Shown here: piece after piece, positions 1 through 64,000 of the stretch
How positions within the stretch are numbered: the stretch's first letter is position 1
Layout of the letters: each line of letters starts with the position of its first letter
NCBI RefSeq assembly: GCF_000172155.1
Contig: NZ_ABIZ01000001.1
Location: 1,922,001 to 1,986,000, forward strand
DNA: 64,000 nt
From: Verrucomicrobium spinosum DSM 4136 = JCM 18804
Lineage (GTDB): Bacteria; Verrucomicrobiota; Verrucomicrobiia; Verrucomicrobiales; Verrucomicrobiaceae
Reading direction: 5' to 3'
The notes under the pieces: model-generated
The model's input: only the letters and a program-made list of their open reading frames with translations
Told to the model about the DNA's origin: nothing
The model's database searches: none
Made by a program: the position numbers and the translations under genes

Positions 1-1
1 T

Positions 2-922
2 GCCTCCGTTGATCCGGGACACTCTGTCTTGGAAGATTTGCCCGAATTGGTGAACAACCTGCGTATTGACAGTGTGTTGTGCACCAAATCCCAGCTCCGG
101 GATCCCCGGCTGGCAAATGTGCTTCGCAATGTTTCCTTTTCCGGGGTGCGTCTGGTGACCTTGGCCGACATCATGGAGGATGCCTACCGGTTGGTGCCGC
201 TGTCTCTGGTGGACCTGGAGTGGCTGCTCCATGCCAGCACTCTGCCGCACCGCTCCTATGTGCGGAAGTGGAAGCGTCTGTTCGATGTGGTGATCTCCTT
301 GGTGGTGGGATTGCTGTCCTTCCCCATCTTGCTGGCGGGCATGATTTGGGTGCGCCTTGCTTCGCCAGGCGGGCCGGTCTTCTTCAAACAGGTCCGCAGT
401 GGCCGGCTGGGCAAAACCTTTCAGGTGTTGAAACTGCGGACCATGCGGGTGGATGCTGAGGCGAATGGCCCGCAGTGGGCGAAGAAGAACGACAACCGCA
501 CCTTCCCTGGGGGTGGACTGCTTCGGAAATTCCGCGTGGATGAGATCCCTCAACTGTTGAACATTCTCCGCGGGGAAATGAGCTTCGTGGGGCCACGTCC
601 TGAACGTCCGGAATTTGAAGATCAGCTTGCTCTGGAGATTCCTTATTTTCGTGAGCGGCTCCTGGTGGCTCCGGGGCTCACGGGCTGGGCGCAGGTCAAC
701 TATCCCTATGGGGCGACGGTGGAAGATGCCCGCCGGAAGCTGGAGTATGACCTCTACTACATGAAGCACATGACGATCACGCTGGATCTCTTCATCCTGC
801 TGGATACCGCCCGCATTGTGATCGGGGGCGGAGTCAATCAGCGCGCGGAACTTGAATCGGTCGTGCGGGATCTTGCTGGCGTGGCCTCCAGAGTGGATGC
901 AACGGCCAACACTCTTGGTTGA
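2..922 (+). CDS. Undecaprenyl-phosphate sugar phosphotransferase (5' end outside window)
   Basis: Initiating enzyme of lipid-linked exopolysaccharide repeat-unit synthesis: it moves a sugar-1-phosphate from a UDP-sugar to undecaprenyl phosphate at the inner membrane. The frame is already open at the left edge, so only about 306 C-terminal residues of a usually 450-500 residue protein are seen. A membrane helix (about bases 280-345, beginning KRLFDVVISLVVGL) precedes the cytoplasmic Bac_transf domain, with KLRTMRVDAE, RVDEIPQLLNIL, GEMSFVGPRPE and APGLTGWAQVNY all intact. The stop overlaps a possible TTG start of the next gene, so the two are probably co-translated. The sugar transferred cannot be told from sequence. 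Confidence 0.93.
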   Translation, partial: ASVDPGHSVLEDLPELVNNLRIDSVLCTKSQLRDPRLANVLRNVSFSGVRLVTLADIMEDAYRLVPLSLVDLEWLLHASTLPHRSYVRKWKRLFDVVISLVVGLLSFPILLAGMIWVRLASPGGPVFFKQVRSGRLGKTFQVLKLRTMRVDAEANGPQWAKKNDNRTFPGGGLLRKFRVDEIPQLLNILRGEMSFVGPRPERPEFEDQLALEIPYFRERLLVAPGLTGWAQVNYPYGATVEDARRKLEYDLYYMKHMTITLDLFILLDTARIVIGGGVNQRAELESVVRDLAGVASRVDATANTLG

Positions 923-1773
923 TCTGGACGATAAATGCTGCTGACTGTCTGCCTGTGGAACGTTCTCCTGAATCCCTACGTCATCATTTTGAAGTTGAAC
1001 GCGAACTGGCCAACCGGCTGAGGGCGAGCACGCGGGAAGAGCGGCCTGTCTTGGTGCCCCGTTTGTATGCGGAGCTTTACAAGCGGGTGCCGGATCACCC
1101 TCGGACGGATCGTGCCAAAAGTCCCGAGGCTGCCGCTGCGGCGGTTCGCAGCCAGCTGCGTCTGCTGAGTTCCTTTTTGGGGGCCAGGTGCCAGTTTGTC
1201 GAATTTGGTGCGGGAAGCGGAGAGCTTTCTCGTGCCATCCGCGGCAAGGCGGGGCGTGTGGTGGCCGTGGAGGTCTGTGAGCAGGGGGAGCGTCAGCCCG
1301 CCAGTGAAGAGGGGGTGGAGTGGGTTTACCATGATGGCTTGTCTATCCCGTTGCCTGATCGCACCTTCGACCTGGCATTCAGCTACCAAGTCCTGGAGCA
1401 TGTTCACCCTGATGATGTGCCGGTGCATCTGGCTGAGGCTGCCAGAATCCTCAAACCGGGCGGGACTTACGTGCTCAGCACCCCCCACGAGTTCTCCGGG
1501 CCGCATGACATCTCGCGGTACTTCACCTCCGGGTTGGAGACCTTTCATCTCAAAGAATGGACCTACGCGGGCCTTAGCGCAGAATTGCGCAAGGCCGGTT
1601 TTGACTGGGTGGGGGCATTTGTGCGGGGCCAGCACGAGGAGAAGCGGGGCCTTTGGCTCTGGCTGATCATAGAAACCACTCTGCGCTTTCTTCCTCAAAA
1701 GCTCCGCACGGTTGCAGCCCGCAAGATCCTCAATAATGTGGTGGTGAGTGCGACGCGTGGGGCGGAGCGCTGA
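919..1773 (+). CDS. Class I SAM-dependent methyltransferase
   Basis: Soluble methyltransferase of the Methyltransf_11 type. The SAM-binding motif I, VEFGAGSGE, lies near residues 94-102, followed by the acidic VAVEVCE strand and the post-motif LPDRTFDLAFSYQVLEHVHPDD, typical of family members acting on small molecules or lipid-linked sugars. The frame opens with TTG overlapping the previous stop; a GTG at 955 is an alternative start, so the first 12 residues are uncertain. Position between the initiating transferase and the polymerase-like gene suggests it methylates a sugar or capping residue of the polysaccharide. That role is inferred; the substrate is unknown. Confidence 0.85.
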   Translation: MIWTINAADCLPVERSPESLRHHFEVERELANRLRASTREERPVLVPRLYAELYKRVPDHPRTDRAKSPEAAAAAVRSQLRLLSSFLGARCQFVEFGAGSGELSRAIRGKAGRVVAVEVCEQGERQPASEEGVEWVYHDGLSIPLPDRTFDLAFSYQVLEHVHPDDVPVHLAEAARILKPGGTYVLSTPHEFSGPHDISRYFTSGLETFHLKEWTYAGLSAELRKAGFDWVGAFVRGQHEEKRGLWLWLIIETTLRFLPQKLRTVAARKILNNVVVSATRGAER

Positions 1774-1789
1774 GCGTGAAACCCCGTCC

Positions 1790-3322
1790 ATGGATTTCGT
1801 TACCGTCGTTCTCGTCCTGCTGGTTTACTACATCCGTCCTCAGGACTGGGTGGCAGGACTCATCGGCGTCGGCATTGTCACCCCGATCATGGCGGTGGCG
1901 ATATTTGCCATGGTCTCCCGGGCGAAGGAGGAGGGCAGGAAGCTGCAGCTCTTCCTCACCCCTTTGGATTGGTGGGTGCTGGCGCTCTACATCTTCATCG
2001 GCGTCACGCACCCCTATCCGTATGGGGCTTTTAAGGACTCGCTTCCACTCTTCGCCTTCTATTTTGTGACGGTGCAGGCTCTGCGCTCCGTGGAGCGGCT
2101 GCGCAAGTACCTGATCTACTGGCTGATTGCGCTCACGGTACTGGCGATGTTTGGCCTGCTCAGCAAGGTGGGGATCGACCCCACTGGTGCCCAGGCCCTT
2201 ACCGCCTCCAACAAAGGCCGACTGGCTCTGGGGACCTGGATGCACAACAACCCCAACTCGCTGGCACACTCCGTCGTGGTCATCGTCCCGCTGGCGTATT
2301 TCCTGTTTTTCTGGAAGGGCGGGGTCATGAAGAAGACGGTGGCGATCATCCTTTGGGTCATCGCCTATGAGTGCGTGTATTTGACGGAGTCGAAAGGTGC
2401 CGTGCTCGCAGGATTCGCCACCCTCGTGCTGGCCTGGGTGTTCGGGAAGTCCAAGATCGTTCAAGTGCTGGCCATCACCGCAGCGCTCGCGGGGGGTGGG
2501 GCCGCCATCAGCGTCATGCCGCGCATGAGTGAAATGGGGAATCTGCGTGCGGACGAAGGGGTGCAAGGTCGCCTGCTGGCTTGGGAGCAGGCTCGAACTG
2601 CCAGTCGCAACCATTTCACGGGTCAGGGGTGGAAGACATTTCGTGCCACGATCCAATGGCAGAAGATGTGGCTTAACAAGGCTACCCACAGCGGCTACGT
2701 ACAGGTGGGCGCGGAGCTGGGGCCCATGGGGCTCGCCTTGTATGTGGGCCTCTTCTGGCTCGGACTTCGTTCCCTCGTTTTGTGCAAGACCAAGAACCAG
2801 ATGGAAGAGTCGTGTCGACGATGTCTTTTTGCCTTGCTCGTCGGTTTTGCCATCTCGAACTGGATGATTGACCGCGCCTATCACACGGAGCTATTCCTGT
2901 TCTTTGCCGGGATCTCGGCGTTTCACCGGATCATGCTCTTTGACAAGGCCAAGGAGACCGCAGCTGGCCTTAAGGCAGGGGGGGCGGCGTTGCCTGAACC
3001 GCTTTCGAACATTGTGCCATGGCCTCCTCAGCCAATGCCCGTGCTGGCCATGGCTGGCGGCGCTCCAGCCGGACCTGATTATTCAGGATCCCTGGCCATG
3101 AGTGGTTCTGGGCCAGTGGTTGATGCTGATGCTGATGCTGATGCTGAGACGAATGGCGGAGGTGCGTCTGGTCGGGCTGCAGGCATCTGGCAGGTCTCTG
3201 AGGAGGTGCTTAAGACCCTGCCAAGGTGGCTGGTAAGGCCGACCTTGATTGATATTGGTCTGGCGGCTCTCGGGGCCTGGTTGGTCTTCTTTCTCTGGGA
3301 CTACATCCTCAAGAACCTCTAG
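1790..3322 (+). CDS. O-antigen ligase/polymerase-like membrane protein
   Basis: Polytopic inner-membrane protein of about 510 residues with roughly ten hydrophobic segments and a large periplasmic loop, as in the Wzy/WaaL (Wzy_C) superfamily that joins or transfers polysaccharide repeats. Recognisable stretches are WMHNNPNSLAHSVV, YLTESKGAVLAG and the loop ending in HSGYVQVGAELGPMGLALY. ATG 1790 is preferred because it opens directly into a membrane helix (MDFVTVVLVLLVYYIRPQDW); an upstream in-frame start would add a polar leader. The C-terminal third is a Pro/Ala/Gly-rich linker containing a VDADADADAE run coded by four TGATGC hexamers, then one more membrane helix. Polymerase versus ligase cannot be decided. 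Confidence 0.8.
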   Translation: MDFVTVVLVLLVYYIRPQDWVAGLIGVGIVTPIMAVAIFAMVSRAKEEGRKLQLFLTPLDWWVLALYIFIGVTHPYPYGAFKDSLPLFAFYFVTVQALRSVERLRKYLIYWLIALTVLAMFGLLSKVGIDPTGAQALTASNKGRLALGTWMHNNPNSLAHSVVVIVPLAYFLFFWKGGVMKKTVAIILWVIAYECVYLTESKGAVLAGFATLVLAWVFGKSKIVQVLAITAALAGGGAAISVMPRMSEMGNLRADEGVQGRLLAWEQARTASRNHFTGQGWKTFRATIQWQKMWLNKATHSGYVQVGAELGPMGLALYVGLFWLGLRSLVLCKTKNQMEESCRRCLFALLVGFAISNWMIDRAYHTELFLFFAGISAFHRIMLFDKAKETAAGLKAGGAALPEPLSNIVPWPPQPMPVLAMAGGAPAGPDYSGSLAMSGSGPVVDADADADAETNGGGASGRAAGIWQVSEEVLKTLPRWLVRPTLIDIGLAALGAWLVFFLWDYILKNL

Positions 3323-4613
3323 ACTCGGCAGGCTGGGAAGCTTGGCACATGAGCGGCTCGCACAACGTCTTGAACTTGTTGGAGGCGGCCTGCCAGGAAA
3401 AACTCTCCTCCACCAACTGACGTCCTGACAAGCCAAGTTTCCGGGCTCGTTGAGGCTCTCTAAGCAGGGACAGTGTGGCGTCCGCGAAATCGGGCAGGGT
3501 GTCGGCTATCAGGGCGTGTTCGTCATGCTTTACTGGCAAACCCTCGACTCCCACGGAGGTGGATACCACCGCAAGACCGGCTGCCAGAGCTTCGAACACC
3601 TTGATGCGAGTGCCGCCTCCCACTTGTAGCGGAAGGATCATGACTGAAGCCTGGGCGAGATAGGGGCGCACATCGGGTACTGTGCCGGTGACAACAATGC
3701 CAGGATCTTGCGCGGCGAGTTCTTTGAGATCAGCGGGGGGATTTCTCCCAATAATGAGAAACCTGGCGTCTGAAAATTCTGCGCGGATTACCGGGAAACA
3801 CTCTCTGAGAAAGCTCCGGACGGCCTGGCGATTGGCCTCCCAATCCATTGAACCCAAGAACGCCACGGTATGCGGCTCAGGATTTGCAGAGGGGTTGAAA
3901 TAGACCGCATCCACCCCTGTGGGGACGTCGCCCAGGACGTTGGGCATGCCGCGTTCCACCCTGAAGTAGTGGGATTCGTCAGGAGAGACAGTGATCTGGC
4001 CAGCGACTGAAGAAGCGCAGTCGGTTTCCATGGTGGCAGTGAGCTGCGCTTCCCGGTGGAAGATCCAGCGTTTGAGAGGGTTCTTGACCGAAGCGGCATG
4101 CCGACGCCAGATGAGGGACTCGACGTTGTGCTGAAAGGCCACCACTGGGGCCTGGGGAGGGGAGGGCAGATGCTTAAGATGCACCCACGATACCAAGTAG
4201 TCTGACACAATCAGGTCAAACGAATTGCCGCCAGCGTGTTGGTTAATCCAGGAAGAGATGCCAGGAGATGCATAGCGTCGGGCCATGTAGGGCAGTTTCC
4301 CCCAGAGGCTGTTATTGAGGGCACCCAAGACGAATTCCAAACTGCCCCGGCGGGAGAAGCGGTGGGGGAAGGCGATCAGGTGGTCGCAGTACTCGCCCGC
4401 CTTCATGGCGGCATCCGGGGCATCATCGGCCGTGGTTGGGCAAAGATAGGTGATCTCAAAATCCTGCTTCAGGAGCCGCAACATGTGATAGGTGCGGAGG
4501 CGGTCGCCGCCAATCAGGGGGTGCAGCAGACGGCAATTGATCCACAGGAGTTTCGGTCGGATGTGACCGGGAGTGGTTGGCGAGGCGGGGAAGGTCTTTT
4601 GGATGGGGCCCAT
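3309..4613 (-). CDS. Glycosyltransferase family 4 (GT-B fold)
   Basis: Cytoplasmic GT-B glycosyltransferase of 434 residues that would add a sugar to the lipid-linked repeat. The N-terminal acceptor domain shows LLWINCRLLHPLIGGDRLRT, a form seen in the sugar transferases linked to PEP-CTERM/exosortase EPS loci (TIGR03087-like). The C-terminal donor domain has VAFLGSMDWEANRQAV, FLIIGRNPP, VTGTVPDVRPYLAQASVMIL and the nucleotide-binding GGGTRIKVFEALAAGLAVV with its conserved glutamate. It lies 26 bases downstream of the nuclease-like gene on the same strand. Its last 14 bases overlap the 3' end of the convergent polymerase-like gene, leaving no room for a terminator between them. Confidence 0.88.
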   Translation of the reverse strand: MGPIQKTFPASPTTPGHIRPKLLWINCRLLHPLIGGDRLRTYHMLRLLKQDFEITYLCPTTADDAPDAAMKAGEYCDHLIAFPHRFSRRGSLEFVLGALNNSLWGKLPYMARRYASPGISSWINQHAGGNSFDLIVSDYLVSWVHLKHLPSPPQAPVVAFQHNVESLIWRRHAASVKNPLKRWIFHREAQLTATMETDCASSVAGQITVSPDESHYFRVERGMPNVLGDVPTGVDAVYFNPSANPEPHTVAFLGSMDWEANRQAVRSFLRECFPVIRAEFSDARFLIIGRNPPADLKELAAQDPGIVVTGTVPDVRPYLAQASVMILPLQVGGGTRIKVFEALAAGLAVVSTSVGVEGLPVKHDEHALIADTLPDFADATLSLLREPQRARKLGLSGRQLVEESFSWQAASNKFKTLCEPLMCQASQPAESRGS

Positions 4614-4639
4614 CGGCGGGTGATATTGCGGATCCGCGA

Positions 4640-5782
4640 TCAGCGTCCGGCCTTGCCGAATTCGGCGAAGAGGGCGCGGTGTTGCGAGGTTCGGCCTGGC
4701 TCGGCCTCATGACGCAGGGTTGTCCAGGCGCCCTTTGAGTGGAGGGCGTAGTCGATGCGCAGCCAGGGGCGAAAGAGTGCCAGAGGATTGTTGGTTTGCC
4801 CAGGGAAAGTGTAGCCGTAGCCATGACCAGCCTCGCTGTGGCCATCCACGAGGTGTTCACAAAGGGTGCGGTGGAACGGCCCGAAGGGCGGATTGTTCAT
4901 ATCTCCCACGAGGATGACGGGAATCGTCTCCTTGCCAACCAGGTCGGAAACTTGGCGGATCTGGCGGAGGGTGACCTCCCAGTAAGCTTCGCGGTTGTGG
5001 CGCTTCTGCGCCAGTGGGGTGCCGGGGATGCCGAGCACTCCGGAGAGAAACCCGCCGTTGCGTTCAGACTGGAGCATGCCCCGGTGAGTGGGGAAGTGCA
5101 TGTTGTACACGGCAACCCGGGTGCCCGCCCAATCGATCTCAAACCGCGCCCCCAGCTCGGAGCGTTGTATCTGGCCCTGCTTGTTGGGTTGGTGGGTGAA
5201 AACTATCGGTTGGGTATTGAGGATGGGGAATTTACTGAGGAGCAGAAACTCACCGGAACTGGCACCGTGGGAGAACTCTTTATAGCCATCTGCCTCCAGG
5301 TAGGCTTGGGCCCGACCGCCAGAATCCTGTAGGGCGAGCAAGTCCGGTTGATTCCGGTTCTTGAACGGCTGTAGACTGGTGCCCTGGCTTTGACCCCGGT
5401 TGTAGGTCATGACTTTCAGGGTATGCGCACCTTGAGGTGAAGAGGTGCCAAAAGAGAACTCATAGCCCAATCCAGGCCCCAGGAAGCAGAGGGTGGCCAG
5501 AAACAGGGGTGCCCCCGACCGGAGGAAGTCAAAAAGCAGGGCAGGGGCGAGCATGGCGAGAGCCGGAGCACACCAGAGCCAGCCAGGGAGGAATAACAAA
5601 AAGGCGGGAGTGGGGTTGTGATGTCCCACCCCATGGATCGCCAACGCTGCGAGGAGCAGCCAAGCCAGGCTCAGCCATGAAAGAAAGCGGATGGCACCGC
5701 GGACCAGGCTGAGAAGCCATCGACACCCCTGCATGGGGGTGATGGATGCGTTTTCGACGGAGGGGGCGTCTGAGCCAGACAT
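4640..5782 (-). CDS. Endonuclease/exonuclease/phosphatase family protein with N-terminal membrane helices
   Basis: 380-residue protein: about three N-terminal hydrophobic helices (residues 20-110), then an EEP-fold hydrolase domain with VMTYNRGQ, LLALQDSGG, VYNMHFPTHR, VILVGDMNNPPFGP and a C-terminal RIDYAL. The asparagine/aspartate pair of VGDMN and the histidine of NMHFP are family catalytic elements; the first-strand glutamate of classical LQE is replaced by D in LQDSGG. Such membrane-anchored EEP proteins are commonly annotated as nucleases or phosphatases, but the substrate is unknown. It sits in a minus-strand set (lipoprotein, prepilin-like, this gene, glycosyltransferase) with short gaps, consistent with one transcript. 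Confidence 0.85.
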   Translation of the reverse strand: MSGSDAPSVENASITPMQGCRWLLSLVRGAIRFLSWLSLAWLLLAALAIHGVGHHNPTPAFLLFLPGWLWCAPALAMLAPALLFDFLRSGAPLFLATLCFLGPGLGYEFSFGTSSPQGAHTLKVMTYNRGQSQGTSLQPFKNRNQPDLLALQDSGGRAQAYLEADGYKEFSHGASSGEFLLLSKFPILNTQPIVFTHQPNKQGQIQRSELGARFEIDWAGTRVAVYNMHFPTHRGMLQSERNGGFLSGVLGIPGTPLAQKRHNREAYWEVTLRQIRQVSDLVGKETIPVILVGDMNNPPFGPFHRTLCEHLVDGHSEAGHGYGYTFPGQTNNPLALFRPWLRIDYALHSKGAWTTLRHEAEPGRTSQHRALFAEFGKAGR

Positions 5783-5815
5783 CGGGCACCAAGCTTAGAG
5801 AACCGCGTCGGTTGC

Positions 5816-6088
5816 CTATTGGCGGGAGGGTAGAGGTGTGTCCACGGGATCGCGCAAAGTGGGTGTCTCCGTGGGGGACAGATTCCTGGGACGGGTTGGC
5901 ATCTCGACCGGCGTGGGTTCAGGGGTGGCCGGGGCGCTTGTGTGGTGCTTGTAGATGGAGGCCACCAACATGGTCAGGGTGAGCAACACCGCGAGGGCAA
6001 CCAGCGTTTCAAGCAGGCTGAAGCCATGCGGGCACCGCCGGGGCGAGGCGGAAGGAGTGGCGGTGGAGGAGGAAGAGGGGAAATGCAT
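5816..6088 (-). CDS. Short prepilin-type N-terminal cleavage/methylation protein
   Basis: 90-residue protein with a class III (prepilin peptidase) signal: a basic/polar leader ending in G22, then FSLLETLVALAVLLTLTML, with the conserved glutamate at +5 of the mature chain. The hydrophobic helix is followed by only about 40 Pro/Thr-rich residues, so there is no room for a full pilin or pseudopilin head domain. It could be a minor pseudopilin or an exported anchor. It lies 33 bases upstream of the EEP protein gene on the same strand. No pilus assembly genes are in the window. Confidence 0.7.
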   Translation of the reverse strand: MHFPSSSSTATPSASPRRCPHGFSLLETLVALAVLLTLTMLVASIYKHHTSAPATPEPTPVEMPTRPRNLSPTETPTLRDPVDTPLPSRQ

Positions 6089-6166
6089 AGAGTCGGGGCG
6101 GGCAGAGCTTCAAACCCAGCCGTCGGAGAAGGCGGGAACGTTGAAGCGCTTCAGGCATTTGAAGGA

Positions 6167-6325
6167 CTAGAGGCCGCGGCTCACGCCAGATCCGCGTGGC
6201 GGCACGCTAGCATTGGTGCCGCCGCCGAAGTAGGGGTACTTGTAGTCCCTCCTAGAGACGCACCCGCTCAGCACACAGGCGATCAGAAGAAGAAGGACAA
6301 TCCGTGGCTTGGTAATATTGCTCAT
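6167..6325 (-). CDS. Small lipoprotein
   Basis: 52-residue protein from ATG 6325: a short charged N-terminus (MSNITKPR), a hydrophobic stretch IVLLLLIACVL and a lipobox LSGC, so a lipid-modified cysteine is expected near residue 20. The mature part is only about 30 residues (Gly/Ser/Pro-rich with KYPYFGGG). No conserved domain is recognised. It would be the first gene of the minus-strand set running into the EPS glycosyltransferase. The start was chosen because the upstream in-frame codons do not fit a signal peptide. Confidence 0.6.
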   Translation of the reverse strand: MSNITKPRIVLLLLIACVLSGCVSRRDYKYPYFGGGTNASVPPRGSGVSRGL

Positions 6326-6501
6326 GGCTGCTGGCGGATATAAACAGGGTCCCCTTACCGCTGGCTTGGCAAAAACCAAGAAGAGAAAATGAGAAAATAC
6401 AGTTAAGGCAACTGGGAGGAGGGTGCAAGTGGCTTGGAAACTGCTTGCATACGATGTGCTGTTTATGCCTCAAATTGTCGTTTTGTTAGCAAAACTAAGG
6501 C

Positions 6502-6529
6502 TTGTCAGGTGTCAAAATCTGCTTTTTAT
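6502..6529 (+). promoter_or_regulatory. Possible promoter ahead of the small membrane protein and barrel genes
   Basis: In a locally AT-rich stretch between divergent genes, TTGTCA (6502-6507) and TTTTAT (6524-6529) stand 16 bases apart, resembling a sigma-70-type promoter and about 35 bases upstream of the ATG at 6566. The base composition differs clearly from the coding flanks. The boxes are only a partial match to consensus. Confidence 0.3.
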
Positions 6530-6565
6530 CAATGGGTTGCCGTTTATTATTTGAAGTAACCCCAT

Positions 6566-6844
6566 ATGCGAGAAGCCGCTCTGAATTTTCTTCAGCTTAA
6601 GGTGCAGAACCTGATCGATCCCCTTTATTGGGCGATTGTCTTCGCCTGGCTGGGGTTGGTGGTGACCAGTTTGGCCAGCATTTGGGGGCGTGCTCAGAAC
6701 AGCGCCCTGAAGCTGTTATGGTCCGCGATCATTTTGTTTCTTCCATTAGTAGGCCTTTACATTTATTTGTTCTATTGCTTATTTGCTGCCGATTATTCGG
6801 CCTTTGAACGGTTTGGGTTTTTCAGGAGGAAGCTTCAGGACTGA
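6566..6844 (+). CDS. Small membrane protein, PLDc_N-like
   Basis: 92-residue protein with two hydrophobic helices (about residues 20-42 and 50-74) and a C-terminal polar tail. The second helix, SAIILFLPLVGLYIYLFY, resembles the N-terminal membrane pair of cardiolipin-synthase-type proteins (PLDc_N), without any catalytic HKD domain. It ends seven bases before the ATG of the outer-membrane barrel gene, and a GGAGG near its 3' end may serve that gene. Function unknown; a membrane chaperone or anchor role is possible but not shown. Confidence 0.65.
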   Translation: MREAALNFLQLKVQNLIDPLYWAIVFAWLGLVVTSLASIWGRAQNSALKLLWSAIILFLPLVGLYIYLFYCLFAADYSAFERFGFFRRKLQD

Positions 6845-6851
6845 CTGCGTT

Positions 6852-9134
6852 ATGGGACCTATTCGCCCGCACTATTTTGCCCGCACTCAGCTGGCCATCC
6901 TGCTGTCCTCCACTGCTTTTGTTGCTGCACCGCTTAGCGCCCAGCAAGGTGGGAATACTGTGGCCGTGAACTTGCTCCTTCCCCCAGCTTTCCAGGCTGC
7001 GGAAGGGGCTCCTGCTATGGGGGACGCGCCTCCGAATCTGCGCCCGCCTGAGTTCGAGACCATCCAGCCTTTGTCGCCTGCGGCACAGCCTGCTGCGCCC
7101 GCACCTGCTCCGGTGTCGTCCGTACCTGTGACGCCGGTTCCTGCACCTGTGCAGGGGGTCCCGACTCAGACTCCAGCCCCCTTGGCCCCGCCGACTTTCA
7201 CCCCGGCTCCGGCTCCCGAGGTGGTGCCCGCAGTACCTGCGACTTCCGTGGCTCCGTTGGATCCCCAAGTGCCGCCTGCGATGTCGGTGCAGAGTGCCAC
7301 CAAGGATCCCGCTCCCTATCAAGCCAGAAAGGCTCCCCCAGAGGTTCCTGCTGAAGTCAACACCGCCCGTGAGACCATGGTCAACACGCAGGCGGATTCC
7401 TATTATGAGACGGCTCCGGCAGTGCAAGCCCGTCCAATGGGCCGCCGTTCCTCAGGAGCGGGCCGCGTGATCGGCCAGCGCTATGAAGTGCCTCAAGCCC
7501 TGAGCCAGTCCCGGGTGGACAGCCCGCTGCGGCCCATTCCCGAAAACTCTGCCCCGCCTTCGCAGGGTGGTTATTTCCCCACCCAGGCCGAGTCTCCGAT
7601 TCTCGCTGGTGGGAATGCGGACTATCCCCGCGCCAAGGGTGACCGTGGCTACTGGGCCTATTCCGGCCTCTGGCCGGTGCGTTCGGCTCCAGACAACTAT
7701 TATCAGCGCAACGGGGCGTTCTACGACCGTTTGGAGCGTGGTCTTCGCACGGTGATGCCCGGCAATAACGCGCTCTATCATTCACCGGATCCTGATTTCC
7801 TGACGGTGGATCTGGACTATGGCTTTGGGATCTTCTCCGAAGACATTGCTGCCGACCGGGTGATGTTGAAGCTTGGTCCCTTGTACCTCGATTTCTTGGG
7901 GGTGTCCGCGTCCATTTTGTACACAGACTACTCCGGTGATGTCGCGCTGCCGGCGGGAGTGGACGATGATGGCTGGATCAGCATCATCGGTATTCCCATT
8001 CGTGCTGCCCTGCGGATCACGGACCAGATTTACATCACTTCCTCCATGTTCTTCTACTTCCTGCCCGGGGAAGGGGAGGTTGGGTTTTCCACAGGGATCG
8101 GTTCTGGCTGGGCCCTGGGTACGAATGCCCGGCTTAACGTGGAGTGGGAAAATGGGCCTTGGATGTTCCGTTTGTATGACTACTTCGGTGTCTCCAACTC
8201 CCTTGCTGATTTCTATGAAGGTTGGGAAGTGGGCGAGGTGGATGCGGTTGGACGCTATCGCTTCGGCTCTGAGATCCTCGACAGCACGTCCCGAAGCGAA
8301 TCCTTCTGGGATCCGCGGTTTGGCGGCTACCGCAACGACATTGGATTTGAGTTCCAGCGTCCCTTCCAGAACGAGTGGTGGCTCTTGGGCAACGTGATTC
8401 ATTCGGACTACTGGGCGCAAGCCGATCTGGATGACCATAACGACGCAGATCAGTTCAGCCTCATGTACAGCTACATGGGTGACGACTGGATGTTCGCCCC
8501 GAGCTTTGGTTATCAAGGGGTGACCCCGGATCACTTTGACACCATGTCCCATCAGGTTTTTGCCCGTGTCACAGGACGCGTTACTGAGTACCTTTCCATG
8601 TACGGTCAGGTCGGTTACTTCTGGCAGAACGGGGAAAATGCCAGCGAGGATGGTTCCTTCACTTGGGATGTGGGGGTGAGCCACGACCTTACGCAATACA
8701 CCCGCCACTCTCTGTCTGGTGGGCAGGTTTACACCCTTTCCGAGCAGCTCGACGAGTACCTTGGCCAATACGTCCGGTACACCATCAACCATTCGGTCAA
8801 CGAACGCCTCCGTCTCGGAGCCTACGGCCAGTATCAAGACTCCCGTCGCCTTGGAGATGGAGCTGAATTCCAGGGTTGGACCCTCGGAGCTCAGGCTGGC
8901 TACAGCCTGGGTGATGACACGGGGATCACGGCCGGGATCACCTATCAAAACAACGAAGCTGCCAAGGAAGGCACTACGGATGAGGAAATCTGGATCTACT
9001 ACGCTACAATCCAGCGTCCTCTACTGGCTCGCTTGAACGGTAATGTCACCTACCAGTATTTGGATCAGCGGGGTGCGAAGGGCAGTAATGTGAAAGAACA
9101 TTTGTTAATCATGGGCGTGAACTACGTGTACTGA
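6852..9134 (+). CDS. Large outer-membrane beta-barrel protein with Pro/Ala-rich linker
   Basis: 760-residue exported protein. ATG 6852 gives a signal peptide (hydrophobic LAILLSSTAFVAAPLSAQ, predicted cleavage after SAQ). Residues about 65-185 are a Pro/Ala/Val-rich, low-complexity linker likely to span periplasm or peptidoglycan. From about residue 300 on there are alternating hydrophobic/polar strands rich in Tyr, Trp, Gly and Asp, typical of a transmembrane barrel, and the chain ends in the aromatic signature GVNYVY used by the BAM machinery. No named family is recognised. Its place just upstream of the Wza-like and Wzc-like genes makes it a candidate outer-membrane component of polysaccharide export (inference). 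Confidence 0.75.
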   Translation: MGPIRPHYFARTQLAILLSSTAFVAAPLSAQQGGNTVAVNLLLPPAFQAAEGAPAMGDAPPNLRPPEFETIQPLSPAAQPAAPAPAPVSSVPVTPVPAPVQGVPTQTPAPLAPPTFTPAPAPEVVPAVPATSVAPLDPQVPPAMSVQSATKDPAPYQARKAPPEVPAEVNTARETMVNTQADSYYETAPAVQARPMGRRSSGAGRVIGQRYEVPQALSQSRVDSPLRPIPENSAPPSQGGYFPTQAESPILAGGNADYPRAKGDRGYWAYSGLWPVRSAPDNYYQRNGAFYDRLERGLRTVMPGNNALYHSPDPDFLTVDLDYGFGIFSEDIAADRVMLKLGPLYLDFLGVSASILYTDYSGDVALPAGVDDDGWISIIGIPIRAALRITDQIYITSSMFFYFLPGEGEVGFSTGIGSGWALGTNARLNVEWENGPWMFRLYDYFGVSNSLADFYEGWEVGEVDAVGRYRFGSEILDSTSRSESFWDPRFGGYRNDIGFEFQRPFQNEWWLLGNVIHSDYWAQADLDDHNDADQFSLMYSYMGDDWMFAPSFGYQGVTPDHFDTMSHQVFARVTGRVTEYLSMYGQVGYFWQNGENASEDGSFTWDVGVSHDLTQYTRHSLSGGQVYTLSEQLDEYLGQYVRYTINHSVNERLRLGAYGQYQDSRRLGDGAEFQGWTLGAQAGYSLGDDTGITAGITYQNNEAAKEGTTDEEIWIYYATIQRPLLARLNGNVTYQYLDQRGAKGSNVKEHLLIMGVNYVY

Positions 9135-9189
9135 TCCGGCTCCCACATCCTTGGATTCAATCCTCCTCCGAAGCTTAACCACCTCTGCC

Positions 9190-10035
9190 ATGAAACTATC
9201 AACCAAGGCCATTTGCTCCTTCGCGGCCCTGACCGTCACGATCTCCACTCTGCTGAGTGGCGAGCCTCAAAGTGGTGGTGGGATCTCGAACCGGAACAAA
9301 GGAACGGAAACCAAGCAGGATCTTCCCGGCGACTTCCATTCCTACTACGGTCAGAAGCTCAACCGTTATCGTGACCTGAATCGCCGCATTGCCCGCATCG
9401 ACCTCGACGCGGACCTCAATTACGATGGGTCCATCCGCCAGGGGGATCCTCAAGATTCGGGTGGTTTCGAACAGACACCTCCAGGGCTTATTCTCGGGGA
9501 AGGGGAGATGTCGAAGATCGTCATCGAAGTGAAACCCTATCGCATTGACTTTGAGGGTGATGTGGTGGTGGGCCTCGAAGTTTGCGGCATCAATCGTGCG
9601 GCTGAGTCGGGCGAGTTTGGTTCCTTCGAAGAAGAGCAGCAGTCTGTGGGTCGCATTCGCGTCTGGCGCGATGCTGCCCGCACGGAGCTTCTGCTGGACT
9701 CGGCCAATCCTCAAATGCGTCTCATCGAGTTTGCAATCAGCGCCGAGCGCTATCCTGCCAACCTGCCGAGCATCATTCCCCGGTATGTGTATGTAGAGGG
9801 TGTGAAGCCCTCCGGCGCTTATCTTGGTGACGTCCGGATTTTGGGAACGGTGGCCCACCGTGGAAAAGGAGATCCCACCCGTGGCGTGGATACTCCCAGC
9901 CCGCCGCTCAAACTCTTCCGCACTGCCTTCGATCACATCCTGATCACTGTGCAAGAAGAGCCGGTTCGCAAAGATTTCGTCAACAACAACGCCGAAGGGG
10001 TTTGGGTCAGCCCAGCCTCGCGTTCGACCAAGTAA
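9190..10035 (+). CDS. Secreted protein of unknown function with Ca-binding-like loop
   Basis: 281-residue protein beginning with a signal peptide (MKLSTKAICSFAALTVTIST). Residues 71-82, DLDADLNYDGSI, resemble a dockerin/EF-hand calcium loop and are followed by a conserved-looking TPPGLILGEGEMSKIVIEV beta-rich domain. No catalytic motif is apparent. The gene lies 55 bases after the beta-barrel gene and before a strong hairpin terminator, so it is probably co-transcribed with the barrel. An extracellular matrix or surface-associated role is a guess from context. Confidence 0.7.
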   Translation: MKLSTKAICSFAALTVTISTLLSGEPQSGGGISNRNKGTETKQDLPGDFHSYYGQKLNRYRDLNRRIARIDLDADLNYDGSIRQGDPQDSGGFEQTPPGLILGEGEMSKIVIEVKPYRIDFEGDVVVGLEVCGINRAAESGEFGSFEEEQQSVGRIRVWRDAARTELLLDSANPQMRLIEFAISAERYPANLPSIIPRYVYVEGVKPSGAYLGDVRILGTVAHRGKGDPTRGVDTPSPPLKLFRTAFDHILITVQEEPVRKDFVNNNAEGVWVSPASRSTK

Positions 10036-10123
10036 TCTTCGCACTGGAGTTAGAATTTCCAGATTTAATGCCCAACGGTTAGTTAGTGCAAGTGTTGCAT
10101 TCTTGATCCGGAGGGCCACTTTT

Positions 10124-10159
10124 GCGACCGCCAGGTTATTGGCGGTCGCTTCAAATTTA
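10124..10159 (+). terminator. Intrinsic terminator after the secreted-protein gene
   Basis: A perfect 10-bp stem (GCGACCGCCA at 10124-10133, TGGCGGTCGC at 10140-10149) with a 6-base loop is followed by TTCAAATTT. It ends the barrel/secreted-protein transcript before the export lipoprotein gene. Confidence 0.75.
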
Positions 10160-10238
10160 GGCCATGTGATTGTTTTGACAGCCCTCCTATGACTGGCATC
10201 AAGATTTCACTCCAAGGTTCCCAGGCCCCAGAAATTCA

Positions 10239-10988
10239 ATGTTGAAAACCGTTCTGATGCTCCGCCCCCAGTCCAACCTCTCTTCTGCCGGAAAGCCCGC
10301 TGATAGCAGAGCAACACGATGCACCGCCGGTCTGCTGGCGCTCCTGATCGCGGGCTTGGCCTCTTGCAAGACCAAGTCGGCTCTTGACACTCCTCCGTTT
10401 GATCCCTACTCGGCACCCAAAGCCCAAGCTCCTACCGATCCCAAGAAAATCCCGATCCGTCCTGGCGAGTCCTTGGACATCTATGTCTTGGAGGATGCGA
10501 CGCTCAATGGTGGCTACACGGTGCGTGCCGAGGGGCACATCATCTTTCCCACGATGGGGAGAATTCAACTGGCTGGGTTGACGCCCTCCCAGGCAGAGGC
10601 GCGGATGAAGGAGCTTCTGGAGAGTCAGAAACTGCGGGTGGCCACCGTCATCCTTGACCGGACTTCCATGGTGGGTGGCAGCCAGTCCAGCTCGACGACG
10701 CAACAGATGCTGGTGTACATCACCGGCAAGGTGGCGCGTCCTGGCCAGCACAACCTCACGGTGGAAATCGGCAAAACCATGGGGGTCTATGAAGCCATCC
10801 TGATTTCCGGTGGGTTCGCCCGTTTCTCCAACGAGGCCAAGGCTTACGTTTTGCGCCAGGCGGCTCCGTCCCAGCCCAAGCAGAAGATGCCCATTGACCT
10901 GAAGGCCGTGGCAGATGGCAGGCTTCCAGACATTCCCATTCGGACCGGGGATATTGTAGTAGTGCCAGAAAAAGTATTCGGATTCTAG
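10239..10988 (+). CDS. Polysaccharide export lipoprotein, Wza-like (Poly_export/SLBB)
   Basis: 249-residue outer-membrane lipoprotein of the polysaccharide export (OPX) family, forming the export channel or its periplasmic part. A hydrophobic segment GLLALLIAGLASC carries a lipobox with Cys43. The Poly_export domain starts at IPIRPGESLDIYVLEDATL and includes VRAEGHIIFPTMGRIQLAGLT; an SLBB-type domain follows (VYITGKVARPGQHNL). It ends with DIVVVPEKVFGF, an aromatic C-terminus, and lacks the long alpha-barrel tail of E. coli Wza. That may be why the locus also carries a separate beta-barrel. The Wzc-like kinase gene follows 65 bases later. Confidence 0.9.
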   Translation: MLKTVLMLRPQSNLSSAGKPADSRATRCTAGLLALLIAGLASCKTKSALDTPPFDPYSAPKAQAPTDPKKIPIRPGESLDIYVLEDATLNGGYTVRAEGHIIFPTMGRIQLAGLTPSQAEARMKELLESQKLRVATVILDRTSMVGGSQSSSTTQQMLVYITGKVARPGQHNLTVEIGKTMGVYEAILISGGFARFSNEAKAYVLRQAAPSQPKQKMPIDLKAVADGRLPDIPIRTGDIVVVPEKVFGF

Positions 10989-11053
10989 AGACCCAAGCCG
11001 CTTCTTGGATCTCCCTTTCCAAGTCGGCCAATCCATCCTTTCAGCGACGCGAC

Positions 11054-13339
11054 ATGCAGACCAGCAACCAGAAAGCCCTGCCGGTGGGGCTGAATATTCT
11101 CACTCAGGTTCTAGGCTATCTCAAATACGGCCGCCTGATGGTGTTGCTGATGATTTTGGGGTGCTTGCTTGGGGTCAGCTATTTCATGTTCACCCCCTCG
11201 GTTTACTACTCCCGGGGATTGATCGACATGAAGTTCTTCGCGCTGCCCATCACCTCGGACAGCATTGAGGCCATCAGCCAGGCCCGTGCGCAGCGCAATG
11301 TCGCGGGGCAGCTCAGCTCCCGCCAGATGCTGGCGTGGACGGCTCACCGTCTCGGCATCGGTGAGTCCACAGACAGCTATGAGAAGCTGCGTGATGGTCC
11401 GCTTCGCAAGGTGTCAGTGGGTATTCTCGACTTTGCCACTCTACAGGTGGATGTGTATTCGCCCCATCCTTGGGTGGTACGAGAGTTCCCTAAGGCGCTG
11501 GTGGACCAATATGAGTCCTACTACCGGGAGCAGCGTCTCGCATGGATGGATGTGGCGGTGAAGAAGTACCAAGATGAGCTGGTGCTGCTCAAACAGAAGA
11601 TTGACGCCAAGCTCAAGGGTCAGGTGGACTTCGAGCGGACGAATGCCATCACGGAGTTGATGATCGAACAGAACGCCCTGGCCCAGGTGCCGGTGGACCT
11701 GCTTCGTGCTCAGCACAAGCTCCGCAAATATGATGATGTGCGAAGCGTCATCACGGCCCGCCGGTCGGTCGGGCTCGATCCTTTGGAAGAGCTTTCCATC
11801 CTTGAGAACTCCAAAAGCATCGCCACGGAAAAGAGCACGGTGGGCCAGGTGCTGCCCGCCACGGGCGATATGAAGGATGCCCTGACACATCCCGCGCTGG
11901 CATTTGGCCTGCCGCCGACGCAACAGGTGGTGGTGCAGCCCTCCATGATGGAAGGCCTCCGTCCCTGGCAGCAGCTTGAGCGCGACAAGCGCACGGTGGA
12001 AAAGGAAATCGAAGAGGCTTCCCGGACCTACCTGGACGATCACGATGTGATGAAGAAACTGCGGGAGAGGCTCCGTCTCATCAATGAGAGTCTCACTGCT
12101 GAACTGGACGTAGAGCGCAAGCGTTTCGACGTGGACTACCGCCGGGTACAGCAGGAGATTGTGCAACTGGAGACCAAGATCCCCGAGTACGCCAAGTCCA
12201 CGGAGAAGCTGAACAAACTTCGTCAGGAGTACACGCTGGGTCAGGAAGGGGATCTCGCCTGGAACAAGGCCTATACCGACCTTTCCAAGCTGGTGACCAC
12301 GATGGAGTTTGGTGTGGACAAGGAGCGCGTTGACATCCGGTTCAGAGAATTCACCACGCTGCGTGATGACAACCCGGTAAGTCCGACCAAGTCAAAGCTG
12401 GCCATGATGGCGCTGGTGCTTGCTGTGGGTCTGGGCCTGGGCGTACCCTTCGCCCTGGAGCAGTTGAACGACCAGTTCACAAGTCTTGAGGCCTTTGAAA
12501 AGGCGACAGGGATCAAAGGCATCGGCGTGGTGCCCAAATCCACCCGGGAAATCCTGGAGAACATCACCCGATCAGTGGAAGATGAATCCAAGAAGCCCAA
12601 CAACGTTCTGGAGTGTTACCGCGTGATCCGGGCTCACCTCGCGTTGCAGGCGGGCGACAAAGAGGGGGCCAAGGTGATCATGCTCACCAGTTCCCGGCCG
12701 AGCGAGGGCAAGACCACGACGTGCGCCAACCTGGCCTGGGCCTTCCAGTCTTCTGGATCGCGGGTGCTCCTGGTGGACCTCGACTTCCGCCGGGGTCGTG
12801 TGCACCGTCTCTTCAGAGAAACGCGTGGCCCCGGACTTTGCCAGGCGCTGACGGGTGAGATGACGTTGGAAGAAGTGAAGCGTCGCACCCCGCTTCCTCT
12901 TCTGGACTACTATTCTCGTGGTGACACCGTGGCGGGCTCGTCGGAGTTGCTCTGTCGTCTTGGGCTTGAGCAGGCGATCGAGGAGTGGAAGCGTGACTAT
13001 GACTGGATCTTGCTGGATACCCCTCCCGTCTTGGGGCTGAGCGAGACCACCTCCCTGCAACGAGTGGCTGATGGGGTCGTCCTGGTGGTGAAATCAGAGA
13101 TCACCCATCGTCGCGACGTGATCGAGGCCATCGGTCACATCCAGAAAGCCGGTGCCAAGCTCTATGGCGTCGTGCTCAACAGTGTGGACCTTTCCAAGAT
13201 CTCAAACTACTACAACTACTACTACTCGTCGGCGCACTACTACCAGATGTTCGATGACGAAGAAGAGGGGCTCTCGCAACCCCAGGCTCGCAACGCTGGC
13301 AAGCCCAAGGTGCGAATCTCCAGCACTTCGTTGAAGTAG
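11054..13339 (+). CDS. Polysaccharide co-polymerase / BY-type tyrosine kinase (Wzc-like)
   Basis: 761-residue inner-membrane chain-length regulator fused to an autophosphorylating tyrosine kinase. One N-terminal membrane helix (about residues 30-52), a long coiled periplasmic domain (PCP-2), a second helix near 450 (LAMMALVLAVGLGLGVPFAL), then the P-loop kinase domain: Walker A SSRPSEGKTT near 546-555, Walker A' VLLVDLDFRRGR near 571-582, Walker B DWILLDTPPV near 650. The C-terminus has a cluster of seven tyrosines (NYYNYYYSSAHYY) followed by DDEEEG, the usual autophosphorylation tail. It should work with the upstream Wza-like lipoprotein to set polymer length and export. Confidence 0.93.
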   Translation: MQTSNQKALPVGLNILTQVLGYLKYGRLMVLLMILGCLLGVSYFMFTPSVYYSRGLIDMKFFALPITSDSIEAISQARAQRNVAGQLSSRQMLAWTAHRLGIGESTDSYEKLRDGPLRKVSVGILDFATLQVDVYSPHPWVVREFPKALVDQYESYYREQRLAWMDVAVKKYQDELVLLKQKIDAKLKGQVDFERTNAITELMIEQNALAQVPVDLLRAQHKLRKYDDVRSVITARRSVGLDPLEELSILENSKSIATEKSTVGQVLPATGDMKDALTHPALAFGLPPTQQVVVQPSMMEGLRPWQQLERDKRTVEKEIEEASRTYLDDHDVMKKLRERLRLINESLTAELDVERKRFDVDYRRVQQEIVQLETKIPEYAKSTEKLNKLRQEYTLGQEGDLAWNKAYTDLSKLVTTMEFGVDKERVDIRFREFTTLRDDNPVSPTKSKLAMMALVLAVGLGLGVPFALEQLNDQFTSLEAFEKATGIKGIGVVPKSTREILENITRSVEDESKKPNNVLECYRVIRAHLALQAGDKEGAKVIMLTSSRPSEGKTTTCANLAWAFQSSGSRVLLVDLDFRRGRVHRLFRETRGPGLCQALTGEMTLEEVKRRTPLPLLDYYSRGDTVAGSSELLCRLGLEQAIEEWKRDYDWILLDTPPVLGLSETTSLQRVADGVVLVVKSEITHRRDVIEAIGHIQKAGAKLYGVVLNSVDLSKISNYYNYYYSSAHYYQMFDDEEEGLSQPQARNAGKPKVRISSTSLK

Positions 13340-13356
13340 AGTTTCCTGATTCACCT

Positions 13357-13431
13357 CCCCCTCCAGATGTGGAGGGGCGGATTGGGTGCAGATTCTTCCA
13401 GGCCCCTGTCACCTCACGGTGCAGGGGCTTT
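13357..13431. terminator. Hairpin region between convergent genes
   Basis: Two stems follow the kinase stop: CCCCTCCA/TGGAGGGG (13358-13365 and 13370-13377) and GCCCCTG/CAGGGGC (13402-13408 and 13422-13428) followed by TTTGT. The second stem overlaps the stop codon (13414-13416) of the convergent minus-strand gene. Likely terminates the kinase transcript; the U-tract is short. Confidence 0.5.
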
Positions 13432-14508
13432 GTACAGGTAGCCGCGGTAGTGCTCAGGGTCTCCTTCGCACCCGTCCTCCGCAGCGTGCAGCATGTTGAT
13501 CATCTCCCGGCTGGTCACATGGTGAAGCTGGACTTTGCTTCCGTTGGGCAACTGACGTTTGGAGGCAGAGTGGAAGGCTTCGGCAGGTGATCCCAGTAGC
13601 GTATGGTAGTTGCGGGGGATGCCGCCATGGGTGTGCAGCTTGACGAAGATCCAAGGGGCTCCTTCTGCGACGCTGGGGCATAGCTCCAGCCAGAGGGGCC
13701 AGCGACCTGCGGTCCAGGGGTTGGCACCGGAGATCTCCGCATTCTCCACGCGGGGGATGAGGTGCCACTTCCGTCGGTCCCAGTTGAGCCCCAGCGGCCC
13801 CTGCACCAGCAGCAGATGATCTTCCCGATCTCGCAGCGGTGCGGTGGTGCCTTTCTTCACCGGTGTGCCGGTGTCATGCGAGTTCGGTGCCGGGGTGTCT
13901 TGAGCGTAGTAGATGGAGTTGATGGTGCGCGTCTGCGTGAAGTGCGGCGCGGAAGGCATCGTGAAATCGGCGTAGCAGCCCTTGCGCCTGAGGATGCCCA
14001 GTTCGTCGGAAACGCCGCAGTTGCGTCCGTCTGCGTCGCCGCTGTTGTCGAGCGCCCAGTTGCCGTGGATGAATCCAAAGCGGACCCGACCGTCTCGATC
14101 TGTTCCCAAACAACCCATCCGGCGGAGGTCGGCGATGCCGGCATCGAGTTTTTCCTCGAGTCCTGCCGCCGTGTCGTGGTGATGGTGCAGGTGCACCTCC
14201 ACTTCGCTCCCCGTGCGGCGACAAAGGGCGGCCAGGTTCCCGACAATCTCCTCGTGATGCTGCTCCACGGGGTAGAAGAAGGTGTGCTTGTAGCCGACTC
14301 CCGCAGCATCGCGGTAGCGCTCGGCCAGATCTGGCAGGCGGGTGTTCCATTCCTGCATGGCACGGCGGGCTCCTTCCAGATCGGTGTCATGAAACGGCTC
14401 AAAGTGATCGCAGACTGCAAGCATCACGTGCCACGTCTCATGCTCCGACCAGCGACGACGGGTGCGATTGAGATAGGGGATGAGCCAGCGGTCGAATGCT
14501 CTGAGCAT
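13414..14508 (-). CDS. Polysaccharide deacetylase-like protein
   Basis: 364-residue protein without an evident signal peptide. Features that recall the NodB/polysaccharide deacetylase (beta/alpha barrel) superfamily are AVCDHFEPFHDTD near the N-terminus, KHTFFYPVEQHH, VEVHLHHHHDT, FIHGNWALDNS and VKLHTHGGIP, i.e. Asp/His-rich strand ends suited to metal binding. It closes a minus-strand set (epimerase, methyltransferase, GT2, this gene) with a 9-base gap to the GT2 gene, so it probably acts on a sugar of the same polysaccharide. The deacetylase call rests on these motifs and context; catalysis is unproven. Confidence 0.7.
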   Translation of the reverse strand: MLRAFDRWLIPYLNRTRRRWSEHETWHVMLAVCDHFEPFHDTDLEGARRAMQEWNTRLPDLAERYRDAAGVGYKHTFFYPVEQHHEEIVGNLAALCRRTGSEVEVHLHHHHDTAAGLEEKLDAGIADLRRMGCLGTDRDGRVRFGFIHGNWALDNSGDADGRNCGVSDELGILRRKGCYADFTMPSAPHFTQTRTINSIYYAQDTPAPNSHDTGTPVKKGTTAPLRDREDHLLLVQGPLGLNWDRRKWHLIPRVENAEISGANPWTAGRWPLWLELCPSVAEGAPWIFVKLHTHGGIPRNYHTLLGSPAEAFHSASKRQLPNGSKVQLHHVTSREMINMLHAAEDGCEGDPEHYRGYLYKAPAP

Positions 14509-14517
14509 GGAACAGGG

Positions 14518-15690
14518 TCAGGGGTTGGGTGGAGGGGAACGGCGGGCGGGAGGCTGCTGCCAGAGCCGATTGGGGTCCTTCAGGGAGGCAAGCCAGGCAA
14601 ACAGGGCGCGAAGATTGGCGGTCTGGAGGAGGATGAAACCAGCGGGTATGGAGAACGCCTTGTGTTTGATGCCCGGGAAAAGCATGCCTGTAGCAGCGAG
14701 GGTATAACACGAGACCTGGGCAGCAAAGGCTGCGAGAAACAGCGGATGGTGAATGAGGATGGCCGTGACCACGAGCAGCAATCCCAGCATCCAGGGTACG
14801 GCGAGGCGGAGGTATTTGTGCGAGATGACCTGCCACCAGATGGGGCATCGTCCGGGGAGCATCCAAGCGGGGTGACGCACCAGCATCTGGTAGTTGCCCG
14901 CCAACGTGCGAAGCTTGCGGCGGCTCTCCACTTCAGGATCGAGGGTTTGCGGATCGAATGCCCGGGCGGCCGGATTGAACAACACCCTTTTGCCCTGCAT
15001 CACGGCCTGCATGGGGAGCACCACATCATCGAGGAGCGTGTCCGCAGGCAGGGGGAGATAGAGCTCCCTGCGCAAAGCATAGATGGCTCCAGTGCAGCCC
15101 ACCACGGAGCTGTACAGCCCCTCCCATTCGCGGAGCTTCTTCTCCAGTCTCCAATACAGATCCACGCCCTGGCCGCCTCCTGCCTCGGAGCCCGCGATTT
15201 GCAGGGAGCCTGACACTGCGCCGATTTCCGGATCTGAAAAAGGAGCGGCGAGATGTTGAATGGCATCGTGGGCAAAGGTCTGGCGGGCGTCGCAGAATAC
15301 GAGAAGGTCGCCCGTGGCCACACTCACGGCAGCATTGAGCCCGGCCGGTTTTCCGGACTTCATCGGCTGCTCCAGCACTTTGACCAGAGGGCTGACTCTG
15401 CGGGCCACCTCCGCCGTCACGTCTGTGCAGCCGTCGCACACCACGATGAATTCCACCGGACCCGGCCAGGACAGGGTAGTGAGATTCTGCAGACGCGACT
15501 CGATGCGGGCAGCCTCATTGTGCACGCAGAGCAGCACGGAAAATGTGGGAGGCGATCCCGAGGGGGCCAATTTAGGAGGGCGGGGAAACTTCCGGCCCAA
15601 AATGGCCATGAGCACCGGATAGCCCACGTGGACATAGGCCAGCATGAGCACGAGTCCGGCAAAGACAACCATGGCCAGCAGTTCGCTCAT
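14518..15690 (-). CDS. Glycosyltransferase family 2, membrane-associated
   Basis: 390-residue GT-A enzyme. An N-terminal membrane helix (LAMVVFAGLVLMLAYVHVGY) leads into the GT2 domain with FSVLLCVHNEAARI, FIVVCDGCTDVTAEVARR, the donor/metal DXD-like FCDARQTF, a GAVSGSL acceptor strand and LDDVVLP; two or three C-terminal membrane helices follow (about residues 290-365). This layout matches processive or membrane-bound GT2 enzymes that build extracellular polysaccharide. It sits 18 bases after the methyltransferase gene in the minus-strand set. Linkage and sugar are not predictable. Confidence 0.88.
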   Translation of the reverse strand: MSELLAMVVFAGLVLMLAYVHVGYPVLMAILGRKFPRPPKLAPSGSPPTFSVLLCVHNEAARIESRLQNLTTLSWPGPVEFIVVCDGCTDVTAEVARRVSPLVKVLEQPMKSGKPAGLNAAVSVATGDLLVFCDARQTFAHDAIQHLAAPFSDPEIGAVSGSLQIAGSEAGGGQGVDLYWRLEKKLREWEGLYSSVVGCTGAIYALRRELYLPLPADTLLDDVVLPMQAVMQGKRVLFNPAARAFDPQTLDPEVESRRKLRTLAGNYQMLVRHPAWMLPGRCPIWWQVISHKYLRLAVPWMLGLLLVVTAILIHHPLFLAAFAAQVSCYTLAATGMLFPGIKHKAFSIPAGFILLQTANLRALFAWLASLKDPNRLWQQPPARRSPPPNP

Positions 15691-15708
15691 GGACGGCAGG
15701 AGTTGGAC

Positions 15709-16446
15709 TTAAGGCTTCTGAAACACCAGCAGATACTGGCCGCCCAGCGGCAGACCGGAGAGGGCGGGTTCGGTGGGGCGCAGGAAGGCCAGGGACGAGG
15801 GGTAGATGAAGTAGTAGGTCCGGTCGAGGAACGTGAGCCCGCCTGTGGAAACCAGCTTTTTGGCCTCCAGAGGCCACAGCATGATGGCATCCCGGTCAAA
15901 GGGGACCAGGTGCATTAGCAGGCGCACGATGGGGTTCCACGGGTTGTTTTCCCAAAACGCAAACACCCCGCCGGGCTTGAGAATGCGGACAATCTCCTGG
16001 ACGCATCCGGCGCGTTCCGCGGGCGGAATGTGGTGAAACACCCCGTTGCAGAAGGCCATGTCCACGGAGCTGGACGGGATGCCAGCCAGATCGTGGGTGA
16101 AGGAGATGCGGGCAGAGTCCTTGCCTCCGTCCTGCCCGTGTGTACGGGTCGCCTCAGTGACCGACTCGGTGGAGGGGTCAAAGCCGAGGTACTCGTTGAT
16201 CCCTAGAACTGAAGTGAGCTGGGGGGCGGAGGTGCCGGTGCCGCAGCCGTAGTCCAGGCAGATCTTGGGCAGACCGAGCTTGAGGTGGGCCAGACGCTGT
16301 TGCAGCCACCGAACGCGTCCTTCCGCATAGTACTCCTTTTTCTCACCGGTGAACTTCAGCCCCTTGTTGAGGGCGGCATCATAGTCACCGGCAAACTCGT
16401 CGAACTCCTCCTGGCGGGCTTTGGCTGGGGACGGTTCGGGAGGCAT
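15709..16446 (-). CDS. Class I SAM-dependent methyltransferase
   Basis: 245-residue cytosolic methyltransferase. Motif I is ICLDYGCGTGTSAPQL near residues 62-77; further motifs are YLGFDPSTESV, ISFTHDLAGIPSSSVDMAF, CNGVFHHIPPAERAG and LKPGGVFAFWENNPWNP. The ENNPWNP motif after motif III is typical of methyltransferases in O-antigen/EPS loci. It lies between the epimerase and GT2 genes with gaps of 60 and 18 bases. It is not closely similar in motif detail to the methyltransferase at 919-1773, so they probably have different substrates. Confidence 0.85.
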   Translation of the reverse strand: MPPEPSPAKARQEEFDEFAGDYDAALNKGLKFTGEKKEYYAEGRVRWLQQRLAHLKLGLPKICLDYGCGTGTSAPQLTSVLGINEYLGFDPSTESVTEATRTHGQDGGKDSARISFTHDLAGIPSSSVDMAFCNGVFHHIPPAERAGCVQEIVRILKPGGVFAFWENNPWNPIVRLLMHLVPFDRDAIMLWPLEAKKLVSTGGLTFLDRTYYFIYPSSLAFLRPTEPALSGLPLGGQYLLVFQKP

Positions 16447-16506
16447 GGGGAAAGGGGACTCAGTTGGGTCGCGGGCTGGCCTAGCTGTACGGCGGAACGG
16501 ACTGGT

Positions 16507-17532
16507 TCACAAGTTGTCCCAATACCACTCCAGCGCCTCTCCCAGACCGTCTGCGACGGAGTGGGTGGGCTCGTAGCCCAGCAGTCGCTGGGCCTTGGAG
16601 ATGTCCGCCATGGAGTGCTGGATGTCGCCGGGGCGGAAGTCGCGATAAGTCGGGGTGAGGCCGGACAACTCCGGGGCGCGGTGGGCCACAGCGTCTCTCA
16701 GCGCGTTAAAGAGTTCGGTCAGGGTGGTGCGCCCGCCCAGTCCGACGTTGAAGGCTTCGCACCGCAGGTCGGGATGTTCTGCCGTCGCGGCCAGGATGTT
16801 GGCCTGCACCACGTTTGCCACATAACAAAAGTCGCGGGTGGTGCTGCCGTCGCCATTGATGAAGACCGGCTCCTGTTTGCGCAGCAGGGAAATCCAAAGG
16901 GGGATCACCGCCGCGTAGGCTCCGTGGGGATCCTGACGGGGGCCGAAGATATTGAAATAACGCAGCCCTACGCTTTCCAGGCCATGGCATTTTTGAAACG
17001 TCGCGGCGTACACTTCGTCCATGTACTTGCTCGCCGCATACGGGGAAAGAGGCGTGCCAATGCTGTCTTCCCGTTTGGGCAACACGGGGTCATCACCGTA
17101 CACGGAGCTGCTGGAGGCATACACCACACGTTTCAGGCTGTGCTGGCGGGCGCTGATGAGCAGGTTCAGGAAACCAGTCACGTTGGCGTCATGAACCTCG
17201 CGCGGCTTTTCGATCGAGAGCGGCACCGAGCCGATGCCCGCCTGGTGCAGCACGTGATCGGCCCCTTCCAGGATGTGGAGGCAGTCATCCAGCAGCCGCA
17301 CGTCGCGTTCGGCGAACGTGAAGCGGCTCCAGGCCCTCTCCCCCACCGCCTGCTGCACCTGTTCCAGGTTGTGAAGTTTGCCCGTGGCCAGATTGTCAAC
17401 CCCCACGACAGTCTGGCCGGTGCGGAGGAGTTTTTCGACAAGATGCGAGCCGATGAATCCGGCGGCTCCGGTCACGACCCAGCGACGAGGCTTGGCTTCG
17501 AGGGATGAGAGAACGCTCTGATACCGGCTCAT
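16507..17532 (-). CDS. UDP-N-acetylglucosamine 4-epimerase-like SDR (WbpP type)
   Basis: 341-residue extended short-chain dehydrogenase that would interconvert UDP-GlcNAc(A) and UDP-GalNAc(A) to supply the polysaccharide. The NAD-binding glycine motif VTGAAGFIGSHL is at residues 19-30; ASSSSVYG, the catalytic pair in SPYAASKYMDE (Tyr-x3-Lys), RYFNIFGPRQDP and GDGSTTRDFCYVANVV follow, closely resembling WbpP/Gne enzymes. Start ATG 17532 (MSRYQSVL) is chosen because upstream in-frame codons form an unlikely Cys/Arg-rich leader and would run into the divergent promoter region. First gene of the minus-strand EPS set. Confidence 0.9.
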   Translation of the reverse strand: MSRYQSVLSSLEAKPRRWVVTGAAGFIGSHLVEKLLRTGQTVVGVDNLATGKLHNLEQVQQAVGERAWSRFTFAERDVRLLDDCLHILEGADHVLHQAGIGSVPLSIEKPREVHDANVTGFLNLLISARQHSLKRVVYASSSSVYGDDPVLPKREDSIGTPLSPYAASKYMDEVYAATFQKCHGLESVGLRYFNIFGPRQDPHGAYAAVIPLWISLLRKQEPVFINGDGSTTRDFCYVANVVQANILAATAEHPDLRCEAFNVGLGGRTTLTELFNALRDAVAHRAPELSGLTPTYRDFRPGDIQHSMADISKAQRLLGYEPTHSVADGLGEALEWYWDNL

Positions 17533-17630
17533 TTGCTTGATTGGACTAGGGGTTGCAGCGCGCCCTGCTTCGACTTTTGCCGAGTCGCTTGCAAGGATAA
17601 ATTTGCACATTCGAAATTCTCGCGGCATGC

Positions 17631-19304
17631 ATGGCGCGCTTCGCATCTGTTCGCACCATGAGTCATCCTGGACCTGAACCTGTTTCCTCGCTGCAGACTT
17701 TCCCTGAGCCGACCATCGGGCGGGGGTGGGGAGTCTGGGCCATGACTTGGGCTGCGCTCTTCTGCATGGCTCTGGGGCTCCAGTGGCGGGGCGGAGCGCA
17801 AGGCAGTGACCTGGGAGGGGATCCTGACGAGGCGGCTCATGCCGTCACCAGTCTCATGGTGCGGGACTATCTCTTTCAGGCACCTGGGCAGCATCCTCTC
17901 CGGTTCGCGGAGAAATATTACGACCGGTTGCCCCGGGTGGCTTTGGGGCACTATCCGCCGGGGTTCTACGGGCTGGCGGGGCTGTGGCTCGGGTTCAAGC
18001 CCACACAAGGAGCGTTGCTGATGTTGCAGGCGGTGCTTCTGGCGGCTCTGGGGACGGCAACCGCCCGTGTGGGGGCGAAGCTGGTGGTGCCGTGGGTGGC
18101 GGTGGGAGCTGGTTTGCTGGTGATTCTGGCTCCGCCCATCCAGCAGCTCGTGCTGCTGGTGATGTCAGATTTGTTTCTTGCACTGGCCTGTCTGGTGGCG
18201 ACCTGGGCTATGGCAGCCTATTTGGAGCGTCCGTCAAAACGGCTCGCTCTCGGCTTCGGCTTTGTTGCGGCCCTGGCCATCTTGATCAAGGGTTCCGGTC
18301 TCATGCTCGCCTTGGTGCCTCCTCTGGCGATTGCCATTTCAGGCCAGTGGCGGTTGGTGCTCCGGCCCTCGCTGTGGCTGGCCCCATTGCCGGTCGTGGT
18401 TTTTGCGATGCCGTGGCAGCTCTTTTCTTACAAGTTCACGAAGGAAGGCATGAGTGGACTGCCTGTGACTGAGCACTTTCGGCGGGCATTCGGCTACTAT
18501 GGCGATGCGGCCTCGCACTATCTCGGATACCCAGTACTCGTCCTGCTGGGCTTGGCCGCATTGGTCATGGTGATCGGTTGGGTGAGAGGCCGACGCCCCT
18601 CGGCCTATGAATCGGCGCTGTGGGCGTTGCTCTTTGCCGCATGGGTCCTGATCTTCACCGTGCCTGCGGGCATGTCGGCTCGCTATCTTGTGCCTCTCGT
18701 GGCTCCGGTATTCCTGCTGTTGGCGCACAGCTTGTGCGTGTGGAGCAGGGCGGCGGCAGGGCGGCCCGTTTGGATCGGCGGAGTGATCGGGCTTGGGGTC
18801 TTGCTCACTTCATTGGTGACGACAGGTCAATGGATGCCGAGGGACAAAAACGTGCACGGCTACAGTGCCGCAGTGAATGCCATGGTCGCCACACTGCCGG
18901 CGCAGCCGGACGTCGCAAATGACGCCTGGCTGGTCTGCTCGGACGCCAGAGGGGAAGGTGCACTCATTGCCGCCGCCGCGTTTGATGCCCAGGTGCGTCA
19001 GCGCCCCAGCTTGCGGGTGCTGCGTTCCACCAAGGAGCTTGCCAGCATGGACTGGCTGGGGCGTGACTACACGCCCGCGTTCGACACCGAGACCGCCTTG
19101 CTGGAGCATCTGACGAAGAAGTCCGTCAGCTATGTAGTGATTGATGAAGGTGTGCCCGAGGCGGGACGCATGCCGTACTATGCCCAGCTAAAACGGGCAC
19201 TGGAACAATCTGGCTCCGGCTGGCTGCTCTCTCATTCTCTGCCCGTGGTTCGTGGTCGCGAGCAGGGCAAGCTTCTGGTATATCATCGTGAGCATTATCC
19301 TTAG
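17631..19304 (+). CDS. Membrane glycosyltransferase, GT-C/ArnT-PMT-like
   Basis: 557-residue polytopic inner-membrane protein, about eleven to twelve hydrophobic helices followed by a periplasmic C-terminal domain from about residue 405. The first periplasmic loop carries GDPDEAAHAV, the acidic DE motif expected in GT-C enzymes that use polyprenyl-phosphate sugars, and HYPPGFYGLAGLWLG. Such enzymes glycosylate lipids, proteins or polymers on the periplasmic face. A second ATG at 17658 (MSHPGPEP) is an equally possible start. Divergently transcribed from the epimerase set, with a 98-base shared upstream region, and followed 33 bases later by a GT4 gene. Confidence 0.82.
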   Translation: MARFASVRTMSHPGPEPVSSLQTFPEPTIGRGWGVWAMTWAALFCMALGLQWRGGAQGSDLGGDPDEAAHAVTSLMVRDYLFQAPGQHPLRFAEKYYDRLPRVALGHYPPGFYGLAGLWLGFKPTQGALLMLQAVLLAALGTATARVGAKLVVPWVAVGAGLLVILAPPIQQLVLLVMSDLFLALACLVATWAMAAYLERPSKRLALGFGFVAALAILIKGSGLMLALVPPLAIAISGQWRLVLRPSLWLAPLPVVVFAMPWQLFSYKFTKEGMSGLPVTEHFRRAFGYYGDAASHYLGYPVLVLLGLAALVMVIGWVRGRRPSAYESALWALLFAAWVLIFTVPAGMSARYLVPLVAPVFLLLAHSLCVWSRAAAGRPVWIGGVIGLGVLLTSLVTTGQWMPRDKNVHGYSAAVNAMVATLPAQPDVANDAWLVCSDARGEGALIAAAAFDAQVRQRPSLRVLRSTKELASMDWLGRDYTPAFDTETALLEHLTKKSVSYVVIDEGVPEAGRMPYYAQLKRALEQSGSGWLLSHSLPVVRGREQGKLLVYHREHYP

Positions 19305-19337
19305 TGGAGATGTGTCTAAAGTTTAGCCCTGTGTTGC

Positions 19338-20510
19338 ATGCGTCCCCGGTTGCTTTTTGTCTCCAATCTTTTTCCCGATACGAAAGAGCCGTATCGTGGT
19401 CTGGACAATGTGACGCTGCTGCACCATCTGAAGGATCGCTGGGACATCCGGGTGGTGGCTCTGCGGCCCACGCTGGGTGCCTGGCGGGGGGCGGGATTGA
19501 AGTTGTTGCCACGATCCCAGGATGAGATCTTTCGGCCGCACTACGTTCCGGTGCCCTACATTCCCAGGGTGGGCGATGCATGGAACCCCGGGCTCATGCA
19601 TCGGGCTCTGCAGCGGGAGCTGGTGAGGGTGAAGGCGGAGGGGGCCTGGGACGTGTTGCTGGCAAGTTGGTTGTATCCCGACGGTGGGGCCGCCACCCGG
19701 GCCGCAGCCGCAGCCGGTACGCCATCCGTGCTGATTGCCCAGGGTTCAGATGTGCACAAGTATTTGAGGGTGCCCCGGCGCAAGCAGGCCATTCTGGAAG
19801 CTGTGAAGGCGAGCCGCGGCGTCATCACCCGGAGCCGCTCCCTGGCGACACTGCTGGGAGAGGCAGGAGCGGAGAAGTCCAAACTTCATCCGGTGCACAA
19901 TGGCGTGGATGTCTCGTTGTTTCATGGCGGTCCCCGGGAAGAAGAGCGGGGCAGGCTTGGGCTCAAGGACAAGGCCACGGTGATCCTCTATGTGGGGAAT
20001 CTTCTGCCGGTGAAGAATCCCGAGCTGCTCCTGCGGGCGTTTGCCCGGTTGCGGGCAGGATGGCAGGGGGCACCACTCCAGCTCCGTATGGCGGGCAAGG
20101 GGCCCATGAGAGAGGGGCTGGAGAAGCTGGCGGGTGAGCTGGGAATTTCAGGCAGTGTTTATTTCCTTGGCCCCCAGGATGCCGGGCAGATCGCCTCCTG
20201 GATGCGGGCGGCGGATGTGCTCTGCATGAGCAGCCACAATGAAGGCCTGCCGAACGTGGTCCTGGAGGCCATGGCGAGCGGCCTGCCGGTGGTGGCGACC
20301 GATGTGGGCGGCATTCATGAAGTCGTGGACGCCCCGTGGAAGGGCGCGCTGGTGCCGCCAGCGAAGGAGGAGGAGCTGACCGCAGGGCTCCAGCGTGTGC
20401 TGGAGCAGGCCCCCGACCGGCAGCGCATCGCGACCTATGGCTCGGGATTGTCCTGGGATGCCACGGCGGATGCATGCGACCGAATTCTGAGAGATGCGTT
20501 GGAAAAGTGA
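19338..20510 (+). CDS. Glycosyltransferase family 4
   Basis: 390-residue GT-B glycosyltransferase. The N-terminal domain starts RPRLLFVSNLFPDTKEPYRG; the C-terminal donor-binding domain has VILYVGNLLPVKNPELLLRA, LRMAGKGPMREGLEKLA, VYFLGPQDAGQIASWMRAAD, then SHNEGLPNVVLEAMASGLPV with the EX7E-type glutamates, and ATDVGGIHEVV. It follows the GT-C gene and should act in the same polysaccharide pathway. This is the last clear EPS gene; the next 170 bases carry REP-like hairpins. Confidence 0.92.
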   Translation: MRPRLLFVSNLFPDTKEPYRGLDNVTLLHHLKDRWDIRVVALRPTLGAWRGAGLKLLPRSQDEIFRPHYVPVPYIPRVGDAWNPGLMHRALQRELVRVKAEGAWDVLLASWLYPDGGAATRAAAAAGTPSVLIAQGSDVHKYLRVPRRKQAILEAVKASRGVITRSRSLATLLGEAGAEKSKLHPVHNGVDVSLFHGGPREEERGRLGLKDKATVILYVGNLLPVKNPELLLRAFARLRAGWQGAPLQLRMAGKGPMREGLEKLAGELGISGSVYFLGPQDAGQIASWMRAADVLCMSSHNEGLPNVVLEAMASGLPVVATDVGGIHEVVDAPWKGALVPPAKEEELTAGLQRVLEQAPDRQRIATYGSGLSWDATADACDRILRDALEK

Positions 20511-20531
20511 AGGGGGCCGCAGCCGTGAACT

Positions 20532-20593
20532 GAGCTAAAGCTCCGCACTACTTTCAGCATCCAACGCGGGCGTAGTCCGGTTGTCCCAACCGG
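20532..20593. repeat. Pair of facing REP-like hairpins with GTAG feet
   Basis: Minus-strand unit: GTAGT (20551-20547) then the hairpin GAGCT-aa-AGCTC (20543-20532). Plus-strand unit: GTAGT (20572-20576) immediately followed by CCGGTTG-tcc-CAACCGG (20577-20593). The GTAG tetranucleotide at the foot of a hairpin is the recognition layout known for REP elements of RAYT transposases. The two units face each other like a BIME. Confidence 0.55.
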
Positions 20594-20683
20594 TTGGTGA
20601 GCGAAGTGATTGATAGGCAGCTTCTCTGCTTTCGCCAGCTTCAGTCGCTTGACGATGCTTCGCGAAACTCTCACAATCGGCCA

Positions 20684-21067
20684 ATGTCTGAAAAGCTGGC
20701 ACCCTTACCCGAAAATGGGCAGACCTCGATCGAAGCAGAAAGGAAACGTCTGCAGGAATTCTACTCGAACCACCCGGCCGTGATGTGGGCTGGAATGGCA
20801 TCAATGCTCCTCTTGATCATCGCGTTTGGGGTGATGCTCTGGCACAATTTTGTGACCAGGATGCCCTTTGTGACCGTGCAGAGCTCGCTCGTAGCCTGCG
20901 GCATGGCGGGAGCATTCTTCGCCGCCCTTTCCCGCAAACTGTGCCCGATGGAGATGGAGCAGCATCGGCGAAGGGTGAAGAGGGACATGAACACCCACCT
21001 GCTTCTGGCGGGTCTGAATCTGGCGCTGTTGATTTGGGGGCTCTGGAAACGAGGGGCGCTGGGCTGA
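20684..21067 (+). CDS. Small three-helix membrane protein
   Basis: 127-residue protein from ATG 20684 (MSEKLAPLPENG). A polar/charged N-terminal 35 residues (possible short amphipathic helix IEAERKRLQEFY) is followed by three hydrophobic helices at about 38-60, 68-85 and 105-120, joined by a strongly basic loop HRRRVKRDMN. Not recognised as a named family. It stands alone between the EPS locus and the MoxR/VWA operon, 91 bases before the TPR protease gene, and could be the first gene of that transcript. Confidence 0.65.
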   Translation: MSEKLAPLPENGQTSIEAERKRLQEFYSNHPAVMWAGMASMLLLIIAFGVMLWHNFVTRMPFVTVQSSLVACGMAGAFFAALSRKLCPMEMEQHRRRVKRDMNTHLLLAGLNLALLIWGLWKRGALG

Positions 21068-21158
21068 ATCTGTTTAGAGGCGGCCATCGTGCCGGGGGCG
21101 CGACACAAAATGAATTTTTCCCGTATCTCTTTCTATCGGAATACGTTTAACCTCACGT

Positions 21159-23825
21159 ATGCTCCGACTTCGAGTCACCGGCAACGGCTGTGCAAGCCGC
21201 CGGTGGAGCGTCCTCTGGTGGGGAATGGTGGCGGGGGGATTCCTTGCCTCATCCGCTTGGCTCCCGGCGCAGACGCTGGATTTGAAGCGGGTTTTTGACG
21301 AGCGGAATCTGCCTCCGGTGCGGGTGCTCATCCAGGAGGGCGAGTACCAGCAGGTCGCACGATTGAGCGAGCTGTATATCCAAAACGGCGCACCCTCCCC
21401 CGAGTGGTGGGTCCTGAGGCTGGAGGCGCTCAGAGCCTTGGGACGGAAGGACGATGTGCTGCGTGTCGCCAAGGAGGCGGCCCTTGCCCATGGCAATGAC
21501 TTGAAGACGCTCATGGCCTGCCATGATGCCGTGTTGGCCTACGGGCAAAAGGATGCCGCTACAGGGTATCTCCAGCAGGTGAATGCCGCGGCTAAAAAGC
21601 AGACAGCCAGCCAGCGCACCGCCCTGGATCTGGTGGTGCTGGGGCGAGCGGCACTTGCGGCCGGGGCGGACCCGCAGAAGGTGGTGGCGCAGTTCTATGC
21701 GCCTGCCAAAAAGAAGGACCGTACGCTGTTGGAAGCCTATCTGGCGGGTGGGGAGCTGGCGCTCCAGAAATCCGACTTTGCCAAGGCCGCCGATGAATTT
21801 CGGGCAGGGCTCAAAGAGCACAGCCAGAACAATGACCTTCGCTACGGTCTGGCGCGCGCCTTCCAGTCCTCCGACCGGAAGCAGAGTCTGACGCTGGCCC
21901 AGCAGGTGGTGGAGAGCAATCCCTCTCACGCTGGGGCGCTCTTGCTGCTGGCGGAGCACTCCATCGGAGCCGAGCAGTTCGCGGAGGCGGACAAGGCTCT
22001 GGACGCTGTGACATCGGTGAATGAAGATCACCCCGAGGCGTGGGCGATGCGATCCGTGCTGGCCACTCTGGTATCGAACCGGGAGAAGGAAGCCGCGAGC
22101 GCGAGGAAGCAGGCACTGGAAGCCTGGGCGCAAAACCCGGAGGTGGATTATGTCATCGGTCGCTGCCTGTCTCGTGCCTATCGGTTTCAGGAGGCCAGCG
22201 ATCATTTGCGCGAGGCGGTGAAGATGGACCCCGGTCATCTGGAGGCCAAGCTGCAGCTCTGCCACGCTCTCTTCCGCCTCGGTCGTGAGGATGAGGCCTG
22301 GAAGCTGGGAGAGGAGATCCGCAAGGCGGATGCCTACAACGTGCAGGCCTACAACATCGGCCTGCTGGAGGCGGAGATGAAAGGGTTCGCGGTAAGGACA
22401 GAGCCGGACTTTGTGCTCAAGATGCCGACGCGCGATTCAGCTATCTACGGCGACCGGGCCCTGCAACTGCTGCGTGAGGCGAAGGAAGTGCTATGTGCCC
22501 GCTATGGACTCGTGCTGGACCATCCGGTGCTGGTGGAGTTCTTCCCCTCCCAGCAGGATTTCGCCATTCGCACCTTTGGCAATCTGGGTGGGCAGGGCAT
22601 CCTGGGGGCGTGTTTCGGCACGGTGGTGACGATGAACAGCCCGGGCAGTGTGGCCGCCAACCGCAGCAACTGGGAGAGCACGCTGTGGCATGAGTTCTGC
22701 CATGTGGTGACCCTCACGGTGACGCGGAATCGCATGCCCCGCTGGCTCAGTGAAGGCATTTCTGTGTACGAAGAGCAGCGGCGGGATCCTGCCTGGGGCA
22801 TGCGGATGTCGGGAACCTACCGGAAGATGGTGCTGGATGACAAAACCTTTACGCCGCTGAGCAAGATGAGCGGCGCTTTCCTGAACCCGGAGAGCAGTGA
22901 CCACCTCATGTTTGCCTACTTTGAGGCGGCGCAGGCGGTGGACTGGATGATCGCCACGTATGGCGAGACCAAGTTCCAGGGGGTACTGAAGGATCTGGCT
23001 GAGGGGCGGCGGATCAACGAAGCGCTGGATCGCAATATGGCGTCTGTCCAAAAGCTGGACGCCACCTTTGCCGTTCACCTCAAAGGAAAGGCCCAGCAGT
23101 TGGCACCCAGGGCTGACTGGACGGAGCCGGAGAAGGATGCGCTGGATGTGCGGGATGCCTCGGCCGTGGGGGCATGGCTCAAAGATCGGCCCAACAACCT
23201 GTGGGGACTGCGCCAGGCCACGCGAAGGTTGCTCGCTGGTGAGCGCTGGACCGAGGCGCTGGAGGTTGCGAGAAAGTTGATCACCCTGTTCCCCGAAGAT
23301 CCAGAGCCTACGAACGGCTATCAATTGGCTGCCCAGGCCTACCGGGGGCTCAAGCAGCCCCAAGAAGAGGCCGCCATGCTGCGGGAGTGGATGGGGCGCA
23401 CGGCGGATGCCTCGCAGGCGAGCCTTCGCCTGATCGAGCTGGAGACCGAGGCCCGCCAGTGGCCCGGGGTGCTCTTGGCCGTGAAGCGGTTGCTCGCCAT
23501 CGATCCCTTCCTGAAACGTCCGCACGAGGCGATGGCGGCGGCTTGTGAAGCGCAGGGGGATCGCGAAGGCGCGGTGGTGGCGCTGAAGCATCTCATGACC
23601 TTGGGGCCGGACAATCCTGTGCAGGTGAACTTCGCGCTGGCACGGCTCTTGCAGCCCACGGATGCCAGGGCCGCGCGTCTGCACGTGCTGGATGCTCTGG
23701 CGGAGGCACCGCGTTTCCGCGCCGGTCATGAGCTGCTTCTGAAACTCCAGTCTCCCGCGCCTGTTTCTACACCTGTTCCCACCCCGCCTCCAGCCGGGGC
23801 CGGAACCCCGCCCCCCGCGCCATGA
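21159..23825 (+). CDS. TPR-repeat protein with HExxH (peptidase MA-like) metalloprotease domain
   Basis: 888-residue exported protein: an N-terminal signal/anchor (about residues 18-36, ending LPAQ), TPR-like helical repeats from about 50 to 410, a gluzincin-type protease domain, and more TPR-like repeats to the end, finishing with a Pro-rich tail. The zinc site is visible: HEFCH at residues 511-515 and a candidate third ligand Glu532 in WLSEGISVYEEQ, matching the peptidase MA-like spacing. It probably acts in the periplasm or at the outer membrane. Its stop overlaps the next ATG by four bases, so it is translationally coupled to the DUF4159 gene. Confidence 0.85.
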   Translation: MLRLRVTGNGCASRRWSVLWWGMVAGGFLASSAWLPAQTLDLKRVFDERNLPPVRVLIQEGEYQQVARLSELYIQNGAPSPEWWVLRLEALRALGRKDDVLRVAKEAALAHGNDLKTLMACHDAVLAYGQKDAATGYLQQVNAAAKKQTASQRTALDLVVLGRAALAAGADPQKVVAQFYAPAKKKDRTLLEAYLAGGELALQKSDFAKAADEFRAGLKEHSQNNDLRYGLARAFQSSDRKQSLTLAQQVVESNPSHAGALLLLAEHSIGAEQFAEADKALDAVTSVNEDHPEAWAMRSVLATLVSNREKEAASARKQALEAWAQNPEVDYVIGRCLSRAYRFQEASDHLREAVKMDPGHLEAKLQLCHALFRLGREDEAWKLGEEIRKADAYNVQAYNIGLLEAEMKGFAVRTEPDFVLKMPTRDSAIYGDRALQLLREAKEVLCARYGLVLDHPVLVEFFPSQQDFAIRTFGNLGGQGILGACFGTVVTMNSPGSVAANRSNWESTLWHEFCHVVTLTVTRNRMPRWLSEGISVYEEQRRDPAWGMRMSGTYRKMVLDDKTFTPLSKMSGAFLNPESSDHLMFAYFEAAQAVDWMIATYGETKFQGVLKDLAEGRRINEALDRNMASVQKLDATFAVHLKGKAQQLAPRADWTEPEKDALDVRDASAVGAWLKDRPNNLWGLRQATRRLLAGERWTEALEVARKLITLFPEDPEPTNGYQLAAQAYRGLKQPQEEAAMLREWMGRTADASQASLRLIELETEARQWPGVLLAVKRLLAIDPFLKRPHEAMAAACEAQGDREGAVVALKHLMTLGPDNPVQVNFALARLLQPTDARAARLHVLDALAEAPRFRAGHELLLKLQSPAPVSTPVPTPPPAGAGTPPPAP

Positions 23826-24688
23826 CGAAACGACGTTGTTTCATCTATCTCTGTGCCGGCCTTCTGGCCGGGCTGGGGGTGTTCTATGCCCAGGAGCCAG
23901 GCAAGCCCAAGAACTTCGGCATCACCGATGGCTCCGTGCCGGAAGATCCGCGGGATGCCATGCGGGGTGACTTTCCCATGTGGCCGGTGAGCAAGGAACT
24001 GCCCAACGACACCTTCACCTTCGCCCGGGTGCGGTACAATTCCTACAGCCACTGGGGCCGTCATGACAAGTGGACCACGGACTATCCCGATGCGGACCTC
24101 AACTTTGGCTACCGTTTGCAACAGCTCACCGCCTTGCAGGTGGATCCGAAGGGGGCGATCGTGGATATCAAGGCGGAGCAGTTGCGCCATTACCCCTTCA
24201 TCTACATGGTGGAGCCCGGGGATATTTCCCTCACGGCGGATGAGGCGCGTACCCTGCGGGAGTACCTGCTCAATGGGGGATTCCTCATGGTGGACGACTT
24301 CTGGGGCACCCAAGAGTGGGACACTTTCTATACGGCCTTCAAGCAGATCTTTCCCGAGCGGGAGCCGGTGGAACTGCCGGTCACCCATGAGGTCTTCCAC
24401 ATCGTGTTTGACCTGAAAGTGAAGCCGCAGATCCCCTCGGTAGGGGCGGCGATCGCTGGGCGCCGACGCGGCATCACCTATGAGTGGAACAAGCCCGGCT
24501 CGGAGGAGGTGCACTATCGCGGCGTGTTCGATGACAAGGGCCGCATGATGATGATCATCTGTCACAACACGGATCTCGGTGACGGCTGGGAGGAGGAGGG
24601 GACGGATCCCTGGTACTTCCGCGAGTTCTCCGAGAAGTACGCCTACCCGCTGGGCATCAACATTCTCTTTTACGTCCTCACCCATTGA
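23822..24688 (+). CDS. DUF4159 domain-containing exported protein
   Basis: 288-residue protein with a signal peptide (FIYLCAGLLAGLGVFYAQ). The rest is a DUF4159 domain: FTFARVRYNSYSHWGRHDKW, WTTDYPDADLNFGYRLQQLT, PFIYMVEPGDISLTADEA, YLLNGGFLMVDDFWGTQEW and a C-terminal GINILFYVLTH. The domain has a flavodoxin/GATase-like topology with no catalytic residues assigned. DUF4159 proteins recur beside MoxR, DUF58 and VWA genes, as here (overlap of 4 bases upstream, gap of 7 bases downstream). A role in the membrane or periplasmic side of that system is likely, but the molecular function is unknown. Confidence 0.88.
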   Translation: MTKRRCFIYLCAGLLAGLGVFYAQEPGKPKNFGITDGSVPEDPRDAMRGDFPMWPVSKELPNDTFTFARVRYNSYSHWGRHDKWTTDYPDADLNFGYRLQQLTALQVDPKGAIVDIKAEQLRHYPFIYMVEPGDISLTADEARTLREYLLNGGFLMVDDFWGTQEWDTFYTAFKQIFPEREPVELPVTHEVFHIVFDLKVKPQIPSVGAAIAGRRRGITYEWNKPGSEEVHYRGVFDDKGRMMMIICHNTDLGDGWEEEGTDPWYFREFSEKYAYPLGINILFYVLTH

Positions 24689-24695
24689 TATCCTC

Positions 24696-25751
<1,056 letters not shown>

Positions 25752-25778
25752 TTCCGTTTTCATCTGTTGCTCTGACTC

Positions 25779-26708
25779 ATGGCCTCCGCTCCTTCCAATG
25801 TTGATCTCGCCGCGCTCATGCGTGTCCGCTCCCTGGAACTGCGGGCGCGTCTGGTCATGGAGGGCTTCTGGAAGGGGATGCACCGGAGCCCGCTGCATGG
25901 ATTCTCCGCGGAGTTCAGCGAGTATCGCCAGTACGTGGTGGGGGATGATCCCCGTTTCATTGACTGGAAGGTGATGGCGCGCAGCGACCGCTCCTATGTA
26001 AAGAAGTTCGAGGAGGAAACCAACCTGCGCTGCCAGCTCCTCCTGGATGCCAGCTCCTCCATGGCGTATGGCTCGGCCGGCTTCTCCAAGCTGGACTACG
26101 CCGCCACTCTGGGCGCGACGCTGGGACTCTTCCTCAAGGAGCAGGGCGATGCGGCGGGGCTGACAGTGTTTGATGAAAAGATCCGGGACCACCTGCCTGC
26201 CCAGGCTCGGTCTGGCCAGTGGCATGCCCTGCTGGTGAATCTGCAAAAGGCCGTCTCCTCCCCGGTGGCGGGTGGCCCCCGGCTGCCCCTGCGACCTCTC
26301 GGAGAAATGATCCGCCGTCGCGCGCTGCTGGTGCTGATGTCGGACTTTCTCATGCCGCTCAATGGGCTGGACCAGGACCTCGGCCTCCTGGGCGCCATGC
26401 AGCACGATGTGGTGGTGTTTCACCTCATGGATCCGGCTGAGCTGGACTTCCCCTTCACGGAGGGGGCGCAGTTCACGGATGCGGAGACGGGGCGGCAGTT
26501 GCTCCTCGAACCCATGACCGCACGGGCCTCGTACTTGAAGCGGCTCAACGCGCATCTGGAGCAGTTGCGGGGCATCTGTGCCCGGCAGGGGGCGGAGTAC
26601 CGGCTGATTCGCACGGACACCCCGCTGGAGAAGGACCTCTTTGACTTCCTGCATGCCCGTCGCCATCTGGCGGCGCGCCACCGGGCCGCACCCCGAAGGG
26701 CCGCATGA
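25779..26708 (+). CDS. DUF58 domain-containing protein
   Basis: 309-residue cytosolic protein of the DUF58 family, whose C-terminal part is a degenerate VWA fold. The hallmark is YVVGDDPRFIDWKVMARSDR followed by LLLDASSSMAYG, a MIDAS-like DxSxS. RRALLVLMSDFLMPLNGLDQ and a HLMDPAELDFPF strand follow. The C-terminus is basic and Ala-rich. The stop overlaps the BatA start by four bases (ATGA), indicating coupled translation. In related clusters DUF58 proteins act with MoxR in assembly of membrane or secreted complexes. Confidence 0.93.
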   Translation: MASAPSNVDLAALMRVRSLELRARLVMEGFWKGMHRSPLHGFSAEFSEYRQYVVGDDPRFIDWKVMARSDRSYVKKFEEETNLRCQLLLDASSSMAYGSAGFSKLDYAATLGATLGLFLKEQGDAAGLTVFDEKIRDHLPAQARSGQWHALLVNLQKAVSSPVAGGPRLPLRPLGEMIRRRALLVLMSDFLMPLNGLDQDLGLLGAMQHDVVVFHLMDPAELDFPFTEGAQFTDAETGRQLLLEPMTARASYLKRLNAHLEQLRGICARQGAEYRLIRTDTPLEKDLFDFLHARRHLAARHRAAPRRAA

Positions 26709-28843
26709 ACCTGTTGTTTCCATTCTTCCTGATCGGGATGGCAGCGGTGGCGGTGCCCATCCTGCTCCACTTTCGTCGGCAGCCTCCGCAGAAGTCGGTG
26801 CCCTTCAGCTCGCTGATGTTTCTGGAGCAGACGCCTGTGCCGCCGCGCACCCGGCGCAAGCTGGAGGACTGGCTCCTGCTCCTGCTGCGCTGTCTGGCAT
26901 TGCTGCTGTTGGCGCTGATGTTCGCCCGGCCTTACTTCCGCACCCGGGGGGACATGGTGGCCACGACGGGCACCACCTGGTGTCTGCTGGTGGACACGAG
27001 TGCTTCCATGAACCGCCCGGGGGCGGTGGAGGAGATGAAGAAGCGTCTCAGCGAGGCGACGGCCATCCTGCGGGAGCAGGACCACGTCATGCTGGCCACC
27101 TTTGACAAGGAGCCCCGGGAGTTGCTGGGGTTTGAGACCTGGCAGAGTCTTCCGGAAGGCGGGCGCAAGGCTGAGCTGCAACGGCTGTTGGATGGCGTGA
27201 AGCCGGGCTGGCAGAGCACGGATCTGGGGCGGGCGCTGCGCTATGCCGCAGGCAGGTTCCAGGGGCAGGCGGTGGAGGGTTCCCGTAAACAACGGATCGT
27301 ACTGGTGTCTGACCTTCAGGAGGGCTCGGCGCTGGAGGCACTCCATGCTGACAGCTGGCCGGATAAAGTCACCGTCACCCCGCTGGTGGTGAATGCACCT
27401 TGGAAAGACAACTTCGCCCTCTCCACCGCCTCGGTGATGATTGAGGAGGAAGCGGCTGCGGTGCCTGGGAAAGGGGCCGCTCCCACGGGTGGCGAGGGCG
27501 CGATTCGCGTACGGGTGACGAGTGGTCGCGAGGCCGCGCATGAAAAATTCACCCTGAAATGGGCAGAAGGAAGAGAGCTCGTTGAAGCGTCTGTGCCACC
27601 TGGGGGCTCCCGCATTGTCCGTGCGCCAGGCAGGCCCGATTCTACGGCGGCCGCAGATGGGGAGTTGCATCTGTCGGGGGATGCGGTGGATTTCGACAAC
27701 CAACTGTATGTGGCCAAGACACGCGCCCGGGAGTTGCGGATTGTCTGTGTGGGAGATCGGCTGTCCCGTACGGATACGGCCTCCCCCTTGTTTTACCTGG
27801 TGCGGGCCTTCCAGCCAACGGCGACGCTGAAACCGGTGTTGGTGGAGAAGACCCACCAGGACCTGGGTCGCGTGGATCTGCCTGGTACGGCGGTGGTCTT
27901 TGCGTTCGGGGAGGGGACGGAGGGTTCTGCCGCCATGTTGAAGGACTGGGTACAGGCCGGTGGCGCGCTGGTGTATGTGGCTCAGGAGGGGGACAAGGGC
28001 GGTCTGCTGCGGGCGATCACGGGCGAGGTCGGATGGGGGTTCAAGGAATCAGCCTCCGGCGAGGCTTTGCTCCAGGATCTGGCGTTTGATCACATCACTC
28101 TGCGGGCGTTTGCAGAAGCAGGCGTGCGTGACTTCAACAAGGTCCGGTTTTGGAAACATCGCCAGTTGGTGCGTGGAGAGTCTGCCGATGCACCTGCAGG
28201 CAAAGGGCAGGTGCTGGCACGCTTTGATGACCGGGTGCCCGCTTGGATGGAGTGGACGGCTGCAAGCGGGCGCCTGCTCTACGTTGGAGCCAGCTGGACT
28301 GGGGCGGAGAGCCAGTTCGCCGTCTCCTCCAAGTTTGTGCCCTGGCTGTATGGCTTGCTGGACTGGGCATCGGGAGGCACTGCGCTGGGCACGGTGTACA
28401 CCGTAGGGGATAGCATTCCCGCTGCCGCAGGCAACTGGCAGGGCACCGTGTCTGTGACCGGGCCGGACGGGAAAACCGCGCTGTGGGATGCAGCCGAGGA
28501 ACCCACCTTCAGCAGGACCAGTGTGCCAGGGATCTATCGCTTCGGCACGGGGGAGGCGGCCCAGTCTATCGCGGTGAATCTGGCAGCCGCGGAAGGGCGT
28601 CTGGCCCCCCTGCCAGTGGAGCGCCTGACGGAGCTGGGCGTGACTTTGGAGCCCTCCCTAAGTGGTCGCGTGAGTGCCGATGCGGCCGCCGCGCTGGTGC
28701 GCCGGGAGGATGCGCTGGAGGAGCAGCGCCAAAAGCTCTGGAAGGCCGCCCTGCTGGCGGCCCTCATCGTATTGTTGATGGAGACCTGGCTGGCGGGCCG
28801 GCGTGAAGGGAAAGCCCGCAACCCTGAAATACAACCCGCATGA
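26705..28843 (+). CDS. BatA/VWA-domain membrane protein
   Basis: 712-residue membrane protein. The N-terminus is a BatA-type region (LFPFFLIGMAAVAVPILLHF, then FSSLMFLEQTPVPPRTRRK and a second helix LLLLLRCLALLLLALMFARP), followed by a VWA domain with a complete MIDAS start LLVDTSASMNRPG and VLVSDLQEGSALE. A long beta-rich periplasmic or cytosolic domain follows, and a C-terminal helix KAALLAALIVLLMETWL closes the protein. VWA domains of this class are expected to bind metal and be acted on by MoxR. Eleven bases separate it from the large coiled-coil gene. Confidence 0.92.
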   Translation: MNLLFPFFLIGMAAVAVPILLHFRRQPPQKSVPFSSLMFLEQTPVPPRTRRKLEDWLLLLLRCLALLLLALMFARPYFRTRGDMVATTGTTWCLLVDTSASMNRPGAVEEMKKRLSEATAILREQDHVMLATFDKEPRELLGFETWQSLPEGGRKAELQRLLDGVKPGWQSTDLGRALRYAAGRFQGQAVEGSRKQRIVLVSDLQEGSALEALHADSWPDKVTVTPLVVNAPWKDNFALSTASVMIEEEAAAVPGKGAAPTGGEGAIRVRVTSGREAAHEKFTLKWAEGRELVEASVPPGGSRIVRAPGRPDSTAAADGELHLSGDAVDFDNQLYVAKTRARELRIVCVGDRLSRTDTASPLFYLVRAFQPTATLKPVLVEKTHQDLGRVDLPGTAVVFAFGEGTEGSAAMLKDWVQAGGALVYVAQEGDKGGLLRAITGEVGWGFKESASGEALLQDLAFDHITLRAFAEAGVRDFNKVRFWKHRQLVRGESADAPAGKGQVLARFDDRVPAWMEWTAASGRLLYVGASWTGAESQFAVSSKFVPWLYGLLDWASGGTALGTVYTVGDSIPAAAGNWQGTVSVTGPDGKTALWDAAEEPTFSRTSVPGIYRFGTGEAAQSIAVNLAAAEGRLAPLPVERLTELGVTLEPSLSGRVSADAAAALVRREDALEEQRQKLWKAALLAALIVLLMETWLAGRREGKARNPEIQPA

Positions 28844-28853
28844 TGCCCACGCC

Positions 28854-31800
28854 ATGAAAACGCCCTCTGTCCCCCACTTGCTCGCCAGGCGGTTCGAACC
28901 TCTCATCGAGGCGGAGCGCACGGTTCGTGGGTACAAGTTTCTGGCTGCGATGTGTGCTGTCGCGGTGGCGGCCCTGGCGCTTTTCTGGCTGGGGTTGCTG
29001 CCCCTGCCGGAGCTGCGCGGCTCCAGCCGCGTGATGGTGCCGCTCGCCGTGTACGCGGGGTTTGTGCTCTGCGCCGCCGGCGGTTGGTGGTGGATTTCCC
29101 GCCGCCCCGTGGACTTGCTGGAACTGGCGCGGGGGATCGAGGAAGAACATCCCGAGCTGCAGGCCGCGCTGCTCACGGCGCTGGAGAAGCCGGACGATGT
29201 GGCGCTTTCCCGCTATCTGCATGAGAAGGTGGTGAAGGATGCAGTGCGGCATGGGATCGCGCACGACTGGATGGGCAAACGCCGCCGCCAGCAGGTGCTG
29301 TGGTGGAAGAGTCTGGGCATGATCTCCCTGCTGGTGCTGGTAGGGATGCAGGCATTGATGCTGCTGCCCGGACTGCGCCCCACCCCTGTGGTGGCGCTGG
29401 CGCCGCCTGAAGTTCCCGCCGGGACCCCGGCGGCCAAGTTCGAGGTGGAGGTGCGCCCGGGCGATGTGGAGGTGGAGCGTGGGACGCGCCTGGTGGTGGA
29501 AGCCCGCTTCAAGGGCGGCGTGCCTTTAAATGCGGCCGTCGTGGTGAGCACGGATGCCGCTGGCGAACAGGAACTCCAGCGTGTGCCGATGAAGGCGGGA
29601 GTTGAAGCCTCGGCCTTCGGTGGAGTGATCACCAAGGTGGAGAAGGACTGCTTCTACCGGGTGGCCTATGGAGAGCAGTCGTCCCCCGCGTTTCGCATCA
29701 CCACCTATGTTCACCCCGAGCTGGTGCAGTCGGATGCGGTCATCACGCCGCCAGCCTACTCGGGCCAGCCGGTGAAGGATGTGAAAAAGACGCAAAACGT
29801 CACCGCACTGGAAGGCTCCCAGGTGAAGTTTCGCATCAAGGTGAACAAGCCTGTGGCCCAGGCAGAGCTCTATGGCGAAGACAAGAAGAGTGTGCCCTTG
29901 GTGCCTGCGAAGGATGATCCCCTGGTGCTGGAAGGCACGATGACGCCCGAAGCGACCCAGAAGTACCGGTTGCATCTGGTGGATGCTCAGGAACGCTCCA
30001 ACAAGCAGCCGCCATGGTTCAAGGTAAATATTCTGTCCGACCAGCCGCCGAAGGTGGAGATCGTCTTCCCGAAGCGGGATCTGGCGGTTTCACCCATTCA
30101 GGAAATGCCGCTTGAGGTGAAGGTGTGGGACGATCTGGGCGTGCGTCGTGCCGGGGCAGTTTTCATGCTCGGGGACCAGGAGCGCGAGGTGCTGCTGGCG
30201 GGTGACAAGCTGGAGGGCAAGAAGCACCACGAGCTCAAGACCTTGATGGAGATGGAGGCGTTAAAGGCCGAGCCGCGGCAGTTGCTCTCCTACTATGTGT
30301 GGGCAGAAGACGCGGCCCCAGGCGGCCAGATACGGCGCACGCAGAGTGACATGTTCTTTGCCGAGGTACGGCACTTTGAAGACATCTTCCGTGAAGGGGA
30401 GCCTCCCCCAGGAGGAGAGGGGGGCGAAGGCGGCGGCTCGCCCGCCACCAAGCTGGGCAAGCTGCAGAAGGAGGTGCTCAATGCCACCTGGAAGGTGGTC
30501 CGGACCGCAGGCACGGGGAAGAAATTTGACCAGCTGGAGAAGGACATGGGCGTGCTCCATGAATCCCAGGATATTGCGCGTCAGCAGGCGGAGGAGGCCA
30601 TTGGCGAGGCGGAGGACGAGGAAGTGAAGGCGGCTCTGACGGATGCCCACAAGGCCATGCAGGAGGCGGTGAAGACGCTGCACCAGGGCATTGAGAAGAA
30701 GGATCTCCAGGCCAATACGACGGCCCTGACTCCGGAGCGTCGGGCTCTGGAGGCTTTGAATCGCGCGCAGAGCCGGGAGCATCGCGTGATGCGCAATCAA
30801 CAGCAGCAGTCCTCGGGTGCCTCCAGCCAGTCGGAGGAGCGCCAGTTGATGCAGCTTGAACTCAAGCAGCAGGAGAAGCGGTACGAGGAAGAAAAAGCAG
30901 CGGGTGAGGAGAAGACCGCAGCGCAGCAGGAAAATCTGCAAGTGCTGGCCCGTCTGAAGGAACTGGCCCGGCGGCAGGAGGCGCTGGCGGAGAAAATCAA
31001 GGAGGTGGAGAATCAACTCCAGCAGGCCAAGACCGAGGGGCAGAAGCAGGAACTGGAACAGCAGCTCAAGCGGTTGCAGGAAGAACAAGAACAGCTCCTC
31101 AAGGATCTGGATGACCTGAAGGAACGCATGGACCGCCCTGAGAACCAGGCCAACATGGCCCAGGAGCGGGAGCAACTGGACCAGGCCCGCGAACAGGTGC
31201 GGGAGGCGGCTGATCAACTGGCGCAACAACAGACTGGCAGTGCCGCCAGTGCGGCCACCAAGGCCCAGGAAAATCTTGAGAAGGTGCGCGATGAATTTCG
31301 TGAGCGCACGGCCCGCCGGTTCGCGGAGGAGATGAAACAACTCAAGCAGGAAACGGCGGACCTCGCCAGCCAGCAGGAAAAACTGGCGGAGCAGATTGCC
31401 GGGCAGGCTGCTCCCCAGGACCAGAACAAGGGGAAAGGCAGGGAGTCCAAAGATCAGGTGGATGAGCTCAAGGAACGTCTCCAGGCCAACCAGGTGTCGA
31501 GGCAGGCCGAGACCCAGCGGGAATCTCTGGAGAAGCTGATGGAGCAGATGCGCCAGTTGAGCGAGCAGGCGGAGCCTTCCGAGCCTCTCCTTTCCACCGC
31601 GTTACATGATGCCATGCGCAAGGCCCACTCAGCGGGCATTGAGGACGCCCTGGGCGAGGCCCGTGACCAGGTGCAGTATGGGCGCATGGCCGATGCTCAG
31701 GCTCAAGAGCGCAAGGCCGCCAAAGGCATCGAGGACCTGAAACAAAGCGTGGACAAGGCCGCTGAAAGCGTGCTGGGCAGTGAGACCGAATCCCTGAGGA

Positions 31801-32918
31801 TGGCCCGCGCAGAACTGGACAAGCTGCTGGAAGAAGCCTCCCGTGATGCCAACCGGGGCGAACCGGCGCCACAGAAGGAAGGCCTGGCTCAGGGCGAAGC
31901 GAAGCAGGCGGAAGGAAATAACTCGAAGACAGCCCAGGCGGGGAAGGCCGGGGAGCAAGCCGGCCAGAAAGAAGGGGATGGCACCTCTACCGGCAAGGAG
32001 CAGGAGAAAGGTCAGCCCGGCCAGGGGAAGGGCCAGGAAGAATCCAAGGAGCCCTCGAAAGAAGGTGGCACGGCGCAGGCCCAGCCCGGTGAGCAGGGCA
32101 AGCAGCCAGGGGCTGGCCAACAACCTGGAGATCAGCCAGGGCAGGGGCAAGAGAAAGGTGGCCAGCCAGGGCAGGGGCAGCCGCAGGGTGAGGGTCAGGG
32201 CAAGGGGCAGCAAATGACGGCTAATGAGCAAGGAGAGGGGCAGGGCCAGGGCCAGCAGCCCGGCCAACGACCAAGTCAAACTCCCGGTCAAGGGCAACAA
32301 CCAGGTCAGGGCAAGGGGCAGCAAGGTCAACAGGGGCAGAATCCCGGACAGGGACAAATGGCCGGAACTGAAGGCAGCCAGGGTCAAGGACAAGGGCAGG
32401 GCCAAGGCCAAGGTCAGCGTGCCGGTCAGCCCGGGCAGGTGGCGGAGGGATCGCCACGCGGTGGCAACCGCCGGGGAGGCGGTGCTGCGGGTGGCGGGGG
32501 AGGTGAGTCCACGGCTGGCGATTCCGGCGGTGGTGGTGACGAGTGGTTTTTTGACCAGCCGGAAGAACTGGCCAACGACAGCGCGATCACGGGTGCCAAC
32601 TACGAAGGCTGGGCCGATCGTTTGCGCCGTGTCGAGGAGGCTCTTTCCTCCCAGGAGCTGCGCGAGCAGGCGGCCCGGGTGCAGGACAATGCCCGCAATT
32701 TGAGAGTGGACTCCCGCCGCAACGATCTGCCTCCGCAGAGCGATCAGGTGCGCATGCAGATTGTTCAGCCGCTGGCCGAGCTGCGGGACCGGGTGATGGA
32801 GGAGCTGGCCCGCAAGGAGTCCGCCAATCCGCTGGCTCCGCTGGACCGGGATCCGGTGCCGCACCGCTTTCGCGAGCAGGTGCGCCGTTATTACACTGAA
32901 CTCGGGGGAGGCAATTGA
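28854..32918 (+). CDS. Giant membrane protein with coiled coil and Gln/Gly-rich tail (DUF4175-like)
   Basis: 1354 residues from ATG 28854 (MKTPSVPHL). Two N-terminal helices (YKFLAAMCAVAVAALALFWL and a second ending GGWWWIS), a third near 160-185, then a beta-rich region to about residue 510. A long Gln/Glu/Lys-rich coiled coil spans about 520-1000. A low-complexity tail from about 1010 to 1215 is made almost entirely of G, Q, P, K and E (repeats such as GQGQGQGQGQ). A conserved-looking C-terminal domain follows (EWFFDQPEELANDSAI, RRVEEALSSQELREQAA). The overall layout recalls DUF4175 proteins of alphaproteobacteria, but the match is by architecture only. It lies inside the MoxR/VWA operon. 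Function unknown. Confidence 0.85.
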   Translation: MKTPSVPHLLARRFEPLIEAERTVRGYKFLAAMCAVAVAALALFWLGLLPLPELRGSSRVMVPLAVYAGFVLCAAGGWWWISRRPVDLLELARGIEEEHPELQAALLTALEKPDDVALSRYLHEKVVKDAVRHGIAHDWMGKRRRQQVLWWKSLGMISLLVLVGMQALMLLPGLRPTPVVALAPPEVPAGTPAAKFEVEVRPGDVEVERGTRLVVEARFKGGVPLNAAVVVSTDAAGEQELQRVPMKAGVEASAFGGVITKVEKDCFYRVAYGEQSSPAFRITTYVHPELVQSDAVITPPAYSGQPVKDVKKTQNVTALEGSQVKFRIKVNKPVAQAELYGEDKKSVPLVPAKDDPLVLEGTMTPEATQKYRLHLVDAQERSNKQPPWFKVNILSDQPPKVEIVFPKRDLAVSPIQEMPLEVKVWDDLGVRRAGAVFMLGDQEREVLLAGDKLEGKKHHELKTLMEMEALKAEPRQLLSYYVWAEDAAPGGQIRRTQSDMFFAEVRHFEDIFREGEPPPGGEGGEGGGSPATKLGKLQKEVLNATWKVVRTAGTGKKFDQLEKDMGVLHESQDIARQQAEEAIGEAEDEEVKAALTDAHKAMQEAVKTLHQGIEKKDLQANTTALTPERRALEALNRAQSREHRVMRNQQQQSSGASSQSEERQLMQLELKQQEKRYEEEKAAGEEKTAAQQENLQVLARLKELARRQEALAEKIKEVENQLQQAKTEGQKQELEQQLKRLQEEQEQLLKDLDDLKERMDRPENQANMAQEREQLDQAREQVREAADQLAQQQTGSAASAATKAQENLEKVRDEFRERTARRFAEEMKQLKQETADLASQQEKLAEQIAGQAAPQDQNKGKGRESKDQVDELKERLQANQVSRQAETQRESLEKLMEQMRQLSEQAEPSEPLLSTALHDAMRKAHSAGIEDALGEARDQVQYGRMADAQAQERKAAKGIEDLKQSVDKAAESVLGSETESLRMARAELDKLLEEASRDANRGEPAPQKEGLAQGEAKQAEGNNSKTAQAGKAGEQAGQKEGDGTSTGKEQEKGQPGQGKGQEESKEPSKEGGTAQAQPGEQGKQPGAGQQPGDQPGQGQEKGGQPGQGQPQGEGQGKGQQMTANEQGEGQGQGQQPGQRPSQTPGQGQQPGQGKGQQGQQGQNPGQGQMAGTEGSQGQGQGQGQGQGQRAGQPGQVAEGSPRGGNRRGGGAAGGGGGESTAGDSGGGGDEWFFDQPEELANDSAITGANYEGWADRLRRVEEALSSQELREQAARVQDNARNLRVDSRRNDLPPQSDQVRMQIVQPLAELRDRVMEELARKESANPLAPLDRDPVPHRFREQVRRYYTELGGGN

Positions 32919-32929
32919 TTCACACGAGC

Positions 32930-35320
32930 ATGGAGCACAAGGGCTGGGTCTGGCAGGGTTGGGAAGGCGTCTGGCCGTGGGTGGCCGGGGGCGTTGCGTT
33001 GGCGGCACTCGTGGCGCTGGTGTACAGCTACCGGCAGGCCACGACGCATCCGTCGCGGAAGCTGGCCGGCTGGATGTGCAAGCTCGCCGTCTTCGCTCTC
33101 CTGCTTCTGGCATTGCTGGAGCCCATGTCCGTGACCCAGACGGCCAAGAAGGGCGAGAACGATGTCCTGATTCTGGCGGACGACAGCGCGAGTCTGGCCT
33201 TGAAAGACCCGGCTACGGGGAGGCCCGTCGGCATGATTCCGGGAGTGGAGGCAGGGGCGGTCCCTCCTGCGGGATGGTGGAAACAACTTGAAGTTGTCTT
33301 TCGCGTGCAGGCGTTTTCATTCGACGACCGGCTGCATGACCGGGCAGATCTCTCGACCCGGAGCTTCGGAGCCACCCGATCTGCCCTGGTGACGAGTCTG
33401 GAGGCGCTGCTCAAGCGGTTTGAAAAACAACCCGTGGCCGCCGTCGTGGTCTTCACCGATGGCAATGCGACGGACGCAGCGAAGCTGGAGACGCTGCTGG
33501 CCTCCAAACCGGGAGTGCCGGTCTTTCCGGTGATGCAGGGCTTTAAAGAAGCCCCCCGTGATCTGGCCCTGCAGAGCGTGGATGTCACCCAGACGCCATT
33601 TGAAGACTCTCCGGTGGCCGTGAGCGCCCGTGTCTCGGCCCAGGGTTTCGACAAGGAGGAGCTCAGTCTGGTGATCCGTGATGAGGCGGGAAAGGTCGTG
33701 GTGACGGAAAAACACCAGCTTCCTGCCGGGGCGGTGGATCATGTCTTTCAGGCCCGGTTCCGTCCGGCTAAGACTGGGCTTTCCTTTTATACCGTGACCG
33801 TGGTTCGCTTGGCAGCGGCGGGTTCGCTGGATGACGAGGGCAAGCTTGCCACCGCGTCAGGGGAGACCACGCTGGAGAACAACCGTCGCACCATCGCCGT
33901 GGACCGGAAGACTGGCCCCTACCGGGTGCTCTATGTGGGCGGGCGCCCGAACTGGGAATACAAGTTCATGCGCCGGGCGCTGGAGCTGGACAATGAGGTG
34001 AAACTGGTGAGCCTCATTCGCATGGCCCGCCGGGAGCCCAAGTTCCAGTGGCGCGGCCGGGAGGGGGAGACGTCGAACCCGCTCTTCCGCGGCTTCAGTG
34101 GCGAGGGCCAGGAGGAGGCCCAGCGGTATGACCAGCCTGTGCTGGTCCGGCTGGGCATCAGCGACAAAAAGGAGCTGGCTGACGGGTTTCCGCGAACCCC
34201 GGAGGAGCTGTTCGGTTCTTTCCGTGCCGTCATCCTGGACGACGTGGAGGCAGATTTCTTCACCCAGGAGCAGATGGATCTGCTGGAGAAGTTTGTGAGT
34301 GTGCGCGGCGGCAGCCTGCTCATGCTCGGTGGGCAGGAAAGCTTCCGCCTGGGCAAGTATGATCACACCCCGGTGGGGCGGATGTTGCCGGTCTATCTGG
34401 ATGCGGCGGGTGCCGGGCCGGCTGGACTGGTGCAGGATGCCGCGTTCAACCTCACCCGGGAAGGCTGGCTGGAGCCGTGGATGCGCCTGCGCAGTGTGGA
34501 GGGGGATGAGGAGAGCCGACTGGCCAACATGCCCGGCTTCTTCTCCGTGAACCAGACGACGGCGATCAAGCCTGGGGCCAGTGTGCTGGCGACGGTCACG
34601 GACGGTTCAAGGAAAACTCATCCCGCCTGGGTGGTGCAGCGCTACGGCAACGGCCGGGTGGCCGCGGTGATGGTGGGGGATGTGTGGCGGTGGGGCATGC
34701 GCGACCCCGAGTCTCACGCGGATATGGACAAGGCCTGGCGCCAGATGATGCGCTGGCTGGTGGTGGATGTGACGGACCGGGTGGATCTGGCAGTGCCAGT
34801 GACGGCGGGGGGCTCCCATGAACTGGTGACGCCTCAAGTGCGGGTGCGGGACAAGGCCTTCCGACCCCAGGATGATGCGAGCGTGAAGGTGGAGATCGTT
34901 GAACCGGACGGCACCAAACTCAATCTTGCGGCCGACCCTTCGAGCGCAGAGGCGGGGATGTTTGAAGCTGCCTCCCATGCCAGCCGGGCCGGGGCCTACC
35001 GGGTGAAGACGACCGTGCAGGACAGCACCGGTGCCGTGGTGGGCGAAACCACGACGGGATGGGCGCTCAATCCGGCGGCCGCAGAATTTGCCTCGCTCAC
35101 CCCCAACCGTCCACTGCTGGAAAAAATCGCCCAATGGTCGGGCGGTCGCGTTTTGCAACCTGACGAACTCGCGGCGTGGGCTGCGGAACTGCCCCAGTCG
35201 GCCATGCCGATGATGGAGATTCGCAGTGAGCCCCTCTGGAATCAATGGTGGCTGCTCCTGCTGGTTGTGGCCCTGCTGGGCACCGAATGGTGGCTGCGCC
35301 GCCGCCAGGGCTGGAGATAA
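32930..35320 (+). CDS. VWA / GATase1-like membrane protein
   Basis: About 796 residues. Two N-terminal helices (WVAGGVALAALVALVYSY and LAVFALLLLALLEPM), a VWA-like domain whose MIDAS is partly kept (VLILADDSASLALKD) with VAAVVVFTDGNATDAAK, and after a beta-rich linker a class-I glutamine-amidotransferase-like fold: YRVLYVGGRPNWEYKFMRRA, FRAVILDDVEADFFTQEQMD and GGSLLMLGGQESFRLGKYD. No catalytic Cys is present at the expected nucleophile elbow, so enzymatic activity is unlikely. A C-terminal helix ends the protein. Start is ambiguous: a TTG at 32915 overlapping the previous stop has a close GGGGGAGG, whereas ATG 32930 is conventional. Confidence 0.85.
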   Translation: MEHKGWVWQGWEGVWPWVAGGVALAALVALVYSYRQATTHPSRKLAGWMCKLAVFALLLLALLEPMSVTQTAKKGENDVLILADDSASLALKDPATGRPVGMIPGVEAGAVPPAGWWKQLEVVFRVQAFSFDDRLHDRADLSTRSFGATRSALVTSLEALLKRFEKQPVAAVVVFTDGNATDAAKLETLLASKPGVPVFPVMQGFKEAPRDLALQSVDVTQTPFEDSPVAVSARVSAQGFDKEELSLVIRDEAGKVVVTEKHQLPAGAVDHVFQARFRPAKTGLSFYTVTVVRLAAAGSLDDEGKLATASGETTLENNRRTIAVDRKTGPYRVLYVGGRPNWEYKFMRRALELDNEVKLVSLIRMARREPKFQWRGREGETSNPLFRGFSGEGQEEAQRYDQPVLVRLGISDKKELADGFPRTPEELFGSFRAVILDDVEADFFTQEQMDLLEKFVSVRGGSLLMLGGQESFRLGKYDHTPVGRMLPVYLDAAGAGPAGLVQDAAFNLTREGWLEPWMRLRSVEGDEESRLANMPGFFSVNQTTAIKPGASVLATVTDGSRKTHPAWVVQRYGNGRVAAVMVGDVWRWGMRDPESHADMDKAWRQMMRWLVVDVTDRVDLAVPVTAGGSHELVTPQVRVRDKAFRPQDDASVKVEIVEPDGTKLNLAADPSSAEAGMFEAASHASRAGAYRVKTTVQDSTGAVVGETTTGWALNPAAAEFASLTPNRPLLEKIAQWSGGRVLQPDELAAWAAELPQSAMPMMEIRSEPLWNQWWLLLLVVALLGTEWWLRRRQGWR

Positions 35321-35344
35321 CGATAGAGGTTTCTGAAAAGATCG

Positions 35345-36325
35345 ATGAAACGACTTTTGCCATTTCTGATGACTGCTGCTGTGGGAACCCTCGTGGCTGC
35401 CGAACCTGTGCCTCCGCCGAGAGATCTGCGGGTGCTGGTGGTGATGGGGTCGGAAGGCGCGGCGGAATACAAGCCGAGATTTGAAAAAGAAGCCGAGTCC
35501 TGGCAGAAGGCCTGCGAGAAGGCCCGCGTGGCTTGTGAGGTGGTTGGCACAGCCTCAGAGAGCAAGGACAAGCCGGACTTGAGTTTGATGAAACAATGGG
35601 TGGAGGCCGCCGCCCAGCAACCGGAGCAGCCGGTCTGGGTGGTGCTGATCGGACACGGCACCTTTGACGGTCGCGAGGCGAAGTTCAACCTGCGGGGACC
35701 CGATCTCACCCCGCAGGAGCTGGCGACCTGGATGAAGCCGCTTGTGGGTGAGGTGGCCGTGATCCAGACCGCCTCCTCCAGCGCCCCCTTCTTGAAGTCC
35801 CTGGCGGGACCCAAGCGGGTGTTGATCAGCGCCACCAAGAGCGCGGACGAGGTGTTCTACACCCGCTTTGGCCAGTTCTTTGCCGAGGCTGTGAGTGGCT
35901 CTCGCGAGCCGGATCTTGACCAAGACGGGCAGGTGTCTCTGCTGGAGGCGTTCTTATGGGCTTCCAAGCAGGTGGACCGCTTCTTTGCGACTGAGGGAAG
36001 ACTGGCCACAGAGCATGCGTTGCTGGAGGACAACGGTGACGGAGTCGGCAGCCGTGCCGATTCGTTTGACGGCCTGCGTGCCGCCAAGGCTCCACCGGAA
36101 GGCAAGACGGCTGATGGACAGGTGGCGAAGCAATGGAGCCTCCTCCTGAGTCCCGATGATGCGTTGATGACCGAGGAAGTGCGGAAACACCGGGACGAAC
36201 TGGAGCGCAGCGTTGAAGCGTTGAGAGCAAAGAAAGGGACGATGGCCGCGGATGCTTATTATGCGGAATTGGAGAAGCTGCTGCTGGAGATCGCGAAGAT
36301 CTATGAGACGGCGGGGGATAGTTGA
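35345..36325 (+). CDS. Exported caspase/legumain-fold protein lacking the catalytic cysteine, with EF-hand loop
   Basis: 326-residue protein with a signal peptide (LLPFLMTAAVGTLVAAEP). WVVLIGHGTFDG puts the caspase-clan histidine at 104. The following strand, VAVIQTASSSAPF at about 137-149, is where the nucleophile Cys of DTC/DAC-type motifs would stand; here the aligned residues are T142-A143-S144, so the cysteine appears lost. A canonical 12-residue EF-hand loop, DLDQDGQVSLLE (190-201), follows, then a second acidic stretch EDNGDGVGSRADS. Last gene of the MoxR/VWA operon, 24 bases after the GATase-like gene. A regulatory or scaffold pseudo-peptidase is the best guess. Confidence 0.75.
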   Translation: MKRLLPFLMTAAVGTLVAAEPVPPPRDLRVLVVMGSEGAAEYKPRFEKEAESWQKACEKARVACEVVGTASESKDKPDLSLMKQWVEAAAQQPEQPVWVVLIGHGTFDGREAKFNLRGPDLTPQELATWMKPLVGEVAVIQTASSSAPFLKSLAGPKRVLISATKSADEVFYTRFGQFFAEAVSGSREPDLDQDGQVSLLEAFLWASKQVDRFFATEGRLATEHALLEDNGDGVGSRADSFDGLRAAKAPPEGKTADGQVAKQWSLLLSPDDALMTEEVRKHRDELERSVEALRAKKGTMAADAYYAELEKLLLEIAKIYETAGDS

Positions 36326-36405
36326 TGGGGGCGGACGTCGATGCTGCGGGATTTGATCGTTCAAACTTTATATTGCTCAGGCCGCGTTACGCCAGATCGA
36401 CTGAG

Positions 36406-36425
36406 CAAACTAAAGTTTGTACTAC
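36406..36425 (-). repeat. GTAG-type REP-like hairpin
   Basis: On the minus strand GTAGT (36425-36421) is followed after one base by the perfect hairpin CAAACT-tt-AGTTTG (36419-36406). It has the same design as the unit at 20551-20532 (GTAGT, short spacer, stem with a CTaaAG centre on the plus strand) but a different stem sequence. Confidence 0.5.
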
Positions 36426-36607
36426 GAACAGCTTCGCGCCAGCACACAGGCTGACGGCGGCAACAATGGCAGGATGAGTTATTTCATCTGCCGGTGCGGA
36501 GGGAGAGGCGGTTGTAGTTGTCGACGTAAGGAGAACAGACCAAATGGCGCGCATTTTGGGGGGGCACCAAGGAACCACCTTGAGGCGGCCGCCCCAGATC
36601 GAAGCTG

Positions 36608-36671
36608 ATCCCCAGCGGGGATCTCTAACACAGCCCAACGTTGGACGAGCCCTAAGCGAGTCAACGTTGGG
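36608..36671. repeat. Double palindrome: GATCCCC and CCCAACGTTG stems
   Basis: GATCCCC-agc-GGGGATC (about 36608-36624) is followed by a perfect 10-bp inverted repeat CCCAACGTTG (36634-36643) / CAACGTTGGG (36662-36671) around an 18-base loop. No open reading frame accounts for it. The arrangement is like a compound REP element. Confidence 0.5.
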
Positions 36672-36782
36672 TACCCCCGCGGAGGACGATCAGGTGGGAA
36701 GGCCGACCGCATCTGCTTTCTCCCCACCGCCGTCAACACCCCCACGTCAGTCGGACCTGATGTCATGCGCTGACTGACGTTC

Positions 36783-36859
36783 GCGGCAAGATGCCGCAAA
36801 CAGCACGCAGGATGCGTGCGCTCCCCGAGCTTCCCTGGCACAGGCCATCTGAAGCCTGT
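36783..36859. repeat. Three consecutive short hairpins
   Basis: GCGGCA-aga-TGCCGC (36783-36797), GCACGCA-gga-TGCGTGC (36803-36819) and ACAGGC...GCCTGT (36840-36859, 8-base loop). The first two have 3-base purine loops and near-identical geometry but different stems. Noncoding; no U-tract, so not simple terminators. Confidence 0.5.
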
Positions 36860-37007
36860 CAGTCTATGCTTCACCACCCCAGGTTCCTTGGCAGGCACTA
36901 ACTGAAGCATCTGCCGTATAATCCCCTGATAAGTCGTCCGTCCGCCCAACATCCCGCTTCCAATCGTTCCAGCGAATGACCAATGGTTCTAGCCGTCACA
37001 AGGGGTG

Positions 37008-37048
37008 CCAAAGCGGCGGTTCCCGCGCACTCCAAAGATGCTTCGCAT
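37008..37048 (+). repeat. Interspersed CCAAAGCGGCG element, copy 1
   Basis: CCAAAGCGGCG followed by TTCCCGCGCACTCCAAAG and a CTTCGC end. The same pattern occurs at 45609-45650 and inverted at 45757-45795, always in intergenic DNA. Confidence 0.45.
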
Positions 37049-37177
37049 CCAGGTGGAAGGGTGCTTTTCGTCATGAGATGGCGGTTCAGCGTCTGATGTC
37101 GGAGGCCTGCCGGTATGGAAAAATTCCCAGAACTCTCAACGTCGGGCTTGTAGCCGCATCCTCTTCGAGGAAGAGCT

Positions 37178-38413
37178 TCACTCCGGCGTCGGTTCATTGT
37201 CGGTACTTAAATTCCCCAACAGCTCCCCGCACAACCACAGCATCCGCGGCAGATGAAACGGCCCTTTCCACAAATTCCCCTTCAGCCGCACTGACGGCGT
37301 GCCATCCCGGTGCAGGTAGCCATACCACTCACCATGCTCAGCATCGGGAAAGTTGGCGAAGCTCCAGTCATGCACCTTCTGGTGCCAGCGGGCGTATCTG
37401 GGCTCTCCTGTTGCCTGCCATGCCATCAGGGTGGCGATCATCGCCTCGCAATGGGGCCACCAGAATTTCATGTCGTGCCAGTACTCCTGCACCGGCAGTC
37501 TGCGCAGATCGCGGAAATAGAAGAGGCCGCCGTGTTCCTCGTCCCAACCGCGTTCCCACATGCAGTCCAAAATCTGGAGCCCCAGTTGCACGCGCGTTTG
37601 GTGATTTCGCAGGCGGCCTTCATGCAGGATAAACCAGGCGCACTCGATGGCATGACCGGGGTTCAGCGTGCGGCCGTCAAAGTGATCGATGATGCTGCCA
37701 TCCGGAGCGACCGTTTCCATCAATACCGCAAGATCCGGCTTGAAGAACAGACTCTCAATCGTGCCAATGAAGTGATCGATCCATTCTGAAAGCGTACGGC
37801 CGGAGATTGACTGATCCCCCAGATTCGCCCGCAACTCCTGCGCGGTGGCGATGCCGATCATGAGCGGGCCGATGCCGATCATGGGACGAGTCTCGGGATT
37901 GACCTTGGGCGTGACCGCGCCGGGCTCAAAAGCATGGTGCAGGTAGCTGGCGAAGTCACTCTTTGCGGCGGAGGCCGAGGCGTCGCTGCCGGTGGCGCGG
38001 GCCAGAGCGGCGTGGGCGATGGCGGCGAACGACTCGCTGAAGGCGTAGCGGCGCATGCGGAGCGGTTGGCCATCCCGCGTGGTCGTGAAGTACATCTTGC
38101 CCCGGTCGCTGGCGCTGTAGCCGTAACGGTCCAGAAAGCCCACGCAGGAGATCGCCGCATCGAGCCATTCCTGACGAGGTTCGAGGGAATGATACAACGT
38201 CGCGAACATCCAGGCGGCCCGGCCCTGGAACCAGATGCTCTTGTCCGTGTCCAGGATGCTGCCGTCTCGATCCAGGGAGGTGATGATGCCTCCATGTTCA
38301 TGATCGAGACCGTGGTTCAGCCAGAAAGGCAGAACATCTTGAGTCAAGGTCCGTCGATAGAGCTCGCGGAGGTGCACCCGATGAGCCGGGTCAGCCAGGG
38401 TGGGGGTGCTCAT
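37178..38413 (-). CDS. AGE-family epimerase/isomerase (N-acylglucosamine 2-epimerase-like)
   Basis: 411-residue cytosolic (alpha/alpha)6-barrel protein of the AGE family, which includes GlcNAc/ManNAc 2-epimerase and related sugar isomerases. Characteristic parts are FWLNHGLDHEHGGIITSLDR, DTDKSIWFQGRAAWMFATLY, DGRTLNPGHAIECAWFI, WERGWDEEHGGLFYFRD and KFWWPHCEAMIATLM, which bear the conserved Arg, His and Glu residues of the active-site bowl. Its start overlaps the sialidase stop by ATGA, so the two genes form a coupled operon. With a sialidase partner, interconversion of ManNAc and GlcNAc in sialic acid catabolism is the likely role. Confidence 0.88.
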   Translation of the reverse strand: MSTPTLADPAHRVHLRELYRRTLTQDVLPFWLNHGLDHEHGGIITSLDRDGSILDTDKSIWFQGRAAWMFATLYHSLEPRQEWLDAAISCVGFLDRYGYSASDRGKMYFTTTRDGQPLRMRRYAFSESFAAIAHAALARATGSDASASAAKSDFASYLHHAFEPGAVTPKVNPETRPMIGIGPLMIGIATAQELRANLGDQSISGRTLSEWIDHFIGTIESLFFKPDLAVLMETVAPDGSIIDHFDGRTLNPGHAIECAWFILHEGRLRNHQTRVQLGLQILDCMWERGWDEEHGGLFYFRDLRRLPVQEYWHDMKFWWPHCEAMIATLMAWQATGEPRYARWHQKVHDWSFANFPDAEHGEWYGYLHRDGTPSVRLKGNLWKGPFHLPRMLWLCGELLGNLSTDNEPTPE

Positions 38414-39525
38414 GGCGCGGGGGCTGCGGTGATCCAGCCCAACTCAAATCTCGCGAGCCGGATGACTTCGTAGGCGCCTTTCTCGCCCGTCTCATAGAGG
38501 CAGCCCACCCGGCCGTCAGGCAGCCGGGCGAGGATGGAATACGCAAACCATCCGGGTTCGAGGAGCCTCTTTGTGGACCAGGTCTTTCCGTCGTCCTTGC
38601 TCACATGCACAGTGCCCCGGTGACGTTGTTTGGCGCTGTCAGGTCCGGAGTAGAGGAGGTGCGCGGCATCATAACGGAGGAGGGACGCGGCACATGGAGG
38701 GGCGCGGAGCTGCGGCACTTCATACACATCAGACCAGGTCGCTCCGCCATCCCGGCTGACCGCTGCTTTCCGGCAGTCGGAGGTGCGGTGCTCATCTCGC
38801 GTGTTGAGCATGACGCTGCCATCAGACAACTCTGCCATCTGCACTTCGTTGACGCGGCTCACCATTTGTCCCTTGGCGTTGGGGGCGGTGGCTCCCGGCG
38901 CGTTGTTGCCCATCTGCCAGGTTTTCCCGCCATCGTCACTGTACACCGCATACACGTTCCACTGACCAGCGGGGCCTTCATTGAATGGGATGACAAGCCG
39001 CCCGGCGTGAGCCCCCGCCCTGAGCTGGATGCCGATGCCCGGTCCGCTGGCCAGAGTCGTGACCTTTTCAGCGCGTTTCGTGGCGGCGGTGACGTCCTGC
39101 GGTGCAGACCAGGTGGCTCCGTCATCCATAGAGGTCGTGAGCAGGTTTTTCACCACCGCCTCGCCCGTGACCCCGGTTTGCAGCCCCTTGTTGAATTCGG
39201 AGAGTCCCGCTGGATAGCGCTGGAACATGACGAACACCCGCCCGGTCCGGGCATCCTGCACCGGCACGGGATTGTTCAACGAATGATCGCCGTCATCCTG
39301 CACCAACTGCAGGGGCGTCCAAGTCGAGCCGCCATCGGTGCTGCGCTTGAGGATGATGTCATTGGCCGACTGATCGCCCAAGGTTCGCCTGCCTTCGGCA
39401 AATGCCAGCAGCGTGCCCTTTTGCGTGACCAGCAGGGCGGGGATGCGAATGCCGCCGTACCCGCTTTCACCCTTCGTAAAGACGTCAATGTGATCCGGAT
39501 CCGCAGCGTCTATACTTCTCTGCAT
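38410..39525 (-). CDS. Exo-alpha-sialidase, signal peptide severed by IS630 insertion
   Basis: 371-residue six-bladed beta-propeller sialidase. It has YGGIRIPALL (the RIP arginine motif near the N-terminus), the AFAEGRR strand, and five Asp-boxes of the SxDxGxxW type: STDGGSTW, SMDDGATW, SDDGGKTW, SRDGGATW and SKDDGKTW. The apparent ATG at 39525 lies inside the IS630 terminal repeat; joining the DNA outside the element restores an in-frame signal peptide coded at 40640-40697. As it stands the protein starts without an export signal and probably without its own promoter. The catalytic domain is complete, so this is a disrupted rather than decayed gene. Confidence 0.88.
   Translation of the reverse strand: MQRSIDAADPDHIDVFTKGESGYGGIRIPALLVTQKGTLLAFAEGRRTLGDQSANDIILKRSTDGGSTWTPLQLVQDDGDHSLNNPVPVQDARTGRVFVMFQRYPAGLSEFNKGLQTGVTGEAVVKNLLTTSMDDGATWSAPQDVTAATKRAEKVTTLASGPGIGIQLRAGAHAGRLVIPFNEGPAGQWNVYAVYSDDGGKTWQMGNNAPGATAPNAKGQMVSRVNEVQMAELSDGSVMLNTRDEHRTSDCRKAAVSRDGGATWSDVYEVPQLRAPPCAASLLRYDAAHLLYSGPDSAKQRHRGTVHVSKDDGKTWSTKRLLEPGWFAYSILARLPDGRVGCLYETGEKGAYEVIRLARFELGWITAAPAP
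39510..39525 (+). repeat. IS630 left terminal inverted repeat
   Basis: ctatacttctctgcat, the exact reverse complement of 40625-40640; includes the TA target site. Weaker pairing continues inward (AAGAnTTCGG). It also supplies the present ATG of the truncated sialidase on the minus strand. Confidence 0.9.
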
Positions 39526-40639
39526 TAAGAATTCGGGATTTCAAAGAGCTGGAAGTTTTCAGTTACCAAGGATTGCAGATATCTGCGATTGGCTTCGCTC
39601 AGTGAGTCAAGATACTCATCGATTGCCGCCCTGAAGAGCGCAAAGCTCTCAAAGTACTTGTTTCTCAAGCATCGAGTCTTCACCAGTCGCCACACCCGCT
39701 CGATAAGATTCAAATTCGGTGAGTAGGGTGGCAGGTAGAGTAGCTCTATGCCAAGCCCTTCAGCCACCTCCCCCACCAGCCGGCTTCTTTGATACCGAGC
39801 GTTGTCCATCACCAGGGTTATGGGCTCGTTTCCATAGGTTTCGTATATCTTGGTGATCAAGTCACACACCACCTGCTCATTGATCGAGTCCGTGGTGCGA
39901 ATGCTGACAAAATCATGATCGCGGGTCTCCACGGCTCCCAGCACGTTGTAACGTTGCCGCCCACTGGCGCTGGGTACGAAGATCCGGGTGAAAGACCAGA
40001 TCATGCCCAAAAACGAACCCAGCACAAAATGGGCGGCATCAACGAAAAAAACCCGCCTTCGCCCCTGCTGAGCCTCGTCCAGGCGGGGCAGCAACTCTTC
40101 ATGAAGGAACTCAAATTGCAGTTGCACATCTGCTCCCCCGGGCACCGCGGCGGTCTTGCGAAACTTCAAGCCCAAGCCGATCATGATCCTCCTGGCCTGG
40201 GCGTCGGAGAGCCGGATGCCGCTGATTTGCTCGATTCTGGCAGCACCTTCACCTGAGGTGGCGACCGGATCTTGCTCAAAAGACTTGGCAATGTGCTCCA
40301 GCCATGGAGCAACACTGCTGGTGGGCCTGTAATAGCGGTCCTCCAAGAGCCCGGCCAACCCGCCATCACGGTAGAGCTTGAGATAGTTGGTGACGGTGTC
40401 CTCGCAGAGGCTGAGCGCCTGGGCAATGGCCTGATGTGGGACCTTGAGATGATGCAGCCGCACCGTCATCAACCGGTGGCGGGTCCGCAGGTCAATCTCT
40501 GGATCGTCGAGTTCTTCGGCAATAGCTTCAAGGTCTTCGCTGCACAAATCAATCTTGATCATGTGTCTATAGTACTTCCATCGAACCTACTAGCAACCAC
40601 ATAACAACCGAATCCGAAATCTTCATGCAGAGAAGTATA
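39511..40639 (-). mobile_element. IS630-family insertion sequence
   Basis: About 1.13 kb element with a single transposase gene, flanked by TA dinucleotides (39511-39512 and 40638-40639) as expected for the TA target duplication of IS630/Tc1 elements. The terminal inverted repeats match over 16 bp including the TA (ctatacttctctgcat against its complement) and continue imperfectly for another 10-12 bp. Removing the element plus one TA rejoins the sialidase gene in frame. Intact ends and transposase suggest recent insertion. Confidence 0.92.
39525..40562 (-). CDS. IS630-family transposase
   Basis: 345-residue DDE transposase. An N-terminal helix-turn-helix region (HQAIAQALSLCEDTVTNYLK, about 43-62, plus a second in DAQARRIMIGLGLKFRK) binds the terminal repeats. 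The catalytic triad is visible as Asp175 in RRVFFVDAAHFV, Asp253 in ITLVMDNARYQ and Glu288 in YSPNLNLIERVW, the third residue in the usual IS630 DDE context. The frame is uninterrupted and of full family length, so the element may still be active. The stop codon lies at the inner edge of the left terminal repeat. Confidence 0.94.
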   Translation of the reverse strand: MIKIDLCSEDLEAIAEELDDPEIDLRTRHRLMTVRLHHLKVPHQAIAQALSLCEDTVTNYLKLYRDGGLAGLLEDRYYRPTSSVAPWLEHIAKSFEQDPVATSGEGAARIEQISGIRLSDAQARRIMIGLGLKFRKTAAVPGGADVQLQFEFLHEELLPRLDEAQQGRRRVFFVDAAHFVLGSFLGMIWSFTRIFVPSASGRQRYNVLGAVETRDHDFVSIRTTDSINEQVVCDLITKIYETYGNEPITLVMDNARYQRSRLVGEVAEGLGIELLYLPPYSPNLNLIERVWRLVKTRCLRNKYFESFALFRAAIDEYLDSLSEANRRYLQSLVTENFQLFEIPNS

Positions 40640-40640
40640 G
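40625..40640 (+). repeat. IS630 right terminal inverted repeat
   Basis: atgcagagaagtatag, exact reverse complement of 39510-39525; the outer TA (40638-40639) abuts the severed sialidase 5' end. Confidence 0.9.
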
Positions 40641-40697
40641 TCGCCCGATGGCGAACACGACGACGCAGGCAAATCTTGAAAGCAGGGGGAAGCGCAT
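40638..40697 (-). pseudogene. Severed 5' end of the sialidase gene (signal peptide)
   Basis: Reading from ATG 40697 on the minus strand gives MRFPLLSRFACVVVFAIG then R-L, a textbook signal peptide, running into the TA at 40638-40639. Deleting the IS630 element and one TA joins this frame directly to GAC GCT GCG of the sialidase (…R-L-D-A-A-D-P-D-H). An AGGAGA lies about 14 bases upstream of the ATG. Confidence 0.85.
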
Positions 40698-40787
40698 GGG
40701 ACAACATAGTATCTCCTGAGGCCATCGGGGAAGTTCGGCCTGCTTGTCTTACTCCCATACAGGTAGAAGGATCAAAATGATGTCTTC

Positions 40788-40836
40788 GACTTGAAGCCTG
40801 CGGCGACTGCGGCGAAAGCTGCAGCGCTCCGGTCCC
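40788..40836 (+). repeat. Interspersed GACTTGAAGCCTG element, copy 1
   Basis: Begins GACTTGAAGCCTG and ends GTCCCCCAAAAA just before the hupE-like ATG at 40843. A shorter copy with the same ends lies at 42408-42446, again directly ahead of a start codon. Confidence 0.45.
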
Positions 40837-40842
40837 CCAAAA

Positions 40843-41397
40843 ATGGAAACCTTCCTCCACTGCCTGATTTCAGGCTTCCAGCACATCGTGCCGGAAGGGC
40901 CGGACCACGTCTTGTTCGTGCTGGGGCTCTTTCTGATGTGCCGGGAGATTGGGGCCTTGCTTTGGCAGGTCACTCTTTTCACCCTGGCTCATTCTCTCAC
41001 GCTTGCCCTGGCGCTCTGTGGTCTGGTGACCCTCCCGGATCGCCCGGTAGAGATCCTGATCGCCCTGAGCATCGCCTTCATCGCGGTGGAAAATCTCGTT
41101 TTGAGAGATTTGAGCCGTTGGCGACCGCTGGTAGTGGTCGTGTTTGGTCTGGTCCACGGATTCGGGTTTGCCGGCGCTTTTGTGGAGTCAGGAATCCCTC
41201 TGAATGATCCGCTGGTGGCAGTGCTGGGCCTGAACCTGGGGGTGGAACTGGGACAGCTAGCGGTTCTGGCTGTGGCATTTGCGTTATTCGGCCAGTTTTG
41301 GGAGCGCGGCTGGTATCGGAGGGCGGTCACTGTTCCTGGCTCGCTGGCCATTGGAGCTCTGGGGTTAACCTGGGCTGTCATGCGAATGTCCGCCTGA
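40843..41397 (+). CDS. HupE/UreJ-family membrane protein
   Basis: 184-residue protein with about six hydrophobic helices. The N-terminal FQHIVPEGPDHVLFVLGLFL with HxxPxGxDH, then TLFTLAHSLTLALALCG and VFGLVHGFGFAGAF, are the His/Asp-containing signatures of the HupE/UreJ_2 family, proposed transporters of nickel, cobalt or other metals near urease and hydrogenase genes. No urease or hydrogenase is nearby here, so the metal and partner are unknown. It is followed 67 bases later by the exbB-like gene. Confidence 0.85.
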   Translation: METFLHCLISGFQHIVPEGPDHVLFVLGLFLMCREIGALLWQVTLFTLAHSLTLALALCGLVTLPDRPVEILIALSIAFIAVENLVLRDLSRWRPLVVVVFGLVHGFGFAGAFVESGIPLNDPLVAVLGLNLGVELGQLAVLAVAFALFGQFWERGWYRRAVTVPGSLAIGALGLTWAVMRMSA

Positions 41398-41464
41398 GCA
41401 CAGTCTCACGCTGCCGCATGGTAAAGGTTTGCAAAACGCTTGGATGCCCATATTTTGCCGGGCG

Positions 41465-42352
41465 ATGCGTCCCAAAAACGTCCTTTTGACCCTCTCCGTA
41501 CTGTGGCTGATGCTTGGTCTGCCGCTGGCTTCTTTGCAGGCCCAGTCACCCGGGGGCGGCCAGCCTGGATCGACCGCTCCAGTGATCACTTCGTCGGCAC
41601 CGGGTACGAGTCCTCCGGGCGCGCAGCCGTCCGCTCTGGACGGCGGGATCGGCAATATCAAACACAAAATGGGGTTGTTGTTTTACCCCATGGTGTTGCT
41701 CTCGCTTTTCACGCTGGCGCTCATCTTCTTCAATGGGTTCACCATCCGTCAAAATGCCGTGGTGAGCGATGCCTTCATGAACTCGGCGGACGCCCTGATC
41801 CGCAAACAGGACTACTTGGGCCTGCTGGCCGTCTGCAACCGCCGCAATGAGTGTGTGGCCCGCGTGACGGCCAAGGCCCTGGATTTTGCCACGAAGAACC
41901 CGACTGCGAGCTTCGATGAAGTGCGGGAAGTGACCGAGGCGGAAGGCAGCCGTCAGGCGAGTTTGATCCTCCAGCGCATCTCCTACCTGGGTGATGTGGG
42001 CTCCATCGCCCCCATGATGGGGCTGCTGGGCACGGTTTTCGGTCTGATCACGTCCTTCAACCAGATCTCTCACACCCAGTTCGCGGGCAGCCAGGCCGTG
42101 GGCGTGGCTACCGGGGTGTATGAAGCTCTCTTCTGTACGGCGGCAGGTCTCATCATCGGCATTCCCGCTCTCATGATCTACGCCATGCTGCGCGGCAAGG
42201 CCCAGCGCCTTGTGTCGGAACTGGAGTCTGCCAGCACCCATCTCATGGCCCTGCTTTCCGCCCAGTACAAGCGGGCGGCTCGCGCCGCTGCATCCCGCTC
42301 GGCTGCTGCCTCCGCCGGGCATGGAGCTCATACGGAGATTCCCGCGCTCTGA
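41465..42352 (+). CDS. MotA/TolQ/ExbB proton channel family protein
   Basis: 295-residue inner-membrane proton-channel subunit. From ATG 41465 it has a cleavable-looking signal peptide (VLLTLSVLWLMLGLPLASLQ), a Pro/Gly-rich periplasmic segment, then three membrane helices: LLFYPMVLLSLFTLALIFF, one in ISYLGDVGSIAPMMGLLGTV and one ending GLIIGIPALMIYAML. The stretch GDVGSIAPMMGLLGTVFGLI and VATGVYEALFCTAAGLIIGI are the conserved ExbB/TolQ pore motifs. TTG 41429 and ATG 41444 are alternative starts. It forms an energising complex with the ExbD-like product of the next gene. Confidence 0.93.
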   Translation: MRPKNVLLTLSVLWLMLGLPLASLQAQSPGGGQPGSTAPVITSSAPGTSPPGAQPSALDGGIGNIKHKMGLLFYPMVLLSLFTLALIFFNGFTIRQNAVVSDAFMNSADALIRKQDYLGLLAVCNRRNECVARVTAKALDFATKNPTASFDEVREVTEAEGSRQASLILQRISYLGDVGSIAPMMGLLGTVFGLITSFNQISHTQFAGSQAVGVATGVYEALFCTAAGLIIGIPALMIYAMLRGKAQRLVSELESASTHLMALLSAQYKRAARAAASRSAAASAGHGAHTEIPAL

Positions 42353-42407
42353 CCAGCTTCCTGGCTCGGCCGGGCTCATCCCCGTGCAGGTTCTGTAACA
42401 AACGAGG

Positions 42408-42446
42408 TGACTTGAAGCCTGGTGCCGCCTGCGGTGCCCCCAAAAA
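42408..42446 (+). repeat. Interspersed GACTTGAAGCCTG element, copy 2
   Basis: GACTTGAAGCCTG at 42409-42421, a GC-rich core and CCCCCAAAAA, ending about 12 bases before the exbD ATG. The AAAAGGA at its 3' end acts as the likely ribosome binding site, as the element abuts the start. Confidence 0.45.
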
Positions 42447-42457
42447 GGATCGAACGC

Positions 42458-42940
42458 ATGAAATTTCGCAACGTCAGCAAGATTGAGCCCATTCCGCTAC
42501 AGTTGGCTCCCCTGATCGACATCCTTTTGCTCCTTCTCCTGTTCTTCATTATCACGATGAATTTCGCCAAGCAGGAGACGGAAATCGAGATCGCTGTGCC
42601 TGCTGCTGAGGAGGGCAAGGAGAACACTGATCGAACCTACGGAGAGATCGTGATCAATGTCAAAAAGGACGGCACCATCCTCATGGAGGGGCAGACGCTG
42701 ACGGCAGAACAGCTCCTGACTAAACTCAAATTGATCGCGAGCATCCAGAAGGATCAGGCCGTGATCCTGCGCAGTGACGAGAATAGTCTCTACAAGTTCA
42801 CCATTAATGTTTTGGATGTTTGCCAGAAAGCAGGCATTTGGAACGTGTCTTTTGCGACGCGACCACCAGAATCTGATGCACCGGGCGGTGCGCCGCCGTC
42901 GGCACCGGCCCCCTCGGCAGCTGCCTCCACCGCCTTGTAG
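42458..42940 (+). CDS. ExbD/TolR family biopolymer transport protein
   Basis: 160-residue protein: a short cytosolic N-terminus, one membrane helix (LIDILLLLLLFFIITMNFA) preceded by PLQLAPLID, where the aspartate is the proton-carrying residue of ExbD/TolR, and a periplasmic domain with EIVINVKKDGTILMEGQTLT and QAVILRSDENSLYKFTINVL. The C-terminus is Ala/Pro-rich. AAAAGGA lies 8 bases before ATG 42458. With the ExbB-like protein it should couple proton flow to an outer-membrane process; the downstream TPR protein may be the linked periplasmic partner. Confidence 0.93.
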   Translation: MKFRNVSKIEPIPLQLAPLIDILLLLLLFFIITMNFAKQETEIEIAVPAAEEGKENTDRTYGEIVINVKKDGTILMEGQTLTAEQLLTKLKLIASIQKDQAVILRSDENSLYKFTINVLDVCQKAGIWNVSFATRPPESDAPGGAPPSAPAPSAAASTAL

Positions 42941-42964
42941 CGCGCGTAAATTTCCAGAATTTTC

Positions 42965-45499
42965 ATGAAAGCCCCAGCCCTGGTACGTTCCACCGGTCTT
43001 GTCATTGCCAGCCTCGCCATGGGGGTGGGAATGGGCTCGACGGGATTCCAAGCCACCGCGTTGGGGCAGGCGGTGCCACGTGCTGTTCCCGTTGCGGAGC
43101 CGGCTGCTCCCCGAGCCATCCCGGTGGAGACACCCCAGGCACCCCCCAGAGCCACGCCTGCGGTAGATCCAGGCAGAGTGCCCGGACCAGATGAGGACCT
43201 GTACGACTATGCGACGCTGACCTACAACCAGCAGGACTACAAGCTGGCCATCAAGCCCTACACGGACTACGTGACGACCTACCCGCTGGGTCGCCATGGG
43301 GCCGAGGCCTGGTTCCGTCTGGGTGAATGCTACTACAAGACCAAGCAGAACGACGACGCCAAGCGCTGCTACAATGAGGTGCTGACCCGTTTCCCGCGCA
43401 CCGACAGCGCGGGCTTGGCGGCCTACCGCATGGGCATGTTCTCCTACAACGCGAAGGACTACGCCAAAGGGGCCACCTACTTCGAAATCGCGGAGAAGCT
43501 GGGCACCAATGTGGACTTCAAGCTGGGTTCCGTCTTCAACAAGGCGCTCTGCTACAAGTACTCCAATCAGAAGGAAAAGGCGCTGACGGCTTTCAAGGTG
43601 GTGGCCGGAGTGAAGGGCGGCGATTTGCAAAATCGTGAGTTTGCCCTTCAAGAAGTGGCCTTGGGCTCCACCGAGCTGGGCAAAAAGGAAGATGCCATCG
43701 CCGCCTATCTGGAGATCATCGGTGACGCCAAGGATGACAAGGTATTGGGCGACGCCCTGATCCGCTCCGGCCTGCTCTACAACGAGACGAACAAGCCGGC
43801 GCAGGCGCTCAAGAACTTCGAACGCTCCCTGGCGCTGAAGGACCTGCCATCTGACAAGAAGGGGATTGCCGTGTATGGCCTGATTCAAGGAAACTATGTC
43901 AAGGGCGACTACGACGGGGCCATCGACACTTACACGAAGAATGCCACCGTGGTGGCGCCCGAGGATCTCCAGGGCAAGATGCTGCTCATCGTGGGCAATG
44001 CCTACAAGAACAAGCAGATGTACCGCCAGGCGGTGGACACCTTCCTGGTGATCGAGAAGAACCATCCCGACACGAAGGAGGCCCTCGAGGCCGGCTATCA
44101 GAAGCTGGTGTGTTTCTTCCAGCTGAACGACAAGGACATGCCCACCTTCGCGGAGCGGTTCGAGGAACGCTACGCGGCGAAGTTCCCGGGGCATGAGTAC
44201 CTTCTGATGTCCCGCCTCATCCGGGCAGACTGGTGGTTCAGCAAGGCCGAATACGTGCAGGCGGCCGCCGCGTTTGCGGGGTTGGACGTGAGCAAAGTGC
44301 CAAACAAGGTGCGTGCCACGGTGATTTACAAGAAGGGTTTTGCCGAGGCGGAGGCGGGCAAGTACACGGATGCCGTGAACACCCTGACGATGTTCATCCA
44401 GGAGTTTCCCAAGGATGCCAACCTGCCGGTGGCACTCGCCCAGCGCGGGATTGCTTTCAAGGGCATTCCGTCCTTCGACAAGGCGCTGGCGGACTTCACG
44501 GTGATCATCAAGGACTTCCGCGGGCATCCGGCGCTGGAAATGGCCTACTATCAGAGCGGTGACATCAAGTCCCGCTTGCGTGATCTGCCGGGGATGATCG
44601 CAGACTTTGAGACGCTGGTGAAGACATTCCCGGCAACTCCGGCAGCAGCCGAGTGCTGGTATCGTATCGGTCGCGGATACTTCGATCTCAAGACGCGCGA
44701 AGGTTATGGCAAGGCCTTGGAGCCCCTGCGCAAGGCGATTGAGCTGGACCCCAAGAAGTATCTTGATGAGGCAAGCCAGTTGCTCATCTCCTGCCAGACG
44801 CTGCGCGAAGACGTGGACGGTGTTTCCAAGGAGATTGACAAGTACTTTGAGGCGCGTGAGACGGCGAGCGTCTCCCCGGCCATCCTGGCCTGGTTGGGGG
44901 AACGCTACTTCAAGCGGGACAACTTCAAAGCTGCTGCCAAGTACCTGGTGAAGGCGACCACGCCTGACAATCCATCCGGCACCCAGGGCATTGTCTGGAA
45001 CTACCTCGGCATGGCCGAACTGGAGAATGGCAACTACGACGCTTCCATCCGTGCTCTCGACTTCTACCTCGCGCAGACTCCCGAAGGGGCGAGCAGGGCC
45101 AAGGCGCTGCTCACCAAAGGCCATGCCCTGCTGGGCAAGAAGAGCCTGGACGAGGCCGATGCCTGTGCCATTGAAGGCCTGCAGATCATGAAGGAAGGCC
45201 GCCTGCATGCCCAGTTGCAGTTGCTGCAGGGGGATGTCTTCATGGCACGTGGTGAAGTGGCTGCCCCCACAGGTGATCTCGACGGTGCCAAGGCCGCCTG
45301 GCAGAAGGCTGCGGGTAACTACGTCGTGGTAAGCCAGGTTTTTGTCGATCCCGAGATCACTCCGGAAGCCGCTCACAAGGCGGCTGATGCTCTGGACAAG
45401 CTGGGGCAAAAAGACAAGGCGAATTCCCTGAGAGAGCAGATCAAAACCAAGTACCCGAACTTCGTGCCGAAGGGCCGGATCAAGGACAAGGAAGTGTAA
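42965..45499 (+). CDS. Long exported TPR-repeat protein
   Basis: 844-residue protein with an N-terminal signal sequence (GLVIASLAMGVGMGSTGFQA) and a Pro/Ala-rich linker, then TPR repeats across nearly the whole chain from DLYDYATLTYNQQDYKLAIK at about residue 78 to the end. YbgF/CpoB-like repeats such as HGAEAWFRLGECYYKTKQND and PAAAECWYRIGRGYFDLKTR recur. Position 25 bases after exbD suggests a periplasmic adaptor of the ExbBD complex, analogous to CpoB in the Tol-Pal system. It lacks any enzymatic motif. Confidence 0.88.
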   Translation: MKAPALVRSTGLVIASLAMGVGMGSTGFQATALGQAVPRAVPVAEPAAPRAIPVETPQAPPRATPAVDPGRVPGPDEDLYDYATLTYNQQDYKLAIKPYTDYVTTYPLGRHGAEAWFRLGECYYKTKQNDDAKRCYNEVLTRFPRTDSAGLAAYRMGMFSYNAKDYAKGATYFEIAEKLGTNVDFKLGSVFNKALCYKYSNQKEKALTAFKVVAGVKGGDLQNREFALQEVALGSTELGKKEDAIAAYLEIIGDAKDDKVLGDALIRSGLLYNETNKPAQALKNFERSLALKDLPSDKKGIAVYGLIQGNYVKGDYDGAIDTYTKNATVVAPEDLQGKMLLIVGNAYKNKQMYRQAVDTFLVIEKNHPDTKEALEAGYQKLVCFFQLNDKDMPTFAERFEERYAAKFPGHEYLLMSRLIRADWWFSKAEYVQAAAAFAGLDVSKVPNKVRATVIYKKGFAEAEAGKYTDAVNTLTMFIQEFPKDANLPVALAQRGIAFKGIPSFDKALADFTVIIKDFRGHPALEMAYYQSGDIKSRLRDLPGMIADFETLVKTFPATPAAAECWYRIGRGYFDLKTREGYGKALEPLRKAIELDPKKYLDEASQLLISCQTLREDVDGVSKEIDKYFEARETASVSPAILAWLGERYFKRDNFKAAAKYLVKATTPDNPSGTQGIVWNYLGMAELENGNYDASIRALDFYLAQTPEGASRAKALLTKGHALLGKKSLDEADACAIEGLQIMKEGRLHAQLQLLQGDVFMARGEVAAPTGDLDGAKAAWQKAAGNYVVVSQVFVDPEITPEAAHKAADALDKLGQKDKANSLREQIKTKYPNFVPKGRIKDKEV

Positions 45500-45608
45500 G
45501 GGTGGGGGGAGCTGCGGGCAGGAGTCGCTTGCCTGTAGTGTGTTGGTGGCGAGAGTTGTCGTGAAAGACCCTGCTCGGCTTTGTCATGGCGCTTCCTCAC
45601 AAGGTCCA

Positions 45609-45650
45609 CCAAAGCGGCGATGCTCGCCGCAGTCCCAAAAGCGCTGCGCG
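45609..45650 (+). repeat. Interspersed CCAAAGCGGCG element, copy 2
   Basis: CCAAAGCGGCGATGCTCGCC then GCAGTCCCAAAAGCG; includes the perfect hairpin GCGGCGA-tgc-TCGCCGC (45614-45630), a 7-bp stem with a 3-base loop. Confidence 0.5.
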
Positions 45651-45756
45651 CTCAGGTGTTGTGCGAGGTGGGCAAGAGGGCGGGTCCTGAGGGCTTGCGA
45701 TGCCGGAGGGTGAAGGACGAGCTGCGATCGCTGAACGTTCACCACCTGGCGACGAA

Positions 45757-45795
45757 GTCGCTTTGGAGTGCGCGCGAGAATCGCCGCTTTTGGGA
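45757..45795 (-). repeat. Interspersed CCAAAGCGGCG element, copy 3 (inverted)
   Basis: On the minus strand: CCCAAAAGCGGCGATTCTCG then CGCGCACTCCAAAGCGAC. Lies about 110 bases from copy 2 in opposite orientation, forming an inverted pair. Confidence 0.5.
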
Positions 45796-45872
45796 GACCT
45801 TTTGAGGTTCGAGCATCGAAAGTCATGAGCGGAGGATCACTGTCGCGAGCTTGTACCTGCAACCCCACGCTG

Positions 45873-45914
45873 AAAAAAAGCCCCCATCCGCACCAAGGCG
45901 AATGAGGGCTTCGA
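45873..45914 (-). terminator. Intrinsic terminator of the cysJI transcript
   Basis: Read on the minus strand after the cysI stop: stem AGCCCTCAT...ATGGGGGCT with one G-U pair, extended inward by CGC/GCG, followed by seven T. Ends the sulfite reductase operon. Confidence 0.85.
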
Positions 45915-45938
45915 AGTCTGATACTTGAGAACGACGAC

Positions 45939-47660
45939 CTAGCTTGAGAGATAGGCTTCGTCCTTGATGTTCTTGTGGAAGTCATCGCCCTGCACCGTCG
46001 CCTGCACGTAGCCGGCGCGGATGACGAAGTCACCGAAGTGCTCTCCCTCGTTTCGCTCCGTGGCGTAGCGTTTCAAGATGGGGGCCAGTACGGCTTGAAT
46101 ATCCTCTGCGGCCACGTCCTGACGATACAGCTTGCTCAGACGCTGGCCCGCATGACCACCGCCCAGATACAGATTGTAGCGATCTGGACCGCGACCCACG
46201 AAGCCGATCTCCGAGATGAAGGGGCGGCCGCAACCGTTTGGGCAGCCGGTCATGCGAATCGTGATTGAGTCATGACGCAGGCCCACATCTTCCAATGTCT
46301 CCTCCAGAGTGGTGAGCACATCCGGCAGATAGCGCTCGGCTTCTGCAAGGGCGAGGGCGCATGTTGGCAGAGACACGCAAGCGATGGAGGCGAGGCGGAG
46401 GGCGCTGCGCTCATGGCTCTGGTGCATGCCGTACTTCTCGAGCAGGGCTTCCACCTCAGCGCGCTTCTTGGCGGAGATGTTGGCGATCTGAAGGTTCTGG
46501 TTTGCCGTCAGGCGGAAGTCGCCGTCGTGGATCTTGGCGATCTCGCGCAGTCCCGTGCGCATGGGGTAGCCGGGGGTGTCCAGTACGCGCCCACCCTGCA
46601 CGAAGAGGGTGTAGTGGAAGTTGCCACGCTCATCCTCGACCCAGCCGTAGCGGTCCCCATTGTCCTTGAACTCATACGGACGCACGGGTTCGAGGTCGTA
46701 CCCGAGGTATTTGTTCAGCTCGGAAAGGAACCACTCCGGGCTGCGGTCTTGAATCGTGTATTTCAGGCGGGAGTGCTTGCGGTCGGTGCGGTCACCGAAG
46801 TCGCGCTGCACCAGCACCACTTTTTCCGCCACGTCCACCACCTTGTCAGCGGGGCAGTAGCCGATCACGTCAGCGATGCGTGGGAAGGTGGCCTCGTTGC
46901 CATGGGTCATGCCCATGCCTCCGCCGACGGCGACGTTGTAGCCGACCAGCCTGCCTTCTTCCACGATGGCAATGAATGAAAGGTCGTTGGCGAAGATGTC
47001 CACATCGTTGCTCGGGGGCACGGCGATGGTGATCTTGAACTTGCGGGGGAGATAGGTCTTCCCGTAGATGGGTTCTTCATCCTCCTCGCTGCTCTTCACC
47101 TTTTCACCGTCCAGCCAGATCTCGTGATAGGCCCCCGTCTGGGGTGTCAGGTGGGTGGAGATGTCGCGGGCGGCCTTGATCACTTCCTCATGCACGCTGG
47201 AGAGGAAGGGGTTGGGGTTGCACATCACGTTGCGATTCACGTCACCGCATGCCGCGATGGTGTCCATGGCCGCGTCATTGATCTCCTTGATCGTGCGCTT
47301 CAGGTTGGTCTTGATGATCCCGTGAAGCTGGAAGGCCTGGCGGGTGGTCAGCTTGATCGTGCCGTTCGCATAGGCATCGGCCATGCGATCGGTCTCAAGC
47401 CACTGGTGCGGGGTGGACACGCCACCGGGCACGCGAATGCGGAGCATGAACGAATAAGCCTTCTCCAGACGGTGCTTGCGGCGGTCCGGGCGCAGGTCAC
47501 GGTCATCCTGCTGATAGCTGCCGTGGAACTTGATGAGCTGCTGGTCGTCTTCGGAGAGGGAGCCGGTGGAAAGGTCGGCCAGACCCTCCGCGATGGTGCC
47601 GCGCAGGTAGTTGGAGCGGGTTTTGATGCCTTCGTTGGCGGACAGTTTCTTTTCAGACAT
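45939..47660 (-). CDS. cysI: Sulfite reductase (NADPH) hemoprotein beta subunit
   Basis: 573 residues, the normal length for CysI, which carries siroheme and a [4Fe-4S] cluster and reduces sulfite to sulfide with six electrons from CysJ. The N-terminal [20 protein letters not shown] and [13 protein letters not shown] are family signatures. The cluster/siroheme cysteines are seen as CVSLPTC (about residues 427-433) and [10 protein letters not shown] (about 472-477). [10 protein letters not shown] and [15 protein letters not shown] are also intact. Downstream of cysJ with an 86-base gap and closed by its own terminator. Part of assimilatory sulfate reduction; the upstream cysD/N/H genes are not in the window. 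Confidence 0.97.
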
Positions 47661-47746
47661 TGGCGTAGATGCCGCAGGTTGGCGGGAAGGGGTTGGAAAG
47701 AGCGGCGGGGTTGGGTGTTAGGAAATAAGACTTGGCTGGGCGGTCC

Positions 47747-49522
47747 TCAGTACACGTCGCGCTGGTAGCGCTTCGTCTTTTTCAAATCCTCCACATAGGC
47801 CTCGGCGGCCTCGCGGGATTTGCCGCCCTCCGTGGCGACCACGGAGATGAGGGCCTCGTGCACATCGTTGGCCATGCGGGCGGCATCACCGCAGACATAG
47901 AAGTGGGCACCGTCCTGAAGCCAGGCATAAAGCTCCTTGCTGCGCTCCAGCATGCGGTTCTGGACATACACCTTCTCGGGTTGGTCACGGGAGAAGGCGA
48001 CATCCAGTTTGGAGAGGGCACCGCTCTTCAGGTGTTCCTGCCACTCCACCTGGTAGAGGAAGTCATAGGTGTAGCGCTGGTCGCCAAAGAACAGCCAGGA
48101 CTTGCCGCCCTGACCAAGGGCACCGCGGTGCTCTACGAACGCGCGGAAAGGGGCAACGCCCGTGCCAGGGCCGACCATGATCACCGGCACGTCCGAGGAG
48201 GCGGGCAGGCGGAAGTTTTTGTTCTGGTGGTTGTACACAGCCACCTTGTCACCCTTGTTCACCAGATCGGCGAGGTAAGTGGAAGCAACTCCCTTGCGGC
48301 TCACGCCATGCGCATCATAACGCACTGAGGCGACGGTGAGGTGCACTTCGCCAGGGTGGGCGAGAGGGCTGGAGGCGATGGAGTAGAGACGCGGGGGCAG
48401 CTTCCGGAAGATGGAAACCAGGTCCGCAGCGGAGAGGCCCTTTGGGGCATAGTCCGCGATCGCGTCGGCGATCCAGCGTCCCCAGAGGTAATCCTTGAAC
48501 TTGTCCTTGGCATCTTCGCTCAGCAGGGTGGCCAGCTTTTTGGACTTCGTCAGTGCCTGTAGCTTGGTCAGCACAGGGCGGGACAGCGCCGTGATGTCAA
48601 AGTCTTCGCGCAGAGCGTCGGACAACGGCTTGCTGCCCGAGCCGTTGAGGGAGACATCTTCGCTACCGCTGAGCTTGGCGGCCTTCAGGATGCCCTGCAC
48701 CAGGTCCGGGGCGTTCACGGGGATCACCGCCAGTGCGTCACCGGGTTCATAGACCAGGCCGGAGCCGTCCAGAGAGATCTCGTAGTGCCAGGTTTCCTTG
48801 GAGGTGCCTTTGCCATTCAGCAGCACACGTTCCAGGAGTTCCCCACCGAAGGGGTTCTTCTTCCCGTAGGCGACGCTGGCAGGCGCTGCGGATGCTGAGC
48901 CTCCGGCCGCGACCGGGGCCTGCGCAGAGGGCGCGAGGGCACGAAGGGCGGCAAGCGCCGCCTCCAGCCAGGTGCGGTGATTTTCCTCATAGTCCACGTC
49001 GCAATCCTGACGAGGGGAAACGCGGGTGGCTCCGAAACCGGCCAAGCGGGCGTCAATATCCTTGCCAGTCTGGCAGAAGCGTTCGTACGAGGTGTCGCCC
49101 AGGGCGCATACGGAGTAGTGCAGCTTCGGAAGGGCCAGAGTCTGGCCCATCAGCGCCTTGTAGAAGGAGGTGGCGGATTCCGGAGGATCCCCGTCGCCCC
49201 ACGTGCTCACGATCACCAGGAGGTTCTCGATCTTGGCCAGGTCTGCCGGAGCGATGTCCGACATGTTTTTCACGGTGGCCTGGAAGCCGTGTTTTTTGGC
49301 CTCCTTGGCGGAGAGATCGGCGAGCTTCTCGGAGTTCCCGGATTCCGTCCCGTACAGAATGGTCAGTTTCACTGCCGTGGCGGGTGCCGCCGCAGCGGGC
49401 ACTGCTTCTCCGGCAGAGAGGTAACCACCGAGCCAAAAACGTTGCGCGGGGGAAAAACTGGCGATCAGGCTTTCGATGGACCGACGTTGGTCGGGGGAGA
49501 AGGGCGAGTGCTCGGGAAGCAT
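47747..49522 (-). CDS. cysJ: Sulfite reductase (NADPH) flavoprotein alpha subunit
   Basis: About 591 residues from ATG 49522 (MLPEHSPFSPDQRRS), close to E. coli CysJ (599). Flavodoxin domain with the FMN loop ILYGTESGNSEKLAD and STWGDGDPPESA; FAD domain with RLYSIASSPLAHPGEVHLTV (the RxYS motif) and GVASTYLADL; NADPH domain with MVGPGTGVAPFRAFVEHR, WLFFGDQRYTYDFLYQ and the terminal YQRDVY. It passes electrons from NADPH to CysI. A second ATG 48 bases upstream (MQLRWVPF) is less likely, since CysJ proteins begin near this point. First gene of the cysJI operon. Confidence 0.96.
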   Translation of the reverse strand: MLPEHSPFSPDQRRSIESLIASFSPAQRFWLGGYLSAGEAVPAAAAPATAVKLTILYGTESGNSEKLADLSAKEAKKHGFQATVKNMSDIAPADLAKIENLLVIVSTWGDGDPPESATSFYKALMGQTLALPKLHYSVCALGDTSYERFCQTGKDIDARLAGFGATRVSPRQDCDVDYEENHRTWLEAALAALRALAPSAQAPVAAGGSASAAPASVAYGKKNPFGGELLERVLLNGKGTSKETWHYEISLDGSGLVYEPGDALAVIPVNAPDLVQGILKAAKLSGSEDVSLNGSGSKPLSDALREDFDITALSRPVLTKLQALTKSKKLATLLSEDAKDKFKDYLWGRWIADAIADYAPKGLSAADLVSIFRKLPPRLYSIASSPLAHPGEVHLTVASVRYDAHGVSRKGVASTYLADLVNKGDKVAVYNHQNKNFRLPASSDVPVIMVGPGTGVAPFRAFVEHRGALGQGGKSWLFFGDQRYTYDFLYQVEWQEHLKSGALSKLDVAFSRDQPEKVYVQNRMLERSKELYAWLQDGAHFYVCGDAARMANDVHEALISVVATEGGKSREAAEAYVEDLKKTKRYQRDVY

Positions 49523-49809
49523 TTCAGGGATGAAGTTCACTGGGATGAAGGGAACCCAACGAAGCTGCAAGTACGTTGGACCGCAAGTTTAGTCCTGAAT
49601 TGCGACCGCGCAAGGAGTAATTCCAAATTCCCCATGGGAAAAGTAGGATATTGCGCAATGTGCTCATTTTGAATGATTCACTGCTGTAAGGAATCGAGGT
49701 GTGACAAGCTGTCGCCGCACAGAGGGTGCGATCTTAATTGACCATCTGTGAGAGCCGCCGAAGGGCTGATTCGCCTCGGGAAGGGGTGGGGCTGACTCTT
49801 GGGGCATTG

Positions 49810-50154
49810 CTACTTCTTCCACCAGTCACCCTCGCGTTCCCAAGGCTGCCGTGGGCTCTCATCATCAGGCGGCCGTTTGGGGCTGCGTGGGAGGATGACT
49901 GGCTTGTCCTCCTCGTCCTCTTCGGATGGGGTGGGGTGGCGTTCGCGGTAGCGGAGGGTCAGGGCTCCCGCCAAAAAGCAGAGGGCACAAAAAGCAAGCA
50001 GGCCCAGCAGGCTCCAAGCAAGGGCATCCGCCGCTGGAAGAGCTTCTGACCGGGCTCCGTATTCAACCACTGGGCGCGTCTCCGTCGCGGCAGGCGGAGT
50101 CGTCTCCTCTGGCTCGAAGACCAGGGGAACAGTGGACTCATCCGGCGCTTTCAT
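49810..50154 (-). CDS. Small single-helix membrane protein
   Basis: 114-residue protein: a Pro/Glu/Thr-rich N-terminal 48 residues, one hydrophobic helix ALAWSLLGLLAFCALCFLAGAL, and a charged Pro-rich tail ending WEREGDWWKK. Not a recognised family. It overlaps the 3' end of the GNAT gene by 17 bases on the same strand, which supports co-transcription and real coding. The N-terminus is probably extracytoplasmic and the tail cytoplasmic by the positive-inside rule (RYRERH after the helix). Confidence 0.6.
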   Translation of the reverse strand: MKAPDESTVPLVFEPEETTPPAATETRPVVEYGARSEALPAADALAWSLLGLLAFCALCFLAGALTLRYRERHPTPSEEDEEDKPVILPRSPKRPPDDESPRQPWEREGDWWKK

Positions 50155-50626
50155 CCCCAAAGAGCAATCGCATGGGAATCATGTGGGAGAAGACAAAATC
50201 GTGCTTCTGGAAGAAACGCTGGCTCTCTGCGCTGATCCGGTCAGTGAGGAGGGTGATGCGTTTGAATTTTTTCTCCCGTGCGAACTCAATGGCGTGTTTG
50301 AGGAGCATGGAGCCATAGCCCTGGCCACGGTGCATGGGGTGGACGATGACGTCCTCCATAAGAATGACAAAGCCGCCCTCGGCCGTGCTGATGGTGAAGA
50401 GCAGGTTCACCATGCCGATAAGCGTGTGATCGTTCCGCAGGACGAAGATGCGGCCGCGCAATGGCTGCTCGAGAATGAGCCGGAGCCCGTGTTCCTGCTT
50501 GATCCGATTGGGGGTAAAGTCCTCCTCCTCCCCGAGCAGAGCCATGACCAAGTTCGCCAGTTGTGGAAGGTCTTCCAGCGTGGCGGGCTCGATGCGGGGT
50601 TCAGACGGTGCGGACAGTTGAGGCAT
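50138..50626 (-). CDS. GNAT family N-acetyltransferase
   Basis: 162-residue protein from ATG 50626 (MPQLSAPSEPR). GNAT fold: EPATLEDLPQLANLVMALLG at the N-terminus, VLRNDHTLIGMVNLLFTIS, MEDVIVHPMHRGQGYGSMLL with the R/Q-x-x-G-x-G/A acetyl-CoA loop (HRGQGYG), and RITLLTDRISAESQRFFQKH. It would transfer an acetyl group to an amine; the substrate is unknown. A longer in-frame start at 50719 would add 31 residues of atypical sequence, so it is not chosen. Divergent from rpmH. Confidence 0.88.
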   Translation of the reverse strand: MPQLSAPSEPRIEPATLEDLPQLANLVMALLGEEEDFTPNRIKQEHGLRLILEQPLRGRIFVLRNDHTLIGMVNLLFTISTAEGGFVILMEDVIVHPMHRGQGYGSMLLKHAIEFAREKKFKRITLLTDRISAESQRFFQKHDFVFSHMIPMRLLFGDESAG

Positions 50627-50712
50627 GTGAGTCCATCTTATACTCTTATGGACCGGCGCGAAAACGATTTCTCGCCCGCGTGGGGCGGGATGAAGGTCGG
50701 ATGACTCAGAAG

Positions 50713-50740
50713 TTGACAACCGATTCGAACCCGTTAGTTT
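50713..50740 (+). promoter_or_regulatory. Probable rpmH promoter
   Basis: A perfect TTGACA (50713-50718) and TAGTTT (50735-50740) are spaced by 16 bases, about 65 bases upstream of the rpmH ATG. The -10 box is a weaker match. Confidence 0.45.
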
Positions 50741-50805
50741 GCCCGCCCCATTGATTCCAGCGGTGCGCCGCAGGTGTCATTTATCCTTTCATCCACCCTG
50801 CGAAT

Positions 50806-51012
50806 ATGCCCAGCAAACGTACCTACCAGCCCTCCAAGCGCACCCGCAAACAACAGTTTGGGTTCCGCGCCCGGACGAAAACCGTGAACGGACGCGACAT
50901 CCTGCGCCGCCGCCGCCGTGCTGGCCGCAAGCGTTTGCTTCCCAAGGGTGTGGAAGTGCACTTCAAGCGCCACACGCAACAGCACAACACGAGCGGTTAC
51001 CCGTCGTACTAA
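50806..51012 (+). CDS. rpmH: 50S ribosomal protein L34
   Basis: 68 residues. The body [20 protein letters not shown] then [24 protein letters not shown] is a standard L34, which packs against 23S rRNA in the large subunit. Typical L34 is about 44-50 residues; here an extra 20-residue C-terminal tail ([20 protein letters not shown] plus PSY) follows. It heads the conserved rpmH-rnpA-yidD-yidC-khpB cluster. Confidence 0.97.
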
Positions 51013-51048
51013 CTTTTTCCGCCCGTTTCAGGGCTCCGGCCCGCAGTC

Positions 51049-51441
51049 ATGCGATTTCCCGCCGCGCGCCGACTTCGGAGTGCCTCCGAATTTGGTCGTG
51101 TGCGGTCTGAGGGCACCACTTACCCCGGGCGCTACGTTGTGCTCGGGGTTTTGCGTGCCGATGAGGAGGCACCTTGGAGGTCCGGCCTCATCACCTCTCG
51201 GAAGGTGGGCGGCGCGGTGCAGAGGAATCTGGTGCGTCGCCGTCTCCGGGAAATTTTGCGTGCCACCCCTCTCGCTCCGGGAGTGTGGCTGGTGGTCATT
51301 GCCCGCTGGAAGGCGGCCGGTGCCACTTTTGATGAACTGCGCACCGACTTCCAAAAAGTCGCCAAACGCGCCGGTGTCTTGGTTCGCGAGAATCCTCCAT
51401 CCCAGTCCCAGACGCGGCCAGCGGCCCGTGAAGCGGAATGA
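51049..51441 (+). CDS. rnpA: Ribonuclease P protein component
   Basis: 130 residues; protein subunit of RNase P that helps the catalytic RNA bind pre-tRNA leaders. [20 protein letters not shown], a [20 protein letters not shown] stretch carrying the conserved RNR-type motif (here [10 protein letters not shown]), and [20 protein letters not shown] are the family landmarks. The stop overlaps the yidD start by four bases. Order after rpmH is the usual one. Confidence 0.96.
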
Positions 51442-51773
51442 AGACAGTCATACGCATCGCCATCCGGGGCTATCAAATTTTCATTTCCCCGGTGCTGCAC
51501 TTCGTGGGTGGCCCAGGCAGCGGCTGCCGGTTTGAGCCCACGTGTTCGCATTATTTTCTGCAGGCAGTGGAGCGGCATGGTGTCATGCGCGGCGGCTGGA
51601 TGGGTATCAAACGGATCGGCCGCTGTAACCCTTGGGGTGGGAGCGGACATGATCCGGTGCCGGACTTGTCACCTGGAAAGTCCACAGAATGTCATTGCCA
51701 GAACGGTCATCCGCTCCACCAGTCTCCCTCCACCACCCCGGAGTCTGAGATACCGCCCCGTCCCCCCGTGTGA
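51438..51773 (+). CDS. yidD: Membrane protein insertion efficiency factor YidD
   Basis: 111 residues. Signature motifs [40 protein letters not shown] and [18 protein letters not shown] are those of YidD, a small amphipathic inner-membrane-associated protein that helps YidC insert proteins. An extra 35-residue Ser/Pro/Cys-containing tail is longer than in E. coli YidD (85 residues). Coupled to rnpA by a four-base overlap and followed by yidC after 75 bases. Confidence 0.95.
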
Positions 51774-51848
51774 CGTGCGGTGGCCAACCGAGGGCGGCGG
51801 CATCTACCGACCCCAATTTCACCATTTTAGCATCACACACTTTCTCTC

Positions 51849-53705
51849 ATGGATCGTAAAGCTTGGATTGTCGTCACCCTCTGTGCCATAGGCATGGCGT
51901 TCAACTTCTGGTGGACTGCGAAGCATCCGCCGGTGCCGGTACCGCAACCGCCGCCCGCATCTGCTGCCCCGGCCCCCGCTGCGGATCCCGCCCAGGCAGT
52001 CGCCACCAATCCCGGCGGCCTGGCCAATCCTGCGACTCCCGCGGCACCTGGTGCGGCCGCGCCTGTGGCCGAGGAGAAGATTGAGCTGAAGAATGCCAGC
52101 GCGATCTACACCTTCACCAACGTGGGTGGCGGGATCGCCTCCGTGGTGATGCTGGACACCAAGGATCACATCAGGCTCAACCAGCACGGGAAGGCGGCCA
52201 TTGGCGCCCTCGGTACGGCTGCCAAAGCCTATCAGGATCTCACCTACCACGTTGTCGAGAAGACGGACAAGCGTGTCGTGTTCGAGGCGCTCTCCCCCGA
52301 GCAGGTGCTGGTGCGCAAGGAGTACAGCTTCTCAGAGGGATCTGGCAGCAGCGACCACCTCGTGGAGTTGAAGGTCACCATCAAGAACCAGTCCAGCGCA
52401 AAGCTGGTGCGTGACAGTTATTACCTCTATACCGGTGCCGCCTCCTCCCTCCGGCCGGATGAAATCGAGGCACCCGCCTTTGTGTGGAATGACGCCGGCG
52501 ACGCGAGCAGCTTTGCCACGGGCAGCTTTCGTGACGGTGCCGGATTTCTCGGTTTTGGGGGTCCAGTGGTGGAACTGCAGAAGAACTTCCAGCACCTCCG
52601 CTGGGGTGGGGTGATGAGCCGCTTTTACACCACGCTCATCAGCACCAAGACGGATATCCCGGCCAAGACCTGGGCCACCCGTTTCCTCATTGATCACTCC
52701 AATGACGAGTTCAAGGATCACAAAAAGGCGCTTCAAGATTATGCCATCCACGGCGGCGTGGGCCTTCCCACCATCGAGCTGGAGCCCAATGCCAGCACCT
52801 CGGTGGACTACCGCATCTACATCGGGGCGAAGATCTTCCACGATCTGAAGAAGATCGACGTGGCCGAAGGCCAGCCGAACCGCCAGATGCAGTACGTCAT
52901 GTTCTATGGCTGGTTCACTTTTGTGAGCCGCGGGCTGGTTTTCCTGCTGCGCTGGTTCCACGATCTGACGGGCAACTGGGGTGTCGCCATCGTGTTGTTA
53001 ACCATCACGGTCCGCAGTCTTCTGTGGCCGGTGCAGGCCCGTTCGAACGCCACCATGAAGCGCATGGGGTTGCTGGCACCGAAGATCAAGGAACTACAGG
53101 AGAAGCACAAGGACGACCCGCAAAAGGTCAACACAGAGATGATGCGCATGTACCGCGAGTATGGGGTGAACCCGCTCGGGGGCTGTCTGCCGCTGCTCGT
53201 CCAGATTCCCATCTTCTTTGGCTTCTACTCGGTGCTCCGTTATGCGGCAGAGCTTCGCGGTCAGCCCTTCTTTGGCTGGATCCAGGATCTTTCCCTCCCG
53301 GACACGGTGACCACCCTCCACCTGCTGGGCTACCACCTTCCGTTGAACCCGCTGCCGCTGCTCATGGGGTTGACGATGTTCCTCCAGATGAAGCTCACGC
53401 CGCAGCCGGCGTCGGCTGACAAGACGCAGCAGCGCATCTTCATGTTGATGCCGTTCATGTTCCTGTTTTTCTGCTACTCGTTCGCCTCGGCGCTGGCGCT
53501 GTACTGGACGGTGCAGAACATCTACAGCATCTTTCAGGCTCAGGTGAGCCGCCTGTGGCAGAAGGATCCCGTGCTCGAAAAAAAAGCGGTGATTGACGTG
53601 AAGCCCGCCTCTGGTTCGGGTCAACCTGGCAAGGACAAGAAAGACAAGGCTTCCATCCCGCGTCTGGGTGGGGGAGGCTCCAAGTCCAGGAAGCCCAAAG
53701 CATGA
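51849..53705 (+). CDS. yidC: Membrane protein insertase YidC
   Basis: 618 residues. N-terminal anchor helix (AWIVVTLCAIGMAFNFWWTA), a Pro/Ala-rich linker, the large periplasmic beta-sandwich domain (about 80-340), then five conserved helices of the YidC/Oxa1 core: the first at FVSRGLVFLLRWFHDLTGNW, then IVLLTITVRSLLWPVQARSN with the groove arginine, and coiled cytosolic KIKELQEKHKDDPQKVNTEM, followed by NPLGGCLPLLVQIPIFFGFY. The basic C-terminal tail (KKDKASIPRLGGGGSKSRKP) may contact ribosomes. It inserts membrane proteins alone or with SecYEG. Stop and khpB start are one base apart. Confidence 0.97.
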   Translation: MDRKAWIVVTLCAIGMAFNFWWTAKHPPVPVPQPPPASAAPAPAADPAQAVATNPGGLANPATPAAPGAAAPVAEEKIELKNASAIYTFTNVGGGIASVVMLDTKDHIRLNQHGKAAIGALGTAAKAYQDLTYHVVEKTDKRVVFEALSPEQVLVRKEYSFSEGSGSSDHLVELKVTIKNQSSAKLVRDSYYLYTGAASSLRPDEIEAPAFVWNDAGDASSFATGSFRDGAGFLGFGGPVVELQKNFQHLRWGGVMSRFYTTLISTKTDIPAKTWATRFLIDHSNDEFKDHKKALQDYAIHGGVGLPTIELEPNASTSVDYRIYIGAKIFHDLKKIDVAEGQPNRQMQYVMFYGWFTFVSRGLVFLLRWFHDLTGNWGVAIVLLTITVRSLLWPVQARSNATMKRMGLLAPKIKELQEKHKDDPQKVNTEMMRMYREYGVNPLGGCLPLLVQIPIFFGFYSVLRYAAELRGQPFFGWIQDLSLPDTVTTLHLLGYHLPLNPLPLLMGLTMFLQMKLTPQPASADKTQQRIFMLMPFMFLFFCYSFASALALYWTVQNIYSIFQAQVSRLWQKDPVLEKKAVIDVKPASGSGQPGKDKKDKASIPRLGGGGSKSRKPKA

Positions 53706-53706
53706 C

Positions 53707-54192
53707 ATGACCCTGCCGCCGCTCGAGCACGCCCGCCAGATCCTGGATACCCTGCTGGGGTATCTGGGGTTCGTGGTGCGGATCGAGGAGGAGGAAGGAG
53801 CTGAGGGGCCGACCCTGCAAATTTTTACTGAAGAGGCGGACGCTCTTGTGGGGCACCGTGGCGAGGTGTTGGATGACATTCAATACCTCGTAAACCGCAT
53901 CTTGCAGCGGCGGGATTCCGCCGCGCCCCGGGTGCGGGTGGATGTGGAGTACTTCCGGACCATGCGTGAGGATCGCATGCTCGAGAAGGTGAAAGAGCTG
54001 GCCGAGCGCGTCCGGCTGACCGGCCAGCCTGCGGTGCTCAACCCCATGAACAGCTACTATCGCCGGTTGGTGCACAATATCTTTGTGAACGACCCGCTGG
54101 TACAGAGTGAAAGTGGGTCGGGGGATGAGCGCTTCAAGCGCATCACCCTGAAGCGTCGTCAGTCTTCAGGGGGGGGCTCCGGCCCGGCGTAG
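53707..54192 (+). CDS. khpB: RNA-binding protein KhpB/Jag (KH and R3H domains)
   Basis: 161 residues. The KH-like part carries LVGHRGEVLDDIQYLVNRIL (the GxxG-type loop GHRG) and the C-terminal R3H domain has LNPMNSYYRRLVHNIFVNDP. This matches the Jag/KhpB protein encoded after yidC in many bacteria, a small-RNA/RNA binding protein tied to cell division and envelope control. The N-terminal Jag-N domain is absent, so this is a short form. Start ATG 53707 directly follows the yidC stop. Confidence 0.93.
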   Translation: MTLPPLEHARQILDTLLGYLGFVVRIEEEEGAEGPTLQIFTEEADALVGHRGEVLDDIQYLVNRILQRRDSAAPRVRVDVEYFRTMREDRMLEKVKELAERVRLTGQPAVLNPMNSYYRRLVHNIFVNDPLVQSESGSGDERFKRITLKRRQSSGGGSGPA

Positions 54193-54292
54193 AACCTTGG
54201 GCGAGAGGTTCTGCTTGCGTTCTCAGTCTGCCTTGTTAAGTTCACTACCCTCTTACCCCCTTAGATTTTTTTAACGGAACCGGAACGCCATC

Positions 54293-54502
54293 ATGAGATC
54301 TGACCTCGTCGACAAAGCCGCTCAAATCATCAACGATCCCCCGGTGCTCATCAATATGGTGTCCAAGCGGGTGCGCCAGTTGAATCAGGGTCGCCCTGCC
54401 TTGGTGGAACGCCGTCCCGGCATGAGGGAGGCAGATATCGCTCTTCAAGAGATCATTGAAGGCAAGATCAAGCGCGAAGACATCGAAGAAATTCCGGTCT
54501 GA
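54293..54502 (+). CDS. rpoZ: DNA-directed RNA polymerase omega subunit
   Basis: 69 residues, short but typical for small omega forms. INMVSKRVRQLNQGRPALVE and ADIALQEIIEGKI are the conserved region 1 elements that clamp the beta' C-terminus during RNA polymerase assembly. It stands as a single gene 100 bases after khpB, with its own hairpin terminator downstream. Confidence 0.9.
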   Translation: MRSDLVDKAAQIINDPPVLINMVSKRVRQLNQGRPALVERRPGMREADIALQEIIEGKIKREDIEEIPV

Positions 54503-54574
54503 TTCCGCCGCCAGGCGGTTCTTTCGGCCCTTGCTCAAGGCAGGGTTGCCAAAGGGAGGAGAAGTGAATCCAGT

Positions 54575-54604
54575 GGCGGGCCTCGTGTCCCGCCGCGTTT
54601 TTTT
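54575..54604 (+). terminator. Intrinsic terminator after rpoZ
   Basis: GGCGGG (54575-54580) and CCCGCC (54589-54594) form a 6-bp stem with an 8-base loop, followed by GCG and seven T. Confidence 0.75.
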
Positions 54605-54618
54605 GTTTAGATTGTGCC

Positions 54619-55098
54619 ATGAGTGACATCACCATCAACCGCAAGGCTCCCCGGGACTATCACATCCTGGAACGGTATGAGGCGGGAGTCCAACTCAAGG
54701 GCACAGAGATCAAATCCCTCCGTCAGGGGCACATCACGCTGAGTGATGCCTTTGCCCGTGTGGAACGTGGGGAGGTGTTCCTCTACGGTTGCGACATCAA
54801 ACCGTATGACAAGGCCAGCCATGAGCAGCATGAGGCCAAACGCAGTCGGCGTCTGCTTCTGCACAAGAACGAGATCTTCAAGCTCTACGGTGCCAGCCAG
54901 CAGAAGGGGCTCACCATCGTAGCCCTGCGTGCCTACTGGAAAAACAAAAAGGTGAAGATCGAGATCGCGGTCGGCCGTGGCAAGGACCAACGAGACCAGC
55001 GCCACGACCTGAAGGAAAAGGTGGAGAACCGCGAGGCCCAGCGTGAGATGGCCCGCTTCAACGAACGGGGTGGCAAGGCCAAGGGCAAAGCCTCCTGA
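54619..55098 (+). CDS. smpB: SsrA-binding protein SmpB
   Basis: 159 residues. RKAPRDYHILERYEAGVQLK then GTEIKSLR, FLYGCDIKPYDKASHEQHEA then KRSRRLLLHKNEI, and KVKIEIAVGRGKDQRDQRHD are the OB-fold and tail signatures of SmpB, which delivers tmRNA to stalled ribosomes in trans-translation. The tmRNA gene (ssrA) is not seen in the flanks. The basic C-terminal tail is complete. Confidence 0.97.
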   Translation: MSDITINRKAPRDYHILERYEAGVQLKGTEIKSLRQGHITLSDAFARVERGEVFLYGCDIKPYDKASHEQHEAKRSRRLLLHKNEIFKLYGASQQKGLTIVALRAYWKNKKVKIEIAVGRGKDQRDQRHDLKEKVENREAQREMARFNERGGKAKGKAS

Positions 55099-55447
55099 CC
55101 CTCTTCCCCTCGTCCCTGGCGCAGGTTGGGTGCCGACATGGTTGCCAGTGGAAGTAATTTCCTTTTGCCCGTAGAATACCGTTCTGCGCCAGGTCTTGCC
55201 CTGCCCAAGGCGAGCCGTGCCGCCTCCAACCCCTTGACGCTGAGCTGATGGAGGATTGATTCCGTCTGAAAGCTCCGCGGTTGACCGGGGTGGCTGTTGT
55301 TTCCCATGATGGGAAAAAGGAACCGCCACCGCGAGGTGCCCGATTCAGTCATAGCAAGCTGTCTGCCCCGCGGAGGGCCTCCATGTAAGGAGTCGTTCGT
55401 CAGTGAAGGGGGGATGTCAGCTTCAATGAAACAACTCTATGAACGAC
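55099..55447. other. Intergenic region with a 17-bp palindrome, no gene seen
   Basis: No credible frame or RNA gene. It contains TTTCCCAT-g-ATGGGAAA (55300-55316), a perfect dyad that could be an operator for the downstream exported protein gene, and TAAGGAG at 55385-55391 well upstream of its start. Confidence 0.5.
55300..55316. promoter_or_regulatory. Perfect 17-bp palindrome, possible operator
   Basis: TTTCCCATGATGGGAAA reads the same on both strands around a central G. A loop of one base cannot form a stable RNA hairpin, so protein binding to DNA is more likely. Located about 130 bases before the start of the peptidoglycan-binding-domain protein gene. Confidence 0.35.
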
Positions 55448-56041
55448 ATGAAGACTTTGATGCCCACATGCATTGCGCTGGCGGCGTTCTCGTTTGCGGC
55501 AGTGTCCCAATCGGCCAGGGCCGAAGACAAGGTGATCGACAAAGGACGAAGGCTCGCGGAGAAGCTCCTGGACGCCACCTCAGAAAAGGATCGTGATCGT
55601 GATCGTGACCGCTCCCGCGACAAAGACAATGATCGTGACCGGGATCATCGCGACCGCGATAGGGATGGCTACTATTCCCGCCCAGCCAGTACGTTCGTGG
55701 TCACGCTCGGAAACGGCTATGCCGGCCGCGGCTACTACTACGGCCCGCCCAATGCAGGTTACTACTATGAGCGCTCGGGGGTGCGGTTTTACCGTGACCG
55801 GGATGCCGTGCCGCGCCAGTACTGGCGCAGTGAGTGGCGTGAGCCCGCGGCAAGTGAGAACTACAGCCGGACGGAAGCATCCGTCCAGCGGGCGCTGGCA
55901 CAGCGTGGGTACTATCGTGGACCCATCGACGGTGACATGGGCCCTGGCTCCCGTGCCGCTGTGGCCCGCTATCAGGCGGACAAGGGCATGAAACCCACAG
56001 GCGCAATCAATGACAGCTTGTTGAGGTCGCTGGGGCTGTAA
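55448..56041 (+). CDS. Exported peptidoglycan-binding-domain protein, Asp/Arg-rich (paralogue A)
   Basis: 197 residues from ATG 55448 (MKTLMPTCIALAAFSFAAVS, a signal peptide ending ARA). Then a DR-dipeptide region (about 50-75, DRDRDRDRSRDK) coded partly by GATCGT hexamers, a GYAGRGYYYGPPNAGYYYER block, and a C-terminal PG_binding_1 domain: TEASVQRALAQRGYYRGPID, GDMGPGSRAAVARYQADKGM, ending LLRSLGL. Binds peptidoglycan in the periplasm; no hydrolase domain is present. A closely related gene follows at 56280. ATG 55439 is an alternative start. Confidence 0.85.
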   Translation: MKTLMPTCIALAAFSFAAVSQSARAEDKVIDKGRRLAEKLLDATSEKDRDRDRDRSRDKDNDRDRDHRDRDRDGYYSRPASTFVVTLGNGYAGRGYYYGPPNAGYYYERSGVRFYRDRDAVPRQYWRSEWREPAASENYSRTEASVQRALAQRGYYRGPIDGDMGPGSRAAVARYQADKGMKPTGAINDSLLRSLGL

Positions 56042-56103
56042 CGTTCGGTGACGCCAGCTGAGCCGTCCTGTGATTTAAGTGATCAGTTGGAAGGAGTGGT
56101 GGT

Positions 56104-56152
56104 GCCCTGTTCCGGGCGGACAAGTGTCCCCGGAGCAGGGCTTTCTGTTTTG
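56104..56152 (+). terminator. Intrinsic terminator between the two paralogues
   Basis: A 13-bp stem (GCCCTGTTCCGGG at 56104-56116, CCCGGAGCAGGGC at 56129-56141, one G-U pair) followed by TTTCTGTTTT. It makes the two paralogues separate transcription units. Confidence 0.8.
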
Positions 56153-56279
56153 AGCCGCGATGACATCTGGGGAAGCAAACATCGCGATTGCGGCACGTTA
56201 TGGCCAACTTTGCGCCTAGCACGGCAGGACCGGCACTGCGCCCTAAACCGATTCATGGGCAACAGACTTCCTGACTCCC

Positions 56280-56807
56280 ATGAAAACGCTGATTCCTGGT
56301 TCCCTATCTCTTCTGGTGTTTGCTTTGGCAATGGCCCTGCCCGCTTCTGTGGAAGCAAAGGATAAAGACAAGGAGCGCCGCAAAGCGGAAAAGTACTACC
56401 ACTCCAAGTACTCCCACAAGCACAACAAGTACCACCACGATGACCGGTATGTGTACCTGTCCCGCCCCCGGTCCTCCTTTGTGATCACCTTGGGCACCGG
56501 CTATGCCGGCCGCGGCTACTACTATGGACCGCCAAACGCCTCGTATTACTATGAGCGCAGTGGTGTGGCGTACTATCCCACGCGTGAGGCCGTTCCGAGA
56601 TCTTATTGGGGCAGTGGCAGTGCCTCTTACAGCCGCACGGAGGCCGAGGTGCAGCGTGCACTGGCGCGCCGCGGCTACTACCGCGGCCCCATTGACGGCG
56701 ACATCGGCCCGGGTTCGAGGAGTGCCATTGCCCGCTATCAGGCAGACCATGGCATGCGCCCCACCGGCAGCATTACCTCGGGCCTTTTGAGATCGCTGGG
56801 TCTCTGA
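56280..56807 (+). CDS. Exported peptidoglycan-binding-domain protein (paralogue B)
   Basis: 175 residues: signal peptide (LSLLVFALAMALPASVEA), a Lys/His/Tyr-rich basic segment (YYHSKYSHKHNKYHHDDRYV) where paralogue A has DR repeats, the shared block GYAGRGYYYGPPNASYYYER, and a PG_binding_1 domain TEAEVQRALARRGYYRGPID, GDIGPGSRSAIARYQADHGM, ending GLLRSLGL. The C-terminal 110 residues are nearly the same as in paralogue A, so this is a tandem duplication with divergence of the linker. Has its own upstream region after the intervening terminator. Confidence 0.85.
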   Translation: MKTLIPGSLSLLVFALAMALPASVEAKDKDKERRKAEKYYHSKYSHKHNKYHHDDRYVYLSRPRSSFVITLGTGYAGRGYYYGPPNASYYYERSGVAYYPTREAVPRSYWGSGSASYSRTEAEVQRALARRGYYRGPIDGDIGPGSRSAIARYQADHGMRPTGSITSGLLRSLGL

Positions 56808-56859
56808 GCATGATGAATTTCTTCCACCTCCTTCTCTAACACACGGGCGGCCGGGTGAT

Positions 56860-57903
56860 TCACAACTCGGCCGCAGCCGCTTCCAGCAGGATCCGCTCCG
56901 TCTCCTCCCAACCAAGGCAGGGATCGGTGATGGACTGGCCGTAGCTGAGCTGGTCGAGCGACTCCTGCAGGGCCTGGGCTCCTTCGACCAAGTTGCTCTC
57001 CAGCATGGCGCCGATCACGCCCTCCGTACCGGAGCGTCGCTGTTGGACGATGTCATGGAAGACAGCCGACATGCGGCGGAAATCCTTAGAGCAGTTCGCA
57101 TGGCTCGCATCGATCATGACCACGGGGGGCAGGTGGTTTTTGTTGAGCAAAGCCAGGGTTTCGCGGACTGAACCCGCATCGTAGTTGGGCCCATTCTCCC
57201 CGCCACGCAGGATGACGTGGCAGTCGGGATTGCCTTCCGTGGCAACCACGCTGGCTCGGCCGCTTTCATCGATTCCCAGAAAAGTCTGAGGCTGGCGGGC
57301 TGTCTTGATGGCGTTGATCGCGGGCAGCACGCCGCCGCTGGTGGTGTTTTTAAAGCCAACCGGCATGGAGAGTCCGCTGGCCATCTGGCGATGGGTCTGT
57401 GATTCTGTGGTGCGGGCTCCAATGGCGCTCCAGCAAGTGAGGTCCGCGATGTACTGGGGGGTGATAGGGTCCAGCATCTCCGTGGCCGTGGGCAGGCCCA
57501 GATCGATGACTTCACGAAGGAAAGTGCGGGCGAGGCGCATCCCTTGGGGGATGTCATGGGTGCCGTCCAGATGAGGATCCATGATAAGCCCCTTCCAGCC
57601 GATGGTGGTGCGGGGTTTCTCGAAGTACACCCGCATTACCACCATGATGCGGTCTTTTACGCGATCAGCGAGCCCAGCCAGCTTCTGCGCGTACGCCTGG
57701 CCTGCCTTCAGGTCATGGATGCTGCACGGACCCACGATGACCAGAAAACGCTTGTCTGCCCCGGAGAGAATGCGGCTGATCTGCTGGCGGGATTTCGCCA
57801 CAAAATCGGCATGGGCATCGCTCCTCGGGATCTCTGTGCAGAGCTCCTGCGGAGAAGGGAGGGCAGTATTGGTGCGAACGTGAACGTTGGAGACCTGGAT
57901 CAT
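56860..57903 (-). CDS. 3-deoxy-7-phosphoheptulonate synthase (class I, AroG/F/H type)
   Basis: 347 residues, normal for class I-alpha DAHP synthases, which condense phosphoenolpyruvate and erythrose-4-phosphate at the start of the shikimate pathway. Visible signatures: LVIVGPCSIHDLKAGQAYAQ with the metal-binding cysteine, MRVYFEKPRTTIGWKGLIMD then PHLDGT, LPTATEMLDPITPQYIADLT, IGARTTESQTHRQMASGLSM then PVGFKN, and a catalytic VIMVDASH-like stretch here VVMIDASHANCSKD. Which aromatic amino acid inhibits it (aroF, G or H) cannot be decided by eye. Single gene; its upstream side faces the REP array. Confidence 0.96.
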   Translation of the reverse strand: MIQVSNVHVRTNTALPSPQELCTEIPRSDAHADFVAKSRQQISRILSGADKRFLVIVGPCSIHDLKAGQAYAQKLAGLADRVKDRIMVVMRVYFEKPRTTIGWKGLIMDPHLDGTHDIPQGMRLARTFLREVIDLGLPTATEMLDPITPQYIADLTCWSAIGARTTESQTHRQMASGLSMPVGFKNTTSGGVLPAINAIKTARQPQTFLGIDESGRASVVATEGNPDCHVILRGGENGPNYDAGSVRETLALLNKNHLPPVVMIDASHANCSKDFRRMSAVFHDIVQQRRSGTEGVIGAMLESNLVEGAQALQESLDQLSYGQSITDPCLGWEETERILLEAAAAEL

Positions 57904-58006
57904 GGCGGCCCTGCCAGCGTAGGGGTTGAGTGGTGAGATTCAAGTTCTCAGTTGGGGGGTGGGGGATGAGGCGCACCGTTCAGTGTCAAAGCGAGTCTGC
58001 CGCAGA
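57904..58006. other. Leader between DAHP synthase and REP array
   Basis: About 100 bases without coding potential; must hold the promoter of the DAHP synthase gene on the minus strand. No clear boxes seen. Confidence 0.4.
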
Positions 58007-58930
58007 GTAAAGGAGGCGGGGTCTCCGGCCCCGCGGTCTGTGGGAAGGGCGGAGCGGGAGGGGGATCAAGGGACGCTTGGCGCGTGAGCGGGGCTGGGAA
58101 CCCCCGCCTCCTTTACGCACGAACAAGCGACGAGGTGACCTGGCCGCAGGTAAAGGAGGCGGGGTCTCCGGCCCCGCGGTCTGATGGGTGGCCGGAGCGG
58201 GAAGGGGATCAAGGGACGATTGCAGCGTGAGCGGGGCTAGGAACCCCCGCCTCCTTTACGCACGAACAAGCATCGAGGTGACTTGGCCGCAGAGTAAAGG
58301 AGGCGGGGTCTCTGGCCCCGCGGTCTGTGGGATGGGCGGAGCGGGAAGGGGATCAAGGGACGATTGCAGCGTGAGCGGGGCTGGGAACCCCCGCCTCCTG
58401 TATTCAAGAACAAGCATCGAGGTGACTTGGCCGCGGAATAAAGGAGGCGGGGTCTCCGGCCCCGCGGTCTGTGGGGTGGCCGGAGCGGGAAGGGGATCAA
58501 GGGACGCTTGGCGCGTGAGCGGGGCTGGGAACCCCCGCCTCCTTTACGCACGAACAAGCGACGAGGTGACTTGGCCGCAGAGTAAAGGAGGCGGGGTCTC
58601 TGGCCCCGCGGTCTGTGGGATGGGCGGAGCGGGAAGGGGATCAAGGGACGATTGCAGCGTGAGCGGGGCTGGGAACCCCCGCCTCCTGTATTCAAGAACA
58701 AGCATCGAGGTGACTTGGCCGCGGAATAAAGGAGGCGGGGTCTCCGGCCCCGCGGTCTGTGGGGTGGCCGGAGCGGGAAGGGGATCAAGGGACGCTTGGC
58801 GCGTGAGCGGGGCGGGGTCTCTGGCCCCGCGGTCTGTGGGATGGGCGGAGCAGGAAGGGGATCAAGGGACGATTGGAGCGTGAGCGGGGCTGGGAACCCC
58901 CGCTTTCTTTACACGGGAACAAGTGATAGG
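58007..58930. repeat. REP/BIME tandem array, left of the RAYT gene
   Basis: Six full units and one fused unit with a 144-bp period: forward arms start at 58007, 58150, 58294, 58438, 58582 and 58726. Each unit has a forward arm GTAAAGGAGGCGGGG-TCTCCGG-CCCCGC, a spacer of about 50 bases, an inverted arm GAGCGGGGCTGGGAACCCCC plus GCCTCCTTTAC, and a linker GCACGAACAAGCGACGAGG plus TGACTTGGCCGCAGA. Arms can fold alone (GCGGGG/CCCCGC) or pair with each other. Units 3 and 5 are alike and 4 and 6 are alike, a 288-bp duplication. The seventh unit lost about 67 bp at its junction with unit 6. No protein is encoded. Confidence 0.93.
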
Positions 58931-58978
58931 TGATCCGGGGAGCCTGCCATCTTAACAGCTTGCGTTGACAGTGGCGTC

Positions 58979-59632
58979 ATGGAATTGCATATGGATAAAA
59001 TGTATCCTGCAATGCCGCCCGATTACCTCGATCCCAATCTCGAGATCGCCAAACATGGGAAAGTGCTCCCTCATTGGCAGCAAGGCGAAGCGTATGTGTT
59101 TGTCACCTGGAGGCTGGCAGATGCCATCCCGAAGGAGAAGATGCTGCCTCTTGCGGCGTATCGAAAGACTTGGCTTCAGTTGCACCCTGAACCTTGGGAC
59201 GCCAGGACTGAATGGGAGTATCACGAGACCTTCTCCAAGCAGATTGACGCATGGCTGGATGCCGGGAGCGGCAGTTGTGTGCTCCGTCGAACAGATGCGA
59301 GAGAGATCGTCGTGGGTGCATTGCAGCATTTTGAAGGTGAACGTTATCTCCTCGAAAGCTACGTGGTGATGCCCAACCATGTGCACGTGTTATTTCAGCC
59401 AAATGCCTCCCATGGGCTCGGCGATATTGTGCGTTCTTGGAAGCAGTACACTGCGTCGAAGATCAATGCGCTTCTAGGCAAATCTGGTTCGTTGTGGCAG
59501 GAGCGCTATTGGGATCGGTTGTTGAGAAATCCTGCGCATCATTGCAAGTGCCGTGAGTATGTTCGTGAGAACCCCGCGAAAGCGAAGCTGCGGGATGGGG
59601 AGTTTAGTTTTTGGGAGCGTGAGCGGGGCTAG
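58979..59632 (+). CDS. REP-associated tyrosine transposase (RAYT)
   Basis: 217-residue single-domain HUH nuclease of the TnpA_REP (Y1_Tnp, IS200-like) family that cuts single-stranded REP hairpins. EAYVFVTWRLADAIPKEKML is the N-terminal strand region; the HUH metal site is H134-V135-H136 in YVVMPNHVHVLFQ; DIVRSWKQYTASKINALLGK, LWQERYWDRLLRNP and REYVRENPAKAKL follow, the Tyr194 of the latter being the probable nucleophile by analogy with the Y-(I/V)-xx-NP motif. Start ATG 58979; ATG 58991 and 59000 are alternatives. The gene is full length with intact motifs. Its last five codons and stop lie within a REP arm. REP arrays flank it on both sides. Confidence 0.92.
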   Translation: MELHMDKMYPAMPPDYLDPNLEIAKHGKVLPHWQQGEAYVFVTWRLADAIPKEKMLPLAAYRKTWLQLHPEPWDARTEWEYHETFSKQIDAWLDAGSGSCVLRRTDAREIVVGALQHFEGERYLLESYVVMPNHVHVLFQPNASHGLGDIVRSWKQYTASKINALLGKSGSLWQERYWDRLLRNPAHHCKCREYVRENPAKAKLRDGEFSFWERERG

Positions 59633-60108
59633 GAACCCCCGCCTCCTTTACGCACGAACAAGCGACGAGGTGACTTGGCCGCAGAGTAAAGGAGGCGGGG
59701 TCTCCGGCCCCGCGGTCTGTGGGGTGGCCGGAGATGGGAGGGGATCGTGGGACGATTGGAGCGTGAGCGGGGCTGGGAACCCCCGCCTCCTTTACGCACG
59801 AACAAGCGACGAGGTGACATGGCCGCAGAGTAAAGGAGGCGGGGTCTCCGGCCCCGCGGTCTGTGGGGTGGCCGGAGCGGGAAGGGGATCAAGGGGCGCT
59901 TGGCGCGTGAGCGGGGCTGGGAATCCCCGCCTCCTTTACGCACGAACAAGCGACGAGGTGACTTGGCCGCAGAGTAAAGGAGGCGGGGGCTCCGGCCCCG
60001 CGGTCTGTGGGATGGGCGGAGCAGGAAGGGGATCAAGGGACGTTTGGTGCGTGAGCGGGGCTGGGAACCCCCGCCTCCTTTACGCACGAACAAGCGACGA
60101 GGTCAGAA
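59614..60108. repeat. REP/BIME tandem array, right of the RAYT gene
   Basis: An inverted arm (59621-59651, overlapping the RAYT 3' end) followed by three units with forward arms at 59686, 59830 and 59974, the same 144-bp period as the left array. The last inverted arm ends near 60092 and repeat homology stops near 60104 at GACGAGG. It separates the convergent 3' ends of the RAYT and sulfatase genes. Confidence 0.93.
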
Positions 60109-60139
60109 GGCTGGAGTGATGACCGCACTCCCACTCCCC

Positions 60140-61645
60140 TCACGCTCCGGGCTTTGTCTTCGCCTCTGGATGCCGCCCCAAAATCTTCCGCAACTCTGCC
60201 ACCACCTCGACCTTCTCCTTCGCCAAATTCCGCGACTCGGCAGGATCGGCCTGATAGTCATACAACTCAAGATCCGCCGTATTGGCCGCCTCACCGGGGA
60301 CTTTCCACTCCACGAGCCGGTAGCGCTCCGTCCGGATGGAGCGGCCAATTACCTGCTTCCCGTCGCGCTGGCGGGGAAAGGCATGATAGGCGTGATCCCG
60401 AACGCGCTTCTCTGGATCCTTCAGCACCGGCACCAGACTTACGCCATCCATCGGTTGAGGAGCGTTTGGTTGATCCAGTCCTGCCAATTCCACCAGCGTA
60501 GGGTAGATATCCACCGTCTCCGCGAGTTGTTGCGTGTGGGTGCCGGGTTGAGTCACGCCTGGAGCGACCACCAGCAGCGGGATGTGATTGGCCTGCTCGT
60601 AGTTGGTGTGCTTGGTCCACATGCCGTGGTCGCCCAGGTGCCAGCCGTGGTCTCCCCAGAGGATGATGATGGTGTTGTCTGCCATCTTCAGGCGGTCCAG
60701 CTCCTCAACCACGCGTCCAATTTGAGCATCCGCATAGCTCATGCTGGCATAATAGCCATGCAGGATCTGGCGACGGATCTCCTCGCTGAGCGGCGGGCGT
60801 TGGGGAATGGGTTCGTAGTTGTTGAGCTCCCCCAAGGTTTTTCCCGCGTAGCCTGGAGCACCCTCTGGGGCGCTGCGCAGGGTGGGCAGGACGAACCTGG
60901 AGCGGTCGTAGAGCTCCCAGTACTTCCTGGGGGCGGTGAAGGGCAGGTGCGGCTTCACAAAACCGAGTGCGAGGAAAAACGGAGTCTCTGGCCGCTGGCG
61001 GGAGTCCTGGAGCCGTTTCACGCCCTCGTCGGCTATCCTGCCATCGGCATAGGCGTTGTCGGGCAAGTCCAGGGCCTCCCAGGCCGGGCCGCGGGGAAGG
61101 GTGCCGATCCTGCCCAGATGCTGGTTGGTGAAGTAGGCCTCTTCGCGAGTGAGTTGGCCGGCGGTAGGGCTGCTCGTGTCCCGGTATTCCACCACGCTTT
61201 CCGGCTGGAAGGGCACACTCCAGGATCCGGGATCATCGTGATTGCCGTGACCCTTGTGGAGGATCTTGCCCACACCCTCTGCCCGCCAGCCGTGGTTCAT
61301 GAAATACTGCGTGAGCGTGACCGCATTGGGCACGGCCTCGCGGAAGTTCTCCCTCAGGCCGTAGATGCCCAGAGAGGTGGAGCGGGAGCCCAGCATGAGG
61401 TTGTTGCGCGAGGGGGCGCACACAGCCTGGTTGCAGTAAGCCAGATCAAACCTCATGCCGCGGGAGGCGAGCCGGTCCAGGTTTGGCGTCTTGGCCAGGG
61501 TGTCCCCATAGCAGCCCAGCACGGGCTTGAGGTCGTCCACACAAAGGAGCAGGACATTGGGGCGGGATCCGGAGGAGGGCGGAGCCCCGTGACCGGAGGC
61601 CAGGATTGTCAGGAGGGAAAGACTGGTCAGCAGAAAGAAACGCAT
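60140..61645 (-). CDS. Secreted sulfatase (iduronate-2-sulfatase-like)
   Basis: 501 residues from ATG 61645 with a signal peptide (FFLLTSLSLLTILASGHGAP). Sulfatase (alkaline phosphatase superfamily) motifs: NVLLLCVDDLKPVLGCYGD with the metal-binding Asp pair, the formylglycine site CAPSR in QAVCAPSRNNLMLGSRST, GVGKILHKGH, FLALGFVKPHLPFTAP, and IIILWGDHGWHLGDHGMWTK with the second metal site. Cys in CxPSR would be converted to formylglycine by an FGE/anSME not seen here. Sulfatases are abundant in PVC bacteria and free sulfate from algal or host polysaccharides. A longer N-terminal frame exists but only this start gives a signal peptide. Confidence 0.93.
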   Translation of the reverse strand: MRFFLLTSLSLLTILASGHGAPPSSGSRPNVLLLCVDDLKPVLGCYGDTLAKTPNLDRLASRGMRFDLAYCNQAVCAPSRNNLMLGSRSTSLGIYGLRENFREAVPNAVTLTQYFMNHGWRAEGVGKILHKGHGNHDDPGSWSVPFQPESVVEYRDTSSPTAGQLTREEAYFTNQHLGRIGTLPRGPAWEALDLPDNAYADGRIADEGVKRLQDSRQRPETPFFLALGFVKPHLPFTAPRKYWELYDRSRFVLPTLRSAPEGAPGYAGKTLGELNNYEPIPQRPPLSEEIRRQILHGYYASMSYADAQIGRVVEELDRLKMADNTIIILWGDHGWHLGDHGMWTKHTNYEQANHIPLLVVAPGVTQPGTHTQQLAETVDIYPTLVELAGLDQPNAPQPMDGVSLVPVLKDPEKRVRDHAYHAFPRQRDGKQVIGRSIRTERYRLVEWKVPGEAANTADLELYDYQADPAESRNLAKEKVEVVAELRKILGRHPEAKTKPGA

Positions 61646-61752
61646 GTCCTGGAAACTCAGGGTGCGCCGTGAACTTTCGTGGCAATGCCCAGTCTGCCCC
61701 ACATGTGGATATTTGAAATCCACATGCACTGTGCCCTGACAGGGAGGGAACG

Positions 61753-62436
61753 CTACGAGTCCAGCAGTTTCTTCACATTGAGTTCCCGGCCAAAGACCAC
61801 CAGGATATCGGTGGCCTCGAACACGCGGTCCGGCCCTGGAATGCCGTACACGATGTCGATCTGGGGCGTAATGGAAGTGCAGGAGCTGGCGACCTTGCGT
61901 TTCAATATGGTCACCACGTTTAGCTCAAATCGGCCCCGCAGGTCGGCATCCGCCAGGCTCTTGCCGATCAAGGACCGGGGCACATTGATCTCGGCGATTT
62001 CGAAGCCCTGGCCGATGGGAAAGGTATTCAGCACATCGGGCGTGCGGAGGGATCTCGCCAGCCACGCAGCGGCCATAGACTCCGGGATGAGGAGTTCTTC
62101 GATCTTCAACAGCTTGAGGAGGCGGGCGTGGAGGGGATTGATGATGCGGCTGATGATGCGCTTGGCCCCCAGTTGCTGGACGTTGGCCGCCACGGAGAGG
62201 GCGGACTCAAAGTCTTCACCGATGGCGACGATCACCGCATCGCAGTCTGCCACGGGTATTTCCTCGAACACCTCGATGTCAGAGCAGTCGGCGGTGACGA
62301 GGTACTCGATCTCGTCCTTCATGTCATCGGTGTGTTCAGGATTGCTGTCCACGCCGATGACTTCGTGGCCGTCTCTCACCAGCTGCCGGGCGAGGTGGGT
62401 GCCGAAACTGCCAAGTCCGATGATGCAGAAGCGCAT
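61753..62436 (-). CDS. Potassium uptake regulatory subunit (KtrA/TrkA type)
   Basis: 227-residue cytosolic RCK protein: RCK_N Rossmann domain with RFCIIGLGSFGTHLARQLVR (GxGxxG nucleotide site) and VIGVDSNPEHTDDMKDEIEY, then RCK_C from about residue 140 (FEIAEINVPRSLIGKSLADA, VVTILKRK). A single RCK pair of this size fits KtrA, which forms an octameric ring gating the KtrB channel in response to ATP/ADP or NAD(H). It lies 24 bases downstream of the channel gene on the same strand. Confidence 0.92.
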   Translation of the reverse strand: MRFCIIGLGSFGTHLARQLVRDGHEVIGVDSNPEHTDDMKDEIEYLVTADCSDIEVFEEIPVADCDAVIVAIGEDFESALSVAANVQQLGAKRIISRIINPLHARLLKLLKIEELLIPESMAAAWLARSLRTPDVLNTFPIGQGFEIAEINVPRSLIGKSLADADLRGRFELNVVTILKRKVASSCTSITPQIDIVYGIPGPDRVFEATDILVVFGRELNVKKLLDS

Positions 62437-62460
62437 GATGAATGGGGAGGGAGGTTGAGG

Positions 62461-64000
62461 TCAGACGAGAAGGACGTCTTCCTGGGGGTGGGAGTGGAGG
62501 GGTTTGCGAGCCAGCGGCATGAAGGTGGTGGCAAGCGTGAACAGGCCGAGACGACCGACGAACATGTTGAGCACAATGACCAGCTTGGCCCCCGTTGTGA
62601 GCTCCGGAGATAGATTGAGGCTGAGGCCGACCGTGGCAAAGGCGCTCACCAGCTCAAAGACGAGGGCGGTGTCTGGAGTGCCGGGCTGAAGCTGGCGGAG
62701 AACGGCGAAGTTGACAAACAACCATGCCATAACAAGCACCAGGATGCCAAGGGCACGCGCTCCGGTGCCGGAAGGCAGGCGTCGTCTGAAGAGAGCGATG
62801 TGGTCGAGCCCGCGCAACTGGTTCCAAAGGTGCAGCGTGGCAACTGCAAAGACGGTGGTGCGGATCCCGCCCGCGGTGCCGCCTGGTGAACCGCCCACCA
62901 GCATCAGAAACACCAGGAGATGGATGGTGACCGGGCCAATGCCACCCATGTCAACGGTGTTGAATCCAGCGGTTCGAGCTGTCACCGAGTGGAAGAATGC
63001 AGTCATCCATCGTCCGGCGCTTGAAGCACCGTCGAAGAGCAGAAATTCACTGGCGTAGATGGCCAGGGTGCCGCCGACCACCAGAATCAGTGTGGTGTAC
63101 AATACGAGGCGGGTGTGCACCCGAAGGCGGGGCCGTGCGAGCGTGGGGTCCATCATCCAGGCGAGCCGTCGTTTGAGAAAACGCAGGCCGTCGTATGCTG
63201 GCAGAGTGCCCAGACCACCGAGGATGATGAGAGCACAGACCAGAATTTGCAGCGCTCCGATCTCGTTCACCCATTGATCAGCCAGGTTGTTCGGAAAGGT
63301 GGAAAAGCCGGCGTTGCAAAAGGCGGAGACGGAATGGAAGACGGCATGAAACATCCGCTCGCCCGCGTCGTGATCACCCGGCAGGCTGAAGAAGATGGCC
63401 ACCGCGCCTAGCGCCTCTGCAATGATGGTGAAGATGACGATGAAGCGGAGAGTTTCACCCACGTGAGCCAGCCGCTTCTCCGCAATCATCTCGCCAAGAA
63501 GCAGACGGTCGTGAAGGGAGAGGCCTTGAAAGAGAATGGCCGCGGTGAAAAAGGTCAGGGTCATGATGCCGAGACCACCGATCTGGATGAGGGCCAGGAT
63601 GATGATCTGGCCTGTTGGCGTGAAGAAGGTGGCGGTGTTCACCACCGTGAGGCCGGTGACGCAGACGGCACTGGTGCTGGTGAAGAGGGCGTCCAGCCAG
63701 GTGAGCTCAGCGCCAGGCACGACAGCGCGGGGCATCTTGAGCAGCGCTGTGCCTGCAAGCACGATCAGTGCAAAGCCAGTCAGCAGCAGCCAGCCCGGCC
63801 GGAGGGTGATGGCGGTGAGCCTGGCCTGATGCCTCAACCCCCGGAGGACAAGAATGGCAAGGACCACGCCCTGAACGGCGGAATGGGCGAGCAGCGATAG
63901 CTTTGTGTCATGGCCGCCCATCCAGCCGGCGACAGCAAGGCCGATCATGATGATCAGCACAAACAGGGCTGTTCCGAGCAAGATCGCCTCACGCTTTGCC
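62461..64000 (-). CDS. Potassium uptake channel subunit, TrkH/KtrB family (5' end outside window)
   Basis: At least 512 residues are visible; the frame stays open to the right edge (upstream codons read AKREAI), so the start lies outside. Four MPM repeats can be recognised by their selectivity-filter loops: SAVCVTGLTVVNTATFF, SVSAFCNAGFSTF, SVTARTAGFNTVD and LVSAFATVGLSLNLSP, each with the key glycine. The GGSPGGTAGGIRTTVFAVA loop is also typical of this family. It imports K+ (or Na+/K+) with the adjacent KtrA-type subunit. The C-terminus (SHPQEDVLLV) is short. Confidence 0.93.
   Translation of the reverse strand, partial: AKREAILLGTALFVLIIMIGLAVAGWMGGHDTKLSLLAHSAVQGVVLAILVLRGLRHQARLTAITLRPGWLLLTGFALIVLAGTALLKMPRAVVPGAELTWLDALFTSTSAVCVTGLTVVNTATFFTPTGQIIILALIQIGGLGIMTLTFFTAAILFQGLSLHDRLLLGEMIAEKRLAHVGETLRFIVIFTIIAEALGAVAIFFSLPGDHDAGERMFHAVFHSVSAFCNAGFSTFPNNLADQWVNEIGALQILVCALIILGGLGTLPAYDGLRFLKRRLAWMMDPTLARPRLRVHTRLVLYTTLILVVGGTLAIYASEFLLFDGASSAGRWMTAFFHSVTARTAGFNTVDMGGIGPVTIHLLVFLMLVGGSPGGTAGGIRTTVFAVATLHLWNQLRGLDHIALFRRRLPSGTGARALGILVLVMAWLFVNFAVLRQLQPGTPDTALVFELVSAFATVGLSLNLSPELTTGAKLVIVLNMFVGRLGLFTLATTFMPLARKPLHSHPQEDVLLV

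What the first reader, a model, noticed from the sequence alone, without database searches (positions are those of the whole stretch)
58007..60108. RAYT transposase nested in a strict 144-bp-period REP/BIME array
Nine full forward/inverted palindrome units sit at exact 143-144 bp steps on both sides of one RAYT gene. Established: RAYTs (TnpA_REP) bind and cleave REP hairpins, usually scattered singly or in small BIMEs. A dense head-to-tail array of two-armed units around the gene looks like an active source locus or a failed dispersal, in which the units amplify in tandem. The arm foot here is GTAA, not the GTAG of gammaproteobacterial REPs, so this may be a RAYT/REP subgroup with its own recognition sequence.
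Basis: partly seen in the sequence, partly recalled or inferred. Interest (0 to 1): 0.8.

Follow-up and report, generated by a model that had tools for sequence, protein, structure and literature searches.

The report
RAYT transposase inside a REP-hairpin array
A single-copy bacterial transposase gene sits inside a tandem array of the DNA hairpins it probably cuts; similar hairpins are scattered over the chromosome, carry an unusual recognition tag shared by related transposases, and mostly point the same way relative to DNA replication.

Summary
The array is real. Window 58007-60108 holds nine complete GGAG hairpin arms (A, + strand), a tenth without its foot, and nine intact inverted partners (B), alternating with a period of 143-144 bp on both sides of an intact 217-aa RAYT (58979-59632). 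It is a REPtron with a BIME-type array, a known kind. It is not a unique source locus: 123 such palindromes were counted in the genome, and eight other loci carry at least one complete unit of the same array without a nearby RAYT, one with more arms (12). Of 46 related RAYTs examined, 31 have GGAG-footed hairpins, 10 GTAG/GTGG, 5 undetermined; the split follows the RAYT tree and goes with two residues at the guide-contact site. I met no GGAG foot in the passages read. Second result: A arms point one way in each replichore (29 of 36 loci; 16 of 18 multi-arm loci), not explained by gene direction, placing the A strand on the lagging-strand template, as a Y1 single-strand transposase would predict. 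This was noticed post hoc; support in two draft relatives is weak (25 of 38). Similarly oriented tandem REP arrays were reported in Pseudomonas fluorescens SBW25.

The parts
58979..59632 (+). RAYT (TnpA_REP-like Y1/HUH transposase), 217 aa; HUH = H134-V-H136, Y194, N198, guide-contact segment W173-R183
   Evidence: Pfam Y1_Tnp 32.2 bits over its cut-off of 23; NCBIfam REP_Tyr_transpos 66.8 bits, below its cut-off of 80; E. coli TnpA_REP 4er8 at E=1.4e-4; residues checked
58007..58830 (+). left half of the array: six complete A arms and one A arm without foot, five intact B arms
58831..58945 (.). decayed end of the array upstream of the gene, including a degenerate B arm near 58890
   Evidence: read by eye
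59616..60108 (+). right half of the array: four B arms and three A arms; the first B arm overlaps the 3' end and stop codon of the RAYT gene
58012..58034 (+). one A arm: foot GGAG + stem GCGGGGTC / loop TCC / GGCCCCGC
   Evidence: folds as ssDNA at -8.5 kcal/mol, z -2.97; pair 12-16 covaries
58088..58111 (-). one B arm: foot GGAG + weaker stem-loop GCGGGGGTTCCCAGCCCCGC
   Evidence: -6.4 kcal/mol, z -1.08
58274..58525 (+). 252-bp stretch repeated exactly at 58562-58813 (offset 288 = two units): recent two-unit duplication

Best explanation
This is a REPtron: a single-copy, catalytically intact RAYT lying inside an array of its cognate REP hairpins, which belong to a chromosome-wide family of inverted REP pairs (REPIN/BIME). 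Proposed mechanism: the RAYT binds the GGAG foot plus hairpin of the A arm as single-stranded DNA on the lagging-strand template, cuts with Y194 beside the hairpin and moves REP pairs; neighbouring units are then duplicated head to tail (slippage or unequal recombination between identical units, possibly started at RAYT nicks), giving 143-144 bp arrays here and arrays of other periods elsewhere. Shown: anatomy, genome-wide family, hairpin covariation at one pair, conserved RAYT-repeat association in relatives, foot-clade match, orientation bias in this genome. Inferred: binding, cleavage, lagging-strand choice, the amplification route and any current activity.
For: Family and array: 123 palindromes against 2 in the control; 138 blastn matches of one unit; 48 repeat clusters, each intergenic or overlapping a gene end by under 60 bp, apart from the window where the RAYT itself lies inside; 20 of 48 lie between convergent genes against 30 of 221 background gaps, p=4.5e-5. 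Cognate pairing: the 63 percent RAYT of G003 and the 53 percent RAYT of G007 are flanked by GGAGGCGGG(A/G)...(T/C)CCCGC hairpins, while the other home RAYTs whose feet could be read (6166k, 2185k, 590k) have GTAG hairpins. Hairpin: stem pair 12-16 is paired in 17 of 18 distinct arms against a shuffled mean of 12.6, 0 of 2000 shuffles as high; the A arm and the A-B unit fold better than shuffles. Catalysis: HUH, Y194, N198 present. Lagging-strand choice: 29 of 36 loci have A arms in the sense of the leading strand, i.e. on the lagging-strand template; Fisher p=9e-4, multi-arm loci 16 of 18, p=0.0023. Duplication: 252-bp exact repeat at offset 288; units 0.902 identical within arrays against 0.843 between.
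Against: Orientation bias: found after looking at the same data; single-arm loci alone give 13 of 18, p=0.27, and convergent-flank loci alone p=0.10; relatives give G003 17 of 23 (p=0.035), G001 8 of 15 (p=1), together 25 of 38 (p=0.07), with a skew proxy that was right in 43 of 48 home regions; a second home family gives 9 of 12, p=0.24; a G004 family shows no evident flip by eye, its origin not determined. Stem pair 11-17 shows no covariation (13 of 18, shuffled mean 13.0) and pair 10-18 only a trend (15 of 18, 105 of 2000 shuffles as high). The B arm folds no better than shuffles (z -1.08). The REP_Tyr_transpos cut-off is not reached. No movement has been seen; no strain comparison was possible.
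Confidence: 0.8

Rival explanations
1. The arrays are functional, replication-polar chromosome elements (for example DNA-translocase guides, gyrase or fork-related sites, or terminators between convergent genes) kept by selection; the RAYT matters only for their origin.
For: Multi-arm loci are the polar ones, 16 of 18 against 13 of 18 for single arms. The unit is G-rich on the leading strand (skew 0.22-0.26) in this family, and the second family's 2185k array is G-rich on the same strand though its RAYT lies on the other (0.15-0.23). G-rich octamers found in the unit are leading-biased elsewhere in the genome too (e.g. GGGGTGGG 73:15, GGGAAGGG 37:13). Convergent-gene enrichment. SBW25 arrays are likewise mirrored.
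Against: Generic G-rich octamers are leading-biased throughout the sampled DNA, so the unit's content is nothing special. G001 shows no bias (8 of 15). No binding data.
Confidence: 0.3
2. The RAYT locus is the active source from which units are amplified in tandem and exported.
For: RAYT within a long array (10 A arms) with a recent exact two-unit duplication.
Against: Eight other loci carry complete units without a nearby RAYT, one with more A arms. Arrays with quite different periods (264, 206, 340, 316, 297, 307, 350) also occur, so amplification happens at other loci too.
Confidence: 0.12
3. An ordinary satellite-like tandem repeat grown by recombination, with an unrelated Y1 gene that happens to lie in it.
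For: Higher-order repeats and local homogenisation as in satellites; repeats present in G001 without a close RAYT.
Against: The same RAYT clade is flanked by the same hairpin type in G003 and G007; foot type follows the RAYT tree; inverted pairs and single arms occur at scattered loci.
Confidence: 0.06

Closest known systems
REPtron / TnpA_REP (RAYT) of Escherichia coli MG1655
   Same: HUH + single Tyr + Asn four residues on; gene flanked by alternating inverted REPs; single copy; hairpin with a tetranucleotide at its 5' foot
   Different: Foot GGAG instead of GTAG; at the guide contact D179 R180 in place of E100 H101; short 8-bp stem with 3-nt loop rather than a long bulged stem
REPIN clusters and tandem GI-GIII arrays of Pseudomonas fluorescens SBW25 (PMC3116915)
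   Same: Ordered tandem arrays of two alternating REP types with fixed spacings; a REPIN cluster beside each RAYT; arrays forward on one side of the chromosome and reverse on the other
   Different: Different phylum, sequence and spacing (77+67 bp here against 112+72 there)
BIME-2 / atypical BIMEs of enterobacteria
   Same: Tandem copies of inverted REP pairs (passage)
   Different: GGAG foot; arrays of up to 12 A arms; longer unit
GTAG REP families, including those of the verrucomicrobium Opitutus terrae (PMC3733652)
   Same: Phylum; short stem-loops with a terminal tetranucleotide; head-head and tail-tail pairs
   Different: Feet described there in the passages read are GTAG with changes GYAG, GYRG, GTRG, GTMG, GTGG; G in second position is not among them

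Membership tests
RAYT / TnpA_REP | HUH motif, one catalytic Tyr, Asn four residues downstream | tested here: met
   H134-V-H136, Y194, N198; Y1_Tnp over its Pfam cut-off
RAYT / TnpA_REP | Curated NCBIfam model REP_Tyr_transpos at its cut-off | tested here: inconclusive
   Best family hit, but 66.8 bits against a cut-off of 80
RAYT / TnpA_REP | Flanked by REPs that are also scattered in the genome | tested here: met
RAYT / TnpA_REP | Single full-length copy per REP family, not self-mobilised | tested here: met
   next best homologue in the genome 43 percent identical
RAYT / TnpA_REP | Canonical GT[AG]G foot recognised as guide | tested here: not met
   foot is GGAG; non-canonical feet are also reported for other subclasses (2.6 and class 3), so this marks a variant, not an exclusion
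RAYT / TnpA_REP | Cleavage of single-stranded REP by the protein | not testable with these tools
   needs purified protein
REP / REPIN / BIME | Short palindrome able to form a stem-loop | tested here: met
   (A arm; the B arm weakly)
REP / REPIN / BIME | High copy number, extragenic | tested here: met
   123 matches; 48 clusters outside genes or overlapping a gene end by under 60 bp (genes called by my own script)
REP / REPIN / BIME | Two REPs in inverted orientation as the unit | tested here: met
   A and B alternate on opposite strands
REP / REPIN / BIME | Mobility within the genome | not tested
   no second strain or empty-site comparison was made

The most novel reading that the evidence does not exclude
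A large clade of verrucomicrobial RAYTs reads a new guide tetranucleotide, GGAG, through a changed contact helix (Tyr and Arg at the positions of E. coli 98 and 101), and acts in vivo on one strand only, the lagging-strand template, so that its REP pairs and the satellite-like arrays grown from them are laid down with fixed polarity in each replichore. The SBW25 arrays would then be the same phenomenon in another phylum, and REP orientation a genome-scale footprint of single-strand transposition.
Probability: 0.35. Interest if true: 0.7.

Novelty: new variant of a known kind. Interest (0 to 1): 0.5.

Why it matters
How REPs spread is unsettled: the enzyme cuts single-stranded REPs in vitro, but movement in cells is inferred. 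A replication-polar distribution would be evidence in genomes for strand-specific action, testable in any genome whose two arms can be told apart. The GGAG foot, with matching residues in the RAYT, offers a natural experiment on how guide tetranucleotide and enzyme change together, and could allow RAYT cleavage specificity to be predicted from sequence.

Tried and rejected
GTAA as foot: rejected, it varies while GGAG is constant and abuts the stem. RAYT locus as sole source: rejected. Gene direction as cause of the orientation bias: not supported, A arms are co-directional with same-strand flanking genes at 7 of 14 loci. Bias from a KOPS-like octamer: not resolved; such octamers are leading-biased generally. 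Known RNA family: none in 57800-60300 at E up to 0.1. dnaA as origin marker: it lies at 5.086 Mb, far from the skew origin near 0, so origin and terminus rest on GC skew alone, which is noisy between 4.02 and 4.16 Mb. Residue-foot covariation beyond the tree: only 2 independent pairs, so no test can reach significance. A G004 family with two loop lengths (54 and 54 matches) showed no evident flip by eye; another G004 family (24 matches) is mostly symmetrical pairs. Structure prediction and fold search were not run. The RAYT sample for the tree was 46 of the roughly 160 matches listed, chosen mainly from the nearest, so it is tilted to close relatives; the 5 undetermined feet were left out of the foot-only count of changes. 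Feet were assigned by eye from script output. My first hand count of A arms (9:1 and 3:18) used the loci as typed by eye; the scripted count replaces it.

Full report
What is there. The window is G000:C1:1922001-1986000 of an 8.22-Mb single-contig genome. The array of the finding is confirmed: A arms on the + strand at steps of 143-144 bp, B arms on the - strand between them (A to B 77, B to A 66-67), nine complete A arms, a tenth without foot, nine intact B arms, and an intact RAYT ORF at 58979-59632 whose stop codon lies in a B arm.

The gene. Pfam Y1_Tnp is matched over its cut-off, NCBIfam REP_Tyr_transpos below its cut-off, and E. coli TnpA_REP (4er8) at E=1.4e-4. HUH, Tyr194 and Asn198 are present. 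It is single-copy: the next home homologue is 43 percent identical. Thirty-four of 38 genomes searched hold a homologue at E up to 0.001.

The repeats genome-wide. The arm pattern has 123 matches at up to 2 mismatches, the reversed control 2; one unit has 138 blastn matches. In the stretches I fetched, 48 repeat clusters lie between genes or overlap a gene end by under 60 bp; in the window the RAYT itself lies inside the cluster (genes called by a simple hexamer script of mine). Twenty of 48 are between convergent genes against 30 of 221 other gaps, p=4.5e-5. Complete 130-160 bp units occur at nine loci, the window included (44 units; 0.902 identity within, 0.843 between arrays). No Y1 match lies within 20 kb of the other eight. 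Other loci repeat the conserved inverted pair at quite different periods: 264 at 11 kb, 206 at 2.090 Mb, 340 at 4.171, 316 at 4.179, 297 at 4.691, 307 at 7.043, 350 at 8.072 Mb, as if a pair together with whatever DNA lay beside it had been multiplied. The window locus is thus one array among several; the one at 3.627 Mb has 12 A arms against 10. In the window a 252-bp run recurs exactly at offset 288, a recent two-unit duplication.

The hairpin. In 155 arms of 18 distinct sequences from the fetched stretches, pair 12-16 is kept in 17 of 18 (shuffled mean 12.6; 0 of 2000 as high); pair 10-18 shows a trend (15; 105 of 2000), with G-C replaced by A-T in a subfamily; pair 11-17 shows none (13; mean 13.0). 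As single-stranded DNA the A arm folds at -8.5 kcal/mol (z -2.97), the B arm at -6.4 (z -1.08), the A-to-B unit at -34 (z -4.62). No Rfam family matches at E up to 0.1.

The foot. The four bases touching the stem are GGAG. I read the flanks of 46 RAYTs: 31 GGAG, 10 GTAG or GTGG, 5 undetermined, assigned by eye. On a tree made without the guide-contact columns the two feet need 2 changes among the 41 determined rows; with the undetermined rows as a class of their own the GGAG group needs 6 (shuffled mean 12.8, 0 of 500 as low). Twenty-seven GGAG rows and two undetermined ones form one group without any GTAG/GTGG row (support 84/91, drawn open). At the positions of E. coli residues 98 and 101, GGAG rows read Y,R in 27 of 31, S,T in 3, Y,T in 1; the others S,H in 6 of 10, S,R in 3, G,H in 1. 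E. coli itself reads F,H. One starred sister pair switches foot and both residues together (G004k40 and HOME590k), but only two independent pairs exist, so this is a pattern, not a test. In the literature passages I read, feet are GT[AG]G, with degenerate second and third positions listed as GYAG, GYRG, GTRG, GTMG, and non-consensus feet in subclass 2.6 and class 3. The word GGAG does not occur at a word start in the four papers in which I looked for it, and a search for GGAG with RAYT and REP found 64 papers, of which the 10 listed are unrelated by title. The other five papers' worth of possible sources, among them the 2012 structure paper (not held) and the 2017 classification of RAYTs, I did not read.

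The orientation. GC skew is mostly positive from about 20 kb to 3.98 Mb and mostly negative from about 4.1 to 8.13 Mb, noisy between 4.02 and 4.16 Mb, so origin and terminus are taken near 0 and 4.1 Mb; dnaA is elsewhere. Each of 36 loci with A-type loops (including the A-T subfamily) holds A arms of one orientation only: 10 + and 3 - below 4.1 Mb, 4 + and 19 - above, Fisher p=9e-4; 29 of 36 follow one rule, p=3e-4. Loci with two or more A arms: 16 of 18 (p=0.0023); single arms: 13 of 18 (p=0.27); convergent flanks only p=0.10, other flanks p=0.0055; co-directional with same-strand neighbours 7 of 14, so gene direction does not explain it. For a fork moving away from the origin this puts the A strand on the lagging-strand template, where IS608-type Y1 transposases act (passage). 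The bias was noticed in these data, so the p values are descriptive. The loci came from listed hits: one search lists the first 100 of its 123 matches, and one search scored 40 of 94 first-look candidates. In relatives, local GC skew as a proxy (right in 43 of 48 home regions) gives 17 of 23 in G003, 8 of 15 in G001, together 25 of 38, p=0.07. The second home family (GTAG, RAYT at 2.186 Mb, itself in a 96-97 bp array) gives 9 of 12 under the rule that the G-rich strand is leading, p=0.24. A G004 family shows no evident flip. Bertels and Rainey (PMC3116915, section 12 and passages read) report five SBW25 tandem arrays forward near 2 Mbp and six reverse near 4 Mbp. They also report a REPIN cluster beside each of three RAYTs, so an array beside a RAYT is not new.

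How it most likely works. The RAYT recognises GGAG plus hairpin in single-stranded DNA and cuts beside it; pairs move; arrays then grow head to tail by duplication between identical units. The cut site is not known; by the published guide model for GTAG, in which A3 and G4 choose CT (passage), GGAG would leave CT as the site and change only position 2. Selection for polar arrays is the chief rival for the orientation result, and both could be true.

Verdict. The object is a RAYT/REP system with a BIME-type array, ordinary in kind. What is unusual is the GGAG foot shared by a RAYT clade and the replichore-polar orientation; the first is well supported as a sequence pattern, the second is clear in one genome and weakly supported elsewhere.

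Noticed in passing
G000 2185038-2186672 (L138): A second RAYT lies inside its own tandem array, period 96-97 bp, with GTAG arms of two kinds (AAGAACC and AAGAGCC); further copies at 3.1865 Mb and elsewhere.
   Followed up: partly
G000 11.3k, 2.090M, 4.171M, 4.179M, 4.691M, 7.043M, 8.072M (L096, L104, L110, L116, L131, L134): Tandem arrays in which the hairpin repeats with local DNA at periods of 264, 206, 340, 316, 297, 307 and 350 bp.
   Followed up: partly
G000 4.775M, 4.780M, 4.887M (L119, L121): Mosaic loci mixing GGAG and GTAG hairpins of two RAYT families.
   Followed up: no
G000, e.g. 176895-177389, 4066157-4066651, 7448759-7449253: Several ORFs of about 355-361 aa match Y1_Tnp in two pieces (5-61 and 63-119) with a gap of roughly 165 bp between them: a multi-copy Y1 family with an insertion in the domain.
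   Followed up: no
window 55439-56041 and 56280-56807: Two neighbouring ORFs (200 and 175 aa) share a GYAGRGYYYGPPNA segment and a C-terminal VQRALAxRGYYRGPIDGD segment, apparently tandem paralogues.
   Followed up: no
G001 contigs C84, C118, C131, C133, C134; G003 contig C59: Several REP hits lie within about 220 bp of contig ends, as if draft assemblies break at the arrays, so unit numbers in drafts are unreliable.
   Followed up: no
G000 5085813-5086295: The only dnaA match lies about 1 Mb from the skew minimum or maximum, not at the presumed origin.
   Followed up: no
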